DNA from: Bacteroidales bacterium
GTDB lineage: Bacteria > Bacteroidota > Bacteroidia > Bacteroidales > Marinilabiliaceae
Direction of reading: 5' to 3'
Assembly (NCBI GenBank): GCA_024401395.1
Contig: JAKSLD010000002.1
Location: forward strand, 93,939-157,938
Length of the DNA: 64,000 nucleotides
The notes beneath the pieces were generated by a model that did not search any database, was not told the DNA's origin, and saw only the letters and a program-made list of their open reading frames with translations. Of this stretch, positions 1-64,000 are shown one piece after another (the first letter of the stretch is position 1; each line of letters starts with the position of its first letter). The position numbers were made by a program, and so were the translations under genes.

Positions 1-2794
1 GAACGACAATCAATTTCTTAACGTCCTTACCATCAAGATACTTAGCTGTCTGCTCGTTAGCCATCACCGTCTTCTCAATATCCTCCTTGCTCATATCAGC
101 AGGCAACTCAATAATGAAACGAGTCTTACCGTTGAATGATACTGGATATTTGAATGATGAGTCAACGAGGAACTTCTCCTCATGCTTTGGCCACTGAGCA
201 TCAAGTACTGATGTCTCATGACCGAGACCGTGCCACATCTCCTCAGCAATATGTGGAGCAAATGGAGTAAGCAATACCACGATAGGCTCGAAGATAGCCT
301 TCTTTTGGCACTTGAGCGAAGAGAGCTCGTTCAAGAGTATCATGAACTGAGAGATACATGTATTGAATGAGAATCTCTCAATATCTGCTGTAATCTTCTT
401 GATAGCCGAGTGCAATGCCTTCAACTCTTCTGGTGTCGCTGCATCAGCTGTCAATCCACCGTCGTATGTTCTCCACAACTTCTGCAAGAATCTGTGTACA
501 CCATCGATACCGTTTGTATCCCAAGGCTTAGAAAGCTCTACAGGACCGAGGAACATCTCGTACATACGAAGAGTATCAGCGCCATAACGGTCCACAATCA
601 TATCTGGGTTGACAACGTTGTACATAGACTTAGACATCTTCTCAACTGCCCAACCGCAGACATACTTGCCATCTTCAAGTACGAATTCTGCTGTCTCATA
701 CTCAGGACGCCACTTCTTGAATGCCTCAAGGTCAAGAATATCGTTAGATACAATATTTACGTCCACATGGATAGGTGTCACGTCATATTGGTCCTTAAGG
801 TTAAGGCTCACGAATGTATTTGTATCCTTGATACGGTATACGAAGTTGCTTCGTCCCTGAATCATACCTTGGTTGACAAGTTTCTGGAATGGCTCCTCAG
901 TCGAAGCTACTCCCATATCAAACAAGAACTTGTTCCAGAAACGTGAGTAAATAAGGTGACCAGTAGCATGCTCAGAACCTCCTACGTAGAGGTCAACACT
1001 CTTCCAGTAGCCATTAGCCTCTTTCGATACAAGTGCCTCCTCGTTCTTGTTGTCCATATAACGGAGGTAATATGCACTTGAACCAGCAAAGCCTGGCATT
1101 GTATTCAACTCAAGTGGGAATACAGTCTTGTTGTCGATAAGCGACTTATCTACAATCTTGCCATTCTTCTCGTCCCATGCCCAAACCTGAGCGCGACCGA
1201 GTGGTGGCTGACCGTCTTCTGTTGGCTTGTATTCTGAAATCTCAGGAAGCTCAAGAGGCAACTTGTCTGCAGGTACCATATATGGCATCTCATCTTTGTA
1301 GTATACAGGGAATGGCTCGCCCCAGTAACGCTGACGAGAGAATATTGCATCGCGTAGACGGTAGTTAACCTTAACACGACCAAGATTATGCTCTTTTACA
1401 TATTTCTTTGTAGCTGCAATAGCCTCCTTTACGGTAAGTCCGTTAAGTGAGAAGTCAATATAAGGCTTTACACCTACACGTGGAGAGTTGCTTACAATAC
1501 CTTCCTTAGCATCGTAGCTCTGCTCACTTACATCAGCACCATCGATAAGTGGGATAATAGGCAAGTTGAAGTGCTTAGCAAAAGCATAGTCACGACTATC
1601 GTGTGCAGGAACAGCCATAATAGCACCTGTACCATAGCCTGAGAGTACATACTCACTTACCCAAATTGGAATTGCCTCACCTGTGAATGGGTTGATAGCG
1701 TAAGAACCTGTGAAAACACCTGTTACCTTGCGGTCCGACATACGGTCGCGCTCAGTACGTTTCTTTACGTATGCTATATATTCCTCTACCGCAGCCTTTT
1801 GGTCTGCAGTAGTAACTTGCTCTACATAATCGCTCTCTGGTGCAAGTACCATGAAGGTAACACCAAACATAGTATCCGCACGAGTCGTGAAGATAGTGAA
1901 CTTAACATCTGAGTCCTTTACAGAGAACTGTACCTCTGTACCCTCTGAACGACCGATCCAGTTCTTCTGTGTCTCCTTTATAGATTCACTCCAGTCAATA
2001 GTCTGAAGGCCGTCGAGCAAGCGCTGAGCGTAAGCATTTACTCTCAAGCACCACTGGCGCATCTTCTTTTGAACCACTGGGTAGCCACCGCGTACAGACA
2101 CGCCATCAACTACCTCATCGTTGGCAAGAACAGTACCTAGTTTTGGGCACCAGTTTACCATTGTCTCACCAAGGTAAGCCAAACGGTAGTTCATCAAAGT
2201 CTCCTGCTTCTCCTTCTCGCTCTTAGCATTCCACTCAGCAGCAGTAAATGAAAGCTCCTCGCTCTGCGCTATATCGAGGTTCTGAGTACCCTCTGTTTCA
2301 AAATGCTTAATGAGCATCTCGATAGGCTGAGCCTTCTGGCAGCTATTGCAGTAGAACGAGTTGAACATCTTAGTAAATGCCCACTGTGTCCACTTGTAGT
2401 ATATAGGGTCGCATGTGCGGACCTCACGGCTCCAGTCGAAACAAAAACCTATCTTATCAAGCTGCTCATGGTAACGGTTGATATTCTGGTCTGTTGTAAT
2501 GGCAGGATGCTGACCTGTCTGGATAGCATACTGCTCAGCAGGCAGACCATAGGCATCGTAGCCCATTGGGTGAAGAACATTAAAACCACAAAGACGCTTA
2601 TAACGAGCGAAGATATCACTAGCGATGTAGCCAAGTGGGTGACCTACGTGCAGACCTGCTCCTGATGGATAAGGGAACATATCAAGAACGTAGAACTTAG
2701 GACGTTTTTCGTCAACATCCACCTTATAAAGCTTATTGTCAACCCAATACTGCTTCCAGCGGGTCTCTATATCTTTGAAGTTGTAATCAGCCAT
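1..2794 (-). CDS. leuS: Leucyl-tRNA synthetase (3' end outside window)
   Basis: Class I aminoacyl-tRNA synthetase that charges tRNA-Leu in the cytoplasm. The reading frame is open from the ATG at 2792-2794 to the left edge of the window, giving 931 residues, so only the last few residues and the stop are missing (the family is about 940 residues in this phylum). The HIGH-type signature is HVGH at residues 49-52 and the KMSKS loop is at 719-723, both intact. The large editing (CP1) domain lies between them. The start is supported by the typical N-terminus [10 protein letters not shown] and by a good promoter 30-60 bp upstream. The gene is transcribed alone as far as visible; the next gene upstream (2865-5102) is on the same strand but has its own -7 box. 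Identification is secure. Confidence 0.97.
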
Positions 2795-2826
2795 TATTAT
2801 TATTTTGTCTTTTATTTATTCGGGCG

Positions 2827-2857
2827 CAAAAATAGTGAAACATTGCAAGTAAAGCAA
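2827..2857 (-). promoter_or_regulatory. Predicted leuS promoter
   Basis: On the minus strand, TTG at 2857-2855 is followed after 20 nt by TATTTTTG at 2834-2827. This matches the Bacteroidetes primary-sigma pattern (TTG, 19-21 nt, TAnnTTTG). Transcription would begin near 2820, about 25 nt before the leuS start codon. It overlaps the short gap after the upstream gene's stop codon. Confidence 0.7.
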
Positions 2858-2864
2858 GCAATTA

Positions 2865-5102
2865 TCAATTCAACCAATCACTCTCTTTTCCTGAGAGCTT
2901 TTGCTTGCCGATTTTGTTGCCTTTCTCATCGTATATAAGGGCTTTTCCTGATATTTCGCCCTTCTTGTATTTGCAGCTCATGCGCAAGTTGCCATTCTGG
3001 TGGTAATACTCAGCGTCGCCATGTTTCTTGCCATCCTGGTAATGCAGTTTAGCCTTTCGGGTACCATTTTTATAGTAGAGAAGGTATTCGCCATCAAATT
3101 CGCCATCAACGAACTCTATCTCGGCCATAGTCTTCTCCCTCTCATCGTAGTAGAAATAAGAGATACCATCCACTGTACCATAATCGTAGCATACGGCAGA
3201 CTGGAGGAGTCCACTCTGGTAGTAGGTTCTCCATACACCCTGCACCTTACCATCGAGCATATTACCCTCCTGGAATACACGGATGCTATCAGGATAGTAG
3301 ATACGCTTAAAGCCGTCAGACTTATCGAAGCCCTCTGGGAGTTTGACGACGAACGACATAGAGTCGATCTTCATAAGCAGAGGGTCATTGAAAGCCTGAT
3401 TCTCTGTGTTCTGGCTCTCATCCTCGAGTCGGGCATCGGCATCGTACTCAGCCTGGAGAGAAGTCTTGAACATACCGCCATCATTAGTGAGCTGGAATCC
3501 GATACGGGCGAAGCTATAGATGATATCCTTATTCTTCTCCATACCCTCCTTATCCTTCTGAGGAGCATAGCGGTAGAGAGTCTGGTACAACTTAGGCATC
3601 TGGATAAATACGGACACGTTAGACTTAGAATCGAACTCATCCTTGAAATCGGCGAACTTAGCATCGTGCGACAAAGTACGGCCAAGCAAGTAGTCGTCGA
3701 TAATCTGTTTCAGATCCTCCTGAGAATTAGCGAACACTACATAATCCTCGATATAAGTGAAATAAGGCTTCTCGATATCATTGAAGAGTTTACCGAGGAA
3801 CATCTTAAAGAAGCCCTTCATCTCGAGGTACTGGATATCGAAGTTACGGTAAGGCTGCACATCGATAGTCAACGGAGTACGGTGGCGGATATGCGTAACG
3901 ATTCTACCGAGGCCAGCTACAGCCTTATCGATATCATTAGCGTGAACCAAGACAGCCATATCCACGTCGCGTGAATTCTTATTAAGAGGGCGGAGTTTCA
4001 CGATTGCAATCTCGTTACCTATCCAGCTTATGAAATCCTCAGTAATATCCACTCCTAGGTATGTCAGAGCGTAGTTCATCAGTTTCTCCATATCCTTCAC
4101 CTCCTTTTCGTTACCTTTCTTGTATTCATCCAGAAGAGAAGAATAGAATTCACGGAAGTCATCGAAAGTCAGAGAGAAATATGCGGCAGTCTGCTGAGAA
4201 GCGATATCCACGCCTCGAATCTTACCCTTTCCCACGTTAGCGAAAGCGTGGACATAAGAATAGACACTATCGATTGTTGTATAGCCATCGAAAGTGAGAC
4301 GATTATCGTTCAAGTCGAACTCCATAGCAGAGAAAGTGAGAGACTCATCGAGCATATCCACAATCTCATTAGCCTCAGTAGAGAAATTCTCATAGAATTC
4401 GCTAAGGAACGAATGGTTCATATAGAACTTAAACATCTTACTATTACCGATACCAGCGTTAGCCAACTGGAAGCTACTGTTCTCTGCCCACTTACCAGGA
4501 CTAGCCTTACGGATACACTGTTCGACGATATCCTCCTTCATACTGATGACAAGGATATTCTCCAACAGAGACAAAGAGTATTTTTCGGATGGTTTAGACT
4601 GGCTAGTCAGCGTAAAGATCTCACTCTTGCGCATATTACCCTCGATAGAAAGCTCGCGTTTAGTCAGGTCATAGCCATCGAGATATTTCAGCAGAGGCTT
4701 AAATTCATCGTAATAAGCGGCGAACTCCTTAAGATCGACCAAATAGAGCAAGTCCCACTCCTTTTTACCCACGCAACCCACGACGAGGAGCTCACGGTCG
4801 GAGAGTATCTTATCAGCAATAGAATTACTCTTAATGAACTTATTAATCAGTTCGATATCCTTATCAACATCCGCGAAATAAGGTGTAGACTGGAGGTAAC
4901 CCCACATCTCGCTCTTACTGATAGTTATCCAAGCCTTACTAAGGTTATCCGTCTCCACTACAAATACTGCGTCGGAAGGCACGACATTGAAAGCGCTAGT
5001 CGGCTCGTGTTTAAAGAACAACTTATGACATAAGATATAGCCTCCGACTGCTACGACGAGACCAAGAACGATAAAAAGTAAGACTTTGATGAACTTTTTC
5101 AT
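2865..5102 (-). CDS. Membrane-anchored DUF3352-like protein with C-terminal MORN/YwqK-type repeats
   Basis: A 745-residue protein of unknown function. I chose the ATG at 5100-5102 (MKKFIKVLLF...) over the upstream in-frame ATG, because it puts the basic-hydrophobic segment (residues about 3-24) at the N-terminus as a signal anchor. The remainder should be periplasmic. Residues about 30-570 resemble the DUF3352-type proteins of Bacteroidetes (for example 'VPSDAVFVVETDN' near residue 36). The last 140 residues are a row of short G-x-W/Y-x-Y-Y-x-x-G repeats typical of MORN-variant/YwqK proteins, for example 'GVWRTYYQSG', 'GEYLLYYKNG' and 'GDAEYYHQNG'. Such repeats are surface-binding modules in other proteins. 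No enzyme motif is visible. It stands between leuS and the divergent antiporter gene and is probably monocistronic. Confidence 0.75.
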   Translation of the reverse strand: MKKFIKVLLFIVLGLVVAVGGYILCHKLFFKHEPTSAFNVVPSDAVFVVETDNLSKAWITISKSEMWGYLQSTPYFADVDKDIELINKFIKSNSIADKILSDRELLVVGCVGKKEWDLLYLVDLKEFAAYYDEFKPLLKYLDGYDLTKRELSIEGNMRKSEIFTLTSQSKPSEKYSLSLLENILVISMKEDIVEQCIRKASPGKWAENSSFQLANAGIGNSKMFKFYMNHSFLSEFYENFSTEANEIVDMLDESLTFSAMEFDLNDNRLTFDGYTTIDSVYSYVHAFANVGKGKIRGVDIASQQTAAYFSLTFDDFREFYSSLLDEYKKGNEKEVKDMEKLMNYALTYLGVDITEDFISWIGNEIAIVKLRPLNKNSRDVDMAVLVHANDIDKAVAGLGRIVTHIRHRTPLTIDVQPYRNFDIQYLEMKGFFKMFLGKLFNDIEKPYFTYIEDYVVFANSQEDLKQIIDDYLLGRTLSHDAKFADFKDEFDSKSNVSVFIQMPKLYQTLYRYAPQKDKEGMEKNKDIIYSFARIGFQLTNDGGMFKTSLQAEYDADARLEDESQNTENQAFNDPLLMKIDSMSFVVKLPEGFDKSDGFKRIYYPDSIRVFQEGNMLDGKVQGVWRTYYQSGLLQSAVCYDYGTVDGISYFYYDEREKTMAEIEFVDGEFDGEYLLYYKNGTRKAKLHYQDGKKHGDAEYYHQNGNLRMSCKYKKGEISGKALIYDEKGNKIGKQKLSGKESDWLN

Positions 5103-5132
5103 AATTTGATGATTTAAGCATATAGCCGGTTG

Positions 5133-5140
5133 CAAAGGTA
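5133..5140 (-). promoter_or_regulatory. -7 box (TACCTTTG) for the 2865-5102 gene
   Basis: On the minus strand, TACCTTTG followed by CAACC is a perfect TAnnTTTG -7 element, 31 nt before the chosen start codon. No clear TTG is found 19-21 nt upstream, so only the -7 half is supported. The 5136-5331 gap holds no gene. Confidence 0.55.
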
Positions 5141-5227
5141 TTTATTATTAAGTGAATAGCCATACATAGAAAGAGAAAAAACGAAAGGTAAACGGGAGAT
5201 AGTTTCTAGACCTACGCTAGTACAAGA

Positions 5228-5248
5228 GAAGACCCTTGTTCATCGTAA
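5228..5248 (+). repeat. Dispersed core repeat, copy 1
   Basis: Contains CCCTTGTTCATCGTAA (5233-5248) preceded by GAAGA. The same 21 bases occur at 63233-63253, and the 16-base core occurs inverted at 17388-17403. Here the core is followed by a run of T. Upstream, 'AGACCTA' and 'CAAGA' also match the 63.2 kb copy, but the 11-bp units that precede the core there are reduced to about one or are absent. Confidence 0.8.
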
Positions 5249-5265
5249 TTTTTTTATTAACTTTG
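5236..5265 (+). promoter_or_regulatory. Predicted promoter of the NhaC-type antiporter gene
   Basis: TTG (5236-5238) is followed after 19 nt by TAACTTTG (5258-5265), a full match to the Bacteroidetes promoter pattern. The TTG lies inside the dispersed core repeat, so the repeat supplies the -33 element here. The start codon is about 66 nt downstream. Confidence 0.7.
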
Positions 5266-5331
5266 TTTGAACCAAAGCTTGCTACGATGGCGTCTGAAGT
5301 CACGCGAGCAATATAAGAATAGCGATATAAA

Positions 5332-6603
5332 ATGTTAGCACTGACACCGATTCTGGTATTTCTGATAGTATACCTAGCTACGTCCATTGTAGCTAGGGAT
5401 TTTTATGCTATGCCCATTACATTAGCATTTGCTGTTGCATCGACCTACTCCGTACTATTGCTAAGAGGCAAGAAACTAGAAGAGCGTATAGAGATCTTCT
5501 CCAAGGGGGCGATGAACAGTACCACGATGCTGATGATATGGATATTCATTCTAGCAGGGGCGTTTGCGCAGACAGCCAAAGCCATGGGTGCGATAGACTC
5601 GTTAGTCGGGATATTACTCACGATACTACCCTCGCAGGCGGTACCAGTCAGTATGTTCATAGCGGCCTGCATAGTATCGATGAGTGTCGGAACCAGTGTC
5701 GGAACGATTGTCACCCTTGTACCCATTGCAGCGGGGCTAGCAGAGTCGATTGGCATGCCAGTTGGTGTAATGACAGCGATAATTGTCGGAGGAGCATATT
5801 TTGGAGACAATCTCTCCTTCATATCAGACACCACCATTGTAGCCACCACATCTCAAGGGTGCAAGATGAACGACAAGTTCAAGGCCAACATCTTCATAGC
5901 CCTACCGGCGGCGTTGATATGCGGAGCTGTTTATGCCGTAATGGGGTTCGACTATGAGACGGCCAGCAACATACCAGGCATCAGATGGTGGACAGTGGTA
6001 CCATATATGCTAGTCATCATTACGGCGCTATGCGGAGTGAACGTACTGCAAGTATTAGCGTTAGGCATTGCGGCGTCATTTATCATTGCTACAGCAGGCG
6101 GAGAGACAACGGTATTAGAATGGTGCAAGAATGCTGGAGAGGGAATACTAGGGATGGGAGAGCTCATCATAGTGGTACTCATGGCGAGTGGCATTATGGA
6201 AGTTATCAGATATAAGGGAGGCATAACGTTCATCGTAAAAAACATGCTGAAGAGAGTCAGCACGAAACGAGGGGCAGAGCTACTCACTATGCTATTCATC
6301 TGGGTAGTCAACCTATGTACTGCCAACAACACCATAACACTCATCACCACATCGGGAGTGATAAAGCAAATAGCAGACAAGCTAAAGATAGATCCGAGGA
6401 GAACAGCCTCGATTATGGACACGTCATCGTGCATTATACAAGGAGTATTACCTTACGGAGCACAAATGCTGATGGCATCAGCGCTAATAAATTTAAGTCC
6501 GCTAGAGATACTTCCGCACATATATTATATATTTGCACTAGCTATTATGTTAGTTCTTTCGATACTACTGCAGTATCCCAAGAAATACACAAAACTAAAC
6601 TAA
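5332..6603 (+). CDS. NhaC-family Na+/H+ antiporter
   Basis: An integral inner-membrane protein of 423 residues with about ten to eleven hydrophobic segments and no soluble domain. The sequence around residues 115-170 (small-residue-rich 'SVGTSVGTIVTLVPIAAGLAES' region followed by 'GGAYFGDNLSFISDTT') is characteristic of the NhaC / Na+:H+ antiporter family, where these polar residues within membrane helices form the ion path. A similar repeat with 'NNTITLITTSG' occurs near residue 330. The expected role is sodium export coupled to proton entry, contributing to pH and salt balance. NhaC-family members are sometimes mis-annotated and some exchange organic acids, so the substrate is inferred. It has its own promoter and is followed by a second promoter before tolC, so it need not be part of the export operon. 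Confidence 0.88.
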   Translation: MLALTPILVFLIVYLATSIVARDFYAMPITLAFAVASTYSVLLLRGKKLEERIEIFSKGAMNSTTMLMIWIFILAGAFAQTAKAMGAIDSLVGILLTILPSQAVPVSMFIAACIVSMSVGTSVGTIVTLVPIAAGLAESIGMPVGVMTAIIVGGAYFGDNLSFISDTTIVATTSQGCKMNDKFKANIFIALPAALICGAVYAVMGFDYETASNIPGIRWWTVVPYMLVIITALCGVNVLQVLALGIAASFIIATAGGETTVLEWCKNAGEGILGMGELIIVVLMASGIMEVIRYKGGITFIVKNMLKRVSTKRGAELLTMLFIWVVNLCTANNTITLITTSGVIKQIADKLKIDPRRTASIMDTSSCIIQGVLPYGAQMLMASALINLSPLEILPHIYYIFALAIMLVLSILLQYPKKYTKLN

Positions 6604-6622
6604 TGAATTAACAATTTTTATT

Positions 6623-6653
6623 TTGTTGAGTTGGTTTTATATATGTAGTTTTG
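6623..6653 (+). promoter_or_regulatory. Predicted promoter of the TolC/HlyD/ABC-2 operon
   Basis: TTG (6623-6625), 20 nt, then TAGTTTTG (6646-6653) matches the Bacteroidetes consensus. It lies just after the antiporter stop codon and about 62 nt before the tolC-like start codon chosen here, so it would start the four-gene export operon. Confidence 0.65.
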
Positions 6654-6715
6654 CACTGCTATTTCAGGAGAATAACACAATATATAACCAACGGGAAAAA
6701 TCATTGTCACTCACT

Positions 6716-8197
6716 ATGAGAAAGTGCGTAGGTGTAATTATTTTACTACAATTACTAGCATGGGGTGCACGTGCGCAAACCCTCAGTCTAGATTCGTGCA
6801 TAGCCATGGCTATACGCGAGAACACGCAATTACAGATTGCGAAACTCAAAGCAGAGCAAGCAACAGACACACGTAAGTCGGCGCGTTCGAAATACCTGCC
6901 TCACATAGAGGCGGTAGGCACTTATATGCGTACAGGCAAGGAAGTATCACTTCTCAGCGACGAGCAAAAAGAGAAGATATCCAACATGGGTACTACCATT
7001 GCACAGACATTGACCTCGCAGTTGCAAGCGGCGATGTCTACACCAGAAGGTCAGATGCAAGTTGCCCAGATGGCGCAACTGCTAGGCATTCCACAACAGA
7101 GTCTGCCAACGCTCATCCAAGCGTCGCAACAGCCAATCAACAACATAGCGCAAGCATTGAATCAAGAAGGGAGCAACATAGTGGATGCGCTTCGTACCGA
7201 CACACGCAATGCTTTTGCTGCAGCGGTTACATTGACCCAGCCAATCTACATGGGAGGCAAGGTAGTGAATGGCAACAAGATGGCAGACATAGCCGAGGCA
7301 ATAGCGAACATCCAGTTAGACCAGGCTGCAGACGATGTGAAGTACAACGTAGAGAACACCTACTATCTGGTAGTTGGCGTCGAGCACAAGAAACAGCTGG
7401 CAGACGAATATGCGGCACTCATCCAGAAGCTCAGCAACGATGTTGAGAAGATGATCGCCGAAGGTGTAGCGACTAAAGCAGACGGGCTAAAAGTGAGTGT
7501 AAAGCTCAACGAAGCGCAGATGCAGCAGTTGCAAGCCGAGAACGGGCTAGCGCTTTCGAAGATGCTACTCTGCAAGCTATGCGGATTACCATTAGACTCG
7601 AAGATAACAGTAGACACGACCGTGATCTCCAACATAAGAGAGACAGAGAAATCGAACAACAGAGCAGAGCTCAAGATGCTCGGTCAGGCTGTTGAGCTAT
7701 ACAATGCGAAGGTCAAGATGGAGCGAGCAGAGCACCTTCCTCAAGTTGCGCTGACAGGTGGCTATATGCTATCAAATCCTAACTGCTTCAATGGATTTGA
7801 GAAGGCATTCAAGGGCACGTGGAATGTTGGTGTTGTAGCCAGGATACCTATCTGGGACTGGAACGAGACGCACAACAAAGTGAAGGTTGCGAAGAAGCAA
7901 GCAGCCATAGCACAGCTACAGTTGACAGATGCACAGCAACTGATAGACCTACAGATTTCGCAGACCCAGTTCAAGTATGACGAAGCTGTGAAGAAGCTCA
8001 GTGTAACACAAAAGAACTACGACACGGCAGAAGAGAACCTCAGATGTGCCAATATGGGATTTGAAGAAGGAGTGATGACCACTACCGACGTCATGATGGC
8101 ACAAACAGCTTGGCTACAAGCTAAGACACAAAAGATAGAAGCAGAAATAGAAGTAATTACAGCACAATTGGCATTAAGTCACGCGTATGGAAACTAA
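6716..8197 (+). CDS. TolC-family outer-membrane efflux protein (operon 1)
   Basis: Outer-membrane channel protein of a three-part exporter, 493 residues. The ATG at 6716 was chosen because it gives a classical signal peptide (MRKCVGVIILLQLLAWGARA, cleavage before Q); the upstream in-frame ATG adds 31 residues with no role. The mature part begins 'TLSLDSCIAMAIREN', the usual start of the TolC repeat. It contains two OEP repeats rich in long helices (around residues 25-225 and 290-490), with an unusually long Gln/Ala-rich stretch in the first (residues about 95-150). The next gene overlaps its 3' end by 11 bp, which indicates translational coupling with the HlyD-type adaptor. TolC proteins of this type work with any of several inner-membrane pumps; here the partner is an ABC-2 permease pair. 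Confidence 0.92.
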   Translation: MRKCVGVIILLQLLAWGARAQTLSLDSCIAMAIRENTQLQIAKLKAEQATDTRKSARSKYLPHIEAVGTYMRTGKEVSLLSDEQKEKISNMGTTIAQTLTSQLQAAMSTPEGQMQVAQMAQLLGIPQQSLPTLIQASQQPINNIAQALNQEGSNIVDALRTDTRNAFAAAVTLTQPIYMGGKVVNGNKMADIAEAIANIQLDQAADDVKYNVENTYYLVVGVEHKKQLADEYAALIQKLSNDVEKMIAEGVATKADGLKVSVKLNEAQMQQLQAENGLALSKMLLCKLCGLPLDSKITVDTTVISNIRETEKSNNRAELKMLGQAVELYNAKVKMERAEHLPQVALTGGYMLSNPNCFNGFEKAFKGTWNVGVVARIPIWDWNETHNKVKVAKKQAAIAQLQLTDAQQLIDLQISQTQFKYDEAVKKLSVTQKNYDTAEENLRCANMGFEEGVMTTTDVMMAQTAWLQAKTQKIEAEIEVITAQLALSHAYGN

Positions 8198-9182
8198 AAA
8201 TCAGCATAAAGAGATACTATTCGGCGTAGCAGCATTCGCCACAGTAGTTGTTATAGTAGCACTTATCGGATGGATAATCCTAGGTGGCAAAGACCGAGCA
8301 ATTCAAGGAGAAGTAGAAGTTGAAGAGTACAGAGTATCCTTCAAGCTTCCAGGCAGAATATTACAGATCTGCGTACATGAAGGCGACTATGTACGCAAAG
8401 GCGACACGCTAGCCTACCTTGATGCGCCAGACGTAGAAGCTAAGAAAGCGCAAGCACAAAGTCTAGAGGCTGCGGCTGCAGCATTAGTAGAGAAGGCCAA
8501 CAATGGAGCACAAGAAGAGCAGATCAGAGGAGCCTACGAGTTGTGGCAGCAAGCCATAGCTGCTGTAGACATATACCAGAAGTCTTTTGACCGTGTCAAC
8601 CGTCTTTACGAAGCTGGCGTAGTATCAGAGCAGAAGAAAGACGAAGCCGAGGCACAGCTCAAGGTACACAAGGCAAAGTGTGAGGCAGCCAAGTCACAAT
8701 ACGACATGGCGATGAATGGTGCGCGTTACGAAGACAAGAAAGCGGCGGCAGCCAAGCGCAACCAGGCAGCAGGAGCAGTAGCTGAGGTAAACTCATACAT
8801 CAAGGAGATGGTACAAGTTGCGCAGTTTGACGGAGAAGTCGTTACTATCTATCCAAAAGTAGGCGAGCTTGTTGGTGCTGGCAGTCCGGTCATGACCATT
8901 GCCATGAAGAACGAAGCCTGGGGCGTATTCAACATCAGAGAAGACCAGCTCAAGGGGATGAATACAGGCGATATCCTGAACGTATATTCCCCAGCGCTAG
9001 ACAAAAACTTCGACATGAAAGTCACAGCCATCAAAGACCAAGGTTCATACGCGGTATGGAAAGCCACGAAAGAGAATGGAGCCTACGACTTAAAGACATT
9101 CGAGGTAAAGACACGTCCTACACAAGCCATAGAAGGGTTACGTTCAGGTATGTCCTTGATATACACACCCGCTGAGAACTAA
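8187..9182 (+). CDS. HlyD-family periplasmic adaptor (operon 1)
   Basis: Membrane-fusion protein of 331 residues linking the ABC-2 permeases to the TolC channel. Residues 11-33 form a single membrane anchor. Next come the lipoyl/barrel half 'SFKLPGRILQICVHEGDYVRKGDTLAYLDAPD' (about 51-82), a coiled-coil hairpin (about 83-195, Ala/Gln/Lys rich), the second lipoyl half ('AQFDGEVVTIYPKVGELVGAGSPVMTI') and a final beta domain. This order is the standard EmrA/YhiI-type layout. The start codon lies inside the end of the TolC gene. The gene 19 bp downstream starts the permease pair, so the four genes form one operon. Substrate unknown. Confidence 0.9.
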   Translation: METKNQHKEILFGVAAFATVVVIVALIGWIILGGKDRAIQGEVEVEEYRVSFKLPGRILQICVHEGDYVRKGDTLAYLDAPDVEAKKAQAQSLEAAAAALVEKANNGAQEEQIRGAYELWQQAIAAVDIYQKSFDRVNRLYEAGVVSEQKKDEAEAQLKVHKAKCEAAKSQYDMAMNGARYEDKKAAAAKRNQAAGAVAEVNSYIKEMVQVAQFDGEVVTIYPKVGELVGAGSPVMTIAMKNEAWGVFNIREDQLKGMNTGDILNVYSPALDKNFDMKVTAIKDQGSYAVWKATKENGAYDLKTFEVKTRPTQAIEGLRSGMSLIYTPAEN

Positions 9183-9200
9183 TTAGAATTCATTACGATT

Positions 9201-10292
9201 ATGCGTGAAAAGGCTAAATCGTTATATGAGATATGCTGTCTAGCATACCGGCAAGTAGGGATGTTTTTTCCTATTGTAGTCGGTATGTTCACCATTATAT
9301 TCTTCACATCGCTACTAGATGCGGGCATTCCACAGCAACTACCCATTGCCGTAGTGGATATGGACAACACTTCCACCACGGCGTCACTACAGAGGAAGTT
9401 AGCCACGTTCCAGTCGACCAAGATTGTTGCGAACTATTCCAATGTGACAGAGGCCAGGGAAGCGATGCAGCAATGTGACATATACGGCTATCTTGTATTT
9501 CCCGATGGATTCACCGAGAAGCTACTCTCGGGCCGTCAGCCGGGCATATCCTACTACTTCAACACAGCCATTTTCACTGGCGGAGTGTTGGCGCAGAAAG
9601 ACCTGATGACCATTGCGTCGCTGGGCAAGGCAGCAGTGGGGCATGCCACATTACAGGCTAAGGGGCTGACAGAAGAGCAGATAATGGGAGTCTTGCAGCC
9701 GTACAAAGTACAAGCGCACATGACAGGCAATCCGTGGAGCAACTACAACATATACATCTCCGCAATGATTGTCCCTGGCGTTATGTACCTTTTGCTCACA
9801 TTGTTATTGTGCTACTACATGCCAAAGATCGGCAGGGCGGTACAGAATGCCTTTATGATGGGGCTATTTGTATTTGTATTCCAATTCTACCTATATGTGA
9901 TATTAGGCTTGCCACACGAAGGATCGTGGTGGAGCATAATGTTGATATCCCTGCTACTGGTAGGTTCCGGCATGGGGTTTGGGCTATTCATATTTGCCCT
10001 AGTACCTTCGAGGAGAATGTCGATGAGCATATGTTCCCTCTGGGGCATCATGAGTTTCTCGATGAGCGGAGCAGCGTTCCCTGTTGACCTGATGCATCCA
10101 TTATTGCAAGGGTTATCATACCTATTCCCATTGAGGCACTATTTCATGACCTACCAGATGACCGTATTACATGGTTATCCTATCGGGTATTCGTGGCTAC
10201 ACATATCAGCGTTGATATTATTCTGCGCGTTGCCATTATTGATATACCCAAGATTGAAGTATCAGGTTCGCACGTTCATTTATACAGACTAA
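9201..10292 (+). CDS. ABC-2 type permease, first of a pair (operon 1)
   Basis: Inner-membrane protein of 363 residues. It has one N-terminal membrane segment (residues about 22-42), a periplasmic domain of about 140 residues that begins 'LPIAVVDMDNTSTTASLQRKL' (a hallmark of YhgE/YhhJ/YbhS-like ABC-2 permeases), and a cluster of five membrane segments in the C-terminal half (about 185-355). In the E. coli YhiI-RbbA-YhhJ and YbhFSR systems such permeases are driven by an ATPase; none is encoded next to this pair. The stop codon is one base before the next start codon. Expected job: export of a small or amphipathic compound through the HlyD/TolC conduit. Confidence 0.88.
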   Translation: MREKAKSLYEICCLAYRQVGMFFPIVVGMFTIIFFTSLLDAGIPQQLPIAVVDMDNTSTTASLQRKLATFQSTKIVANYSNVTEAREAMQQCDIYGYLVFPDGFTEKLLSGRQPGISYYFNTAIFTGGVLAQKDLMTIASLGKAAVGHATLQAKGLTEEQIMGVLQPYKVQAHMTGNPWSNYNIYISAMIVPGVMYLLLTLLLCYYMPKIGRAVQNAFMMGLFVFVFQFYLYVILGLPHEGSWWSIMLISLLLVGSGMGFGLFIFALVPSRRMSMSICSLWGIMSFSMSGAAFPVDLMHPLLQGLSYLFPLRHYFMTYQMTVLHGYPIGYSWLHISALILFCALPLLIYPRLKYQVRTFIYTD

Positions 10293-10293
10293 A

Positions 10294-11373
10294 ATGTTTA
10301 AGGACCTAAAGAGCATATTCAAAGACGAAGGCACGCTGATATTGGCAGTGTTAGTACCGCTGCTATATCCACTTGTCTATTCGTTCATATATACCAACGA
10401 GACCGTAACAGATATGCCCGTGTGCGCGGTAGACCTGTCGAACACGCCAGAATCGCGACAGTTTATCCGTGCGTATGATGCCACGCCTGAGGTGAATGTA
10501 GTCTACAAGGCGACCAACCTTTCAGAAGCGAAGCAGCTCATGATGGAGCAGAAGGTACACGCTGTCATTTACTTCCCTGAAGACTTTGCCGAGCATTGGA
10601 TGAAGATGGAACAGTCGCCCATACAGCTGTATTGTGACATGGGCTTCATACTATACTACAAAGCAGCGTACATGACAGCGATGAAAGTTGTGCTTGCGCA
10701 GAAGAGTCCGCTTACGGCTGGGAATGCCGACCCGATAAAAGTACACGAAGTGAGGGCGTACAATACGATAGAAGGCTATGGCAATTTCCTTTTGCAAGCC
10801 ATTCTACCTCTGATCATACAACAGACACTGCTATTAGCATTAGCGTGTGAGGTAGGCACCAGGAGGCAGCGAGGGCAGAAAGAGCTCTCCATCAAGAATC
10901 ATCTAAAGAAAGGAGTCGCCTATCTGCTGCTGTACACATTCCATTCGGGGTATCTGCTAGTAGTTGTTCCAAGAATATTCAATTTCACGCAGACGATAAC
11001 TGTCGGCAATCTATTTGCATTCATGGTACCACTGTTACTATCAATGGTAACATTTGCACTTTTCATCAGTCTGTTCTTCAAGCGCAGAGAGACGCCATTC
11101 ATATACATCGCGTTTACGTCCATCATCCTACTGTTCCTGACGGGAGCATCATGGCCAGAGCAAGCGATGCCAATATTCTGGCAGTGGGTAGCATGGATAT
11201 TCCCGAGTACGCCTGCTGTGAGAGCTTTCATGAGGCTCAATGCCATGGGAGCGGAACTGAATATGGTGGCGCACTATTTATGGATAATGCTATTGCAAGC
11301 GGCAGTCTATTTTGCGCTGTTCATAGCAGGCAAAAGAGTGTTAGCCAAGAGATATCCGACAGAAGAGAATTGA
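10294..11373 (+). CDS. ABC-2 type permease, second of a pair (operon 1)
   Basis: Inner-membrane protein of 359 residues, a paralogue of the preceding gene with the same plan: N-terminal membrane helix (about 14-34), periplasmic domain starting 'MPVCAVDLSNTPESRQFIRAY', and five or six C-terminal membrane helices (about 165-350). The two are presumed to form a heterodimeric pore. The gene begins one base after the stop of the first permease, so translation is coupled. It is followed by a hairpin shared with the convergent CoA-transferase operon. No Walker motif is present in either permease, so energy coupling must come from an ATPase elsewhere or from another source. Confidence 0.88.
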   Translation: MFKDLKSIFKDEGTLILAVLVPLLYPLVYSFIYTNETVTDMPVCAVDLSNTPESRQFIRAYDATPEVNVVYKATNLSEAKQLMMEQKVHAVIYFPEDFAEHWMKMEQSPIQLYCDMGFILYYKAAYMTAMKVVLAQKSPLTAGNADPIKVHEVRAYNTIEGYGNFLLQAILPLIIQQTLLLALACEVGTRRQRGQKELSIKNHLKKGVAYLLLYTFHSGYLLVVVPRIFNFTQTITVGNLFAFMVPLLLSMVTFALFISLFFKRRETPFIYIAFTSIILLFLTGASWPEQAMPIFWQWVAWIFPSTPAVRAFMRLNAMGAELNMVAHYLWIMLLQAAVYFALFIAGKRVLAKRYPTEEN

Positions 11374-11374
11374 A

Positions 11375-11399
11375 AGGTGCGTAGGGAAGATACGCACCT
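11375..11399. terminator. Hairpin between convergent operons
   Basis: AGGTGCGTA (11375-11383) and TACGCACCT (11391-11399) form a perfect 9-bp stem with a 7-nt loop, exactly between the stop codons of the ABC-2 permease and the CoA-transferase beta subunit. There is no strong T-run on either side, so it may work in both directions or only as an RNA 3'-end stabiliser. Confidence 0.6.
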
Positions 11400-11404
11400 A
11401 CTAC

Positions 11405-12067
11405 CTACTCCATAGGAGCGAGGTTCTTGCTGATGACAAGGCTAGCTTCGGTAGCTGCCTGAATCTGTTCCACTGTATATTCAGGGTTATATTCGCGCAG
11501 CACTATACCATCGGGCGTTATATCCATCACGCCCATCTCTGTAATAATCATATCCACCACGCCCTTAGCTGTAAGCGGGTATGTACACTGCTTAAGGATT
11601 TTAGGGCTACCCTTCTGGGTATGTTCCATAGCGACGATAACCTTCTTAGCGCCGACCACGAGATCCATAGCGCCGCCCATACCATGCACAGCCTTACCAG
11701 GGATGAGCCAGTTGGCAATATCGCCATTCTCAGCTACCTGCATGGAACCGAGGATAGTCTTATCGACGTGACCGCCACGGATGATAGTAAAAGAGAACGA
11801 GCTGTCGAAGAACATACCATCGTGCTCGATACCGGCTGGATTTCCACTTGGGTCGACTATATAATAGTTACCATCTTCGCGTAAGTTACCATCGTGAGCG
11901 CAGAGACCGATGAAGCCATTCTCGGCCTGAAGAGTAATCTTGACATCGGGACTGACATAATGAGGGATGAGAGTAGGGAGACCTATACCCAGGTTGACCA
12001 CGTCGCCATTCTCGAGTTCACGAGCCACGCGTCGAGCGATAAAATGCTTTATTTCGTCCTTGTTCAT
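11405..12067 (-). CDS. atoA: 3-oxoacid / acetoacetate CoA-transferase, beta subunit
   Basis: Subunit B of a family I CoA-transferase, 220 residues, which moves CoA between an acyl-CoA (such as acetyl- or succinyl-CoA) and an acid (such as acetoacetate or butyrate). The catalytic glutamate that forms the thioester intermediate is in 'LQAENGFIG' (Glu49), equivalent to the SENG motif of the family. The 'VVNLGIGLPTLIP' region near residue 23 is also typical. Its start is 3 bp from the stop of the alpha-subunit gene, so the two are translated together. In Bacteroidales this pair usually serves butyrate or acetoacetate metabolism; the exact acid cannot be read from the sequence. No other pathway gene (thiolase, dehydrogenase) is in the window. 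Confidence 0.92.
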   Translation of the reverse strand: MNKDEIKHFIARRVARELENGDVVNLGIGLPTLIPHYVSPDVKITLQAENGFIGLCAHDGNLREDGNYYIVDPSGNPAGIEHDGMFFDSSFSFTIIRGGHVDKTILGSMQVAENGDIANWLIPGKAVHGMGGAMDLVVGAKKVIVAMEHTQKGSPKILKQCTYPLTAKGVVDMIITEMGVMDITPDGIVLREYNPEYTVEQIQAATEASLVISKNLAPME

Positions 12068-12070
12068 TGG

Positions 12071-12751
12071 TTATTCCTCTTTTGGGTTAAGCACCAGGTA
12101 ATCCACGAAGATATGAGGAGTCTCGACAAAATCCGGTCCGATTTCACCGGTTGGGACAATCTTCTCCACTTCGGCGATGACCATTTTGCAAGCAGAAGCC
12201 ATCAACGGATTAAAGTTTCGCATAGTACCCTTATAACGGATGTTGCCAGATTCGTCGGCTATATACCCCTTGATGATAGCCACGTCGCCATGCAGAGGTT
12301 TTTCGAGTAGGAACTCCTTACCATCCACGACGATAGTCTGTTTACCCTCCAATGTTGTTGGCTGGGAGCTATCTGCGACGATAGTACCCACGCCAGTAGG
12401 AGTCAGCACGCCGCCCAATCCTGCGCCAGCGGCTCTGATTTGTTCGACGAGAGTACCCTGAGGCTGAAGTTTCAGTTCCAGCTGACCAGAGTTAACCAAT
12501 TCGCCGCACTGCTTATTTAGGCCCACGTGAGAAGCGATAAGGCGTTTGACGGAGCCGTGTGCGAGCAGACGACCAGTTCCCTCGTTCTGGAAACCAGCGT
12601 CGTTGCAAATGACCGTCAAGTTCTTTGCTGATATTTCATTGACAACAGCCTTAGCGGTTCCACAAGTCATGAAACCACCAACCATAATTGTCATCCCGTC
12701 CTGAATAAGATCTCCAGCTTCTTTGGCAGAGATCAATTTACTTATACCCAT
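12071..12751 (-). CDS. atoD: 3-oxoacid / acetoacetate CoA-transferase, alpha subunit
   Basis: Subunit A, 226 residues, partner of the gene just downstream. It begins 'MGISKLISAKEAGDLIQDGMTIMVGGFMTCGTA', with the conserved GGF motif that contributes to the CoA site and oxyanion hole in family I enzymes. Later motifs 'NDAGFQNEGTGRLL' and 'GAGLGGVLTPTGVGT' are standard for AtoD/ScoA. Length is normal. A TATCTTTG promoter box lies only 8 bases before the ATG, so the message may be nearly leaderless. A short tandem repeat fills the position where the -33 element should be. Confidence 0.92.
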   Translation of the reverse strand: MGISKLISAKEAGDLIQDGMTIMVGGFMTCGTAKAVVNEISAKNLTVICNDAGFQNEGTGRLLAHGSVKRLIASHVGLNKQCGELVNSGQLELKLQPQGTLVEQIRAAGAGLGGVLTPTGVGTIVADSSQPTTLEGKQTIVVDGKEFLLEKPLHGDVAIIKGYIADESGNIRYKGTMRNFNPLMASACKMVIAEVEKIVPTGEIGPDFVETPHIFVDYLVLNPKEE

Positions 12752-12759
12752 TTCGATAG

Positions 12760-12767
12760 CAAAGATA
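12760..12767 (-). promoter_or_regulatory. -7 box (TATCTTTG) of the CoA-transferase operon
   Basis: A perfect TAnnTTTG element on the minus strand, 8 nt before the atoD start codon. The region 19-21 nt further upstream (about 12787-12791) is occupied by the TTCCTAA tandem repeat and shows no TTG, so recognition may be unusual. Confidence 0.6.
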
Positions 12768-12803
12768 GGAAATAATTCCTAATTCCTAGTTCCTAAAACC
12801 TAA
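12768..12803. repeat. 7-bp tandem repeat (TTCCTAA), copy at the atoD promoter
   Basis: Four 7-bp units in a row: TTCCTAA, TTCCTAG, TTCCTAA, AACCTAA (12776-12803), preceded by GGAAATAA. The 29 bases at 12768-12796 are identical, and in the same orientation, to 42801-42829. On the minus strand the repeat reads TTAGGAA and abuts the atoD -7 box. The rest of the 12804-12892 gap shows no gene. Confidence 0.85.
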
Positions 12804-12892
12804 TATTCACGACGGGTCATGATTTAGGTGGCGGAGGATGCTGGCAGTATTTTAATTGAATGCTGTTTTAGTATGAGACAAAGGTGGTAATG

Positions 12893-12926
12893 AAAAAAGA
12901 TGCGCTGTCTGTCGACAACGCATCTT
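12893..12926 (-). terminator. Rho-independent terminator of the metallophosphoesterase gene
   Basis: On the minus strand, AAGATGCG (12926-12919) pairs with CGCATCTT (12904-12897), with an inner TGTC/GACA pairing, followed by a run of T (12898-12893). It starts 30 bp after the stop codon at 12956. Confidence 0.8.
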
Positions 12927-12955
12927 GAGGTATTACATTTGTAGAAAGAGCTGTA

Positions 12956-14023
12956 TTAATCAATGACTAAAACTTCCGACTGTGAAGCTAATCTGACTCT
13001 AGGTCCCCATGTACCATAGCCTGATGTCACAATAGCTGTAGTGCTGCCATACTTCTTCTTGCCGTAGTCTAATGGGAATATCTTCTCGGTAAAGAAACGG
13101 AACGGCCATACTTGTCCAGCGTGTGTATGTCCGCTTATATGGAGCAATGCCCCGGCATTCTGGGACTCTTCTATTCTGGCTGGCTGATGGTCTACAACGA
13201 TAATATTCTTTGCACCCTCTGGGATTATCTCATCCAGGCTCTTTGGCTCTTTCAGATATCTGCTATGCAAATCGTCTCTGCCGACAACAGTCATCTTGCC
13301 TACAGTCATAGCGCTATCGCGCAACATATTGATACCTAGACTACGAATATAGTCGGCATCCACATCTGGAGCTCCACCGATATACTCATGGTTACCCATA
13401 ACCGCTACTACAGGACATTTGATGGTCTTGAGAGCTGCACCGAGATCCTGCTCCACTACTGGCTTTATATCGCCATCAAAGAGGTCGCCCGCTATGATAC
13501 AGAGGTCGGCATTCTGCTCATTTATAATATTAGCTAACTTCTCTATATCGTCGGCATCTACTGCATAGCCCATGTGCAGATCCGACACAGCCACTATCTT
13601 CACTCCATTGAGTCCGACGTGGTATGGTATCACTTTGGGTGAGACGGCATTGATATGTCCTCCAATAATGAGAATAATGGTGGCTGCCAATATACCTAGG
13701 TAGGTATTCAAGGTCATTGGTCCGGTAATCTTCTGACTGACTTTCAGAAGGCGCTTACCTAACCAGATAAGGAATATCATGATACTTCCATAGAGCATCA
13801 CTAGAAGCCAAGTAGTGCTGACGGCATAAATGGCGCTGGCGAGCCAGATAGGTGTTGTATCAGGGAGCAATCTTGACAGAAAAAATGATATTGACAATAG
13901 TCCGATTGCGGTAGCGGTAACAACCTTTGCCTTCTTGCTTTGCAATGTTTTGCATATAAGACGGGCAACGACCACGCACATTGTGATGTATCCAATAAGG
14001 ACAAAAATGAAAAGGAAACCCAT
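12956..14023 (-). CDS. Membrane-anchored metallophosphoesterase (YkuE/YaeI-like)
   Basis: 355 residues. Four N-terminal membrane segments (about residues 3-22, 35-50, 60-90 and 107-122) are followed by a calcineurin-like phosphoesterase domain with all metal-binding motifs: SDLHMG (147-152), AGDLFD (178-183), GNHEY (210-214) and SGHTHAG (297-303). It is therefore expected to be an active two-metal phosphoesterase at the membrane. Related YkuE/YaeI and LpxH-like enzymes act on phospholipid or lipid A precursors; a UDP-diacylglucosamine hydrolase role is possible but unproven, because membrane helices are not typical of LpxH. It stands alone on its strand, divergent from the gene at 14094. Compared with its plus-strand neighbours it uses AGA for arginine more often. 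Confidence 0.88.
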   Translation of the reverse strand: MGFLFIFVLIGYITMCVVVARLICKTLQSKKAKVVTATAIGLLSISFFLSRLLPDTTPIWLASAIYAVSTTWLLVMLYGSIMIFLIWLGKRLLKVSQKITGPMTLNTYLGILAATIILIIGGHINAVSPKVIPYHVGLNGVKIVAVSDLHMGYAVDADDIEKLANIINEQNADLCIIAGDLFDGDIKPVVEQDLGAALKTIKCPVVAVMGNHEYIGGAPDVDADYIRSLGINMLRDSAMTVGKMTVVGRDDLHSRYLKEPKSLDEIIPEGAKNIIVVDHQPARIEESQNAGALLHISGHTHAGQVWPFRFFTEKIFPLDYGKKKYGSTTAIVTSGYGTWGPRVRLASQSEVLVID

Positions 14024-14061
14024 TAAGTAATGTATAATGTTATGTTTATGTTTTACGATTA

Positions 14062-14089
14062 CGAATATAGGGAATAATCATTATATTCG
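14062..14089. promoter_or_regulatory. Divergent pair of TATATTCG -7-like boxes
   Basis: TATATTCG occurs on the minus strand at 14069-14062 (for the metallophosphoesterase) and on the plus strand at 14082-14089 (for the 14094 gene). Each differs from TAnnTTTG at one position. The plus copy leaves only 4 nt to the ATG at 14094. No clear -33 element is seen for either. Confidence 0.35.
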
Positions 14090-14093
14090 CATC

Positions 14094-14648
14094 ATGGAAA
14101 ATACAGAATACTTAGACGAATACGAGATAAACCTAGAGAAGACGCTCTGTGCTTATCTGTTGAAGAATAAAGAGATTGAGGGCATGAAGCCAGATGCCCC
14201 TGATATTGAGGGTAAATGGGAGTCGATCTGTCAGTCGTATCTCCCCGACGGCATACGTGAATTTGAGCAGTACCCATCCGTTTCCCTTGGCTGGATGCTT
14301 TTTATGGGTATGGCCGTAGCCAAATTATGGGATAAGAACTGGAAGAAATACTCGGCAGAGGAAGATCTGTACCTGATGATACGTGATGTCCGCGGATTTG
14401 ACTACATGGATGAGTATGTCATTGAAGATGTACTCAAGATAAAGGGTAAAATCTCTCAGGCTAAGCTCTCCAAACTAGCCGGTGATGTGGCTGTCATGGC
14501 TCACAACTATCTGATGCACGAGAATTTCGAAGCTGGTACGCCAACTGCTTTCCACGCCTTCGTACGCACTCTACATCAGATGTACCAGATAGGCTATGCG
14601 ATGCAGTTGAAACGTATGGGCTATAAAATGACGAAAATCAATCTATAA
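14094..14648 (+). CDS. Conserved hypothetical protein
   Basis: A 184-residue soluble, mainly helical protein that I do not recognise. The ATG at 14094 (MENTEYLDEYEINLEKTLCA) was chosen over an upstream in-frame ATG whose extra 19 residues would start inside the promoter region. There is no signal peptide or membrane segment. Notable segments are 'YPSVSLGWMLFMGMAVAKLWDKNWKKY' (residues about 62-88), which could be an amphipathic or buried helix, and a C-terminal stretch with 'FHAFVRTLHQMYQIGYAMQLKRMGYKM'. The Gfo/Idh-type oxidoreductase starts 9 bp after its stop, so the two are very likely co-transcribed. Confidence 0.75.
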   Translation: MENTEYLDEYEINLEKTLCAYLLKNKEIEGMKPDAPDIEGKWESICQSYLPDGIREFEQYPSVSLGWMLFMGMAVAKLWDKNWKKYSAEEDLYLMIRDVRGFDYMDEYVIEDVLKIKGKISQAKLSKLAGDVAVMAHNYLMHENFEAGTPTAFHAFVRTLHQMYQIGYAMQLKRMGYKMTKINL

Positions 14649-14657
14649 ACGTGTAAT

Positions 14658-15638
14658 ATGAAAGTTGGCATTCTAGGCACAGGATGGATAGCCGAAAAAA
14701 TGGCTATCACCATTAACGGCATGGAAATGGAGAGGGGTATCGAAGCATACGCCGTTGCATCTCGCACCAAGGAGAAGGCTGAAGCTTTCGCCAAGGAGTG
14801 GAAGTTTGAGACAGCTTACGGCAGCTATGAGGCTTTGGTAAATGACCCTAAAGTTGACCTTGTCTATGTGGCTACTCCTCACTCTGAGCACTACGACAAT
14901 ATGCTTCTATGCCTCAACGCTGGCAAGCCTATCCTCTGCGAGAAGGCATTCACAGCTTGCGGCTGGCAGGCTGAGGAGGTAATACGCATTGCTCATGAGC
15001 GTAAGATTTTCGTCACAGAGGCAATCTGGACTCGATATATGCCTTTCTCTCAGACTATCATCGACACTGTAAACAGTGGCGTCATAGGCACGCCAAAGAT
15101 GATTACTGCCAACTTGTGCTACCCTAATATCAACCTTCCTCGTATGTATCTGCCTGAGCTGGCTGGCGGAGCTCTCCTCGACCTCGGGGTTTATACTATC
15201 AACTTTGCTGCCATGATATTCGGCAAGGATATTGAGAGTACAGTATCTTCGGCTACCCTGACAAAGACAGGCGTTGATGCTACCAGCAGCATTATCTTGA
15301 ATTATTCGGACAACCGTCAGGCTATCCTCACTTCTTCCAACCTCGTGAAGTCGGACCGCCACGGTATAATCTCCGGGTCTAAGGGTCATATCATAGTGGA
15401 CAATATCAACAATCCTAACCATTTTGACCTTTATGACGATGACTATAAGCTCGCTCAGTCGTGCGACTGTCCAAAGCAGATTACTGGCTACGAGTATCAG
15501 GTCTACGCTTGTAAAGAGGCTCTGGAACAGGGTCTCATAGAGTCGCCATATATGCCTCACGACGAGACAATACGCATCATGCGTCAGATGGATGAACTTC
15601 GTTTCCAATGGGGCGTAAAATACCCTTGGGATAAGTAA
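14658..15638 (+). CDS. Gfo/Idh/MocA-family oxidoreductase
   Basis: NAD(P)-dependent sugar or cyclitol dehydrogenase-like protein, 326 residues, cytoplasmic. The N-terminal Rossmann motif is GILGTGWIA (residues 4-12). 'VDLVYVATPHSEHYDNMLLCLNAGKPILCEKAFTA' (about 74-108) contains the family's EKP-like motif with Lys in 'CEKAF', the usual catalytic or cofactor-contact lysine; Ala replaces the Pro. The C-terminal alpha/beta domain has 'GALLDLGVYTIN', matching the substrate-binding GG-x-L-x-D-x-G-x-H pattern except that Tyr replaces His. The substrate cannot be predicted. It follows the 14094 hypothetical by 9 bp and is itself followed by a hairpin, so the transcript probably ends there. Confidence 0.9.
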   Translation: MKVGILGTGWIAEKMAITINGMEMERGIEAYAVASRTKEKAEAFAKEWKFETAYGSYEALVNDPKVDLVYVATPHSEHYDNMLLCLNAGKPILCEKAFTACGWQAEEVIRIAHERKIFVTEAIWTRYMPFSQTIIDTVNSGVIGTPKMITANLCYPNINLPRMYLPELAGGALLDLGVYTINFAAMIFGKDIESTVSSATLTKTGVDATSSIILNYSDNRQAILTSSNLVKSDRHGIISGSKGHIIVDNINNPNHFDLYDDDYKLAQSCDCPKQITGYEYQVYACKEALEQGLIESPYMPHDETIRIMRQMDELRFQWGVKYPWDK

Positions 15639-15654
15639 CATTCAAAAATAACAG

Positions 15655-15675
15655 AGCCGACTCACACTATCGGCT
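15655..15675 (+). terminator. Hairpin after the Gfo/Idh gene
   Basis: AGCCGA (15655-15660) and TCGGCT (15670-15675) form a 6-bp stem with a 9-nt loop, followed by TTATA. A weak factor-independent terminator; the T-run is short. Confidence 0.45.
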
Positions 15676-15694
15676 TTATACACTAAGAAATATA

Positions 15695-17383
15695 ATGAAG
15701 AACTTGTTATTATTATTGATTGTTGTATTTATTTCTACGACAGCATCTGGTCAGGTCTGCATAGATGGTATCTATTACAACATCACATCTCAGAGTACCG
15801 TCGAGGTGACACACTGGAACAGCAGTGAGTACCCCGACGGCATTATTTCTCAGGAATACAGATATTCTGGTATAGTCTCTATTCCTTCCAGCGTTACCAT
15901 AGATGGGAAGAGCTATTCGGTCACGAAGTTGGGAGATAATTCTTTCATGCTCTCTACAGTGACAAAGCTGTCGCTCCCCTCTACCATCGTATCTTACGGC
16001 AACAACTGCCTCGAGAGTACCCATAGCCTGATGGTAATAACTGCCGAGGAGAACGAGTATTTCTTTTCCGAGGATAATGTCATCTACAGAAAGTTACCCC
16101 GGGGAAAGTATGAGGCTTTCTACCTCGCTCAAGGGGGTATCGGTACCATTGCTTTCAAGGAAGGAACAACAAGGTTAGGCAGTCTGGTAAACCGTAGACA
16201 AGTATCTAAATTCATTATCCCTTCTAGTGTGTCGTCTCTGGAAATAGGTCAATTTTCAGGTTGTGAAAATCTCAAGGAGGTGGAGTTCTCTTCCGGCAGC
16301 AGCATTACTGAATTTCCTCTCCGATCATTCTTGGGGTGTAATAATCTTACAAGACTGATAAACATCCCTTCTACCCTATCTTCAATAAGTTCTGAGAGCG
16401 GTCTCTTTGCTGGTCAGCGTTATGAAAAAATAACTATGTCCGACAATAAGGGCTCTACATTCTCTTCTATCGGTGGTTGCATTCTCTATGACAAGTTTTC
16501 CAAAAGCATCGTCTTACGGGGTAATTCGTCTGACGACGACGTGACTATCCCTTCCAACCTCTCTGAAGTGGTCTTTGAGGACGTATTATCGGCAATGAGT
16601 AATGCGAAGTCTATCACAATATCTGAGGGTTATACCAGCATAGACCTCGGCATTTTCTTCTATTGCTCATCTCTCCAGACACTCAACCTACCTGCTTCTG
16701 TCTCTGAGGTTTCCCCTTCTGTCGATTTCCCTGAGAATGCCTCTTCTATCAATTTCAGTCCTCTTAATATGGACTATTCATCCTCTGATGCGAATGGCTA
16801 TCTCTACTCCAAGGATGGTAAGACTCTTTGCTTTGTCTTAGCTTTTGCTTCGGGGGAACTATTTGTTGCAAAGGATGTTACTAATATCGTCATAGGTGCA
16901 TTTGACTGTGTCTATGACCAATTGTCTTATACCGTAGAGCCTGGCAACACTGCATTCAGCGCCCAGAATGGCTTGCTCCTTTCAGGTGACGGAACGACTT
17001 TGCTGGCCGTTCCTTCTAGTCTCTCGGAAATCTCTATTCCGGTCAGCGTGACAAATGCCGACAGCGAGGCGTTCTTTTCTTGCTTTAACCTGGAACGCAT
17101 CTATAGTCCTATATCTACACCACCTTCAGTCAACGACGATAGTTTTTGGGTAAATTCCCGATATACCCTATATGTACCTCAAGGTTCTAAGACTGCCTAC
17201 GAGGATTCTGCTTGGGGAATGTCGTTTTCTGTCAAGGAATTGGAAACAATACCTACCTCCATCAAGTACGCCTCATCCTCTCGCCAAAGAGGGAGTCGAC
17301 TCACCTACACTGATGGTAAGGTCATTGTCTCTACGCCGGACAATCGCACTTTTTCGCTATCTGGACAACCTATCGCAAAATAA
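15695..17383 (+). CDS. Secreted BspA-like leucine-rich-repeat protein
   Basis: A 562-residue exported protein. The signal peptide is MKNLLLLLIVVFISTTASG, with cleavage near residue 20. The body carries LRR_5 (BspA/TpLRR) repeats such as 'SVTKLGDNSFMLSTVTKLSLPSTIVSYG' and 'IPSSVSSLEIGQFSGCENLKEVEFSSG'. These are surface or secreted binding proteins in Treponema, Tannerella and Prevotella. The last 40 residues ('TDGKVIVSTPDNRTFSLSGQPIAK') resemble the start of the beta-rich C-terminal domain used for type IX secretion, but the usual last strands after SGQ/SGR are missing. The stop codon lies 4 bp from a dispersed 16-bp core repeat, so the end of the gene may have been altered by the repeat. It uses CGN arginine codons almost exclusively. 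Confidence 0.85.
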   Translation: MKNLLLLLIVVFISTTASGQVCIDGIYYNITSQSTVEVTHWNSSEYPDGIISQEYRYSGIVSIPSSVTIDGKSYSVTKLGDNSFMLSTVTKLSLPSTIVSYGNNCLESTHSLMVITAEENEYFFSEDNVIYRKLPRGKYEAFYLAQGGIGTIAFKEGTTRLGSLVNRRQVSKFIIPSSVSSLEIGQFSGCENLKEVEFSSGSSITEFPLRSFLGCNNLTRLINIPSTLSSISSESGLFAGQRYEKITMSDNKGSTFSSIGGCILYDKFSKSIVLRGNSSDDDVTIPSNLSEVVFEDVLSAMSNAKSITISEGYTSIDLGIFFYCSSLQTLNLPASVSEVSPSVDFPENASSINFSPLNMDYSSSDANGYLYSKDGKTLCFVLAFASGELFVAKDVTNIVIGAFDCVYDQLSYTVEPGNTAFSAQNGLLLSGDGTTLLAVPSSLSEISIPVSVTNADSEAFFSCFNLERIYSPISTPPSVNDDSFWVNSRYTLYVPQGSKTAYEDSAWGMSFSVKELETIPTSIKYASSSRQRGSRLTYTDGKVIVSTPDNRTFSLSGQPIAK

Positions 17384-17387
17384 AAAA

Positions 17388-17460
17388 TTACGATGAACAA
17401 GGGAGAATCCTTATACTTCCCTTATACCTCTCTTATACCTCCCTTATATCTCCCTTAATA
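17388..17460 (-). repeat. Dispersed core repeat, copy 2, with 11-bp tandem array
   Basis: Read on the minus strand, an array of four 11-bp units (GGAGATATAAG, GGAGGTATAAG, AGAGGTATAAG, GGAAGTATAAG; 17453-17410) is followed by GATTCT and the 16-base core CCCTTGTTCATCGTAA (17403-17388). The core is identical to copies at 5233-5248 and 63238-63253 but in opposite orientation. It starts 4 bp after the stop codon of the LRR gene. 17461-17551 holds no gene or clear structure. Confidence 0.85.
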
Positions 17461-17551
17461 CAGACATAGTGTCAAAGCGTCACTGAAAATACATCAAAAA
17501 ACTTTGCTGTCTATTACGTCAGAAAATTATCCAGATTCCGTAAAATAGCAT

Positions 17552-17559
17552 TATCTTTG
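17552..17559 (+). promoter_or_regulatory. -7 box (TATCTTTG) of the ECF sigma factor gene
   Basis: Perfect TAnnTTTG element ending 6 nt before the ATG at 17566, which suggests a leaderless or nearly leaderless message. No TTG is present 19-21 nt upstream. Confidence 0.6.
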
Positions 17560-17565
17560 TGCAGT

Positions 17566-18213
17566 ATGTCGACTGCGAAAACAAAGGATACCAAATTAGC
17601 GGCACTCATTGCACAAGGTAATGAGGCGGCTTTTCGTGAGCTTTATGATATCTACTACTCGCAGTTGTCCCTCTACGCAAATCGCATACTCAATGACATT
17701 GACCTGAGCGTAGATATAGTTCAGACCATATTTGTCGACCTATACGCCGAACGCAGTAAGCTGCCCCAGATAGGCTCTCTCCGTTCATATCTCTTCCAGA
17801 GCGTACACAATCGTTGTCTTAACGAACTTAAGCATCTCAAGATAGTACGCAAACATCAGCAGGAGACAATCAATGAGAATACTGCCCCTCGTTCCGCTAG
17901 CAGTTCTTCATTGTCTGAAGATGAAAACGAAAGCGGCTTATCCCTTGTGGATTTCACTCCCGAGGAGCTGATGGAGTATGCCGAGCTTCAATGTAAAATA
18001 GAGGATGCCATATCAGCTCTCCCTGAGCAGTGCCAGCGCATATTCCGTATGAGTCGCATCAATGAGATGACCAACGATGAGATAGCCATCGAACTGGGGC
18101 TCTCTAAACGCACTGTGGAGACCCAGATTTCCAAGGCTCTCAAGGAACTGAGAAAGGCACTCCGCACTACCCTCCTCCCTCTGCTCATTGCTTTATCTAT
18201 GTTACAACAGTAG
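17566..18213 (+). CDS. ECF-type RNA polymerase sigma factor (sigma-70 family), orphan
   Basis: A 215-residue extracytoplasmic-function sigma factor. Region 2 covers 'EAAFRELYDIYYSQLSLYANRIL...QTIFVDLYAERSKL...SYLFQSVHNRCLNELK' (about residues 18-95). Region 4 is 'IEDAISALPEQCQRIFRMSRINEMTNDEIAIELGLSKRTVETQISKALKELRKAL' (about 144-200) with a clear helix-turn-helix. This is the Bacteroidetes sigma-70 expansion family, whose members usually sit beside a FecR-type anti-sigma gene and a SusC/D pair. Here neither is adjacent; the next gene, one base after the stop codon, is an LptF/G permease. The C-terminus ends in a hydrophobic tail ('TLLPLLIALSMLQQ') that could bind a membrane or partner. The ATG at 17566 is preferred to the TTG at 17557 that overlaps the -7 box. 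Confidence 0.88.
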   Translation: MSTAKTKDTKLAALIAQGNEAAFRELYDIYYSQLSLYANRILNDIDLSVDIVQTIFVDLYAERSKLPQIGSLRSYLFQSVHNRCLNELKHLKIVRKHQQETINENTAPRSASSSSLSEDENESGLSLVDFTPEELMEYAELQCKIEDAISALPEQCQRIFRMSRINEMTNDEIAIELGLSKRTVETQISKALKELRKALRTTLLPLLIALSMLQQ

Positions 18214-18214
18214 A

Positions 18215-19297
18215 ATGAAAAAGATTGATTTATACATACTCAAGAAATTCATCGGTACCTATTTCTTCATTGTGGGTATTGTCATTGCCATCGTAGTCGT
18301 GTTCGACCTCGTGGAGAAGATGGACGATTTTCTTGAGAAGGAAGCCCCATTGAAGGCTATCGTATTCGACTATTACCTGAATATGATTCCATACTATGCC
18401 AATATGCTTTCACCTCTGTTGGTATTCATATCTGTCATATTCTTCACCAGTAAACTGGCCGGACAAACCGAAATCATAGCCATACTGGCTAGTGGCGTCA
18501 GTTTCCGCAGACTGATGTTCCCCTACGCCGTGGGCGCTACAATCATCGTTATCATCACATACCTGCTCAGCTCGTCGGTCATTCCTGTGGCTAACCGTAC
18601 ACGCATCAAGTTCGAGAACCAGTATGTGAAAAACAAAAGGGAGAGCGGTCTGGAAGATAAGCATATGCAGATTTCTCCGGGTGTGTATGTCTACCTCTAC
18701 AAATACTACTCGTTCCGCGATGCTGGCGATATGTTCAATATGGAGAAATACGACGGCAAGAGACTTGTTTCTCGACTCAGTGCCAAGACTATCGAATATA
18801 ACGAGGAGACTGGCAAGTGGAAGTTGAAGAACTACCGCCAATGGGATTTCAATGAGGATGGTATAACTCATACCATGAAGAACGGCAACGAAATGGATAG
18901 CGTCATCAATATCTTGCCTAGCGACTTCAAGAAGGAGCGCAAGAGTCACGAGATGCTCACCAATACCGAACTTCAGGAGCACATAGATGAACTGCGGGAA
19001 CGTAATGTCGGCAACACCGAGGAGTTTGAAATAGAGCTCCGCAAGAGACAGGCATCACCGTTTGCAGCATATATCCTGACGCTCATCGGTGTATCTCTCG
19101 CTTCCAGGAAAACCAGAGGCGGTATGGGATTGCATATCGGTATCGGACTGGTACTGAGTTTCGTATTCATACTTTTCCTGACCGTATCTTCTACCTTTGC
19201 CGTCAATGGCGGCATGAACCCTATCCTAGCCGTTTGGCTGCCAAATATCACATTCGGCATCATCGGCATCATACTCTACCGCAGAGCTCCGAAATAG
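18215..19297 (+). CDS. LptF/LptG-family permease (YjgP/YjgQ)
   Basis: Inner-membrane permease subunit of the lipopolysaccharide export ABC transporter LptB2FG, 360 residues. The ATG at 18215 (MKKIDLYILKKFIGTYFF) is the typical LptF/G start; the longer frame overlaps the sigma gene and adds nothing useful. Three N-terminal membrane helices (about 13-35, 55-80, 95-120), a periplasmic jellyroll domain of about 150 residues, then three C-terminal helices (about 280-360) match the family. Bacteroidota often encode two such permeases at separate sites; the partner and LptB are not in the window. The start is 1 bp after the sigma factor stop codon, so expression is tied to that gene. Confidence 0.92.
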   Translation: MKKIDLYILKKFIGTYFFIVGIVIAIVVVFDLVEKMDDFLEKEAPLKAIVFDYYLNMIPYYANMLSPLLVFISVIFFTSKLAGQTEIIAILASGVSFRRLMFPYAVGATIIVIITYLLSSSVIPVANRTRIKFENQYVKNKRESGLEDKHMQISPGVYVYLYKYYSFRDAGDMFNMEKYDGKRLVSRLSAKTIEYNEETGKWKLKNYRQWDFNEDGITHTMKNGNEMDSVINILPSDFKKERKSHEMLTNTELQEHIDELRERNVGNTEEFEIELRKRQASPFAAYILTLIGVSLASRKTRGGMGLHIGIGLVLSFVFILFLTVSSTFAVNGGMNPILAVWLPNITFGIIGIILYRRAPK

Positions 19298-19331
19298 AAT
19301 CGCACCTGCTTTCAATCAGACTTTTGACATT

Positions 19332-19994
19332 ATGGAGATAATAAAAAGATTCTTTCCGCATTTCACACCAGAGCAGATGGAGAAGTTCGCCGCTCTACCT
19401 GCCTTGTATGAAGATTGGAATTCAAAAATCAATGTGATATCTCGCAAGGATATCGAACATTTCGAGACTCGTCACCTGCTGCATTCTCTTGCCGTAGCCA
19501 AATATGTCATGGAAACCTCCAAGGACAGCAAGGGCTTCCCTGCGGGCTCTTCTGTAATCGACGTAGGTTGCGGTGGCGGATTTCCAAGCATTCCTCTCTC
19601 AATAGCTTTCCCAGATGTCCATTTTACGGCTATGGACAGCATAGGCAAGAAGATCAAGGTTGTCGAGGGTGTGGCTACAGCTTTGGGATTGAAAAACGTT
19701 GAACCTGTTCAGGCGCGCAGTACGGATATCCACGACCGTAAGTGGGACTATATGGTATCGCGTGCAGTGACTGCTTTCCCTGATTTCGTGCGTCAGACAA
19801 AACATATGCTCAAGGGGCATAGTGCAACTGACGAGTTCGACTTCGTCCTTTCTCACGGTACATTCTACCTCAAGGGGGGTGACTTCAAGGCTGAAATAAA
19901 TCCATTTGGTGCCAGAGCAAAGGTTCAGAGTATATCTGAATGGTTTGACGACGAATTCTTTGAAACCAAGAGCGTCATATTCCTCAAATCATAA
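19332..19994 (+). CDS. rsmG: 16S rRNA (guanine-527-N7)-methyltransferase
   Basis: RsmG methylates N7 of G527 in 16S rRNA using S-adenosylmethionine; loss gives low-level streptomycin resistance in other bacteria. 220 residues, the normal size. The SAM-binding motif I is VIDVGCGGGFPS (75-86), followed by 'FTAMDSIGKKIKVVE' (motif II) and 'YMVSRAVTAFPDFV', which includes the family's SRA signature. The N-terminal 'LYEDWNSKINVISRKDIEHFETRHLLHSL' is also diagnostic. The gene follows the LptF/G permease by 34 bp. Confidence 0.96.
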   Translation: MEIIKRFFPHFTPEQMEKFAALPALYEDWNSKINVISRKDIEHFETRHLLHSLAVAKYVMETSKDSKGFPAGSSVIDVGCGGGFPSIPLSIAFPDVHFTAMDSIGKKIKVVEGVATALGLKNVEPVQARSTDIHDRKWDYMVSRAVTAFPDFVRQTKHMLKGHSATDEFDFVLSHGTFYLKGGDFKAEINPFGARAKVQSISEWFDDEFFETKSVIFLKS

Positions 19995-20023
19995 AAAAAG
20001 CCTTGATGAATCTCACCAAGGCT
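19993..20023 (-). terminator. Rho-independent terminator of tRNA-Arg
   Basis: On the minus strand, AGCCTTG (20023-20017) pairs with CAAGGCT (20005-19999) around an 11-nt loop, followed by TTTTTTT (19999-19993). It begins 7 nt after the tRNA 3' end and overlaps the stop codon of rsmG on the other strand. Confidence 0.85.
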
Positions 20024-20029
20024 CATACG

Positions 20030-20101
20030 TGATCCCGAGGGGGGTCGAACCCCTATCGTCAGAACCGGAATCTGAAATTCTATCCATTGAACTACGGGAC
20101 C
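20030..20101 (-). tRNA. tRNA-Arg (anticodon CCG)
   Basis: A 72-nt cloverleaf on the minus strand. The acceptor stem GGTCCCG pairs with CGGGATC (one G-T wobble), the discriminator is A, the D arm contains AGTTCAATGGATAGAA, the anticodon stem-loop is CAGA-TTCCGGT-TCTG giving anticodon CCG (reads CGG), and the T arm is GGGG-TTCGACC-CCCC. The 3' CCA is not encoded. It has a full promoter upstream and a terminator immediately downstream. Confidence 0.95.
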
Positions 20102-20121
20102 TCAAGCTGATAAAAGCAGTG

Positions 20122-20151
20122 CAAAGGTAGCATCTTTTTTAACAGTGACAA
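20122..20151 (-). promoter_or_regulatory. Promoter of tRNA-Arg
   Basis: On the minus strand, TTG (20151-20149), 19 nt, then TACCTTTG (20129-20122): a full match to the Bacteroidetes promoter pattern, ending about 20 nt before the mature tRNA 5' end. Confidence 0.8.
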
Positions 20152-20161
20152 GTATTGATTT

Positions 20162-23152
20162 ATGAAAAACAAAGCGCCTATAGTGCTATTCACATACAAC
20201 CGTCCTTCGCATACAAAGCGCGTCATTGATGCGCTCAAAGCGTGCGACGGGGCTGACGAAACGTCACTGTTTGTCTTCTCTGATGGAGCAAAGAACGAGA
20301 AGGACATGGAGGGGGTACAAGCCGTCAGGAATATCCTTCACAAGTTGTCAGGATTCTACGATATAGAACTGGTTGAGAGAGACAAGAACATAGGTCTCGC
20401 TTCCAACATCATATTCGGTGTCTCAAGCGTCATTCAGAAATACGGTCGCGTCATCGTCCTGGAGGATGATATAATCCCAGAGAAGGGCTTCATAAACTAT
20501 ATGAATGCTGCTTTGGATTTCTACGAGGAACAACCCGTATGGAGTATAGCAGCTTACTCCCCTATCAATAAACTGCCTATCAATTACGATTATTCGACAT
20601 ATATGATAATGCGTAACTGCTCGTGGGGATGGGGCACCTGGGCCGACCGTTGGATGAAGGTCGACTGGGCTGTAGCTGATTATGACAGTTTCGCCAATGA
20701 TTACGAACAGCAGAGAGAATTCGACCTGTCTGGAGGTACCGACCTCACTCCTATGCTCAAAAAATATCACCAGAAAAAAATCAACTCATGGAGCATCCGA
20801 TTCTGTTACGCAGGCTTCAAGGCTTCCATGCCTACTGTCTACCCTGTCACTTCGATAGTCAGCAATGCCGGTGTCGATGGTTCTGGCAGCAACATGAAGA
20901 AGACTTCAAAATACAATACCAAGGTCGTCTCGCATATAGATGAAGCAAAATTCTGTAGTAAGACGGCCATTGACCCTCGTATGCTCGAGCAGTTCAGACG
21001 CAGATACGACATCTCTTTCATTCGCCGTATCATAAACACCTTCACACTCTCCATACTGCTGCTCTTGTGCCTCGCTATGCCTGTCAACGCACAGCTGAAC
21101 ACTAACCGTCTGATGCAGATAGGCCGTAATGCTGTCTATTTTGAAGATTACGTCCTCGGAATGCAGTATTTCAACCGAGTGATAAATGTCAAGCCCTATC
21201 TTGCCGACCCGTATTACTATCGCGGCATAGCAAAATATTATCTTGATGATATGCAGGGTGCAGCAACTGACTGCGAGATAGCCTATGGAATCAATCCTTT
21301 CCTTATCGAGGCATACAATCTACATGGCATAATCATGCTCCGTCAGGGCAAGTCAAAGGAGGCTCTGGAGGACTTCGAGCACGGACTGAAAATAGAGAAG
21401 GATAATATCAACCTCTTGATGAATAGCGGTATCGCCAATATCAACTTGGATGAATACGATAAAGCTATTACCTATTGCGACAAGGTCCTTGAATATGACT
21501 CTCGCAATGTAGCTGCTATACTTTATAAGGGTATCGCATTGGTTCAACGTGGGGACTCTATCCCTGCAATGAACGAATTTGAGCATGCAGTGGAGATAAA
21601 TTCTTATTCTGCCGATGCTTATACCTACCTTGGTATGCTCAACTATCAGATGAAGAACTACCCTAAGGCACTGGAGAGCTATGATAAACTTGCCGAACTA
21701 CGCCCAAAGGATGCTAATGTCTACGTCAATCGCGCCATTACACACTATAACATGGACGATTTCGAGCACGCCTTTTCCGACCTCGAACGCGCACTTTCTC
21801 TCGATAGAAAGAATCTTATGGCTCTTGCTAATATCGGTATGCTCCACGCCGAGGTGGGGCGTATATCAGAAGCTATAGACGATTTCGGCAAGGTGCTTGC
21901 TCTAGACCGCGACAACGATATGGCTTTGATGAACCGTGCCTTGCTCTATATGCAGATAGGTGAGATGAATAACGCCTTGGCCGACCTCAACGTCGTCATT
22001 GCCCGCCATCCTGAATTCGGTCCTGCCTACTACCAGCGCGCTATAGTAAAGCGTAATCTCAACGATCCTAAGGGTTCTGAAATCGATTATATGACTGCCT
22101 ATACCTTCGAGCAAGAACGAATCAAGAAGGGGCTTGCAGCAGGTGCCGATTCTACCAATGTTGACAACACCACAACAGCCGATAAAGGCAACAACAAAGC
22201 CGACAAAACGGATAAGAGGGCTAAGAAGGGGGCTCGAAGCAAGAATGACGACGATCTTGAGAAATACGACCAGATGGTCATAGTGAGCGATTTTGCTGAC
22301 AATGATGAGAAACTGCATCAGGAGAGCGACCAGATTCGTGGCCGTGTTCAGGATCGTGACATCATCATTGACCTAGAACCTATGTTCGAACTCAGTTTCT
22401 TGCAGACTGACACCGTATTGCCTCGTCCTAAATACTTCGCAAAGAGTGTAGAGGCATTTAACAACCGTAAGATTCATGACAGACGTCTGGCATTTACCAA
22501 CCGTGAGGGTTCAACCTCACAGTCAGATATGCTAGCCTATTTCAATGAAATACGCGAGCTGAGCAATATGATCGACAGTTGCGATGCCTCGGCATCTAAC
22601 CTCACAGCCTTGTACCTCATCCGCGGCACACTCCATAATCAGGTTATGAGCTATAATCAGGCTATCAGCGACTATAATGTCTGCCTTTTGAAGAACCCCA
22701 ACGACATAAATGCACTTATCAACCGTGCAGCTACCCGTTTCAAGACAGTCGAACTCATTCGCTCTATGGATAGCAACCTTACCGAGGCACCTTCCCTTGG
22801 CAAGAACCCTAACGCTCCTGAACCTACAGTTCAGCTCAATACTACAATATTGGATCTGGACCTCATTATGACCGACCTCGCCAAGGTGGCAGAACTAGAC
22901 CCTAACCTCGCCATCGTACACTATAACCTGAGTCTGGTCGCTTGTATGAAAAAGAATTTCGACGAAGCATTGATATGGCTCAATAAGGCTATCGAACTGG
23001 ACAACACATTTGCTGAGGCATTCTTCAACCGAGGCATCATAGAGATATATCAAGGAGATACCGATAAGGGTCAACAAGATTTGAGCAAGGCTGGCGAACT
23101 CGGAATATTCAAGGCATATAACGTAATAAAGCGATATACATCCGCACAATAA
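20162..23152 (+). CDS. Fusion: glycosyltransferase (GT2-like) + internal signal/membrane segment + TPR protein
   Basis: One uninterrupted 996-residue frame joins two proteins that are usually separate. Residues 1 to about 285 are a GT-A glycosyltransferase typical of polysaccharide clusters: 'APIVLFTYNRPSHTKRVI' (5-22), LEDDI with the acidic metal-binding motif (100-104), and SWGWGTWADRW (154-164). Residues about 286-310 ('RRIINTFTLSILLLLCLAMPVNA') look exactly like a signal peptide, with an Ala-Gln cleavage site at 310/311. Residues 311-996 hold many tetratricopeptide repeats, with a Lys/Asp/Thr-rich linker near 660-710. The topology would be cytoplasmic enzyme, one membrane pass, periplasmic TPR domain. 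An internal Met274 could start a separate exported TPR protein. No other cell-wall gene is adjacent; the helicase gene starts 3 bp after the stop. Confidence 0.85.
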   Translation: MKNKAPIVLFTYNRPSHTKRVIDALKACDGADETSLFVFSDGAKNEKDMEGVQAVRNILHKLSGFYDIELVERDKNIGLASNIIFGVSSVIQKYGRVIVLEDDIIPEKGFINYMNAALDFYEEQPVWSIAAYSPINKLPINYDYSTYMIMRNCSWGWGTWADRWMKVDWAVADYDSFANDYEQQREFDLSGGTDLTPMLKKYHQKKINSWSIRFCYAGFKASMPTVYPVTSIVSNAGVDGSGSNMKKTSKYNTKVVSHIDEAKFCSKTAIDPRMLEQFRRRYDISFIRRIINTFTLSILLLLCLAMPVNAQLNTNRLMQIGRNAVYFEDYVLGMQYFNRVINVKPYLADPYYYRGIAKYYLDDMQGAATDCEIAYGINPFLIEAYNLHGIIMLRQGKSKEALEDFEHGLKIEKDNINLLMNSGIANINLDEYDKAITYCDKVLEYDSRNVAAILYKGIALVQRGDSIPAMNEFEHAVEINSYSADAYTYLGMLNYQMKNYPKALESYDKLAELRPKDANVYVNRAITHYNMDDFEHAFSDLERALSLDRKNLMALANIGMLHAEVGRISEAIDDFGKVLALDRDNDMALMNRALLYMQIGEMNNALADLNVVIARHPEFGPAYYQRAIVKRNLNDPKGSEIDYMTAYTFEQERIKKGLAAGADSTNVDNTTTADKGNNKADKTDKRAKKGARSKNDDDLEKYDQMVIVSDFADNDEKLHQESDQIRGRVQDRDIIIDLEPMFELSFLQTDTVLPRPKYFAKSVEAFNNRKIHDRRLAFTNREGSTSQSDMLAYFNEIRELSNMIDSCDASASNLTALYLIRGTLHNQVMSYNQAISDYNVCLLKNPNDINALINRAATRFKTVELIRSMDSNLTEAPSLGKNPNAPEPTVQLNTTILDLDLIMTDLAKVAELDPNLAIVHYNLSLVACMKKNFDEALIWLNKAIELDNTFAEAFFNRGIIEIYQGDTDKGQQDLSKAGELGIFKAYNVIKRYTSAQ

Positions 23153-23155
23153 GTA

Positions 23156-25234
23156 ATGGGCGACGAAGAGTACGAACAGGACATACAACTTGAGATAGAT
23201 GCTGAGGATGCTGATATAGATTTGGAAAACAAAGAGTTCCAGAATGTATTGAGTCTCATCAACACAACTAACTCATCTGTCTATATGACTGGCAGGGCAG
23301 GAAGTGGCAAATCCACATTTCTGCGCTATATCGTGCGCAATACCAAGAAGAAGGTGGTTGTCTTAGCGCCTACGGGCATTGCTGCTGTCAATGTTCACGG
23401 ACAGACTCTCCATTCGTTCTTCAAGATTCCTTTCGCCCCTTTTGCCCTTGATGATATAAACTATGCGGATGACCGAAGACTGAAGGACCGACAGAAATTC
23501 AACTCTGACAAGATAAAACTGATTCAGGGGCTGGAACTTATCGTAATCGACGAAGTCTCTATGGTTAGAGCTGATACACTGGATTTCGTAGACCGTGTAC
23601 TGAAATGCTACCGACGTAATAAGCGTCTCCCATTCGGCGGAGTACAGTTACTTCTTGTGGGTGATGCCTTCCAGTTGGAACCTGTAGTGAAGAGAGAGGA
23701 CTGGGATATTCTGCGCCGATTCTATAATACTGCCTATTTTTTCGACGCCCATGTATTCTCCACTATTCCGCTTGTCAGCATAGAACTCCAGAAAGTCTAC
23801 CGTCAGAGTGAACAGCGTTTTCTCCAGATATTGGACCGTGTGCGAATGGGCTATATGCAGAATGAAGATCTCGCGGCCATCAACAGTCGATACGTGAACG
23901 AAACTGCAACACAAGAGGACAATAAGCCGGAAGACAAGATGCGTATCACGTTGTGTGCTCTCAGGGCATCTGCTGATACCATTAACGAGGATAGGCTGAA
24001 TGCTATACAATACGAACCTCATACCTATACTGCCACATACGAGGGGGATTTCCCTGAAAGCATAATGCCGACAAACATTGAGCTTATCCTAAAGAAAGGG
24101 GCTCAGATTGTATTTGTCCGCAATGACCGCGATCATCGTTGGTATAATGGGACTCTTGCCATTGTGGACAAATTCGAAGATGAGGGCGTATGGGTGGAGT
24201 TGGACAATGGCGACCACCATTTCGTTGAACCTTGCGTATGGGACAATATAAAGTATAAGTACAACGAAGAGAAGAAACTGGTGGAAGAGGAGGTCATAGG
24301 CTCTTTCCGTCAGCTACCGCTGAAGTTGGCCTGGGCTATCACGATACACAAGAGTCAAGGACTTACTTTCGACAATGTCTCTATTGACCTTGGCAGAGGT
24401 GCATTCGCATCTGGTCAGACTTATGTTGCCCTTAGCCGATGCCGGACACTTGAAGGCATCAAGCTTTTACAGCCTGTATCTGCCAAGGATGTACGCACCA
24501 ACCAGTTTGTCCAACAGTTTGCCTCTAAAGCCAATAACCTGGCTCAGATACGCGGGGAACTCGAGAAAGCACGTTCACAGACGCTAAGCAGAATGGCCGA
24601 TGATGCGTGGAGACATTCTGATACTGAGGGAGCATTACACTACCTCATTGAGGCTCTCAAGGCTTCTCCTGACTCGCTTAGTCGTCCAGGCATAGAGCGC
24701 CTTATTGCACGACGTCTGAACAAAATCAACCGCCTGGAGGAGGAAATCAAGGCACTTGTCGAGGCTCGTAAAGAGGAGCGAGAACATATCCACAAGTACG
24801 CCGTGGAGTATTTCTCTATGGCTGTCGACTGCAAGACAAAATACAAGGATAATAAGGCAGCGATAGCTAACCTGAATAAAGCTATCGATATATCGCCCGA
24901 TTACGTGGAGGCATTGGAGATGCGAGCCGACCTTCGCAACAGACAAAAGGACCACGAGGGTGCTTTGGAGGACTGCAAGGCTGCTTTAGCCTATAGCAAA
25001 CGAAACCTCAATGTGTGGATGCTCCGTGCCAAGATAGAGTATAAGATGAAACGTACCAATGACTCGTACAACTCTCTCTTGGCTGCTTTCAAAATTGATT
25101 CGTCCAACGAGAAAGTCATCACACTACTCAGGGATATTTGCTACGAACTGGGTGAAAATGATGATGCGGCTATGTACGACTCCCTTTTGAATGGCAATCT
25201 GGACAATGACGATTCTCCAGACAATTTCTTTTAG
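23156..25234 (+). CDS. PIF1/RecD2-like SF1 helicase with C-terminal TPR repeats
   Basis: A 692-residue DNA helicase of superfamily 1B. Motif I is GRAGSGKST (46-54), motif Ia is in 'VVVLAPTGIAAVNVHGQTLHSFFKIP', motif II is IDEVSM (131-136), motif III is 'GGVQLLLVGDAFQLEPV', and motifs V/VI are 'AWAITIHKSQGLTFDNVSIDLG' and 'TYVALSRCRTLEGI'. All catalytic residues are present. From about residue 500 a coiled coil and at least three TPR units follow ('YVEALEMRADLRNRQKDHEGALEDCKAAL'), which would mediate protein contacts. PIF1-type helicases unwind G-quadruplexes, R-loops and stalled forks; the role here is unknown. Only 3 bp separate it from the glycosyltransferase-TPR gene, so they are co-expressed. 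Confidence 0.9.
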   Translation: MGDEEYEQDIQLEIDAEDADIDLENKEFQNVLSLINTTNSSVYMTGRAGSGKSTFLRYIVRNTKKKVVVLAPTGIAAVNVHGQTLHSFFKIPFAPFALDDINYADDRRLKDRQKFNSDKIKLIQGLELIVIDEVSMVRADTLDFVDRVLKCYRRNKRLPFGGVQLLLVGDAFQLEPVVKREDWDILRRFYNTAYFFDAHVFSTIPLVSIELQKVYRQSEQRFLQILDRVRMGYMQNEDLAAINSRYVNETATQEDNKPEDKMRITLCALRASADTINEDRLNAIQYEPHTYTATYEGDFPESIMPTNIELILKKGAQIVFVRNDRDHRWYNGTLAIVDKFEDEGVWVELDNGDHHFVEPCVWDNIKYKYNEEKKLVEEEVIGSFRQLPLKLAWAITIHKSQGLTFDNVSIDLGRGAFASGQTYVALSRCRTLEGIKLLQPVSAKDVRTNQFVQQFASKANNLAQIRGELEKARSQTLSRMADDAWRHSDTEGALHYLIEALKASPDSLSRPGIERLIARRLNKINRLEEEIKALVEARKEEREHIHKYAVEYFSMAVDCKTKYKDNKAAIANLNKAIDISPDYVEALEMRADLRNRQKDHEGALEDCKAALAYSKRNLNVWMLRAKIEYKMKRTNDSYNSLLAAFKIDSSNEKVITLLRDICYELGENDDAAMYDSLLNGNLDNDDSPDNFF

Positions 25235-25268
25235 ACAACATCAAAAATGATAATTCAATAATTTCAAT

Positions 25269-27386
25269 ATGAATATAAAACAACTCTTAATCCCATTTCT
25301 ATCGCTCCTACCCATTGTCCCTGCCATGGCTGATGAGGGTATGTGGGTTCCCCTTTTTATCAATAAGAATATTGCCGATATGCAAGCTAACGGCTGTAAA
25401 CTCACAGCCGAGGATATCTATAGTGTCAATCAATCCAGTCTAAAAGATGCCGTGCTTATTTTCGGTGGCGGTTGCACAGGCGAACTTGTCAGCAGTGAAG
25501 GTCTGGTCCTTACCAACCACCACTGTGGCTACAGTTCCATTCAGGCTCTCTCCAGCGTAGAGCACAATTATCTACGCGATGGCTATTGGGCAAAGGATCA
25601 GAGTGAGGAACTACCTTGCTATGGATTGAGCGTACAGCAACTAGTTCGTATTGATGACGTAACAGATAAGATCTTTGAAGGCTGCACCGATTCGATGTCG
25701 GCTAATGAGCGTATGGAGACTATCTCTAAGAATAAAAAGAGTCTAATCAAGGCTCTAGAGGCCGAATCTGCCAATACCTCTGTCAGTATTGACCCTTTCC
25801 TTGGCGGTGACCAGTACCTGGCATACATATATAAGCAGTTCTCTGACGTACGTCTTGTAGGCACTCCTCCTTCCAGCCTCGGCAAATTTGGAGGCGACAC
25901 GGATAACTGGGCTTGGCCTCGCCATACATGCGACTTCTCCATATTCCGTGTCTATGCTTCAAAGGATAACGAACCTGCTGATTTCTCAACAGACAACGTA
26001 CCATACAAGCCTAAGACCCATCTCAAGGTTTCTACCAAAGGCGTAAAGGAGAATGACTTCGTAATGGTAATGGGCTACCCTGGCTCTACCGATATCTACA
26101 ACACCGCTTCATATGTAGAAATGTACACTCAGGAGATTCTTCCTCCAAGAATCGAACTGCGCACAGCTAAGTTGGACGTGATGAACCATTGGCAAAAGAC
26201 AGATGAGAAAATCAACATCCAATATGCAGCCAAGAATGCCAACGTTTCCAATGCCTGGAAGAAATGGCAGGGCGAGATTCGTGGAGTGCAACGTACTCAC
26301 GCAGTCGACATTAAAACCGAGAGAGAGAAGGCTCTTCAGCTGTCCGACAAGGATCGTGAGACTTTGAATAAGCTCAATGTCTTCTACACCGATCGCTCTG
26401 ATCGTAGTTACGCTAAGTATCAGGCAGCCTATGGCGTCCTAAATGAGGCTATCCGTAGCGGTGGTGTGGAATTGTTCCAGATTGCCAACTTCATCTACGC
26501 TATGAAGGACAACAACACTCAGCAGAGGGCGGTCAACTATCTGGTCAATTCATTCTATCCAGACCATAATGTGAATGTCGACAAAGAGATGTCCAAGAAG
26601 GTCATTGCCGTGATGAGTAAGTATATCCCGACAGATTTACTTCCTCAGTGGTGTAAGGACGAATCCAGCATCTCTAAGACTATCGACAAGATATTCTCTA
26701 AGACTATTTTCTGCGATTCTACCAAGACACTGGCACTTATCCGCGCCGGCAAATATGACAAGCTCAAGAAGGATATCGCCTTCACATACTACACCGAGTT
26801 ACGCAACATCTTTACAGATAAGATTCATACGTATTACTCTCCTAAGTATTCTCACGCCGAAATCAACCAGATGTCCAATGATATTGCACGTGCTACAATA
26901 AAGGCTACTGCCAGTGAAACTCATCCTCGCATGAGTGATGCCAATTTCACTCAGCGTGTATCTTATGGCACGGTTCTTGGATATGAAGGTTCCGACGCGG
27001 TGGTATACAGATACTACACCACACTAGATGGTCTCATACAGAAGGTCGATGCCGGTGCCTACGACTACGTTGCGCCTGACACTCTGCGATTTATGTGTGA
27101 GAAAGGCGATTTCGGACCTTATGCCGACCCATCAGATGGCAAGCTGCATACTTGTTTCGTCTCTACATGTCACACTACCGGAGGCAACTCAGGCAGTCCT
27201 GTGATGAATGCTATGGGTGAACTCGTAGGCTTGAACTTCGACCGAGCTTGGGACGGTGTGATGAGCGACTTGTATTACGATCCAACTATCTGTCGTAACA
27301 TTACGCTTGACATACGCTACCTCTTGTTCATCGTAGATAAATTCGGTGGTGCCAAATGGATAGCCGAAGAAATCATAAATGAGTAA
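25269..27386 (+). CDS. S46-family dipeptidyl-peptidase, DPP11 type
   Basis: Exported serine peptidase of 705 residues that removes dipeptides from peptide N-termini. Signal peptide MNIKQLLIPFLSLLPIVPAMA, with the mature protein starting DEGMW as in DPP7/DPP11. The catalytic His is in 'TNHHCGY' (residue 84), the Asp is in 'HTCDFSIFRVYA' (near 225), and the Ser is in 'GGNSGSPV' (Ser641). Eighteen residues after the Ser is an Arg ('GLNFDRAW', residue 659). By the known rule for S46 enzymes, Arg at this position (Arg673 in Porphyromonas gingivalis DPP11) gives Asp/Glu specificity, while Gly marks DPP7. It fits a periplasmic amino-acid-fermenting lifestyle. Stands alone with 34 bp after the helicase gene. 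Confidence 0.93.
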   Translation: MNIKQLLIPFLSLLPIVPAMADEGMWVPLFINKNIADMQANGCKLTAEDIYSVNQSSLKDAVLIFGGGCTGELVSSEGLVLTNHHCGYSSIQALSSVEHNYLRDGYWAKDQSEELPCYGLSVQQLVRIDDVTDKIFEGCTDSMSANERMETISKNKKSLIKALEAESANTSVSIDPFLGGDQYLAYIYKQFSDVRLVGTPPSSLGKFGGDTDNWAWPRHTCDFSIFRVYASKDNEPADFSTDNVPYKPKTHLKVSTKGVKENDFVMVMGYPGSTDIYNTASYVEMYTQEILPPRIELRTAKLDVMNHWQKTDEKINIQYAAKNANVSNAWKKWQGEIRGVQRTHAVDIKTEREKALQLSDKDRETLNKLNVFYTDRSDRSYAKYQAAYGVLNEAIRSGGVELFQIANFIYAMKDNNTQQRAVNYLVNSFYPDHNVNVDKEMSKKVIAVMSKYIPTDLLPQWCKDESSISKTIDKIFSKTIFCDSTKTLALIRAGKYDKLKKDIAFTYYTELRNIFTDKIHTYYSPKYSHAEINQMSNDIARATIKATASETHPRMSDANFTQRVSYGTVLGYEGSDAVVYRYYTTLDGLIQKVDAGAYDYVAPDTLRFMCEKGDFGPYADPSDGKLHTCFVSTCHTTGGNSGSPVMNAMGELVGLNFDRAWDGVMSDLYYDPTICRNITLDIRYLLFIVDKFGGAKWIAEEIINE

Positions 27387-27444
27387 CCTTATCGAGAGGA
27401 ACAGAGTATAACGATATCATAACGTACATAAAAAATTACGCACT

Positions 27445-28113
27445 ATGAAGTTTTTAAAGACAACAATATTGGCCATGTTTGGCTTCAGTATCTGTGCTTC
27501 TGCTCAGACAGTACAGGAGAAGGTTGATGCTAAGGTAGATGCTGCTACTGCAGCGTACGAGGCAGCTCTTGCTAAGGTTGAGGCTGCTAAGCGCAAAGTT
27601 TTCGTAGCAGATTCTCTCATAATGGCTGGAGAAGAGGCTATCGAGGTCAACAAGGAGCTGATCTCTACACTTAACGAGCAGCGCAAGGAACTCCTCAATG
27701 AAAACAAGTCAGAGCGCAAAGCACTTAACAAGGAGGTCAAGTCAAAGGACAAGGATATAAAGAAACAGGCTACTGCGCAGCTTAAGGATCTTGACAAGTC
27801 TGAGAAGAATGCCCTTAAAGATATTGACAAGCAGATTGCTAATGCCACAAAGGCTATGAGCAAGGGCGAGGCTAACATTGCTAAGGGTAAGGGTCAGATA
27901 AAGGCTGCTGAGGCTGCCCTCGATGCTGCTTTGGACAAGTACGAGGCTGTAGCCGAGAAGTATGAATCAGTAACGGGTAATAAGGCTGCTTCTATCGACA
28001 ATGACGATCAGGGCGATTCAAAGAAGGACAAGAAGAAAGATAAGAAGAAAGACAAGAAGAAGTCTAAGAAGGATCGCGACGAAGACGAGGACGAAGAAGA
28101 CGACGAGGATTAA
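27445..28113 (+). CDS. Secreted coiled-coil protein with alternating Lys and Asp/Glu tail
   Basis: A 222-residue protein of unknown function. Signal peptide MKFLKTTILAMFGFSICASA, cleavage before Q. The mature part is almost entirely helical coiled coil, rich in Ala, Lys and Glu (residues about 25-180). The last 35 residues are extremely charged: a block of K-D-K-K repeats followed by a block of D and E only. At DNA level the Lys block is a run of AAGAAGGACAAGAAGAAAGA-like repeats, which could vary in length. Similar Ala/Lys/Glu coiled coils occur in periplasmic spacer proteins, but no family is recognised. Next to it are the DPP11-type peptidase and bioD, with no functional link obvious. Confidence 0.8.
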   Translation: MKFLKTTILAMFGFSICASAQTVQEKVDAKVDAATAAYEAALAKVEAAKRKVFVADSLIMAGEEAIEVNKELISTLNEQRKELLNENKSERKALNKEVKSKDKDIKKQATAQLKDLDKSEKNALKDIDKQIANATKAMSKGEANIAKGKGQIKAAEAALDAALDKYEAVAEKYESVTGNKAASIDNDDQGDSKKDKKKDKKKDKKKSKKDRDEDEDEEDDED

Positions 28114-28140
28114 TATCATCACAAATACCATTTCTAACAC

Positions 28141-28806
28141 GTGGAAACCAAACACGGAGCATACTTCATTTCGGGTGTAGATACCGATTGTGGCAAGACT
28201 TATGTCACTGGTTGTCTTGCAGCCTATCTTCGCCATCGTGGAGTATCTGTCATTACACAGAAACCTGTTCAAACAGGTTGCGAGACCGTAGCAGACGACC
28301 TTGTGGAGCACCGCAAGGCTATGGGTGTAGGCATTCAACAAGAGGATAAGGAACGTCGCACTTGTTCCTACCTCTTCCGGAAACCAGCTTCGCCTCACTT
28401 GGCTGCTCGTCTGGAAGGTGTTACCATTGATACTGCTAAAATATCAGAGGATACAGATTATCTGTTGTCAAAATACGATGTTGTACTGGTTGAGGGTGCA
28501 GGTGGACTTATGGTCCCTCTAAATGACGATACTCTCACCATCGACTACGTTCAGCAACAGAAATTGCCCCTTATTCTTGTCGCTTCTTCTAAACTTGGAG
28601 GCATCAACCATGCTCTCTTGAGCATCGAGGCCTGCAGAAACCGTGATATCAAACTGGAAGTATTGGTCTTCAACCGTATGCCTAAGGATGACCCGATATT
28701 GACAGAAGATGCCTACGAAGTAATCAGGAAATTTGCACTTAAAGCATATCCTGACATGAAGGTAATAGACTTTCGCTCTTCCGACTCTTTCTGGGGAGTA
28801 TTCTAA
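28141..28806 (+). CDS. bioD: Dethiobiotin synthetase
   Basis: ATP-dependent enzyme that closes the ureido ring of dethiobiotin from 7,8-diaminopelargonic acid and CO2, the penultimate step of biotin synthesis. 221 residues, normal size. The P-loop is GVDTDCGKT (12-20; family GTDTxxGKT). 'KPVQTGCE' (about 41-48) and 'VLVEGAGGLMVPL' (about 118-130) are diagnostic BioD motifs. The only start that keeps the P-loop is the GTG at 28141; no ATG is available before residue 60. No other bio gene is nearby. A strong terminator follows. Confidence 0.93.
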   Translation: METKHGAYFISGVDTDCGKTYVTGCLAAYLRHRGVSVITQKPVQTGCETVADDLVEHRKAMGVGIQQEDKERRTCSYLFRKPASPHLAARLEGVTIDTAKISEDTDYLLSKYDVVLVEGAGGLMVPLNDDTLTIDYVQQQKLPLILVASSKLGGINHALLSIEACRNRDIKLEVLVFNRMPKDDPILTEDAYEVIRKFALKAYPDMKVIDFRSSDSFWGVF

Positions 28807-28834
28807 TCGAACACCGATATATTTTTCTCACTAT

Positions 28835-28863
28835 AGCCCGTCTCGTAAGAGATGGGCTTTTTT
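28835..28863 (+). terminator. Rho-independent terminator after bioD
   Basis: AGCCCGTCTC (28835-28844), loop GTAA, GAGATGGGCT (28849-28858), then TTTTTT. It ends 3 bp before the -7 box of hrpB, so it occupies the hrpB -33 region. Confidence 0.88.
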
Positions 28864-28865
28864 CG

Positions 28866-28873
28866 TACCTTTG
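28866..28873 (+). promoter_or_regulatory. -7 box (TACCTTTG) of hrpB
   Basis: Perfect TAnnTTTG followed by CACC, 27 nt before the hrpB ATG. The -33 region falls within the bioD terminator stem and shows no TTG. Confidence 0.6.
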
Positions 28874-28900
28874 CACCTTGATATTTGACCGACAAGCACG

Positions 28901-31456
28901 ATGATACTTCCCGACTTTCCCGCTACACATATCACAGCCGATGTCATAAAGGCTCTCAATGAGAATGATACTCTCATCATTACTGCCCCTCCTGGTGCCG
29001 GTAAAAGTACCATATTGCCGCTGGCTATACTGGACAGTCTGAAAACCAATGGCAAGATACTTATGCTGGAGCCTCGCCGTCTGGCTGCCCGCGCTATTGC
29101 TGAACGTATGGCAGATATACTAGGCAAACCTGTTGGGCGTAGCGTTGGATATAGGGTGAGATTCGACAACTGTACCTCTAAGGACACTCGCATCGAGGTT
29201 CTTACCGAAGGCATCCTGACCCGTATTCTGCAGAGCGACAATGCTCTGGAAGGTGTAGATGTGGTCATTTTCGACGAGTTTCACGAGCGTTCTCTCTTCT
29301 CTGATGTCGCCCTTGCTCTGTGTCGCGATTGTCAGCAGATACTACGTCCCGACCTTAAGATTATCATCATGTCGGCTACCATCGATGTAGACCCACTAAT
29401 AAAAAAACTGCGAGCAACAAGGGAGATGCAAGGGAGTAGCAAGGGAGTAGCGCATATCCAGAGCGAAGGTCGTATCTTTGATGTCGAGAAGGTCTATATG
29501 GACAATTTTGCCATCGATGACACATTCCCTGATACGCAGAATATCGCGACTCAGGTCTCTCGCGCTGTAGCCAATGCCCTTGACACCCATAGTGGAGACA
29601 TACTCGCTTTTCTCCCAGGAGAGGCTGAAATACGCCGCTGTGAGGAGCTCTTAGGCTCATACCAGACCGAGGACCACAACCTCCACATCTACCCCCTCTA
29701 TGGTATGCTCTCGTCTGCCAAACAGCATCAGGCCATTGCACCTTCCAAACCGGGCGAGCGTAAAGTTGTCCTAGCCACATCCATTGCCGAGACATCTATT
29801 ACCATCGACGGAGTTCGCATAGTAATTGACAGCGGACTATGCCGACAACTGAAATATAGTCCCAATAATGGGCTCTCACATCTTGAGACTGTCAGGATAT
29901 CACTCGACATGGCCAATCAGCGTGCTGGTCGCGCTGGTCGTACGCAGAATGGTGTATGCTACCGCCTGTGGTCGCGAGGCTCTGAACATACTATGGCAGA
30001 ATACCGCAAGCCTGAGATACTTACAGCCGATCTCACCCAACTAGTCCTTGACATAGCTTCTTGGGGTGAACCTGATATCAATGCCCTTACATGGCTTGAC
30101 CTTCCACCTCGCGCTGCAGTCACTAGTGCTAAGGAGCTATTGTCACTCCTTGATGCCATAGACGACAAAGGCAATATCACTCCTCACGGACACGAGATTC
30201 AGAAATTACCTTGTCACCCACGTATCTCTGAGATGATGCTAGCTGCCAATAATGATTCTGAACGCAGTTTAGCTTCAGACATAGCCGCCTTGGTCGAAGA
30301 GCGCGACCCTATGAGAAACGAGGAGAGTGTAGACATAAATATACGCATAGATGCACTGCGCCGCCATAGAGCCCACAATGGCAATGCTGTTGTCTGGAAC
30401 CGTATCGAAAAGGTGGCAGCTCAGTATAGAAAACTACTTAATGTCAAGGAGGCAGACAATTCTTCGGTCGATTCAGAACTGACAGGCTTTCTTCTTGCAG
30501 CTGCTTTCCCGGAGCGCATTGCTTCGTCAAACAGAAATCACGGCAACTATACGCTGACTAATGGGCACAGTGCCAGATTGAAGCTGTCAGATTACCTCTC
30601 GCACGAAGACTGGATAGTAGTGGCAAACCTGGATGCTCGTGATAATGATGCCCGCATATTCTCTGCATCACCTATTAACCCTAGAGACCTTGCAAGTCGC
30701 GTACGAGATGTAGAGAACATATCGTGGAACAAGCAACAAGGCATTCTCACTATGCAGCACGAGAAGCGACTAGGGTTTATGGTAATGAGCGCAACCCGCA
30801 TACAGCACCCCGACGAAGAGAAAGTGGCTACAGCACTCCTAGATACTGTAGCAAACATCGGTGAACAGTTACTCGATTTCAACAACGAGTCCTTCTCTCA
30901 GCTTTGCGCTCGAATATCATCTCTTCGTCTATGGCATCCCGACGAAGAGTGGCCTGACGTCACAGTCGATGCCCTCAAAGCCAATGCCCACTACTGGCTG
31001 GCTCCGTATCTTAACGGAGTCCGCACTGCCCAAGATTTTGCCCGATTAGATATTACCGAGGCTCTCACTTCCTCTCTGGACTATGCCCGACAGCAGGATC
31101 TGGCACGTCTAGCGCCTTCACATATCAAAGTTCCCAGTGGCAGCAATATCAAGCTGAAATATCAGACTAATGGCAGCGCGCCTGTCCTTGCAGTTCGCCT
31201 GCAAGAATGTTTCGGCATGACAGACACACCCACTGTTTGCAACGGAGAACAGAAGGTACTGATGCATCTGCTCTCTCCAGGCTACAAGCCTATCCAGATT
31301 ACACAGGATATGAAGAGCTTCTGGAGTGACGCCTATTTCGAGGTGCGGAAAGAACTACGCTCACGCTATCCCAAGCACGTATGGCCCGAGAATCCATACG
31401 ATGAAGAGCCTACAAGACGTGCCAAAGGAACGAGTAACAACAACGCACGCAAATAA
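28901..31456 (+). CDS. hrpB: ATP-dependent helicase HrpB
   Basis: DEAH/RHA-type RNA helicase of 851 residues. Motif I is APPGAGKST (29-37), motif II is DEFH (125-128), as usual for HrpB rather than DEAH, motif III is 'MSATID' (near 158), and motif VI is 'QRAGRAGRTQNGVCYRLW' (near 337). The HrpB C-terminal domain ends in a P-rich 'KHVWPENPYDEEPTRR' tail, typical of the family. The cellular role in other bacteria is poorly known. Residues 171-185 (RATREMQGSSKGVAH) are an extra segment between motif III and the conserved 'SEGRIFDVEKVY'. They are encoded by three 11-bp tandem units, so a minisatellite appears to have expanded in frame here. Confidence 0.94.
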   Translation: MILPDFPATHITADVIKALNENDTLIITAPPGAGKSTILPLAILDSLKTNGKILMLEPRRLAARAIAERMADILGKPVGRSVGYRVRFDNCTSKDTRIEVLTEGILTRILQSDNALEGVDVVIFDEFHERSLFSDVALALCRDCQQILRPDLKIIIMSATIDVDPLIKKLRATREMQGSSKGVAHIQSEGRIFDVEKVYMDNFAIDDTFPDTQNIATQVSRAVANALDTHSGDILAFLPGEAEIRRCEELLGSYQTEDHNLHIYPLYGMLSSAKQHQAIAPSKPGERKVVLATSIAETSITIDGVRIVIDSGLCRQLKYSPNNGLSHLETVRISLDMANQRAGRAGRTQNGVCYRLWSRGSEHTMAEYRKPEILTADLTQLVLDIASWGEPDINALTWLDLPPRAAVTSAKELLSLLDAIDDKGNITPHGHEIQKLPCHPRISEMMLAANNDSERSLASDIAALVEERDPMRNEESVDINIRIDALRRHRAHNGNAVVWNRIEKVAAQYRKLLNVKEADNSSVDSELTGFLLAAAFPERIASSNRNHGNYTLTNGHSARLKLSDYLSHEDWIVVANLDARDNDARIFSASPINPRDLASRVRDVENISWNKQQGILTMQHEKRLGFMVMSATRIQHPDEEKVATALLDTVANIGEQLLDFNNESFSQLCARISSLRLWHPDEEWPDVTVDALKANAHYWLAPYLNGVRTAQDFARLDITEALTSSLDYARQQDLARLAPSHIKVPSGSNIKLKYQTNGSAPVLAVRLQECFGMTDTPTVCNGEQKVLMHLLSPGYKPIQITQDMKSFWSDAYFEVRKELRSRYPKHVWPENPYDEEPTRRAKGTSNNNARK
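29419..29451 (+). repeat. 11-bp tandem repeat inside hrpB
   Basis: Three units in a row: AAGGGAGATGC, AAGGGAGTAGC, AAGGGAGTAGC. Three 11-bp units total 33 bp, which keeps the reading frame. The period and purine-rich composition match the intergenic arrays at 17410-17453 and 63189-63232. Confidence 0.85.
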
Positions 31457-31504
31457 TTTTCCACCTTTTGTTGAAAAAAGCATAAAAATTTCGCCTAGTT
31501 TGTG

Positions 31505-31512
31505 TTACTTTG
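31505..31512 (+). promoter_or_regulatory. Possible -7 box (TTACTTTG) for the DUF4270 gene
   Basis: TTACTTTG followed by CA lies 25 nt before the ATG and differs from TAnnTTTG at one position. The same variant occurs at the TonB receptor gene (62937-62930). No TTG at 19-21 nt upstream. Confidence 0.35.
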
Positions 31513-31537
31513 CATTCCAAATCGATAACAGTTACAA

Positions 31538-32932
31538 ATGCGTAATAAAACAATAGCAATTCTGAGTGCTATAATCCTCATAGCTGTATGTTCTTGTTCA
31601 GACGAAGCCTTACAGATGGATTCAATCTTCCTCCATTCCAATTCGAGGGCAGAGCGCACAGACGAGGTTGCCATTCAACTTTCAACATTTAGAACTGACT
31701 CTGTTCTCACGTCAAGTCAGGGCGTAGTATGGGTCGGCAGGGCCAATAAACCTATTCTCGGCGATATTTGCAGTTCGTCCTTCATAAAACTCTGTCCTCC
31801 ATCACGTACAGGTACTATGGAGTGGCTGAAGAAGGAAAGGTACGATTCTGTAGAGATTGTCCTCAGACATACTGGTTCGTACGAGGGCGACACTATGCAA
31901 AATCTTGTCATCAACGTCAACCATTTGAAGTATGGACCTATTAAACTCAACAAGTCCGATACCGCTTCTGTAATGTCGTATGACTACATCCGTTTTGCCG
32001 AGAGTCAGACTTCATTCTACAATGTTGATTCCTTCCACGTAGGCAAGCCTATTGGACGTCACCTTTTCAAGCCACGTCCTCACGCTAAACCTCGTATCAC
32101 TTTCCGATTGGACGATGACTTCGGCAAGTCATTAGTAGAATTCATCAAGAACAACAAGGTAGCTGACAATAACGTATCCAAATATTTTTACGAAAAAGTA
32201 CTCGGCGGCATCAATATCTCAGCCGATAAGAATGCCAAGTCACTTTGCGCGTTCAGGTCCGATTCTGTTCAGATCATCCTCCATACACACGTATCGGATA
32301 TCACCAATACAAAGCGTACTCGCGTGCTTACCATCACTGAGCCAGAGAAGCAGTTCAACCGTGTGTGGAACGAGAATATGGACAAGCCTTATGACACCCT
32401 TACCTCTCTTCGCCGTCAGGTAACAGAGCAGGAAGGCGGGTTTCATAGTGCCCAGTTCGAAGGTCTGGGATACTATACACGAATCAATTTCCCGGCACTT
32501 AATACCGTATTGGACCAGAACCTATACGCCCACGTCGTCAAGGCGACGCTGACCCTCTATGCCGACAGGAAGTCTATTGACAAGTACCGTGTGCCTCCTA
32601 CTTTCTTCCTCAGTGAAATCAACGAGTTCAACGTTGAAGGTTCGCCTGTCATCAACAGTAATCGTGCGATAGTTTTTGCTCAGCGTCAATACGATACTTT
32701 TGATCTCGACAACATTAGCTACACATTCGACCTCACATACTATATCAATACCCGTCTGAGCAACGAGTACCTCAAACCTACTGAGGGTCTCTATCTCACT
32801 TGGGGTGGCTCGATGAATCCTATGAACTACAACTTCATGTCGTTTATGGGACACGAAGTTCCTGAGGGTATGGAGCATTGCAGGTCTAAACTTGAGATTA
32901 CATATTATTACTACGACAGGGAAGACCGCTAA
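31538..32932 (+). CDS. DUF4270-family lipoprotein
   Basis: Exported lipoprotein of 464 residues. The signal ends in a lipobox ('LIAVCSCSDE', acylated Cys near residue 20). The body has the features of DUF4270, a Bacteroidetes-specific family of unknown function: 'TFRTDSVLTSSQGVVWVGR' near the N-terminus and a C-terminal half with 'FEGLGYYTRINFPALNTVLD' and beta-strand-rich segments. It is probably on the outer-membrane surface or periplasmic face. The outer-membrane barrel gene starts 11 bp after the stop, so the two are likely co-expressed. In many Bacteroidales DUF4270 genes lie near glycogen synthase; that gene is not present here. Confidence 0.85.
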   Translation: MRNKTIAILSAIILIAVCSCSDEALQMDSIFLHSNSRAERTDEVAIQLSTFRTDSVLTSSQGVVWVGRANKPILGDICSSSFIKLCPPSRTGTMEWLKKERYDSVEIVLRHTGSYEGDTMQNLVINVNHLKYGPIKLNKSDTASVMSYDYIRFAESQTSFYNVDSFHVGKPIGRHLFKPRPHAKPRITFRLDDDFGKSLVEFIKNNKVADNNVSKYFYEKVLGGINISADKNAKSLCAFRSDSVQIILHTHVSDITNTKRTRVLTITEPEKQFNRVWNENMDKPYDTLTSLRRQVTEQEGGFHSAQFEGLGYYTRINFPALNTVLDQNLYAHVVKATLTLYADRKSIDKYRVPPTFFLSEINEFNVEGSPVINSNRAIVFAQRQYDTFDLDNISYTFDLTYYINTRLSNEYLKPTEGLYLTWGGSMNPMNYNFMSFMGHEVPEGMEHCRSKLEITYYYYDREDR

Positions 32933-32943
32933 TTTATTGCACG

Positions 32944-34329
32944 ATGACAATTACAAACAAGATATACAAGCTATTCGCCATCGCCGTACTTACAATAGTA
33001 TTCAACGGCATAGCAGAAGCTCAGAACAGTACCTCTTCGCCATACTCGGCTTTCGGTATCGGTCAGCTGACACCTCAGGAAGATGCTGTGGCTATGGGAA
33101 TGGGACATACAGGTATCGCCCTTGCGCCTAACGACTGGATTAATATTACCAACCCAGCCGGCATTGCGAACCTCGACTCTCTGACATTCCATTTCAATGC
33201 CCAACTGCATTGGTTTCACGGCAAAGAGTATACTGAGCAGAGATATACACAGAGTGTCTATCGCACCAATTTCGATGGTATTTCATTCGGTTGGAGAGGC
33301 AAGCCTTGGTGGGCTGCCTGCATAGGCTATTCGCCATACTCTACCGTAGGCTATAATATCTACGACCCTTACCAATTCATCTGGGGCAGCGAGGAACGTT
33401 ATGCCATCAACTTCACCGGTACAGGCGGTGTGACACGTGCTTTCTTCAACAACGCCTTCACCCTTTTCAAGCACCTCACCTTAGGATTTAGCGCAGGCGC
33501 TATATGGGGCTCTATCAGCAAGAAGGAGACTGCCATGTTCTCCAATGGCGAGACAGTATACAACCTGAAGAAATACACAATGAACAATTTCTTCTTCGAG
33601 TATGGTCTGCAGTTCGATTTCAACGTAGGCAAATTCAACAACTTCCGCTTTGGAGCTATCTATAGCAACAAGACAGCTATGCGCTCGTCTTTCGACCATA
33701 TAGTAAGTAACGATATATCAAGCAACCTCTACTTCGATGATGTCACTCCACTTGATGGTGAGTTTACAGTACCTACGACATACGGTTTCGGTATGACCTA
33801 CAACCGTCGTAAGTTCACAGCATCTATCGACTATCGAGAGAACCTCTGGGGTGAAGTCAAGAATGTCAAACTCCGAGAGACTGCTAAGTTTCTCAACAAC
33901 CATTCTCTCGGTGGCGGCGTTGAGTGGGCTTGCGGCAGCGATAAAGATCCATTCTATAAGAGATTGAAATGGCGTCTCGGTTGCTACTACGAGACCAGTT
34001 ACATAGGTCTCAATACTAAGGAGATTGAGCGTGTGGAAATTGTTCCTCAAGAAGTCGTTAAATATGACGATGAGACCAACTCCTACACATGGGTTACAGT
34101 AGATATGCCTAGGCCTATACTCAAGAAGAGCGGTGCCGAACTTGATGCTCTCACCTTTACTGCTGGTCTCACCATTCCTATGGGTCGTTTCAGGAACGCC
34201 ATCAACATCGGTTACGAGTATCGCAAGCATGGCACAAAGAATAACGGTATGATTCTAGAGAAATTCCACAACGTCAAGGTAGCTCTGAACATACGAGAAA
34301 TGTGGTTTGTGAAGTCTAAGTTCGACTAA
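32944..34329 (+). CDS. Outer-membrane beta-barrel protein (FadL/PorV-like)
   Basis: A 461-residue exported protein. Signal peptide ends 'FNGIAEAQ'. The mature start 'NSTSSPYSAFGIGQLTPQEDAVAMGMGHTGIALAPNDWINITNPAGIANLDSL' is the pattern seen in FadL/OmpP1- and PorV-like barrels of Bacteroidota, where an N-terminal 'SPYSxFGxG' segment plugs the pore. Many alternating aromatic and polar strands follow. The function could be transport of a hydrophobic compound or attachment of secreted proteins; PorV itself pairs with type IX secretion, but the sequence does not decide this. It follows the DUF4270 lipoprotein by 11 bp and could be its membrane partner. Confidence 0.78.
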   Translation: MTITNKIYKLFAIAVLTIVFNGIAEAQNSTSSPYSAFGIGQLTPQEDAVAMGMGHTGIALAPNDWINITNPAGIANLDSLTFHFNAQLHWFHGKEYTEQRYTQSVYRTNFDGISFGWRGKPWWAACIGYSPYSTVGYNIYDPYQFIWGSEERYAINFTGTGGVTRAFFNNAFTLFKHLTLGFSAGAIWGSISKKETAMFSNGETVYNLKKYTMNNFFFEYGLQFDFNVGKFNNFRFGAIYSNKTAMRSSFDHIVSNDISSNLYFDDVTPLDGEFTVPTTYGFGMTYNRRKFTASIDYRENLWGEVKNVKLRETAKFLNNHSLGGGVEWACGSDKDPFYKRLKWRLGCYYETSYIGLNTKEIERVEIVPQEVVKYDDETNSYTWVTVDMPRPILKKSGAELDALTFTAGLTIPMGRFRNAINIGYEYRKHGTKNNGMILEKFHNVKVALNIREMWFVKSKFD

Positions 34330-34363
34330 ACACCATCCACAAACAAAGAGAATAAAAGCATCC

Positions 34364-34393
34364 AAGGTTGGGCGATTTTTGTCGTCCAACCTT
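34364..34393 (+). terminator. Hairpin between the barrel gene and maf
   Basis: AAGGTTGG (34364-34371) and CCAACCTT (34386-34393) with inner CGA/TCG pairing around a TTTTTG loop. A stable stem, but it is followed by ACCCGTTAAA rather than a T-run. Confidence 0.5.
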
Positions 34394-34410
34394 ACCCGTT
34401 AAATACAGAG

Positions 34411-34989
34411 ATGAAGAATCTAGAGAAATACAACATACTCCTGGCGTCCAATTCGCCACGTCGACAAGAACTATTGTCGCAGATGGGCATCAACTTTACC
34501 GTTGCAGCAAAGCCAGGCATTGACGAGTCATTCCCAGCTGATCTAGAGGCAGAAAAGGTACCTGAATATATTGCCAAGAAGAAGGCCGAGGCATATTTGT
34601 CCGACCTCAAGGGCAACGATCTTCTCATCACAGCCGACACCGTTGTCGTCAACGACGGCAAGATTATCGGCAAGCCAAAGAGTGCTGATGATGCTCGTGC
34701 CATGATAGCATCACTATCAGGCAAGAGCCATACCGTACTTACTGGCGTGGCAATATATACAACCCAGAAGCAGATTTCATTCACCAGCGAGACAAAAGTC
34801 TACATGAGCAATATGACTCCTGAACTCATCGACTTCTACGTAGAGACATACAAGCCACTTGACAAAGCTGGTGCCTATGGCATCCAAGAGTGGATAGGAC
34901 TCACATCCATCTATCGCATCGAGGGATCGTACCAGAATGTGATGGGACTTCCAACGCAGGCTCTTTTCGACGAACTTTCAAAGATTTAA
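34411..34989 (+). CDS. maf: Maf-like nucleotide pyrophosphatase (dTTP/UTP type)
   Basis: House-cleaning nucleoside-triphosphate pyrophosphatase of 192 residues that hydrolyses non-canonical or excess dTTP/UTP. The nucleotide-binding motif SNSPRR is at 13-18; 'ITADTVVVNDGKIIGKPKS' (about 73-91) carries the catalytic Asp and the conserved GKP; 'DKAGAYGIQEW' (about 151-161) is the family C-terminal signature. YhdE-type (dTTPase/UTPase) rather than YceF is suggested by 'GAYGIQ'. It begins a run of closely spaced plus-strand genes that ends with DUF3109. Confidence 0.93.
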   Translation: MKNLEKYNILLASNSPRRQELLSQMGINFTVAAKPGIDESFPADLEAEKVPEYIAKKKAEAYLSDLKGNDLLITADTVVVNDGKIIGKPKSADDARAMIASLSGKSHTVLTGVAIYTTQKQISFTSETKVYMSNMTPELIDFYVETYKPLDKAGAYGIQEWIGLTSIYRIEGSYQNVMGLPTQALFDELSKI

Positions 34990-34995
34990 TGCACT

Positions 34996-35217
34996 ATGGC
35001 ACGACTCTCAGCACATACTAAGCCCAAAAGAGAGATACCTGTCAAGATATACCTCTCGGAAGAAGAGATGCGTGTCATCGAGCAGTTTCAGAAGAAAAAC
35101 AAGTTTCCCTCTGTAGCTTCTGCAATAAGAGAGAGCTCTATAAGGTTCATAATGGGTCACTTGCTAGAAAACCAGTATCCATCACTATTTGACCAGCCTC
35201 CAGCGGAACAAGAATAG
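34996..35217 (+). CDS. Small ribbon-helix-helix-like protein
   Basis: 73 residues. 'KREIPVKIYLSEEEMRVIEQFQKKNKFPSVASAIRESSIRFIMGH' has the strand-helix-helix plan of the ribbon-helix-helix DNA-binding fold, with a basic strand (KIYLS) and two helices split by 'KFPSVASA'. It starts 6 bp after maf. No antitoxin partner toxin gene is adjacent; the next gene is a MerR regulator. It could be a small regulator of this cluster. The RHH call is by pattern only. Confidence 0.65.
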   Translation: MARLSAHTKPKREIPVKIYLSEEEMRVIEQFQKKNKFPSVASAIRESSIRFIMGHLLENQYPSLFDQPPAEQE

Positions 35218-35254
35218 GAAATATTCGTACGACACATTATACAGCAAAATCACT

Positions 35255-35578
35255 ATGATAGAAAAATGTCAATATTCCATAGGTGAGGCAGCAGAGCGCT
35301 TCAACCTTCCTGTTTCCACCATCAGGTACTGGGAACAGCAGTTCAGCATCCTAAAGCCTATGCGTAATAAGAAGGGCGACCGTTTCTTCTCACTGGAAGA
35401 CATGAAGAACCTGAGTCTGATCTATCATCTAGTGAAAGAGCAAGGCATGACAATATCCGGTGCCAAGCAACGACTGGCTGAGAATCCGCAGGGGCTCAAG
35501 CACAATGTAGAGATTGTACGTCAACTACAGAACATACGTCAGGAGCTGGTCTCATATATCGACGAACTTAAGGCATGA
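35255..35578 (+). CDS. MerR-family transcriptional regulator
   Basis: 107 residues. N-terminal winged helix-turn-helix 'QYSIGEAAERFNLPVSTIRYWEQQFSILKPMRNKKGDRFFSLEDMKNLSLI' (about residues 5-55), then a helical dimerisation segment. There is no metal-binding Cys and no ligand domain, as in the short MerR proteins conserved in Bacteroidota. The ATG at 35255 (MIEKCQYSIGEA) was chosen because the upstream frame overlaps the previous gene and adds an unstructured stretch. Its stop overlaps the start of the Nif3-like gene by 4 bp (ATGA). Confidence 0.9.
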   Translation: MIEKCQYSIGEAAERFNLPVSTIRYWEQQFSILKPMRNKKGDRFFSLEDMKNLSLIYHLVKEQGMTISGAKQRLAENPQGLKHNVEIVRQLQNIRQELVSYIDELKA

Positions 35579-36378
35579 CGGTCCAGAATATCATAGATTC
35601 ACTTGACAGTTCGTTCCACTTCTCCTCTCAGGATTCGTGGGACAACTCAGGACTGCTTGTTGGCAATCCAGATGCGACTGTCACCAGTGTATTACTTGCT
35701 GTTGACATCACCGAATCTGTAGTAGACGAAGCCATACAGTTGGGCTGCAATGTAGTCATTGCGCACCACCCTATCATGTTCCGAGGCATTAAGAGACTCA
35801 CCTACGCCAACGCAGAGCAGCGCATCATCGCCAAGTCGATTAAAAACGACATCAACCTCATAGCAGTCCATACCCCGCTCGACAAAACCCCTAAGAAGGG
35901 CTCAAGTGCAGCTCTAGGCGAATACCTTGGGGTAAAGAAGATGAAAGTCCTCATACCCGAGCGTCATCCATTCGGCGAATGGGGGTACGGCATCATAGGC
36001 GAACTTGACTATCAGATGGGGTGCAAGAACTTCATGAGCTACGTAGCAGAAAAGCTCGACTGCAAGACAATAAGTCACAATGGCATATGTGATGGTGATA
36101 TCAAACGAGTAGCCATCTGCACAGGCTCATCCGTTGAATTTGCCAGTCAAGCAGAAGAGCAAGGCGCCGATGTTTACATCACAGCCGATGTCAAATATCA
36201 CCAGATGGCTTTATCTGAAAAGATGCTCATTATGGATATCGGACATTTCGAGAGTGAAAAAATAACGATAAACATATTTTTGCGCGAATTACAAGAAAAA
36301 TTTCCTAACTTTGCATTCCGCATATCACGTGCTTCAGAGAATATAATAAAATACTATATAAATACAGATGGCAAGTAA
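35575..36378 (+). CDS. Nif3-like dinuclear metal centre protein (DUF34/YbgI)
   Basis: 267 residues, member of the universally conserved NIF3/DUF34 family of metal-binding hexamers with uncertain function (often called GTP cyclohydrolase 1 type 2). 'WDNSGLLVG' (22-30), the HHP metal ligand motif (64-66), 'AVHTPLDKTPKKG' and the C-terminal 'MDIGHFESEK' provide the expected His, Asp and Glu ligands. It overlaps the MerR gene start (ATGA) and its own stop overlaps the next gene, so translation is coupled on both sides. In Bacteroidota this pair with the zinc-ribbon protein downstream is strongly conserved. Confidence 0.93.
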   Translation: MTVQNIIDSLDSSFHFSSQDSWDNSGLLVGNPDATVTSVLLAVDITESVVDEAIQLGCNVVIAHHPIMFRGIKRLTYANAEQRIIAKSIKNDINLIAVHTPLDKTPKKGSSAALGEYLGVKKMKVLIPERHPFGEWGYGIIGELDYQMGCKNFMSYVAEKLDCKTISHNGICDGDIKRVAICTGSSVEFASQAEEQGADVYITADVKYHQMALSEKMLIMDIGHFESEKITINIFLRELQEKFPNFAFRISRASENIIKYYINTDGK

Positions 36379-37132
36379 TACGACTTCCAAGGATGCATCA
36401 ATAGAGAGCAAGCTCAAGTCCCTCTATGACCTACAGCAGGTTTGCACAGAGATAGATAAGATTCGTACCCTTCGTGGTGAACTTCCTCTCGAGGTTGAGG
36501 ATCTCGAAGACGAGGTACAAGGTCTTCAGACTCGTATCGACAAGCTAGATGACGAGGTAAGACGTCTCTCTGACGAGATTATGATCAAGAAGAACGAGAT
36601 CAAAGAGGCAGACCTCCAAATCAAGAAGTATGAGTCTCAGCAGGACGCAGTACGCAACAACCGTGAGTTCGATGCCATCAGCAAGGAGATTGAGTACCAG
36701 AACCTTGAGAAGCAGCTTTGCGAAAAGCGTATCAAGGAGTTCACAGCGGACATGAAGAACGCCAAGGATCTTGTTGACGAAGCAAAGCAGCGTCTCAGAG
36801 AGCGTTCACAGGACCTTGACAACAAGAAGGCTGAACTTGATACTATCGTAGCAGAGACTAAGGCTGATGAGGATACACTCTTGGCCAAGGCAGAGAAGAT
36901 TGAGAAGGATATCAATGACGAATATACGCTCTCGGCATTCAACCGTATCCGCAGCAATGCCCGCAACGGTCTTGCAGTAGTTACAGTTCAACGCGATGCT
37001 TGCGGTGGCTGTTTCAACAAGATTCCACCTCAACGTCAGCTTGACATCCGTCTCCACAAGCGCCTTATCGTTTGTGAGTATTGCGGTCGTATCCTCGTTG
37101 ATGACAACATCAACGCTGAGGAAGAGGCATAA
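36368..37132 (+). CDS. Zinc-ribbon coiled-coil protein (CdsZ-like)
   Basis: 254 residues. A long antiparallel coiled coil (about residues 10-190, Lys/Glu/Asp rich) ends in a C4 zinc ribbon 'CGGCFNKIPPQ...CEYCG' (about 203-240). This is the CdsZ/'zf-RING_7' family found after nif3-like genes; members are proposed to bind nucleic acid or act in type III secretion in Chlamydia, but the role in Bacteroidota is unknown. The start overlaps the nif3-like stop by 11 bp. A strong terminator follows at 37163. Confidence 0.92.
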   Translation: MASNTTSKDASIESKLKSLYDLQQVCTEIDKIRTLRGELPLEVEDLEDEVQGLQTRIDKLDDEVRRLSDEIMIKKNEIKEADLQIKKYESQQDAVRNNREFDAISKEIEYQNLEKQLCEKRIKEFTADMKNAKDLVDEAKQRLRERSQDLDNKKAELDTIVAETKADEDTLLAKAEKIEKDINDEYTLSAFNRIRSNARNGLAVVTVQRDACGGCFNKIPPQRQLDIRLHKRLIVCEYCGRILVDDNINAEEEA

Positions 37133-37162
37133 TCCAATCAATTTCTGATTGACAACAATACA

Positions 37163-37194
37163 GGAGGAGGGTTTGATATCCTTCTCCTTTTTTT
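37163..37194 (+). terminator. Rho-independent terminator after the zinc-ribbon gene
   Basis: GGAGGAGG (37163-37170), 9-nt loop, CCTTCTCC (37180-37187), then TTTTTTT. It separates the maf-to-zinc-ribbon run from DUF3109, which starts only 18 bp later. Confidence 0.85.
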
Positions 37195-37211
37195 ATTTGA
37201 AGCGAACTCGT

Positions 37212-37805
37212 ATGATAGAAATCGACGGCAAAATAATCTCATTTGAGATATTCACACGCAAGTATATCTGTGACCTCACGAAATGCAACGGCATCTGCTG
37301 TGTTGAGGGCGATTCAGGCGCGCCACTAGAGTCGGGCGAACCAGAGATACTTGAGAAGATATATCCCAAAATAAAGCATCGTCTGACCCACAAATCGCAG
37401 GCAGAAGTAGAGCGGCAAGGCAAATGGGTCATTGATCAAGATGGAGACAAGGTAACCCCCATCATCAATGGTGACGAGTGCGTCTATGCCGTACGCAAGC
37501 CAAATGGGCTATGGAGCTGTGCTATAGAAGAGGCCTTCAACGACGGCGAAATAGACTGGAAAAAGCCTATCTCCTGTCACCTATACCCTATCCGCGTTCA
37601 GCATTACAAGAACTACGATGCCCTCAACTTCCACGAGTGGCACGTATGCAAGTCTGCCCTCGCCCTTGGCGAGAAAGAAGGAGTTCCTGTATACAAATTC
37701 CTCAAGGAACCAATCATCCGCGCCTGGGGCGAATCATTCTACGAACAGATGGAAACAGCGGCTCCAGAAGTACAACGCTATACGGAAGAGCGCAACAAGC
37801 GATAG
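37212..37805 (+). CDS. DUF3109-family cysteine-cluster protein
   Basis: 197 residues, cytoplasmic. The ATG at 37212 (MIEIDGKI) was chosen because the longer frame runs through the terminator stem. It holds many conserved Cys: C20, C25, C29 and C30 ('YICDLTKCNGICC'), then single Cys in 'DECVYAV', 'WSCAIE', 'ISCHLYPIR' and 'HVCKSA'. This pattern is typical of DUF3109 (YkgJ-like Fe-S or zinc clusters) and suggests a bound iron-sulfur cluster or metal. Function unknown. It converges with the MBL-fold gene, 15 bp between stops. Confidence 0.88.
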   Translation: MIEIDGKIISFEIFTRKYICDLTKCNGICCVEGDSGAPLESGEPEILEKIYPKIKHRLTHKSQAEVERQGKWVIDQDGDKVTPIINGDECVYAVRKPNGLWSCAIEEAFNDGEIDWKKPISCHLYPIRVQHYKNYDALNFHEWHVCKSALALGEKEGVPVYKFLKEPIIRAWGESFYEQMETAAPEVQRYTEERNKR

Positions 37806-37820
37806 TCTGGAGCATTATCC

Positions 37821-38726
37821 TTACTGCAGCTGTCTTATCCTGACCTCTATCTCGGCATTATTCTTGAAATGCTCAACGATAGGAGTCAGGTCGGTATTTC
37901 CATAATGGTAAGGGTAAACCACCTTAGGCTTTATCATCTCTATAGCCTCAATAGCCTGCTCAGGAGTCATTGTATACGGCTGGTTGACAGGCAAGAAAGC
38001 CACATCAATATCACCGAGAGACTTCATCTCCTCGATAGGCTCAGTATCGCCTGCGATATAGACACGGAAAGGCTTGTTTTCGTATTTTGTGGCATATTCC
38101 AAGACAAAGCCGAGATCACGACCCTTAGGATGGAATTGAGTGCGACCCTCTGTTGTGTTATATGCCAGCACAGGGATGATATTGAATACAGACTCACTGA
38201 TTACCTCTCCAGCAACCAAGCCCTTACTTGCACCTGTTATCTCCTCTACCCGTTTATTGCTGTAGAAACGAGTATTCTCCTGCTTTAATATCGAAATAGC
38301 TGCTGTATCAAGATGATCGCCATGCTCATGAGTCACCAACAGCACGTCAGCCTTAGGCATCTTAGTATAGTCGGTACCAAACATTGACACCGGATCTACA
38401 TGGACAATGCTGCCGCCGAAACCCAAATAATCAAGCATCAGCGTACCATGCTTCACAAAAGTAACAGCCAAATATGGATTGAATGTTATCTCTTGTTTTC
38501 CTGGCTCCAGATCAAGAGAATAATGGATATTGGCATCACTGAGAATAAAAGTATCACATTCAAAAGTCGCCAGATATTCATCTACCCCATCACCGAAGCC
38601 ATTGATTGCTCTCTTAACATTTAGAGAGAGTTCCTTACCCATCTTATATCCATCTTTAGCAGCTTGGATAAAATCGCAAGCGCACAACAGGCAGACCGCC
38701 AAAAGAGAAAGTAAAATTTTATTCAT
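37821..38726 (-). CDS. MBL-fold metallo-hydrolase lipoprotein (UlaG-like)
   Basis: 301 residues. The signal peptide has a lipobox ('LCAC', acylated Cys17), so the protein is probably anchored in the periplasm. The metallo-beta-lactamase fold has the HEHGDHLD motif (133-140), a later Asp in 'YIAGDTEPIEE', and His in 'YPYHYGNTD', as in UlaG/RomA-type enzymes that hydrolyse cyclic or phosphodiester bonds. Substrate unknown. An exported lipidated form is less common than the cytoplasmic one. It faces the BASS transporter gene in a divergent pair with 75 bp between start codons. Confidence 0.9.
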   Translation of the reverse strand: MNKILLSLLAVCLLCACDFIQAAKDGYKMGKELSLNVKRAINGFGDGVDEYLATFECDTFILSDANIHYSLDLEPGKQEITFNPYLAVTFVKHGTLMLDYLGFGGSIVHVDPVSMFGTDYTKMPKADVLLVTHEHGDHLDTAAISILKQENTRFYSNKRVEEITGASKGLVAGEVISESVFNIIPVLAYNTTEGRTQFHPKGRDLGFVLEYATKYENKPFRVYIAGDTEPIEEMKSLGDIDVAFLPVNQPYTMTPEQAIEAIEMIKPKVVYPYHYGNTDLTPIVEHFKNNAEIEVRIRQLQ

Positions 38727-38767
38727 ACCATCTATATTCAGTTAGTTAATATTGCGAAGATATGATT

Positions 38768-38775
38768 TATCTTTG
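38768..38775 (+). promoter_or_regulatory. -7 box (TATCTTTG) of the BASS transporter gene
   Basis: Perfect TAnnTTTG, 26 nt before the ATG. No TTG at the standard distance. No comparable box was found for the divergent MBL gene. Confidence 0.55.
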
Positions 38776-38801
38776 TTCCCATCAAAAAAACATAATCTAT
38801 T

Positions 38802-39764
38802 ATGCTCAGATTCTTTCAGTATCTTTCTCGGATATTATCCACATATACATCTCTGTTCATAATTGCAACAGCTATCCTCACGCTATTTTGTCCGGAGACA
38901 TTCCTATGGGTAAAAGGGTATACACAGACCATAATATTAGGAATCATAATGCTGACCATGGGACTGACGCTCACTACGGCCGATTTCAAGATACTTGCAT
39001 CACGACCTGTGGATATCATCATAGGCACTGTTGCCCAATTCACCATCATGCCATTTATAGCCTATACACTGACGGTACTATTCGACCTCTCCACCGACTT
39101 AGCGATAGGCATAATACTCGTAGGCTGCTGTCCAGGAGGCGTGTCATCCAACATAATGAGCTATCTCTGCAAGGGTGATGTAGCCTTCTCCATAGGCATG
39201 ACGACCGTATCTACGCTTCTAGCACCATTTGTGACACCACTTCTAGTTCTCCAGCTAGCGGGTCAGACTGTGGATGTAGACACATACGGTATGTTTCTGA
39301 ATATACTCATTGTGACAATCATTCCAGTAGGCATAGGATTCCTGATCAACTACCTTCTGCAAGGCAACAAGATATTCCAGGACGTCCGTTCCACGATGCC
39401 AGGGTTATCAGTAATCTGTCTTGCCTGCATAGTTGGCGGAGTGATATCAGCGGTACACGGTTCGCTCGTTTCCAACGGCCTGTCGCTCTTCATCATCACA
39501 TTCGCCGTTGTATTCTGCCATAATACATTCGGATATATACTAGGCTACGGCATAGGCAAGCTATTCCGATTCACCAAGGCAAAGAACCGCACGATATCCA
39601 TTGAAGTAGGAATGCAGAATGCAGGATTAGGGACCAATCTGGCGGCCACCTTCTTCATGGCTACCAATCCACTTTCGATAGTACCATGTGCCATATCGTG
39701 TGCATGGCACTCCATTTCCGGCACTATACTTGCCTCCATATTTGCGTCGACAGACAAAAAATAG
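38802..39764 (+). CDS. Bile acid:sodium symporter family (BASS) transporter
   Basis: Inner-membrane protein of 320 residues with about nine to ten hydrophobic helices. 'GIILVGCCPGGVSSNIMSYLCKGDVAFSIGMTTVS' (about 107-141) and 'ISIEVGMQNAGLGTNLAATFF' (about 265-285) are the two crossing-helix motifs that form the sodium and substrate sites in this family. Bacterial members may take up bile acids, pantothenate (PanS) or keto acids; the substrate is not evident here. It has its own promoter and probably starts a transcript that runs into the lipoprotein genes at 39833-42808. Confidence 0.9.
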   Translation: MLRFFQYLSRILSTYTSLFIIATAILTLFCPETFLWVKGYTQTIILGIIMLTMGLTLTTADFKILASRPVDIIIGTVAQFTIMPFIAYTLTVLFDLSTDLAIGIILVGCCPGGVSSNIMSYLCKGDVAFSIGMTTVSTLLAPFVTPLLVLQLAGQTVDVDTYGMFLNILIVTIIPVGIGFLINYLLQGNKIFQDVRSTMPGLSVICLACIVGGVISAVHGSLVSNGLSLFIITFAVVFCHNTFGYILGYGIGKLFRFTKAKNRTISIEVGMQNAGLGTNLAATFFMATNPLSIVPCAISCAWHSISGTILASIFASTDKK

Positions 39765-39832
39765 AACCTTTTGTCCTGTTTCTTCATATAAGACCACTAA
39801 GGCATATTGTGCCGTAACGTAAATCTATTGTG

Positions 39833-40693
39833 ATGAAACTATTCCGTCTATTTCTTCCAGCACTATTTATTCTGATGGGATCCATTGGTTGTTCTGCTGA
39901 GGAAACTGTCAAGCCTTCGTCCATCGATGCTTCTGAGATTATCAAGCTCATCAAAAAAGGGAAGCCTGTAGTCATTGAAGGCAAACATATCAAGGGTATT
40001 CTAGAGCTCTACGAGTCAGGATCGTGTGCCAAAGCGAAACAGATGTCGCCATCGTATATCGACAGTGAGATCATATTCTCCAACTGCGTATTCGAAGAAG
40101 AGGTCAAAGCCTCGACACAGACCAGCGATGGCAAACAGATTATCTACTCAGTATTCCGCAGAGACCTTATCTTCACCAACTGCATCTTCATGAAGAAGGC
40201 GACATTCGACCATGTCATTTTCGATGGCAGCACCAGGTTTGATGGCAGTGCTTTCCATGAAGAAGTTTCCTACAACTCGGCCGACTTCCGTGGAGGTGTC
40301 AGTATGAACAGAGCGACATACGATGTTGATGCCAACCTCACCAACGTCATAATTTCGCATCATGCCACATTCCTTGGCATAAAATTTGGGGGTATGGCAG
40401 ATATGCAGAATATCCGATTCAACTGTCCTGCATTCTTTGCCGATGCTCATTTCAACGGCTATACAGAAGCCTCGCACATCTACGCGATTGGCGACGTCAC
40501 ACTCACCAATGCCCATTTTGGCGGACGAGTTGAGTGCAACGGCGGTTACTTTATCGGAAATCTCAGGTTCTCGCAGACCCAATTTGCGAATCAGGTAACA
40601 ATCAGCGGCTGTCACATTCTCGGCACGGTGAATAGCGAAGAAGCAATATTCAACGGTCGTGTCATCAGCGACAACAATATAATTCTCAAGTAA
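39833..40693 (+). CDS. Lipoprotein with pentapeptide-like beta-helix repeats
   Basis: 286 residues. The GTG at 39830 and ATG at 39833 are adjacent; the ATG is used here. Signal peptide with lipobox ('LMGSIGCSAEE', acylated Cys about 20). From about residue 70, phenylalanine occurs every 5 or 10 residues in A/N-x-F-x-x patterns ('NCVFEEE', 'NCIFMKKATFDHVIFDGSTRFDGSAF'), as in quadrilateral beta-helix pentapeptide-repeat proteins (Pentapeptide_3). Some such proteins mimic DNA and protect gyrase, but an exported lipoprotein would not act on DNA. Function unknown. It lies 29 bp before the protease gene. Confidence 0.75.
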   Translation: MKLFRLFLPALFILMGSIGCSAEETVKPSSIDASEIIKLIKKGKPVVIEGKHIKGILELYESGSCAKAKQMSPSYIDSEIIFSNCVFEEEVKASTQTSDGKQIIYSVFRRDLIFTNCIFMKKATFDHVIFDGSTRFDGSAFHEEVSYNSADFRGGVSMNRATYDVDANLTNVIISHHATFLGIKFGGMADMQNIRFNCPAFFADAHFNGYTEASHIYAIGDVTLTNAHFGGRVECNGGYFIGNLRFSQTQFANQVTISGCHILGTVNSEEAIFNGRVISDNNIILK

Positions 40694-40722
40694 CCCATAC
40701 GAACAAAACAAGAAACTATTTT

Positions 40723-42489
40723 ATGAAGAAAATCACACTAGCCTTCATGGCACTTGTTCTTTCCTGCGGGATTACCTCCTGCAATGAAGAGACGCTTGGT
40801 GCCATACTAGAAATTGTCGGGCTCGTACTCTCGGACGACAACACGACGATAGTTACCGAAGACGGCAGAGGCCTAGGTTGGCTCAACAAAAAAGAGCAAC
40901 CAGAGAATATAGAAGACGACATCCGACTCAATCCAGTCGTAGGTACAGAAGTAGACGAAGTGACAGGGCTACCCACGATGGTTGACCTCACAGCCTGCCT
41001 GCCAAAGATCGGCGATCAAGGGCAGTTTGGTACCTGCTGTGCATGGTCCACAGCCTATTATGCCCGTACCTGGCACTATGCCCTAGACAACAATCTCCGC
41101 ACAAGAGACCTCAACGACAGAAATACATTCAGTCCTGGCGACGTATTCCGATCTATAGATGCCCCTACTAAAGGCAAAGGGTGCCAAGGCACCTATTTCG
41201 AGGCTATTCTTGACAAGTTCATCAGTCGAGGCATAGCGACAATGTCGGCGGCCCCATACGTGAAGAATGCTTCCGACTGTGACTGTGACCCTTCATCTAC
41301 AGCCAATTCAGATGCTGCCAAGTACAAGATACTGAACTATCGAGAAGTTGCGCTAGATGTTCAGACCATCAAGCGCTACCTTACAGAAAACCATATAGTG
41401 ATGTTCGGTGCGAAGCTCAGTGACAACTTCATGTACCTCAAAGATGCGACAGTAATCCGAAACCACACCACCTACAATGCGACAGGAATGCATGCATACC
41501 ATGCGATGGCCATTGTGGGCTATGACGACAGCAAGGGGCCGAATGGAGCCTTCCGTGTAGTCAATTCGTGGGGTGAGTCATGGGGCGACAAAGGGTTCTG
41601 CTGGGTAGACTACAAGTTCTTCGTCGGCGGAGACTTTGCGTATTGCGCATTGATCATGAATACCAAGGAGTCGGACAACGGGCAAGTCACTCCACTACCT
41701 ACGCCATCTCCAAATTCCGGTGTAGACCTCATTGCCAGCAAATGTACCGATGTTGACTACGACGAGGCAGACGACCCAGATTCAGAAGATCCGACATGGC
41801 GTACACTCTACTACGACGTGACGAACGCCGGCAAAGAGACCGTTCCTGCATCAAGCAACTGGGGCATTGCGTATATACTCTACAATGCCTACAACGCCAA
41901 CGAGTACCACTTAGTATTAGCCGACATCTACTCAGACCAGATAGGCAATGTTCCAAAGGGAGAGTTCAACGGCAACTGGTCACCTGCGCAGGCGAAAGAG
42001 ATTACAGGACTCGAGGCCCAAGGCTTCTCCATCTCCAACATAGACCTTCCTGGAGAGACGACAGCCAGCGAAGCTGTCTACGGCAAGAGTGCCGGATGTT
42101 TCGAATGGTCGTACAAACTACCTAATGTTACCGGCAGCTACTATCTCGTGCTGATGGCAGATGCATTCGGCAATATAGTAGAGACCGACGACGACAACAA
42201 CCTCTACTACCTTATGGCAGCCGACAAGAAGCCACTACGCATAGAAAACGGTGTGATCAAGACAGAAATAGGCAACAACAAGTCGCTCAGTTTCCAGACA
42301 GTCAAACCAATCATGAATGCAGTGATGCCATTCCAGTCGCCAAAGGGGCCAGAGACATTGAACACCTATTCACCAGAAGAGATAGCAGTGATGATCAACC
42401 ATCACATAGCCACAGGCGAAATCAAGAACAAGTCGCTCGAGTGGATGGGAGAGAATGGAGTCAAGCCACGCCGCTGGGCAAGCAAATAA
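40723..42489 (+). CDS. Papain-like (C1A) cysteine protease lipoprotein with CARDB-like domain
   Basis: 588 residues. Signal peptide with lipobox ending at Cys20 ('LSCGITSCNEE'). The C1 peptidase domain (about 85-315) has the active-site segment 'IGDQGQFGTCCAWST' (Cys105), catalytic His260 ('AYHAMAIVGYD') and Asn281 ('VVNSWGESWGDKG'). The usual Trp after the catalytic Cys is replaced by Cys, while the residues around are as in papain. The region about 325-490 looks like a CARDB/immunoglobulin-like domain ('DLIASKCTDVDYDEADDP...LYYDVTNAGKETVPA'), likely for binding a substrate or surface. Probably a surface protease. Flanked by two other lipoprotein genes on the same strand. Confidence 0.88.
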   Translation: MKKITLAFMALVLSCGITSCNEETLGAILEIVGLVLSDDNTTIVTEDGRGLGWLNKKEQPENIEDDIRLNPVVGTEVDEVTGLPTMVDLTACLPKIGDQGQFGTCCAWSTAYYARTWHYALDNNLRTRDLNDRNTFSPGDVFRSIDAPTKGKGCQGTYFEAILDKFISRGIATMSAAPYVKNASDCDCDPSSTANSDAAKYKILNYREVALDVQTIKRYLTENHIVMFGAKLSDNFMYLKDATVIRNHTTYNATGMHAYHAMAIVGYDDSKGPNGAFRVVNSWGESWGDKGFCWVDYKFFVGGDFAYCALIMNTKESDNGQVTPLPTPSPNSGVDLIASKCTDVDYDEADDPDSEDPTWRTLYYDVTNAGKETVPASSNWGIAYILYNAYNANEYHLVLADIYSDQIGNVPKGEFNGNWSPAQAKEITGLEAQGFSISNIDLPGETTASEAVYGKSAGCFEWSYKLPNVTGSYYLVLMADAFGNIVETDDDNNLYYLMAADKKPLRIENGVIKTEIGNNKSLSFQTVKPIMNAVMPFQSPKGPETLNTYSPEEIAVMINHHIATGEIKNKSLEWMGENGVKPRRWASK

Positions 42490-42517
42490 AGTCGAACAAA
42501 TATAATTCCAGATAACA

Positions 42518-42808
42518 ATGAAAACTTTCAAGATAACAGTTAAGACTATGGCATTGGCACTTTTGTGTGCCTCTGCCATGACACTCGTAGGTTGCGGTTC
42601 GTCTATGGGCGTATCGCAGCCAGCCAAGAAACAGGCAGCCACTTCTACTACCAAGACATCGACCAGCACTCGAGCTGCTGCTACAAATGCTGGTGCTACA
42701 AATGCTGGTGCTACGGCTACCCAGTCGACCGAGAAGTCGACCAATGTAGGCACTACTACAAATGCCGATGGCTCCACATCCAAGGGACGCAAGGCAGCGG
42801 GGAAATAA
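42518..42808 (+). CDS. Small Thr/Ala-rich lipoprotein
   Basis: 96 residues. N-terminal signal with lipobox ('MTLVGCGSS', acylated Cys26). The remainder is low-complexity Thr/Ala/Ser with a direct repeat of TNAGA ('AATNAGATNAGATAT'), encoded by a 15-bp DNA repeat that may vary in length. No domain is recognised. The stop codon is inside the 29-bp dispersed repeat at 42801-42829, which links gene end and repeat. It could be co-transcribed with the protease 29 bp upstream. Confidence 0.7.
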   Translation: MKTFKITVKTMALALLCASAMTLVGCGSSMGVSQPAKKQAATSTTKTSTSTRAAATNAGATNAGATATQSTEKSTNVGTTTNADGSTSKGRKAAGK

Positions 42809-42829
42809 TTCCTAATTCCTAGTTCCTAA
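42801..42829. repeat. 7-bp tandem repeat (TTCCTAA), copy 2
   Basis: Twenty-nine bases identical, same orientation, to 12768-12796, containing TTCCTAA, TTCCTAG, TTCCTAA. It covers the last codon and stop codon of the small lipoprotein and reaches to within 11 bp of the convergent giant gene's stop. Possibly part of the 3' end of both transcripts. Confidence 0.9.
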
Positions 42830-42839
42830 GACATAATTA

Positions 42840-45800
42840 CTAACATCTAGGGGCAAGGAGTTGTTTGGCTTTGTTCTTGTGGATGGTGATGCCTTTATGG
42901 GGGCGAAGGTGCTTGCGGCCGATGATGTCGTAGGTGATGGGAGGAGTATCTGATTGTGCCGGGGAGAGGGTCGGACTATTCGACTGGTCGGCCTTTCTGC
43001 CGGGGAGTGATGTGGGGGAAGGCTCTTGCTTTTGACCGAATATCAAGGAGAAGCGATTATGGTATAGCTTATCGGCTTCGGGGATATGGTAGGATGGAGA
43101 GAGGCGAAGGTCGGACACGACACCTGTCAGGTTATCCTTCAAGAAGACGGTGTATTGTTGATCAATAGACGATATGCCTTTAACTGAGATAACAGGAAGA
43201 GTTGTATCGCCGTCGGTGGGCATCACAGAGAAGGAGACTATTGAATCGGGGAGTTTATCCAGAGGAGGATAGAGGGCGATAGAGATTCTAGAAGAATCTT
43301 TAGATGTATATATCTGATAAGAAGCACGAGGCTGAGATTCGATTTTGTACGAATCCGACTTGTGCTTTTTTGTGCTTCCGCCGTTTCTGAAGAGAAGGAG
43401 CAGTTCATCCTTTCGGAAATCCACACCGACGGTGAGGCGCAGAACGACGATATCGCTTGAGGCGAGTGTACTTTTCAGGGATGGCTTCTGAGAATCAGCA
43501 GCCATTTGGGGGTGAAGCATCAAGACGGTACCATCTGATTCGCAATAGACGGCGAAGCCCTCGAAGGGGGCCAGGGTATCCAAAGACTCATCATCGTTAC
43601 CGGCAGCAGAGAGATCTTCATCCATGTTATAGGTATAGAAGAGATATCCGCCAGTGCCATTGAGGGAGCGATGACCGCGAGCATAAATTGAGGGAGCTAT
43701 GCGACCGTAGAGAGGGGAGACAAAATTCTTCACGCTAACAGCAAAAGGGAAAGGATTCGCCAACCAGTGCCAACCCTTAGAGAGCTGGCCTGTAATCTGA
43801 ATCCCGTTTCGAGAAGGAGAGCCACGTTGAATGATATAGTTATCATTATGACCATTAGAAGAATGCTGCACCTTACTCATAAAGAAACTGCCAGCCTTTT
43901 GAGACAGCGATTCACCATCCAGGAACGACACATTATGAAACGACCCCGATCGCGTATCATACTGTCTCAGCATATCACCATTACCGCTATTCAAAGACAA
44001 GAGATTCTCAAAAGTACCTTCTTCTGTAGCAGACCCGATATAATAGCCACGATTTCGCACAAAAGTCCTGTAAATACAAGGTTTATTACCCAGTATCCTA
44101 CCACCATAGCTAAAAGCTGGAATCTGTGTATACTTATAGTACAGATTCAGCGAACCTTGATTGACCACATTATTAGAAACCATAAGTTTGGCATCAGAAC
44201 CTATGAGAGACAACTCAGCATTTTCATCAATCTGGATATTATGAGCCTCGGCATATTGGGCATCTATGACAGGCCAATAAGCCCCCTGGATGACTGATGG
44301 AATGCGGACATCAGATTCCGAAGAAGGAATAGTATTGTCCTGCCAGTTATAAACATCGGTCCAGTCGCTATTCTTCAGTCCAGTCCATATACAGACACTC
44401 TCTGGCGACCTTCGTTGCCAAGAGAAGACAGTCGGAGTTCCTTTCATGCGCTCAGAAAGCATTGTTCCATAATTATTATAACCACTATGCAGTTCAGCGT
44501 AGATTTGAGCCCAATGGTTATTATCAGGAGAAGAAGCCACCACCCTATCACGATATGCAGACGGTGCATCGTATCTGATTATTATGCGGCACCGATCATC
44601 TGGCTGTGCGAGAGACTGCACTACCCAGTATTCAGTGGCCATATTATCCGTTCTATCCGGATGCGGAGCATTATGATACTCCACCTGCCACACAGCATCA
44701 TTATCTGGCACTACACCGAGGAACCCGAGTCGTCCAGCGTCACCCACAGGAAAATAAGACTCCTCATCAGCAGACAACGCCATTTGCATTTTACCAGAGA
44801 CGTACGATGATTTTCCGAGAACAGAGACGCCATCGGCAACCCTAAGAACATTATCAGACATATCCAATACGCCCTCTAACAGGTCCAGACGAGACAGAGA
44901 CAGATCAGAAACAGCCGTCACACCAGTAGGGTTGTTGATTCCCAAGTTCGAAATACAGACAAATTCATCAGTTGTTCGGATTAGCTGGACACCTCTACCA
45001 GACAAAAACAAGGATCCATCACCAGTTACCTCTCCCCCATTGACACACAAATCCCGATTAAGATAAAGACGACTATCCACAGACAGGTAGAGATTCGCAT
45101 TACTGATTGTCAGGCTCCCATCGATAAATGTATCTGCACAACGGAGAATGCGACTACCATCTCCAGAAATAACGACATTATTCATATGAGAGGACATAGG
45201 AAGCATTTCATAATCATCATTACCACCATATTCAACAACGCCACCAAGAGAAGAACAGAATCGAGAGAAATCGCCTTTTGGAAGAGCCTCATTAGATTGA
45301 ACCTTCAAAGTACCCTGACCTGACACAACGCCTAGATTAACACCTTTGCTATGATCCAAATCCAATACAGCCCCTTTCTGTATCTCCACAGCATTGAGAT
45401 TCAAGTCATTAAAATAATTGTCAGAAAAATGGATATTATGCTTAACAATCAGAATACCATTATTGAAAGACGAGATTGACTCTGCATCTACAAGAGTACC
45501 ATTAGAATCAGTAATTATCCAATCCGACGGAGAAAAAGTACGCAAGTCGGTCATATCATGCTTCGATTCGAAACGATATATCGATGAGGAACTTTTGCCA
45601 ACCGAATAATAGCCATCAGGAGAAGCAGGAAGAGAATAGCGGGCATGGAGAATACTGTTATCAGATATTACGCTACCACTTGTACGGGTCCAATTCTGAT
45701 TGACGGTCTTTATGACAGGGTCGTAATCTGCGGGAAGATGCGAGGGGCAAACTAAGTCACACAACATATACCCCTCTTTGATACAGATATCAGAAGAAAA

Positions 45801-48800
45801 TAATTGCAAGTAAGAATCTATTCTGCCAGATTCCTGTCTCTCATCTATTTTCAGAGTAACAGAACCAGTTGTAGAAGAGACTACATTATCCAAAGAGACC
45901 GGCATATAGTTACCATTTATCATCAGCGGGAAGCTGATAGTATTGCGTTCCTCAGCATTGATATGATACTTCAAGCCAGAATTCCAAGTAGTGCTAGACA
46001 ACGCAATACGACCAGAGCCAGAGATGGCAGCATCAGGTTTTAATTCCAAAGTATTACCACCAATATCCCAGACGCCATTTGACAGATTCAAACGTCTACC
46101 GATAACCATTGGAGATCTGAGCAATCTTTCACACAAAAGACCATCAGGGTTATCAATCTCCAAGCAATCAATCTGTCCTTCAATATTACAGATCTGACGT
46201 TCGTCGCCCGAGACAATCAGAGATTTACCAAGAATATGCGAGGCTGGTTCAGTATTCAGGGTGCGGCCACGGACAGTCAAATCATTAGACAACAGTACAT
46301 TTCCACAGCAGCGAAGAGAAGACAATTCGCCATTGGCTATATCGACCACTTGATAATCGCCTACTAAAGAAGTTTCATTACCACGATAGAGATAATCACC
46401 ATACAGTATAACATCGCCAGCAAAGGATACATCATATTTACTAGAAGAGACATCCAAAGTTGCATTCTCCTCGAGATAGATATCACCCTGCAATTTTAAC
46501 GATTCGCCATAGAGTTCAATGGTAGTGCCATTTACAATATGAAGATTACCCCAAGGGGTATGAGTCTGCAATTTGACCAGTTCGGCAGATGAGACAATTA
46601 TAGAAGAAGTCTTGCTCAAGGTCTCCATATTCGCTGAGAAGTATATTTGAGGAGACGATTTCTGAGGGCACAAGAAGTTAATCTTGGCATTATCACGCAT
46701 AGACAAAGAGCCACCCCGGATATCCAGTTTTTCAGACAAGCATAAATTGGCATTAACAGAGAGGTCGATCCAAGGCATTGAGGCACACCACAAATCGAAA
46801 GGAGACAAATCGACGGCACGAAGAGTTGCGTTGTCAGAAATACGAATCTGGGCATAAGGGCCATATTTCAACGCGCCATTAGTACCATGATTTACAGATA
46901 CTACAGCTTCATTGTCCATTCTGAGACATCCGTTGAGGCAATCAGACATCAACACAGTATTCTTATTCGAGAGCCAAATGGTGCCATCCACGGCATCAGA
47001 AAGAGAGAAAGCAGATTCAATGTCGTCATCGTAAACAAAATGCAGAGAGCCACATAATGGCTTTACATTCAGCTCAGAAAGAGAAACAGGCAGTTCGACC
47101 CTTGCCTCGCCTATAGGATTCCGCTTATTTACAGAGATAGAATGTATAGAAATATCCCGGCTAGAACCATAGAGTCGGCTTAGTTTATTATCTCCAGCGA
47201 AAGTCAACTCGCCATCCACTACCATAGAACCATTATTAATCACGTTACCATGGACATACAATACGGCATTTTCGCAACATAATATTGTACCATTATTGAC
47301 AAGATCACCTTTTATCTCATATACACCCGGAACAGAGAAATGCAGAGTATGGTTCTCATTGACAGTTACATTTTTTGCGAAAGCGAGATGGCTATTGGCC
47401 ACTTGGACAGTAGTTTCGATAGAGACATCACCTTGAAACAAGTCGGCATTTACACAGCCTATCTTGAACGGGGTACCCCTTAAGACAATATTACCGAGAT
47501 AAGAGGTATTGAAAAACTGAGTAATCTCAGGATTAGAAGACGAAGTATTGGCATAAATGAAAAGGCTATTCCCACTTTGCATGAAGCGAGAAACATCCCA
47601 ATACCTAGTCCAAGTCTTGTTGGGGCTAGTTGCATCATTATAGAATTCGATGGTTCCATCGCCCTCCACAGAAGAATTGATGAAATGAACGATATCCAAC
47701 ATAATATCCTTACGGTTCATTACAAGAGTAGCACCAGATTCTATTAACAAGTGTACGGGTTTGAACTTATAAAAATAATTTTTAGTGATTAAAGGAGTAG
47801 ATTTGATGGTATGACCAGATTTGATGATGACATTATCATCGTAGCCGATATCGGTACCCGGATAAAGAGTAGAACTATTGTCGCCCTTGATTTTCCATAT
47901 ATTTCTATCAAAACTGCCACTAGAAGAAGATATGAACGTGCGCCTTTCCGCTTCGACAGTCTTAGAACAAGTAAATTCACCTTTGGTCATACCACGGAAA
48001 ACAATCAGTGAAGACTGAGAATGAGGTTGGACGAACCATTCAGAGCCATCATAAACGACTGGGTAGAACTCCTTAGGACCATCAAAAGGCAGTATTGTAT
48101 AAGTTTCCTGTTCTGTAGACACAATAGACGGGCGGTCGGTAGATATTCTATAGTACATTCTAGCAGTTTTAGTCATATCGACATAATGTACGGCATAATG
48201 ATAGCCGACATTAGGAGCAAGAGAGACCATATTACCCTCATCCGTATAATTAACGGTAAATACCGAACTGACAGATTCATCTCCAAATAACGGTTCTCCA
48301 TCTGATAGAGTTATTCCATCTCGATACAAAGAGAACCTGACTCTATTACCTTCGACCAAAGGCATACGGACGCCACGGTCGGCAGCTTTACCATCAGTCA
48401 CAATGTGGCAATAATTGTCATCATTGATACATTTATTGACAGACAACTCGTATGCGCCTATATAGAAGTCGTTCAATCTACCAGAAAATACAGAATTGAC
48501 ATAAATGGAAGACAATGCGACCAAAGATGGTTTCTTATAGCTAAACGGTTTATCCAGAATTATATCAAGAGATTTGAATACATTGTCATCAAGCTGAGAA
48601 ATATTTGACAGTCCATTTCCTGCGATGAATCGGGCTGTACCAGTAATAGAGCCACTGACACCAATCAGATTACCTGACAGATTCAATTCTCCATCGCAAA
48701 TCAAAACATCAGCGTCATCAGATTTAGCTACAGAGACATTAACTATTGGAAATTCGCCTTGTATATGGATAGCAGAATTACGGCTACTACAAAAAGAGAC

Positions 48801-49406
48801 AGTATAATTCTCATTAGAAGGAGTAACTTTAGAATCAGAGGCTATGAAAACATTGCCGCCCAAAGAGATATTACCGCCGAATGAGAGTTCGGCATTAGAC
48901 AACGACAAATCACAATAGATTGCGACATCATTACCCACGGACAGATTACTAGATTCATTGAATATGATTTCAGCACTCTCGGAAATGGTAAGATTTGATG
49001 CTACATACATATTGCCAGAAACAACCAACGCACCACTCTCCATTATCAGATTTCCTACAGATCTATCATACAGTTCTTGAGAAGGAGATGTGATATGTAT
49101 GACACCCTGAAAATCGAGTAAGCCGTCAGTTACAGACAGTTGGGTTAAATGTCTAGCGTAGATATTGCCATTTCCACGAAGAGTTTTCACGTCAAGACGA
49201 GAATCGTAATCGAGATATAACGTTCCATCCACCGTCAGGACGTCATAAGACAACTGTTGATCGGCAGAATAAGACTCCACACGAGAAGATTCGATGACAT
49301 AAGAATTATCGGAATGTTGAGCCTTAATATTATTAAAGACCACGAATAACGAGAGTGCGGTAACAGACGTTACTCTCATAAAGAGATTAGATTTAAATAT
49401 TGTCAT
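42840..49406 (-). CDS. Giant secreted surface protein (2188 residues)
   Basis: A very large exported protein. Signal peptide about residues 10-29 ('MRVTSVTALSLFVVFNNIKAQ'). The body is mostly short beta-strand motifs of the type L-x-V-x-G-x-x-L/S-x-x-x-N ('GNISLGGNVFIASDSKV', 'GDIYLEENATLDVSSSKYDV'), which suggests a long right-handed beta-helix stalk like filamentous adhesins. The C-terminal 350 residues change character and finish with 'ITYDIIGRKHLRPHKG' plus a basic tail, resembling a type IX-type sorting domain ('YDLxGRxV...KG'). No enzymatic domain is seen. It is likely a surface adhesin or S-layer-like protein. The gene is alone on its strand, and its sense strand favours CGT/CGC arginine codons, unlike plus-strand genes downstream. 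Confidence 0.85.
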   Translation of the reverse strand: MTIFKSNLFMRVTSVTALSLFVVFNNIKAQHSDNSYVIESSRVESYSADQQLSYDVLTVDGTLYLDYDSRLDVKTLRGNGNIYARHLTQLSVTDGLLDFQGVIHITSPSQELYDRSVGNLIMESGALVVSGNMYVASNLTISESAEIIFNESSNLSVGNDVAIYCDLSLSNAELSFGGNISLGGNVFIASDSKVTPSNENYTVSFCSSRNSAIHIQGEFPIVNVSVAKSDDADVLICDGELNLSGNLIGVSGSITGTARFIAGNGLSNISQLDDNVFKSLDIILDKPFSYKKPSLVALSSIYVNSVFSGRLNDFYIGAYELSVNKCINDDNYCHIVTDGKAADRGVRMPLVEGNRVRFSLYRDGITLSDGEPLFGDESVSSVFTVNYTDEGNMVSLAPNVGYHYAVHYVDMTKTARMYYRISTDRPSIVSTEQETYTILPFDGPKEFYPVVYDGSEWFVQPHSQSSLIVFRGMTKGEFTCSKTVEAERRTFISSSSGSFDRNIWKIKGDNSSTLYPGTDIGYDDNVIIKSGHTIKSTPLITKNYFYKFKPVHLLIESGATLVMNRKDIMLDIVHFINSSVEGDGTIEFYNDATSPNKTWTRYWDVSRFMQSGNSLFIYANTSSSNPEITQFFNTSYLGNIVLRGTPFKIGCVNADLFQGDVSIETTVQVANSHLAFAKNVTVNENHTLHFSVPGVYEIKGDLVNNGTILCCENAVLYVHGNVINNGSMVVDGELTFAGDNKLSRLYGSSRDISIHSISVNKRNPIGEARVELPVSLSELNVKPLCGSLHFVYDDDIESAFSLSDAVDGTIWLSNKNTVLMSDCLNGCLRMDNEAVVSVNHGTNGALKYGPYAQIRISDNATLRAVDLSPFDLWCASMPWIDLSVNANLCLSEKLDIRGGSLSMRDNAKINFLCPQKSSPQIYFSANMETLSKTSSIIVSSAELVKLQTHTPWGNLHIVNGTTIELYGESLKLQGDIYLEENATLDVSSSKYDVSFAGDVILYGDYLYRGNETSLVGDYQVVDIANGELSSLRCCGNVLLSNDLTVRGRTLNTEPASHILGKSLIVSGDERQICNIEGQIDCLEIDNPDGLLCERLLRSPMVIGRRLNLSNGVWDIGGNTLELKPDAAISGSGRIALSSTTWNSGLKYHINAEERNTISFPLMINGNYMPVSLDNVVSSTTGSVTLKIDERQESGRIDSYLQLFSSDICIKEGYMLCDLVCPSHLPADYDPVIKTVNQNWTRTSGSVISDNSILHARYSLPASPDGYYSVGKSSSSIYRFESKHDMTDLRTFSPSDWIITDSNGTLVDAESISSFNNGILIVKHNIHFSDNYFNDLNLNAVEIQKGAVLDLDHSKGVNLGVVSGQGTLKVQSNEALPKGDFSRFCSSLGGVVEYGGNDDYEMLPMSSHMNNVVISGDGSRILRCADTFIDGSLTISNANLYLSVDSRLYLNRDLCVNGGEVTGDGSLFLSGRGVQLIRTTDEFVCISNLGINNPTGVTAVSDLSLSRLDLLEGVLDMSDNVLRVADGVSVLGKSSYVSGKMQMALSADEESYFPVGDAGRLGFLGVVPDNDAVWQVEYHNAPHPDRTDNMATEYWVVQSLAQPDDRCRIIIRYDAPSAYRDRVVASSPDNNHWAQIYAELHSGYNNYGTMLSERMKGTPTVFSWQRRSPESVCIWTGLKNSDWTDVYNWQDNTIPSSESDVRIPSVIQGAYWPVIDAQYAEAHNIQIDENAELSLIGSDAKLMVSNNVVNQGSLNLYYKYTQIPAFSYGGRILGNKPCIYRTFVRNRGYYIGSATEEGTFENLLSLNSGNGDMLRQYDTRSGSFHNVSFLDGESLSQKAGSFFMSKVQHSSNGHNDNYIIQRGSPSRNGIQITGQLSKGWHWLANPFPFAVSVKNFVSPLYGRIAPSIYARGHRSLNGTGGYLFYTYNMDEDLSAAGNDDESLDTLAPFEGFAVYCESDGTVLMLHPQMAADSQKPSLKSTLASSDIVVLRLTVGVDFRKDELLLLFRNGGSTKKHKSDSYKIESQPRASYQIYTSKDSSRISIALYPPLDKLPDSIVSFSVMPTDGDTTLPVISVKGISSIDQQYTVFLKDNLTGVVSDLRLSPSYHIPEADKLYHNRFSLIFGQKQEPSPTSLPGRKADQSNSPTLSPAQSDTPPITYDIIGRKHLRPHKGITIHKNKAKQLLAPRC

Positions 49407-49507
49407 TGGTTCAATTAAATATACACTACAAGTGGACTGTAGTGGTAAATAATAATGTTTAAGTGTCTGCGATGTTAAGCGGTTAGTCCTATATCGTCTC
49501 GACGGGG

Positions 49508-49515
49508 CAAAGATA
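49508..49515 (-). promoter_or_regulatory. -7 box (TATCTTTG) of the giant surface protein gene
   Basis: Perfect TAnnTTTG on the minus strand, about 100 nt before the start codon, leaving a long 5' leader. No TTG at 19-21 nt upstream. The leader (49407-49507) shows no riboswitch-like structure that I can identify. Confidence 0.5.
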
Positions 49516-49654
49516 ATGAGAAAAATAAGAAAAGGAAATAAGAAAAAGAAAAAACGTACTTAACCCTTGTCGGCACTAGCATAAGTGGAGTTGTGTGACA
49601 CTTGTGACATGCGAAGAGCAGGTCACTCTTTGAGGCTATTGGAGGGTAGAAGGT

Positions 49655-49857
49655 CTAGATAGGTAAGATATGCTAGATAGGCAAGATAGGTAAGACAGGC
49701 TAGATAGGTAAGACAGGCAAGATAGGTAAGATATGCTAGATAGGCAAGATAGGTAAGACAGGCTAGATAGGTAAGACAGGCAAGATAGGTAAGATAGGTA
49801 AGATAGGCTAGATAGGTAAGATAGGCTAGATAGGTAAGATAGGTAAGACAGGTAAGG
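49655..49857 (+). repeat. 9-bp tandem array (TAAGATAGG type) with a 63-bp internal duplication
   Basis: Twenty-two 9-bp units and a partial one, built from five variants (CTAGATAGG, TAAGATATG, CAAGATAGG, TAAGACAGG, TAAGATAGG). Units 2-8 (49664-49726) are repeated exactly as units 9-15 (49727-49789), so the array grew by a 63-bp duplication. It lies between the giant surface gene and the efflux operon. Because 9 bp keeps frame, it gives long artificial frames on both strands (Leu-Ser-Tyr or Leu-Thr-Tyr repeats); none has gene-like support. The rest of 49516-49654 shows nothing recognisable. Confidence 0.9.
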
Positions 49858-49914
49858 GGGAGACGTGAGGCAGCGTAGACGAAGTTGAACAATCTTTGCA
49901 TTTTGTGGCTGGTG

Positions 49915-49971
49915 TGTGCGAAATCGCACATAAGAGGTGTGCGAAATCGCACATCTGTGCGAAAACGCACA
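49915..49971 (+). promoter_or_regulatory. Three tandem 16-bp palindromes, candidate activator sites
   Basis: TGTGCGAAATCGCACA at 49915-49930 and 49938-49953, and TGTGCGAAAACGCACA at 49956-49971. Arms TGTGCG/CGCACA are perfect in all three copies; starts are 23 and 18 bp apart. They sit about 91-132 bp before the start predicted from the -24/-12 element at 50028-50043, the normal distance for enhancer-binding-protein sites. The TGT-N10-ACA geometry equals that of NifA sites and is also like CRP/FNR sites, so a specific regulator cannot be named. Confidence 0.7.
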
Positions 49972-50027
49972 GTGGACGGAGAGAGCGTACAACTCTGTAA
50001 TACATTGATTAACTGATAGTTACAAAA

Positions 50028-50043
50028 TTGGCACGGTATTTGA
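50028..50043 (+). promoter_or_regulatory. Candidate sigma-54 (-24/-12) promoter of the TolC-MacA-MacB operon
   Basis: T-TGGCACG-GTAT-TTGA compared with the sigma-54 consensus YTGGCACG-N4-TTGC. The GG and G of the two elements are exactly 12 bp apart, and only the last C is replaced by A. No TAnnTTTG box is found upstream of this operon. Predicted transcription start is near 50054, about 50 nt before the tolC-like ATG. Confidence 0.6.
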
Positions 50044-50102
50044 CATAAGGGTTAGTGTCCGATTAATATTGATCGGCGAAAAGAAGAAAAAAAGAGACAG
50101 TC

Positions 50103-51587
50103 ATGATATTCAATACATTAAAATACATCGTAGCCCTTATCGTAACACTCATACTCGGGGCAAATGCTCATGCAGAGAATGGAGCAGACACATTGCGCCT
50201 GACATTGCAGGATGCAATACGCCTGGCACAGCAGAATTCTCCATCGGCACAGAGCGCACGTCATCAGTATCTGGCGGCATACTGGAACTACCGCTACTTC
50301 AAAGCAAATTATCTTCCATCGGTACGTATGACGACCTCTCCTCGCCTTAACCGTACCATCAACAGTGTCACACAGGGTGACGGTACGAATGTTTTCGTGA
50401 AGCAAAACCAGTTGGTCACAGATGTGGAGGTAGAGATCAATCAGAACATCGCCTTGACAGGCGGCTCGGTATTCCTGGGGACATCACTCACAAGAATGGA
50501 TGAGCTGGAGAAGAATACCACATCGTTCAATGCAATGCCGATACAGATAGGCTACCAGCAGAGTCTGTTTGGCTATAACTCATTGAAATGGGACAAGAAG
50601 ATGGAGCCACTAAGCTATCAGCACGCGAAGAAGTCGTACGCTGAGGCATTGGAGCTGGTATCGGCACAGACTTGCACGGTATTCTTTGACTGGATCACGG
50701 CACAGAGCAACCTGGAGATGGCCAGACTGAACTACGCATCGGCAGACACACTGTACAGGATGGCTCAAGGGAGATATGACATAGGCAGCATAAACGAGAA
50801 TGATATGCTGCAGCTGGAGATAAACAAGCTGAACGCCGAGACAAACACCATGGATGCCGAGGTGGAGCTGCAGGAGGCGACACAGACCCTATGCTACAAC
50901 CTGGGTATTCCAGAGAACACGAATATAATACTTACTATTCCAGAGGATGTACCAAGCATAGAGGTACCGATGGACAAGGCGATGGTACTGGCAATGGAGA
51001 ATGCACCAGACCCAGACTCGTATGCGCTATCGAAGATACAGAGCGAGGCTAACCTTGCATACGCGAAGGCGAATGCCGGACTGAGAGCTGACATATATGC
51101 ACGATTCGGACTATCGCAGACAGCAGGCGACGTCAAGTCGAGCTACAGAGACCTGGACCAGCAAGAGTATGTGAGTCTGACGGTATCGATACCACTACTT
51201 GACTGGGGCAGAGGGAAAGGATCGGTGAGAATGGCCCGATCAAGAAAAGACCTGACAGAGACACAGTCGAAGCGAGGAATGCAAGTATTCAGGCAAAACG
51301 TTCAGCGACTAGTGATGCAATACAATATGCAAGCCAGGAAGGTGGCGGTGGCTGACAGGACATCGACACAGGCAGAGCAGAGATACAATGTGGCAAGACA
51401 CCTGTATATAAAAGGGAGGAGCACTATACTAGACCTCAACAGTGCAATAACAGAAAAAGACTCGGCAAAGCGCAATTACATATATGCGATGAAGACCTAC
51501 TGGACATTGCACTACACGCTACGCAGCCTGACAGGCTATGACTTCCAGTTTGATATGCCACTGGCTGAGCTGCTGCCAGTTGAATAG
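50103..51587 (+). CDS. TolC-family outer-membrane efflux protein (operon 2)
   Basis: Outer-membrane channel of 494 residues. Signal peptide 'MIFNTLKYIVALIVTLILGANAHA', cleavage before E. The mature start 'DTLRLTLQDAIRLAQQNSPSAQSARHQYLAAYWNYR' and the second repeat near residue 290 are standard for the family; 'VSIPLLDWGRGKGSVRMARSR' is the typical turn segment. It is first in an operon with a MacA-like adaptor, an ATPase and an FtsX-type permease, so it is the outer-membrane component of a MacAB-type exporter. A 147-bp gap made largely of an 8-bp tandem array separates it from the adaptor gene. Compared with the 14-37 kb genes it uses AGA/AGG for arginine more often. Confidence 0.92.
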   Translation: MIFNTLKYIVALIVTLILGANAHAENGADTLRLTLQDAIRLAQQNSPSAQSARHQYLAAYWNYRYFKANYLPSVRMTTSPRLNRTINSVTQGDGTNVFVKQNQLVTDVEVEINQNIALTGGSVFLGTSLTRMDELEKNTTSFNAMPIQIGYQQSLFGYNSLKWDKKMEPLSYQHAKKSYAEALELVSAQTCTVFFDWITAQSNLEMARLNYASADTLYRMAQGRYDIGSINENDMLQLEINKLNAETNTMDAEVELQEATQTLCYNLGIPENTNIILTIPEDVPSIEVPMDKAMVLAMENAPDPDSYALSKIQSEANLAYAKANAGLRADIYARFGLSQTAGDVKSSYRDLDQQEYVSLTVSIPLLDWGRGKGSVRMARSRKDLTETQSKRGMQVFRQNVQRLVMQYNMQARKVAVADRTSTQAEQRYNVARHLYIKGRSTILDLNSAITEKDSAKRNYIYAMKTYWTLHYTLRSLTGYDFQFDMPLAELLPVE

Positions 51588-51588
51588 A

Positions 51589-51700
51589 GAGGAAGAGACT
51601 AAGAGACTAAGAGACAAAGAGTGGAAGAGACAAAGAGACTAAGAGAGGAAGAGAGGATGAGACTAAGAGACAAAGAGTGTAAGAGTGTAAGAGAGTAAAA
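51589..51700 (+). repeat. 8-bp tandem array (GACTAAGA type) inside the efflux operon
   Basis: Fourteen consecutive 8-bp units starting 2 bp after the tolC stop: GAGGAAGA, GACTAAGA (twice), GACAAAGA, GTGGAAGA, and so on, ending GAGTAAAA. All purine-rich on the sense strand. It fills the gap to the adaptor gene and would be part of the mRNA. It may affect mRNA stability or relative translation of the two genes; no hairpin is evident. Confidence 0.9.
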
Positions 51701-51734
51701 AAATCAATGTAGAATAAAAAAAAACAAACTAGAT

Positions 51735-52988
51735 ATGGACATTAAAATTGCAAAGAGGCCTTGGTATATTCGCAACAAGTATTCGATAATGCTTGGAGCA
51801 GTAGTGTTGGGACTAATAATATATGCTATCGTGCTTTCTTTTGGGCCTCGTACGTTCAAGGTAAACGGACAAGACACACGCATAGCGAAGGTGGAAGATG
51901 CGTTCTTCATGGAGTATGTGGATGCAGAAGGCGTGGTGAAGCCGATATCGACGATACGCATCAATGCCCTTGAGAGCGGCACGCTAGCCAAGATAGTGGC
52001 AGAAGACGGAGCTATGTTGCGCAAGGGAGACTCGATACTATTCCTTGAGAATGTGGAGCTGATGCGTACGATAGACGACGAGAGAGACGAGTGGCAGAAG
52101 CAGTACAACCTGCTGCAAGAGCAGAAGCTCTCGCTAGAGCAGAAAGTGATCTCGCTGAGACAGCAGACCCTGGATGCGCAATATGAGCTATCGCGACTAG
52201 ACAAAGACCTTGCCATCAACAGAGAAGAGTTCAAGATGGGCATAGTCACCAAGGCACAGCTAGACATGAAAGAATCGGAATATACATACAGACATCAGAA
52301 GACCGAACTTCAGCTACAGAGCCTGCTACACGACTCCGCAGCCACAGTAATACGCCAGAAGCTACTTGAGTCCGATTTCCAGAGAGTAGACAAGAGGTAT
52401 GAGAGGAGCAGAGAGAGGATGGAGAACATGGTAGTGAGAGCTACGACAGACGGACAGTTCAGCTTTGGCGGAGCCACACTCGGTCAGCGCATCATGGCAG
52501 GAGAAGCCATAGGCGAGATAAAAGTGATGACATCGTACAAGATGAGCATACAGCTCAACGAATACTACATAGACAGAGTATCATCCGGTTTACCAGCCCG
52601 CATAACCTATCAGGACCAGAAATACGAGCTAAAGGTAAGCAGAGTCGTACCAGAGGTGAAGAATCACTCATTCGAGGTAGAGCTAGTCTTCACAGGCGAT
52701 ATGCCAAGCAATGTAAGACTAGGCAAGAGCTACAGAGTGCAAGTAGAGCTAGGGCAGCAAGAGAAGGCGACGGTGATACCAAGAGGCGACTTCTACGCTA
52801 CGACAGGCGGCAAATGGATCTTCAAGCTCACATCAGACGGCAAGAGAGCAGTGAAGGTACCAGTGACCATAGGGCGGCAGAATCCTAAGCAGTATGAGGT
52901 ACTTGACGGACTAGAGCCAGGAGACGAGGTAATACTCACCGGTTACTCCAACTACGGAGAAGCAGAAGAATTGAAAATCGACGACTGA
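51735..52988 (+). CDS. MacA/HlyD-type periplasmic adaptor (operon 2)
   Basis: 417 residues. Membrane anchor at about 15-35 ('YSIMLGAVVLGLIIYAIVLSF'). First barrel/lipoyl half 'RINALESGTLAKIVAEDGAMLRKGDSILFLENVEL' (about 76-110), long coiled-coil hairpin (about 110-230), second half 'VVRATTDGQFSFGGATLGQRIMAGEAIGEIKVM', then a membrane-proximal beta domain with 'TVIPRGDFYATTGGKWIF...KVPVTIGRQNPKQYEVLDGLEPGDEVI'. This matches periplasmic adaptors that work with MacB-type ABC pumps. The gene ends 36 bp before the ATPase gene. Confidence 0.92.
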   Translation: MDIKIAKRPWYIRNKYSIMLGAVVLGLIIYAIVLSFGPRTFKVNGQDTRIAKVEDAFFMEYVDAEGVVKPISTIRINALESGTLAKIVAEDGAMLRKGDSILFLENVELMRTIDDERDEWQKQYNLLQEQKLSLEQKVISLRQQTLDAQYELSRLDKDLAINREEFKMGIVTKAQLDMKESEYTYRHQKTELQLQSLLHDSAATVIRQKLLESDFQRVDKRYERSRERMENMVVRATTDGQFSFGGATLGQRIMAGEAIGEIKVMTSYKMSIQLNEYYIDRVSSGLPARITYQDQKYELKVSRVVPEVKNHSFEVELVFTGDMPSNVRLGKSYRVQVELGQQEKATVIPRGDFYATTGGKWIFKLTSDGKRAVKVPVTIGRQNPKQYEVLDGLEPGDEVILTGYSNYGEAEELKIDD

Positions 52989-53024
52989 TAATAAATAATT
53001 GATAACAGATAATATATAACAGGT

Positions 53025-53699
53025 ATGATAGAGCTATCACAAATTCAGAAGATCTTCCGCATGGAAGAGGTAGAGACATGGGCGGTCAACAATGTAGACC
53101 TGACGATAAAAGAGGGCGAGTTTGTAGCCATTATGGGGCCATCAGGCTGCGGCAAGTCGACCCTGCTCAATATACTAGGACTCCTTGACACGCCGACAAG
53201 CGGAGAATACAAGCTACAAGGAGTGGACGTAAGCAATATGAACGAGACAGACAGGACAAAGCTACGCAGAGGCGTGATAGGCTTCGTGTTCCAGTCGTTC
53301 AACCTTATAGACGAGCTATCGGTATATGAGAACATCGAGTTGCCATTGCTCTACATGGGCAAGAGTGCCAAAGAGAGAAAGCAGCTAGTAGAAGAAGCCA
53401 TGAAGAGGATGAACATAGAGCACAGGCGCGACCACTTCCCCGCACAACTCTCGGGCGGACAGCAACAGAGAGTAGCCATAGCGCGAGCAGTGGTATCAAG
53501 TCCGAAGATAATACTAGCCGACGAGCCGACAGGAAACCTAGACTCAAAGAACGGACTAGAAGTGATGAACCTACTGACAGAGCTCAACAAAGAAGGCACG
53601 ACCATAGTGATGGTAACACACTCGCAGAGAGATGCCGGGTATGCGTCACGAGTGATAAGACTCTTTGACGGACAGATAGTATCATCGGTGGAGATGTAG
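53025..53699 (+). CDS. ABC transporter ATPase, MacB/LolD type (operon 2)
   Basis: 224-residue cytoplasmic ATPase. Walker A GPSGCGKST (38-46), Q-loop 'GFVFQSFNL' (86-94), signature LSGGQ (142-146), Walker B LADEPTG (164-170) and the H-switch 'MVTHSQ'. The 'DEPTGNLDSKNG' segment is typical of LolD/MacB-type ATPases that drive FtsX-fold permeases rather than ABC-2 pumps. It is the partner of the permease that starts 38 bp later. This contrasts with operon 1, which has permeases without an ATPase. Confidence 0.96.
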   Translation: MIELSQIQKIFRMEEVETWAVNNVDLTIKEGEFVAIMGPSGCGKSTLLNILGLLDTPTSGEYKLQGVDVSNMNETDRTKLRRGVIGFVFQSFNLIDELSVYENIELPLLYMGKSAKERKQLVEEAMKRMNIEHRRDHFPAQLSGGQQQRVAIARAVVSSPKIILADEPTGNLDSKNGLEVMNLLTELNKEGTTIVMVTHSQRDAGYASRVIRLFDGQIVSSVEM

Positions 53700-53706
53700 T
53701 TTTTCA

Positions 53707-53727
53707 GGTTAGAGGTTAGAGGTTAGA
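53707..53727 (+). repeat. 7-bp tandem repeat (GGTTAGA)
   Basis: Three exact GGTTAGA units between the ATPase and permease genes, ending 10 bp before the permease ATG. Same 7-bp period as the TTCCTAA copies, with sequence close to the opposite strand of those units (TTAGGAA). Confidence 0.8.
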
Positions 53728-53737
53728 GTTGAATAAT

Positions 53738-56143
53738 ATGATATTACATTACATAAAGATTGCGATTCGCAATTTAAAGAAATACAAAGTACAGACAGCC
53801 ATCAGTGTCATATCAATGGCAGTGGGAGTCACGCTTATGGCCGTGATACACTCGATGCTATTGGTAGTGCTAGAGGTAAGTTCGCTTGAGAGGAATCCCG
53901 ACTACAACCAGATACACTGGGTGCAAGGAACTGTATGCCGTCAGCCAGTGTTTCTGCAGAAGTTGGAAAACAGAGAATTCAAGTCGATACGCGACTACTG
54001 CCCACTGCCAGACCATACATTTACGATGGAGGTCTACCTAGAAGACAATGAAGAGCAGGAGAAGTATGTGCGAGGGAGGGTGCTAAGTGTGCCGCAAAAG
54101 ACGTTCGATTTCTACCACTTCATATCTCCGATAACAGGAGAGCCATTGAAGAAGCTAGAAGACAATACGGTGATAGTGACCGAGAACTTTGCCATGCAGA
54201 CATACGGGACACTAGACGTAGTGGGCAGACAAGTAAGGCTTTGGGATTACACACAAAAGTGGAATGAGCAAGAAGGAAGATACGATATAATACCCAACGA
54301 ATGGAAGTCGTTCGTCATCTCGGACGTACTTCATACCAATATGAGTGACAACTTCCACAATGCCGACATATACAAGAAACAAGACGACTATCTGTGCCAA
54401 ACGTACAAGATACTGCTGATACCCAATGAAGGGTGCCAGTACCAGCAGCTATGTGACGATATATTGCCACTAGCAGAAGAGCTGCTAGGTGCGGAACATG
54501 GGACCAGCATAGGCTATCTGCCTTGGAGCTACCACAGCTATGAGAACGGAGATGACTGGCAGCCAGATATGTATCATACGATAAAGGCGATATGCTATAC
54601 AGTAGTAGGGCTCATACTATTAGCGGCATTTCTAGGCTATATAAGGATGCAGACACAGCTCTTCTGGATAAGGCAGAGAGAGATAGCACTGAGAACCGTA
54701 GTGGGCGGGCAGATGAAGTCGCTCTTCGGGCTATTCTTCACAGAGATAGGGCTAGTAATGCTAATGACACTCGGCACCTCCCTGCTGATATGCCATATAA
54801 TGCGCGAGCTGCTATATGAGAGTGTGACGATAGGCTTAAGGACAGGCGGTATGCTATGGCAGATGAACGACTTTGAGCAATATGCGGCAGTTGTAATTGT
54901 GGCATTGACAATAGTGAGTATGCTCTTTGTGATGCTAGTGGTATGGCAGATAAGACAATCGCAGACAGGACTAGCGCTACAGATGAAGCCACAACGCAGT
55001 CACGCCATGCGCAGGATAGCCATAGGCTTCCAGATGATACTATCGACGATATTCATAGCAGTATCATTGATGCTATACGACGCAGTGCTAGATCGCATAA
55101 CCAAGGGACAAGAGGGATATAATGTGGAGAAATACAGAGAGAGCTTTGTATGCTCCATTACAAGCGGGGAGAACAACTTCTATGACAAAATGGAGAGATT
55201 GAAGAAGATGGACAATATAGAAGGCATTGTACCATGGTATAGAAGCAATTCGAACTATAATCCAGAAGAAGAGATAGAAGAGCTGAAATACTACTTTATA
55301 TACACGCAAAAAGACGATGAGCTGGTGAAGTATCTGGATATAGAGATAACCCCTGTACCATGCTCGGCCAGCAAAGAGAACACGGTATACGTATCAGAGA
55401 AGATGTATGATGCCATCACCAAGGGAGGGACACAAGCTGCACCAGCTATAAGGATGTTTAGTTTATATGATTATGAAACAAATCAATTTCTGGAGCCAGA
55501 ATATGCGTATGTGGCAGGCACGTTCAAGTCGATACCATCTGAACGGACCAGTATGCAGACAGTGATATGGAACCGACCATACAATACGGCGACCTATCTT
55601 GTCAGTGCCAAGAAAGGCGAGACAGAAAATGTGCGAAAAGCACTGACAGAGTTACGCGACGAAGGGTTGGCATCGGTACCGAAAGATCCAGTGCAGCAAG
55701 TGAAGAAGGCAAATGACACGGGAGAAGAGATGCTATTTACGGTAGTGTATACTATATTCATACTCACGGTTATCAATATAATAAGCACCTGCTCGTCGCT
55801 CTACTCAGCCATATCGCTTGATGTGCGAAGGAGGAAAAAAGAGGTGCAGCTACGCAAGATAAACGGAGCATTGGCAAGAGATATATTCAAGATATTCTCG
55901 AAAGAATATATGATACTGCTGATAGTATGTTTTGTAGCAGCATTGCCACTGAGCTACATTGCCGGAATAGTAGGATCGCAAGAGCTGAATATCAGTCAGA
56001 GCAACTTTGAAGATGTAATCTGGATGTTTATCTGGAACTATATGAAAGTAGCCGGACTGATAACCATAATAACGGTACTGACGGTAGGCGGCAAGATATG
56101 GGGCATAATGCACGTAAAGCCAGTGGAAGCCCTGAAAGAGTGA
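53738..56143 (+). CDS. FtsX-fold ABC permease, two-module (MacB-like) (operon 2)
   Basis: 801-residue inner-membrane protein with about eight membrane helices in two modules. Each module has a leading helix, a periplasmic MacB_PCD-like domain and an FtsX core: first helix about 18-40, core helices about 285-400, second leading helix near 430, and last core helices about 660-790. 'RQREIALRTVVGGQMKSLFGLFFTE' and 'RRRKKEVQLRKINGALARDIFKIFSKE' are the coupling-helix segments that contact the ATPase. The ATG at 53738 was preferred to the TTG at 53729. Bacteroidota often fuse the two halves this way, so it can act as one pump unit. Substrates might be lipoproteins, peptides or antibiotics. It converges with the unknown membrane gene (2 bp between stops). 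Confidence 0.93.
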   Translation: MILHYIKIAIRNLKKYKVQTAISVISMAVGVTLMAVIHSMLLVVLEVSSLERNPDYNQIHWVQGTVCRQPVFLQKLENREFKSIRDYCPLPDHTFTMEVYLEDNEEQEKYVRGRVLSVPQKTFDFYHFISPITGEPLKKLEDNTVIVTENFAMQTYGTLDVVGRQVRLWDYTQKWNEQEGRYDIIPNEWKSFVISDVLHTNMSDNFHNADIYKKQDDYLCQTYKILLIPNEGCQYQQLCDDILPLAEELLGAEHGTSIGYLPWSYHSYENGDDWQPDMYHTIKAICYTVVGLILLAAFLGYIRMQTQLFWIRQREIALRTVVGGQMKSLFGLFFTEIGLVMLMTLGTSLLICHIMRELLYESVTIGLRTGGMLWQMNDFEQYAAVVIVALTIVSMLFVMLVVWQIRQSQTGLALQMKPQRSHAMRRIAIGFQMILSTIFIAVSLMLYDAVLDRITKGQEGYNVEKYRESFVCSITSGENNFYDKMERLKKMDNIEGIVPWYRSNSNYNPEEEIEELKYYFIYTQKDDELVKYLDIEITPVPCSASKENTVYVSEKMYDAITKGGTQAAPAIRMFSLYDYETNQFLEPEYAYVAGTFKSIPSERTSMQTVIWNRPYNTATYLVSAKKGETENVRKALTELRDEGLASVPKDPVQQVKKANDTGEEMLFTVVYTIFILTVINIISTCSSLYSAISLDVRRRKKEVQLRKINGALARDIFKIFSKEYMILLIVCFVAALPLSYIAGIVGSQELNISQSNFEDVIWMFIWNYMKVAGLITIITVLTVGGKIWGIMHVKPVEALKE

Positions 56144-56145
56144 CG

Positions 56146-57174
56146 CTACAGAGTAACAGTCTCGCGTAGGTTCTGAATATGAACAGCCTCACAGCCCCCC
56201 ATTTGATCGGGAACGAAAATGAATCGGGTGGTTTGTGAGGTTTTTCTATTGATATGCTTCACATTAGTAACGAAAGTGGTATCGTTGCGTTGTTCAGAAT
56301 ACCAATTCTCCTTATCGGCGCAAGAGATATTGATACGCAAGAAATCATCCTCCATCAGACGATCATCGAGAAGGATAATCTCCTCGCCCTGGATACGGGT
56401 ATAAGAGTAATTATTGTACCTATACAAAGAAGTATATCCAGGCATAGGCCCGATGATCTGCTCCAGGAAGTGGATATTGACAGGATCTATCTGATCGGTA
56501 TATTCGCCATAAGTCACGGTAAAACCAGTGCTATGGAATGCGACAGAAGAGGCGATATATTTACGTCCATTAGGAGTTTCAGCCGACTCGCTAGCCAAGT
56601 ATACCAATTCACCGTTACTAGTCTGAGTGCGGTGCATGTGGCGGAGATAGAGTTGCTGGAGCAACAATACATTCTGCTGGTAGAGTTCCTTATCGAAAGG
56701 CTGTTGGAACTTGAAGCGGGCGGTAATGAGACGAGGTTCAGACAACTCAGGCTCCTCATAGACAGTATCCAGTTCGAAAGCCGGGAGAATGCTTATATCC
56801 AAGATATTAGACAAAGACTTCTCGTTACGATACCTGAAAGAGTGGACCAGCTTATCGTAGGAAGAGTCGACATGGATATAAGGCTGAATCACGACAGGCA
56901 AGATGATGACAGCGTGGAGCAGCAAGCATTTGACATCAGTACCCCTACGGACAGAAAAATAATGCAGTGTACCAGCCAAGAGGAGGTACACTGCAGTAGG
57001 TTTTCCGTTGAGCTCCAGATCAGGGAAGAGCTCAAGCATTATAGCGACGATGCCCAGAATAAACATCAGCATAGTACGTACGCTGTTATGAGGTCTCCTT
57101 CTGTAGGCGAAATAGCTCCAGAGGAGGATCATAGCCACATCGGCTGTTACATAAAGGGCAGTCAAGGTCAGCAT
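56146..57174 (-). CDS. Membrane protein of unknown function downstream of dnaN
   Basis: 342 residues, not recognised. Four short hydrophobic helices fill residues about 4-22, 33-50, 58-72 and 82-100. The remaining 240 residues are soluble, with a conserved-looking 'FKFQQPFDKELYQQNVLLLQQLYLRHMHRTQ' and several beta-rich parts ('GFTVTYGEYTDQIDPVNIHFLEQII'). It starts 11 bp after the dnaN stop on the same strand and so is probably in the dnaN transcript, which is unusual for a membrane protein. No signature of a sensor kinase or transporter is visible. The opposite strand carries a long frame that is only a shadow. Confidence 0.7.
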   Translation of the reverse strand: MLTLTALYVTADVAMILLWSYFAYRRRPHNSVRTMLMFILGIVAIMLELFPDLELNGKPTAVYLLLAGTLHYFSVRRGTDVKCLLLHAVIILPVVIQPYIHVDSSYDKLVHSFRYRNEKSLSNILDISILPAFELDTVYEEPELSEPRLITARFKFQQPFDKELYQQNVLLLQQLYLRHMHRTQTSNGELVYLASESAETPNGRKYIASSVAFHSTGFTVTYGEYTDQIDPVNIHFLEQIIGPMPGYTSLYRYNNYSYTRIQGEEIILLDDRLMEDDFLRINISCADKENWYSEQRNDTTFVTNVKHINRKTSQTTRFIFVPDQMGGCEAVHIQNLRETVTL

Positions 57175-57185
57175 AAAGAGAAGAA

Positions 57186-58307
57186 TTACACCTTCATAGG
57201 CATAAGGAGCATCAGTTCATCCTCGCCGTCGCGTTTGAGAGCAGGAGAGAACAAAGCCGAGCGAGCAGGGTCGGACAAAGAAATCTCGAGTTCCTGGCAC
57301 TCCATATTAGACAAAATATCGGCGAAGAAAGCGCCCTTGAATCCGATAGTCATATCCTCTCCCTGGTAGTCGCACGCGAGTGACTCCTTAGCCTTGCAAG
57401 AGAGGTCGAGGTCCTGCGCTGTGATTTCCACGCTATTAGAAGAGATATCGAGGCGGAGGAGCTTAGTATTATCAGAGAACAATACCACGCGGCTCACGGC
57501 GTTAGCGAGATCCTGTCGGTTGACGATCAACTTATAAGGGTTACCATTAGGTGGGATAACGCTTCTATAAGCAGGGTAAGCGCCCTCTGGCTGGAGGCAA
57601 GTCATGGTATAGAGAGGCAGCTGGAAGACTACATACTTATGGTCGAAAGAGATATTGACCATAGAATCCACCTTATCGAGCACACCCTTAAGGAGGGCAG
57701 CCGGGCGTTTATTGAGGATAAAAGAGGCGGTGATACCAGGCTGAGCGTCGGTGCGGCAATAGCGTACCAAGCGGTGAGAGTCGGTAGAGACCATAGTGAG
57801 CATTGTAGGCTCGATATCGAAGAAGATACCATTCATTGCAGGGCGAAGGGTATCATTAGCGACTGCGTAGGCGGTACGAGAGATACCATTGAGGAGGCTC
57901 TGAGAAGAGACAGCGAGAGTGTTGGTATCATCAGGATTCAAAGATTTAGGCTGAGACCACTCCTCTGCGGACTCACCAGACTGAGTGCTGGTACCCATGA
58001 GAGTAGAGATCTGGATAGCGTGATTCTCGTCATTGATAGAGATTTCGATAGGCTGTTCAGGAAGTTTCTTAAGGTATTCCATAAGCTTACCGCCAGGGAC
58101 TACAGCGCGAGCGTCGCCTTCAGAATCCATTACAGAGAGTTCTGTATTCATCACTACATCAGACGAACAAGCTGTCACGATAAGGCTATCGCCCTTAGTT
58201 TCGAATAGGAAATGACCCCATAGAGGTACGACTGGCTTACTCTCAATGACGCGACCGAGCACAGAAAGACGGCGGTCGAGATCACCACTAGATACTTTGA
58301 ATTTCAT
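57186..58307 (-). CDS. dnaN: DNA polymerase III beta subunit (sliding clamp)
   Basis: 373-residue clamp that encircles DNA and tethers the replicative polymerase. The sequence has three similar domains of about 120 residues. It starts 'MKFKVSSGDLDRRLSVLGRVIESKPVVPLWGHFLFETKGDSLIVTACSSDV', standard for Bacteroidota DnaN, and ends 'DELMLLMPMKV', the usual C-terminal clamp strand. dnaA and recF are not adjacent, as is common in this phylum, so its presence does not by itself mark the replication origin. A good promoter lies 60 bp upstream, divergent from fbp. Confidence 0.97.
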   Translation of the reverse strand: MKFKVSSGDLDRRLSVLGRVIESKPVVPLWGHFLFETKGDSLIVTACSSDVVMNTELSVMDSEGDARAVVPGGKLMEYLKKLPEQPIEISINDENHAIQISTLMGTSTQSGESAEEWSQPKSLNPDDTNTLAVSSQSLLNGISRTAYAVANDTLRPAMNGIFFDIEPTMLTMVSTDSHRLVRYCRTDAQPGITASFILNKRPAALLKGVLDKVDSMVNISFDHKYVVFQLPLYTMTCLQPEGAYPAYRSVIPPNGNPYKLIVNRQDLANAVSRVVLFSDNTKLLRLDISSNSVEITAQDLDLSCKAKESLACDYQGEDMTIGFKGAFFADILSNMECQELEISLSDPARSALFSPALKRDGEDELMLLMPMKV

Positions 58308-58363
58308 ATATGTTTTACTGTTATTTTCGTTAAGCAGCTATTTATCTAAAAACAGCTAATGTG

Positions 58364-58394
58364 CAAAGATAACGAAAAAGAGACGAAGCAGCAA
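58364..58394 (-). promoter_or_regulatory. Predicted dnaN promoter
   Basis: On the minus strand, TTG (58394-58392), 20 nt, then TATCTTTG (58371-58364): full match to the Bacteroidetes pattern, 57 nt before the dnaN ATG. Confidence 0.75.
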
Positions 58395-58403
58395 AAAAGT
58401 TAC

Positions 58404-58411
58404 TATATTTG
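58404..58411 (+). promoter_or_regulatory. -7 box (TATATTTG) of fbp
   Basis: Matches TAnnTTTG, 31 nt before the ATG at 58443. Its -33 region overlaps the dnaN promoter on the other strand, so the two divergent promoters may interfere. Confidence 0.6.
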
Positions 58412-58442
58412 TCGGGTCATTTTGGAAAATACATAGCAATTT

Positions 58443-60413
58443 ATGACGATACAAGAAGTAAAAGACGATCAGCGCTATCTAAAACTCCTAGCAGAAAAAT
58501 TTCCTACAATAGCTGACGCTGCCACAGAAATAATAAATCTGGAAGCCATAATGAACCTACCCAAGGGTACGGAGCACTTTTTGAGCGACCTACACGGCGA
58601 GAACAACGCATTCCAGCACGTATTGAAGAATGCCTCTGGTGTTATCCGCAGGAAAGTGGATGACATATTCGGCATGAACCTGAGAGAATCTGACAAGAAC
58701 GAGCTTTGTTCGTTGATATATTACCCAGAAGACAAGCTGAGGCTGATAGCCGAGACAGAGAGCAATCTTGACGACTGGTATCGCATCACACTACACAGAG
58801 TGGTAGAGGTGGCGAGAGTGGTATCATCGAAATATACACGTTCGAAAGTCAGGAAGCTACTACCTAAGGATTTCTCCTACATCATAGAAGAGTTGCTTCA
58901 TGAGCAGCAAAGCGAGCCCAACAAGCAAGAATACTATGCCGGCATTATCAATTCGATAATCAACACGAACAGGTCGACAGAATTCATCATAGCGATCTGT
59001 CAGCTCATACACAGACTAGTCATTGACTCGCTGCATATAGTAGGAGATGTATACGACCGAGGGCCTGGAGCGTGCTCGATAATGGACACCCTATGCGGCT
59101 ATCATGACTTTGACATACAATGGGGCAACCATGACATATCCTGGATGGGAGCTGCGGCAGGCAATCTGGCGCTGATAGCCAATGTGGTCCGTATTTCGAT
59201 CAGATATATGAACGTGGAGACACTAGAAGAGGGCTATTCGATAAACCTTCTGCCACTAGCTACGTTTGCGATAGACTTCTACGGCAAAGACCCATGCAGA
59301 GAATTCCAGGTAAAAGAGTATGAGGCAGACAGCCGTATGGCGCATTCGACCACGATGATGGCCAAGATGCACAAAGCCATATCCATAATACAATTCAAGC
59401 TAGAGGGACAGATAGTGAAGCGTCATCCAGAGTACAATATGGACGACAGGAATCTGATGCACCTCATAGACTACAAGGCAGGAACGATAACGATAGGCGG
59501 CAAGACATATCCACTTATTGACAAGCTATTCCCGACTGTAGACCCCCAAGACCCATACAAGCTGACACCAGAAGAGCAAAGGCTTATGGACCAGCTACAC
59601 CACTCGTTCACCTGTTCGGAGAGACTACAGAAGCACCTCAGATGCCTGTACAGGCACGGCAGTCTGTTCCTGACACGAAACAACAACCTACTCTACCATG
59701 CTTCGGTGCCATTGAATGCCGACGGCACATTCAAGAAGGTGGTAATAGAAGGAGTGGAATACAGCGGCAAGAAGCTCATGGAGAAGATAGACAGTGTGGT
59801 CAGAGATGCATACTTCGAGAAGAGCAACATCAGTGCCAAGAACTATGCCCTAGACTACATGTGGTATCTATGGTGCGGTCCAGATTCACCGTTATACAAC
59901 AAAGACAAGATGACCACCTTCGAGAGGTACTTCATTGACGACCAAGAGCTATACAAAGAACAGAAGGGAGCATACTACGAGCTATGCAACCAAGAAGAGA
60001 CCTGCAACACGATACTCAAAGAATTCGGTCTAGACCCGAACAATTCGCGTATCATCAACGGGCATATACCCGTGAGGACCACCAACGGAGAGAGTCCGCT
60101 CAGAGCCAACGGCAAGCGACTAGTCATTGACGGAGGATTCTCCAAGGCCTACCATTCGACTACCGGCATTGCGGGATACACACTGATTTACAACAGTCAC
60201 GGTCTGCAGTTAGTCCAGCACGAAGCCTTTGAGAGCAAAGAGAAGGCTGTGTTAGACGGTACCGATATCCACAGCAGAATGCAGCTGGTAGAGTTCAAGA
60301 CACACCGTATGCTAGTTAGAGACACCGACAGAGGCAGAGAACTGGCAGAGCAGATAGGCAATCTGCAGAGGTTGCTTGTTGCGTACAGAAACGGGCTTAT
60401 CAAAGAGAATTGA
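58443..60413 (+). CDS. fbp: Fructose-1,6-bisphosphatase, class III
   Basis: Gluconeogenic enzyme that converts fructose-1,6-bisphosphate to fructose-6-phosphate; class III is the Firmicutes/Bacteroidota type. 656 residues, normal size. It belongs to the metallophosphoesterase fold: SDLHGEN (48-54), 'GDVYDRGPG' (201-209) and 'WGNHDISWMGA' (227-237) supply metal ligands, and 'INGHIPVRTTNGESP' near 540 provides a later His. The class also has a large helical C-terminal part, seen here. The gene stands alone between divergent dnaN and a bidirectional terminator. Confidence 0.96.
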   Translation: MTIQEVKDDQRYLKLLAEKFPTIADAATEIINLEAIMNLPKGTEHFLSDLHGENNAFQHVLKNASGVIRRKVDDIFGMNLRESDKNELCSLIYYPEDKLRLIAETESNLDDWYRITLHRVVEVARVVSSKYTRSKVRKLLPKDFSYIIEELLHEQQSEPNKQEYYAGIINSIINTNRSTEFIIAICQLIHRLVIDSLHIVGDVYDRGPGACSIMDTLCGYHDFDIQWGNHDISWMGAAAGNLALIANVVRISIRYMNVETLEEGYSINLLPLATFAIDFYGKDPCREFQVKEYEADSRMAHSTTMMAKMHKAISIIQFKLEGQIVKRHPEYNMDDRNLMHLIDYKAGTITIGGKTYPLIDKLFPTVDPQDPYKLTPEEQRLMDQLHHSFTCSERLQKHLRCLYRHGSLFLTRNNNLLYHASVPLNADGTFKKVVIEGVEYSGKKLMEKIDSVVRDAYFEKSNISAKNYALDYMWYLWCGPDSPLYNKDKMTTFERYFIDDQELYKEQKGAYYELCNQEETCNTILKEFGLDPNNSRIINGHIPVRTTNGESPLRANGKRLVIDGGFSKAYHSTTGIAGYTLIYNSHGLQLVQHEAFESKEKAVLDGTDIHSRMQLVEFKTHRMLVRDTDRGRELAEQIGNLQRLLVAYRNGLIKEN

Positions 60414-60447
60414 TTTCAAGAAAACTCATTCAGAGTACAAATAAGAC

Positions 60448-60486
60448 AAAAGCCGTAGATCATCACGACCTACGGCTTTTAGTTTT
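60448..60486. terminator. Bidirectional terminator between fbp and the TonB receptor gene
   Basis: AAAAGCCGTAG (60448-60458) and CTACGGCTTTT (60470-60480) form an 11-bp stem with an 11-nt loop; the T-run continues (AGTTTT). On the minus strand the complementary arm is also followed by T. Fits the end of both converging genes. Confidence 0.85.
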
Positions 60487-60522
60487 AACAATTGTATCAT
60501 CTAAAAACTATACATCATAGCA

Positions 60523-62892
60523 TTAAAATTCAATTCTATATGCCACCTGCGGGAAAGTGAGTCGGACTACAGACTCATCGTAGCTATCCTTCTTGAAGTT
60601 ATAATAGTAACCATAGAAAGCAGAAGAGCAGATGAAGTCGAGCACGAAGCTATGAGAGACCTTATCCTTATTGATTTTATAGCTGAAGCTCAAGGCGAAT
60701 ACAGGTTCGACATCACGGCGTTCGCTAAAGACCTTATCATCCTGATACTGGACGACGTGAGTAGGGTGAGCCTCTGTTGCTTCATAATCGATAGGAGTAG
60801 TACGCTCGGTACCCTGGAGGGTATATTTAGCGCCGGCATTGATGATATTACTCTTATTATCGCCGACCATCCACTCCTTACCGGCTACGAAATTGACTAT
60901 ATAGTTACGGTCGTATCGGGAATGATACCACTTACCGTCAGAAGCCTTAAACTTTGACGAGAAGAAAGAGCCCGTAACCATACCGAACCAACCATCATGG
61001 AGGTATCGTTCGAAAGTCACGTCCACGCCATAGTTACGACCTTCGCCATCTGGGGCGAGGTCCTTATCCACGATAAAATCCAAGCTATTGAGGATAGAGA
61101 AGCCCGAGCCCTTCTCGACAGGGATATCATAGAGAGTCTGATAGTAAGGTTCGACACGCAAAGAGAGGTTATCGTTCAACTTATAAGAGGCAGAAGCGGT
61201 CAGATGACGTGCGCGAGTAAAGCCCAGGTCGTCATTAACCCGTTTGCCATTGAACTGCACGAAATAGATATCAGTGCGTTCCTTACGGCTATGGATGCCA
61301 TAACCGGCAGAGAGCGTCAGTTTATCATTCACGGCGTACTGGAGGCCGATACGAGGTTCGACAGAATAGGCATCATTGAGAGAAAGGTACTGATATGCCA
61401 ATCCAAGATTACAAGTAAGGGCACCGAAGTGCAATAAATTGTGAGTATAAGCAGTAATGAGAGTAGTTCCGTCAGAAGTATCTACCAGTTTACGCATAGG
61501 CGTATTAGCGTATTCAGAGTTATCGATACGCATTTCAGAGAACATACGAGTCAGCGTCACACCACTCTTATTAGTATAATGAGAGTTATACTTCTTGTTG
61601 AAAGACATAGAAAAGACGAGGTTAGAAATCTTCTTGTCAGTCACCAGAGTGCGGTTAAAGAAAGGCTGCAAGTCAGTATTCTCGAACAACTCCGGGAAGA
61701 GGAAATCATTGACGATCTGGTCTACAGAAGTCCTCTCCGTGTTGCCAGTATATACGACACTAGTCTGCAAGAGCGAGCCAGAAGAGAAAAAGAACTTATG
61801 AGTCAGACCCGTTGCTGCCATATGCTGATCCGAAGTAGAGAGGCTAGCATCATCCATAGACTCCCAATCCTTCTCATCCTTGATAGGGTTCTTGAAATTA
61901 TCTATCAGGCTAGTTCCCCAGAAAGAGAAAGTACCGGCGTTATGAGTAGGGACATTAACCTTAAAGTTAAGATCCTGGTATTTCAAATCCTGACCATTGA
62001 GGTCGGCCAAGCCGAGGTCGGTTGCCAAGGCGAGGAACGAATAGCGGTAATTCACGAGATAAGAAGCGCGATGATCCTTACCGATAGGGCCCTCACTAGC
62101 AGCCTCCAGGCCTAGCACACCAGCCTGGAACGTATGTTCATATTTCTGAGAATTACCATTACGCATCTTCATATCGAAGATACCAGAGACAGCATTATTA
62201 TACTCAGAAGGGAAAGCAGAAGTAAAGAAATCAGAATTACCGATAACCTTAGTACTGAGAGAAGAGAATATACCGGCTCCGGCCACAGAGATATCGGCGA
62301 AGTGGTTAGGGTTAGGTATCTCCACGCCCTCGATACGCCAAGCGAGCAGATGAGGGGCGTTACCGTGGATAGAGATACCATTAGTAGCTCCATCGGCACT
62401 GACGCCAGCGAAAGAAGAAGCCAGACGAGCCGGGTCCTCCACTCCACCTGGAGTACGGCTTATCTCCTCCACAGAAAACATACGAGCGCCCACGGTCGCT
62501 GTATTATTCAGAGGCATCTGTTTATTGACCTTAACCTTCACTACGACCTCATCTATAGTCTGGAGATCCTCAACCATAGGAATCTCGACTACGAGTTCCT
62601 TACCAGCTATAAGAAGCTGTTCCTTAAGTTCCACGGGAGTATAGCCCACCATCTGAGCGCGCAAAGTATAACGGCCGACAGGGATATCGGGCATAGAGAA
62701 GCAACCTTCGGTATCGGTCAGAGTACCATATCCAGGCACCTCCAGCAACTGAACAGTAGCGAAAGGAATCGGCATACCAGACGAGGCATCAGAGACGACA
62801 CCCCTAATAGTCTGTCGAGGAGAAGTACCCTGAGCGAAAAGGGTTGTAATAGCGCAAAGAACTGAAATGACGTAAATAATTAAATGTTTCAT
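60523..62892 (-). CDS. TonB-dependent outer-membrane receptor with carboxypeptidase-like N-domain
   Basis: 789-residue outer-membrane receptor. Signal peptide 'MKHLIIYVISVLCAITTLFA', cleavage before Q. Residues about 25-110 are a CarboxypepD_reg-like domain ('TIRGVVSDASSGMPIPFATVQLLEVPGYGTLTDTEGCFSMPDIPVGRYTLRAQMVGY'), then a plug domain ('VEEISRTPGGVEDPARLASSFAGVSADGATNGISIHGNAPHLLAWRIEGVEIPNPNHF', about 135-200) and a beta-barrel ending in '...TFPQVAYRIEF' with terminal Phe. Length is shorter than SusC, and there is no SusD gene beside it, so it resembles siderophore, peptide or vitamin receptors. Substrate unknown. Confidence 0.93.
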   Translation of the reverse strand: MKHLIIYVISVLCAITTLFAQGTSPRQTIRGVVSDASSGMPIPFATVQLLEVPGYGTLTDTEGCFSMPDIPVGRYTLRAQMVGYTPVELKEQLLIAGKELVVEIPMVEDLQTIDEVVVKVKVNKQMPLNNTATVGARMFSVEEISRTPGGVEDPARLASSFAGVSADGATNGISIHGNAPHLLAWRIEGVEIPNPNHFADISVAGAGIFSSLSTKVIGNSDFFTSAFPSEYNNAVSGIFDMKMRNGNSQKYEHTFQAGVLGLEAASEGPIGKDHRASYLVNYRYSFLALATDLGLADLNGQDLKYQDLNFKVNVPTHNAGTFSFWGTSLIDNFKNPIKDEKDWESMDDASLSTSDQHMAATGLTHKFFFSSGSLLQTSVVYTGNTERTSVDQIVNDFLFPELFENTDLQPFFNRTLVTDKKISNLVFSMSFNKKYNSHYTNKSGVTLTRMFSEMRIDNSEYANTPMRKLVDTSDGTTLITAYTHNLLHFGALTCNLGLAYQYLSLNDAYSVEPRIGLQYAVNDKLTLSAGYGIHSRKERTDIYFVQFNGKRVNDDLGFTRARHLTASASYKLNDNLSLRVEPYYQTLYDIPVEKGSGFSILNSLDFIVDKDLAPDGEGRNYGVDVTFERYLHDGWFGMVTGSFFSSKFKASDGKWYHSRYDRNYIVNFVAGKEWMVGDNKSNIINAGAKYTLQGTERTTPIDYEATEAHPTHVVQYQDDKVFSERRDVEPVFALSFSYKINKDKVSHSFVLDFICSSAFYGYYYNFKKDSYDESVVRLTFPQVAYRIEF

Positions 62893-62929
62893 TTGTGATA
62901 TTGTTGTTTGTCATCTGTTGTTTCGGCTG

Positions 62930-62960
62930 CAAAGTAACACAGTAAAAAGACGCGGGACAA
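62930..62960 (-). promoter_or_regulatory. Predicted promoter of the TonB receptor gene
   Basis: On the minus strand, TTG (62960-62958), 20 nt, then TTACTTTG (62937-62930), one mismatch from TAnnTTTG. 38 nt before the ATG. Confidence 0.5.
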
Positions 62961-63188
62961 TAGACAGGGACGAACGGCGCGATTTTGGGGATATACAACT
63001 CGTTTTGGGGCGAATTTCGGTTATTAGGGGTGAAATACGGGCTAACAGAGGACAAACGGCAAGTAACAGAAGCGAGCGAGACGATGGGAATTGGGATAAG
63101 AAGAGAGGCAAAGGCATAAAAGAGAGGGATAAGAAGCAGAGAGGGGGCATATAAGTCGAGAGTATAGAAGACATTTGCCAGACCTATA
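62961..63188. other. Intergenic region without a gene
   Basis: About 230 bp between the TonB receptor promoter and the tandem array. Top strand has several G-runs (TTTTGGGG twice, TTAGGGG) near 62983-63042, then a purine-rich stretch (63060-63170) that looks like a decayed tandem repeat of the same type as its neighbours. No coding signal, RNA gene or clear hairpin is seen. Confidence 0.6.
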
Positions 63189-63253
63189 GAAGACCAAGAG
63201 AAGACTAAGAGAAGACTAAGAGAAGACTAAGGGAAGACCCTTGTTCATCGTAA
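63189..63253 (+). repeat. 11-bp tandem array with dispersed core repeat, copy 3
   Basis: Four 11-bp units (GAAGACCAAGA, GAAGACTAAGA twice, GAAGACTAAGG; 63189-63232), then GAAGA and the core CCCTTGTTCATCGTAA (63238-63253). The core plus the GAAGA before it matches the 5228-5248 copy exactly, and the same orientation relative to a downstream promoter and gene is kept. It lies just before the AMP nucleosidase promoter. Confidence 0.88.
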
Positions 63254-63270
63254 AATTTCAAAAAAAAGAG

Positions 63271-63278
63271 TATCTTTG
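63271..63278 (+). promoter_or_regulatory. -7 box (TATCTTTG) of the AMP nucleosidase gene
   Basis: Perfect TAnnTTTG, 23 nt before the ATG at 63302. The TTG of the core repeat (63241-63243) is 27 nt upstream, too far for the normal spacing, unlike the copy before the antiporter gene. Confidence 0.6.
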
Positions 63279-63301
63279 TACAATTACAACTTGACAAGCG
63301 T

Positions 63302-64000
63302 ATGAAAACAAAAGAAGAGATTGTACACAATTGGCTTACACGTTACACTGGGAGGCCAGTAGAGACATTTCCAAAGTACGTTCTACTGACTAACTTCCAG
63401 AACTACGTAGAGATGTTTGCGAAGAAGAATGGAGTAGAAGTGTTACAAGCCAATATGCCAAACGCATCGAATGGGGATATTATCATCATCAATTTCGGTA
63501 TGGGTTCGGCAAATGCTGCTACTATTATGGACCTCTTATCAGCTGCGCGGCCTAAGGCGGTATTATTTTTAGGCAAATGCGGTGGATTGAAGAAGAAAAA
63601 CGAATTAGGAGATTTCATTCTTCCGCTGGCAGGCATCAGAGGAGAAGGTACGTCGAACGACTATTTTCCACCAGAAGTACCTGCGTTACCAGCATTCTCA
63701 TTACAGCGAGCAGTATCATCGGCGATAAGGAAGCGCAGACTAGACTACTGGACGGGTACGGTCTACACCACCAACAGGAGAGTCTGGGAGCACGATGACA
63801 ACTTCAAGAAATACTTGGAATCGATACGCGCCATGGGTATAGATATGGAGACCGCCACCCTATTTGCGGTAGGATTCCACAACGAGATACCAGTAGGAGC
63901 GCTTCTATTGATATCAGACCAGCCAATGATACCAGAAGGAGTAAAGACAGCTGCGAGCGACAAGAAAGTCACTGAGAACTTTGCTGAGCAGCACCTTGAG
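63302..64000 (+). CDS. amn: AMP nucleosidase (3' end outside window)
   Basis: Splits AMP into adenine and ribose 5-phosphate and so controls the adenylate pool. The ATG at 63302 opens a frame that runs to the window edge (233 residues). 'MKTKEEIVHNWLTRYTGRPVETFPKYVLLTNFQNYVEMF' and 'IINFGMGSANAATIMDLLSAARPKAVLFLGKCGGLK' are characteristic of the Bacteroidota-type Amn, with the nucleoside phosphorylase fold. 'AMGIDMETATLFAVGFHNEIPVGALLLISDQPM' contains the Met-Glu-Thr nucleoside site and the conserved Asp. It has its own promoter next to the tandem repeat. Only the last 20-30 residues are expected to be missing. Confidence 0.93.
   Translation, partial: MKTKEEIVHNWLTRYTGRPVETFPKYVLLTNFQNYVEMFAKKNGVEVLQANMPNASNGDIIIINFGMGSANAATIMDLLSAARPKAVLFLGKCGGLKKKNELGDFILPLAGIRGEGTSNDYFPPEVPALPAFSLQRAVSSAIRKRRLDYWTGTVYTTNRRVWEHDDNFKKYLESIRAMGIDMETATLFAVGFHNEIPVGALLLISDQPMIPEGVKTAASDKKVTENFAEQHLE

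Follow-up and report, generated by a model that had tools for sequence, protein, structure and literature searches.

A candidate sigma-54 enhancer of repeated dyads before an FtsX-type efflux operon of a Bacteroidales bacterium and its putative NtrC-type activator

To our knowledge, few sigma-54 activators of the Bacteroidales have known targets. The closest described regulators are NtrC, AtoC and ZraR, which the candidate activator of this report (P0003) resembles in its receiver, sigma-54 AAA+ and Fis-type helix-turn-helix (HTH) domains, in the kinase gene adjacent to its own and in the dyads found upstream of a -24/-12 element. On the transport side, the closest systems are MacAB-TolC and DarBCD (the darobactin exporter), where, as at the present locus, an outer-membrane channel, an adaptor, an ATPase and an FtsX-type permease are encoded in one gene run. 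A survey of sigma-54 regulons from 2025, in its available parts, lists Bacteroidia among the groups in which COG0577 permeases are enriched, presents itself as the first to connect sigma-54 with FtsX-type systems and also describes an enrichment of chaperone genes in Bacteroidota (PMC12316311); the locus described here shares with that prediction both the target class (COG0577, FtsX-type permease) and the sigma factor. Additionally, sigma-54 promoters appear in the available part of a Flavobacterium transcript map, which considers it possible that three proteins with PF00158 are separate activators (PMC9723704). The locus studied here lies in the window, the whole stretch of 64,000 nucleotides that was analysed, which belongs to a genome of 3,303,652 bases in 47 contigs (the own genome, G000). 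Judged from its sequence, it very likely holds a genuine sigma-54 unit that is conserved and whose activator can be identified.

The efflux operon and its upstream region

The four genes of the operon are read from the plus strand in the order TolC-type protein, adaptor, ABC ATPase and FtsX-type permease, and are preceded by three dyads and a -24/-12 element:

49915..49930, no strand: dyad 1, TGTGCGAAATCGCACA, proposed activator site, -114 from TGGC
49938..49953, no strand: dyad 2, same sequence as dyad 1 (TGTGCGAAATCGCACA), proposed activator site, -91 from TGGC
49956..49971, no strand: dyad 3, TGTGCGAAAACGCACA, proposed activator site, -73 from TGGC
50028..50045, plus strand: -24/-12 element TTGGCACGGTATTTGACA, that is TTGGCACG-N4-TTGACA, with TGGC from 50029 and the -12 G at 50042
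50103..51587, plus strand: TolC-type outer membrane efflux protein P0001, 494 aa (PF02321, 135.4 bits)
51735..52988, plus strand: periplasmic adaptor (HlyD/MacA-like), 417 aa (PF13437, 30 bits, cut-off 22.2)
53025..53699, plus strand: ABC ATPase (MacB/LolD-like), 224 aa (PF00005, 133.6 bits)
53738..56143, plus strand: FtsX-type permease, about 801 aa (PF02687, 41.4 bits), with an alternative TTG start at 53729

The preliminary description had named this a TolC-MacA-MacB operon. It is an efflux operon, but the MacB part of the name is loose because the ATPase and the permease are separate genes and the MacB equivalog NF007826 (ATPase fused to permease) was missed, the ATPase gene scoring 235.9 bits against a cut-off of 966 and the permease gene having no match to it among the matches listed. 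On the minus strand, a reading frame of 2188 aa (42840-49406) runs divergently from the operon and has no Pfam match at E 0.001. Directly upstream of the dyads lies a 200-bp tandem repeat (49657-49856) that is 9-bp based, with a best period of 63 at 94% matches and a unit like AGATAGGTAAGATAGGCA.

Three 16-bp dyads, two of them identical and with starts 18-23 bp apart, had been described before and were confirmed at 49915, 49938 and 49956; they follow the pattern TGTGCG-N4-CGCACA with start-to-start distances of 23 and then 18 bp. The sigma-54-type element reported with them is also present, with a GG-N10-GA spacing that corresponds to the GG-N10-GC type of sigma-54 promoters, and 57 bases lie between its end and the ATG of the TolC-type gene. 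Counted from the -12 G, the transcript would start near 50054. The distance of 90-130 bp downstream given earlier fits this predicted start and not the -24 element, whose TGGC begins 114, 91 and 73 bp after the starts of dyads 1 to 3. A TAnnTTTG box, which had been named as a finding that would count against the proposal, is absent from both strands of 49860-50110. With up to two mismatches allowed, the dyad count of the window is in itself not unusual (four, against a mean of 1.76 in 100 shuffles, 10 of which reach four); the significance of the dyads lies in their exactness, clustering and common spacing.

Copies and conservation of the dyads

The exact dyad occurs at five places in the own genome, three in the window and two on contig C8, and the reversed control pattern at none. 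The C8 cluster, whose third dyad is one mismatch off, is followed by the -24/-12 element TTGGCATGCTTTTTGACA and precedes P0002, a separate FtsX/MacB-type permease gene (PF02687 and PF12704). Both clusters are spaced alike (23 bp, 18 bp and then 73 bp from the last start to TGGC), and the 55 bases before the promoter are identical at 21 positions only, which argues that they are not a fresh duplication. The single target operon proposed earlier, the TolC operon, is thus kept, but the permease gene on C8 is to be added as a second predicted target. The promoter pattern TTGGCAYG-N4-TTGAC has three exact places in the own genome, one directly downstream of each dyad cluster and one within a reading frame; at one mismatch it has 20 places on both strands versus 4 for the control. 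Further targets were also sought among dyads with at most two mismatches, but this search was dropped as too noisy (65 forward places genome-wide versus 37 for the reversed control).

Several other sites were seen in the own genome. Single dyads with one mismatch occur, for example, at C10:72731 and C33:11293. A near-copy of the window promoter, TTGGCACGGTATTTGATAT, lies on C11 (L023, position 3663) before a gene for a secreted-looking protein of 171 aa, with no exact 6-bp dyad upstream among the kinds scanned. Elements of the form TTGGCACG-N4-TTGATAT lie on C15 (L026, position 3140) and C1 (L024, position 3419) before a DnaK-type and a GroEL-type gene respectively, both named by eye from their translations; TCTGCCA words are repeated near these elements, and one TCTGCCA-N3-TGGCAGA dyad precedes the DnaK-type gene.

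A double-dyad pattern with a gap of 4-16 (start distances of 16-28 allowed) was searched in 71 genomes of the family and matched six, in four of which (the own genome, G065, G066 and G067) the clusters precede efflux genes. The matches in G065, G066 and G067 stand before the orthologous TolC operon, and G065 and G066 carry them before an FtsX permease gene as well; those in G040 and G055 look like chance judging by sequence and were left uncounted. In G064, whose TolC is 50% identical, no TGCG-N4-CGCA dyad was found in the 11 kb examined. A scan of public genomes for GTGCG-N4-CGCAC twice at 23 bp gave 52 stretches: 29 from one Magnetomicrobium assembly, 15 others from outside the Bacteroidales (one of them, in Hymenobacter, covering the start of a reading frame) and eight labelled Bacteroidales, Bacteroidaceae, Bacteroidia or Bacteroidetes. 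Five of these eight were contigs of G065, G066 and G067 again, two were new (L061 and L096) and one (L090) was set aside since no efflux gene is evident after it when its translations are inspected by eye.

Together with a site in G060 and a further one in G065, both located through their proteins and not by the dyad pattern, a comparison set of 11 promoters from seven genomes was obtained, which includes the public genomes L061 and L096. The expectation that dyads and -24/-12 elements would be kept before orthologous operons was borne out in this set. A -24/-12 match follows the dyads within 220 bp in all 11 promoters, and the starts of dyads 1 and 2 are separated by 23 bp in every case, a distance imposed by the search pattern for L061 and L096. 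A third dyad (at most three mismatches) starts 18 bp further on in eight promoters and 28 and 29 bp further on in L061 and L096; one G065 promoter stops at two. Dyad 1 begins 114 bp before TGGC in six promoters and 96-127 bp before it in the remaining five.

The double-dyad pattern could also be a mobile or structural repeat devoid of regulatory role, as the assembly of Candidatus Magnetomicrobium cryptolimnococcus XYC might suggest, an unrelated genome where its 29 stretches are scattered as if they belonged to a dispersed palindromic repeat. This is exceedingly improbable for the present dyads, whose exact copies in the own genome are confined to two promoter regions of equal spacing with diverged intervening sequence (21/55).

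The candidate activator P0003 and its kinase

The organism has rpoN (PF04552, one match, 177.4 bits), as the earlier proposal presupposed, and a PF00158 profile search of its genome gave four strong matches, all enhancer-binding proteins (EBPs), and six weak ones. The preliminary description had also placed an NtrC-type activator outside the window, and the following gene is the likely candidate for it:

C6:27380-28747, minus strand, outside the window: P0003, NtrC-type response regulator

P0003 exceeds the cut-offs for a receiver (PF00072, 72.9 bits), a sigma-54 AAA+ domain (PF00158, 212.3 bits) and a Fis-type HTH (PF02954, 49.6 bits). It contains GENGSGKD, which we take to be its Walker A motif, and GAYTGA, a conservative variant of GAFTGA that we likewise assign to the sigma-54 loop. 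A histidine kinase gene lies directly after it, as expected of a partner kinase (PF02518, 97.2 bits, with no HisKA-type Pfam match among the matches listed).

Among 15 genomes of the genus, P0003 orthologues of 67-100% identity occur in the own genome, G060, G065, G066 and G067, the sole other match at E 1e-120 being that of G061 (47%). TolC (P0001) orthologues of 73-100% identity occur in the same five genomes; elsewhere in the genus TolC is 50% identical in G064 and 29-34% in five others, and four have none at E 1e-20. This co-occurrence (five of five versus none of ten) is suggestive, the genomes being related and not independent and also mostly incomplete (74-99%). Gene order in relatives points the same way: in L061 a P0003-type gene and the TolC operon are oriented divergently and the gap that separates them holds the dyads, L096 has the same layout with dyads between, its locus ending after 21 residues of the regulator, and in G060 a P0003-type gene lies 1.8 kb from the operon with one gene between. 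In the own genome, P0003 is encoded on a contig other than that of the operon, and the 16 kb around its gene hold no TGCG-N4-CGCA dyad, so that neither autoregulation nor adjacency can be used as evidence there.

It is highly probable, in our judgement, that the dyads are the sigma-54 enhancer of this tripartite ABC efflux operon, bound by P0003 after activation by its kinase, and that P0003 also drives the FtsX permease gene on C8. The computed elements of this reading are the dyads, the -24/-12 elements, their spacing and conservation, rpoN, the co-occurrence and the adjacency. From these we infer binding, phosphorylation, looping, the start site and activation, which would proceed as follows. 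The kinase encoded directly after P0003 would phosphorylate it, and the active protein would assemble on the three dyads, loop to the RNA polymerase-sigma-54 bound at the -24/-12 element and spend ATP to open the promoter near 50054; the separate permease gene on C8 would be driven by the same protein. At the level of sequence, the earlier interpretation is supported on the computable checks that it named.

Another EBP of the own genome (of the L018, L019 or L020 type) might read the dyads instead, with P0003 having its targets elsewhere. The four strong PF00158 matches provide such candidates, and a MacB/FtsX operon lies next to the EBP of L019; L019 was set aside as the reader since that operon carries dyads of its own that differ (TGTAAAG..CTTTACA). 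Moreover, it is the P0003-type gene, not the others, that adjoins the dyads in L061 and L096 and lies 1.8 kb off in G060, and the five-genome profile is common to P0003 and the operon, which makes another EBP a very unlikely reader.

The L019 dyads are two in number (11779-11817) and lie within a second EBP/kinase system beside the MacB/FtsX operon, and one dyad of this type accompanies such a system at L127 (position 7188). The genus thus seems, from these words, to have another dyad word for another activator. A simple hydropathy scan found no hydrophobic segment in the kinases of five genus members, in contrast to seven kinases from other genera, where such segments lie near the N-terminus. 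The signal of the window-type system may accordingly be an intracellular one.

Relatives in other genera, recognition helix and known systems

Relatives of P0003 at E 1e-120 or better are found in 49 of the 71 family genomes, and 20 EBP regions of other genera were sampled. In 19 of them the EBP gene and a gene for a MacB-type ATPase point away from each other; the contig of the 20th begins too near the EBP. The 19 gaps contain 43 TGTNCG-N4-CGNACA dyads (at most two mismatches), distributed over 18 gaps, versus 1.54 on average and at most 6 in 200 letter shuffles. A -24/-12 pattern is directed toward the ATPase gene in 14 of the 19 gaps versus 0.185 in shuffles. Seven of these 14 promoters have a dyad start at -90 to -92 relative to TGGC, comparable to the middle dyad of the window at -91, and three have one at -80 or -81; the sole upstream dyad is at -68, -30 or -136 in three more, and none was found in the last. 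The 20 EBPs of other genera have GAFTDA in the sigma-54 contact loop, for which we assume the usual name GAFTGA, and those of the window-type branch have GAYTGA or GAFTGA.

These regularities bear on two other explanations. The dyads could be operators of an unrelated repressor or activator (of TetR or MarR type, for example), the -24/-12 likeness being irrelevant; palindromes of this size are common operators, and the start site is unmapped. This explanation keeps very little probability against a -24/-12 element after the dyads in all 11 window-type promoters, its recurrence in the 14 gaps of other genera and the lack of a TAnnTTTG box in the region. Alternatively, P0003 could bind the dyads and mainly repress, or act through a promoter other than the -24/-12 element. 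Many gaps of other genera do carry dyads downstream of the promoter as well, near the ATPase gene (often two), and the window is without these. In the 11 window-type promoters the dyads stand 61-127 bp upstream of TGGC, which is the usual enhancer range, and both repression and action through another promoter are highly improbable accounts of them. Activation from the dyads through sigma-54 stays the preferred reading.

The relatives differ in the recognition helix and in the operator. Six window-type EBPs have the helix GI[TS]R[YF][AT]LYRK, and the 20 EBPs of other genera replace Tyr/Phe by Thr (19) or Ala (1) and have Arg at the last place of the helix. The changed residue follows an Arg that is aligned with Fis residue 85, which in Fis presumably contacts guanine. 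Base 4 of the half-site is G in 59 of 62 window-type half-sites, which were chosen by likeness to TGTGCG, and in the 86 half-sites of other genera, where it was left free, it is T in 46, C in 17, A in 17 and G in 6. The order-level set, with base 4 free for all loci, consisted of 72 of 247 genomes with matches to P0003 at E 1e-128 (78 rows), of which 60 loci were examined (rows 2-65 minus G197, G041, G300 and G132) for dyads with at most one mismatch within 420 bp. Dyads are present at all eight loci with aromatic-type EBPs, where 21 of 28 half-sites carry G and seven carry T, versus 33 of the 49 loci with Thr/Ala EBPs, where 2 of 72 half-sites carry G; three EBPs with other residues have no dyad. 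G occupies at least half of the half-sites in 8/8 aromatic versus 2/33 Thr/Ala loci (Fisher p 4.7e-7, relatedness ignored). Six of the eight aromatic loci yielded a promoter, whose dyads stand at -90 to -92 and at -69 to -71; in six of the eight, the EBP gene has a gene of TolC, adaptor or FtsX type as a neighbour. All 14 aromatic EBPs of the tree form one clade, with the HTH included or left out (support 0.98 and 0.92 respectively), which indicates a single historical change in which neighbouring helix residues were included, so that the causal residue is not proven.

We tentatively propose, with the balance tipped slightly against it, that an NtrC-type family of the Bacteroidales controls FtsX-type ABC efflux operons through TGTNCG-N4-CGNACA, and that one branch switched both its helix (Thr/Ala to Tyr/Phe after the conserved Arg) and base 4 (to G), its kinase in the genus of the window having no membrane segments. 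If true, a protein/DNA specificity switch of natural origin would separate two parallel sigma-54 efflux circuits. One activator with a proposed operator and targets, and with relatives where helix and operator differ together, makes the code directly testable.

Compared with NtrC, AtoC and ZraR, the P0003 system differs in its proposed target, an FtsX-type efflux operon, and in its proposed operator, TGTGCG-N4-CGCACA. P0003 also misses the cut-offs of the NtrC-family equivalogs, the best being the PrsR type (TIGR02915, 392.1 of 502.6), followed by AtoC (344.9 of 714) and ZraR (331.6 of 760). Compared with MacAB-TolC and DarBCD, the operon has its ATPase and permease in separate genes, and the shortfall against the MacB equivalog given above is matched by those against DarD (291.1 of 375) and DarC (153.3 of 450). 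No paper on these dyads or on the P0003 regulator was among the matches listed in a full-text search of open-licence literature, and the available parts of the sigma-54 survey name no activator or operator for COG0577 permeases, both of which are proposed here (PMC12316311). The kind of system is textbook; the regulon, the operator sequence and the correspondence of helix with operator look new within the open-licence literature searched. It would help to find out under which circumstances FtsX-type efflux systems are turned on in such bacteria, a class of systems that the available parts of that survey link to sigma-54 (PMC12316311).
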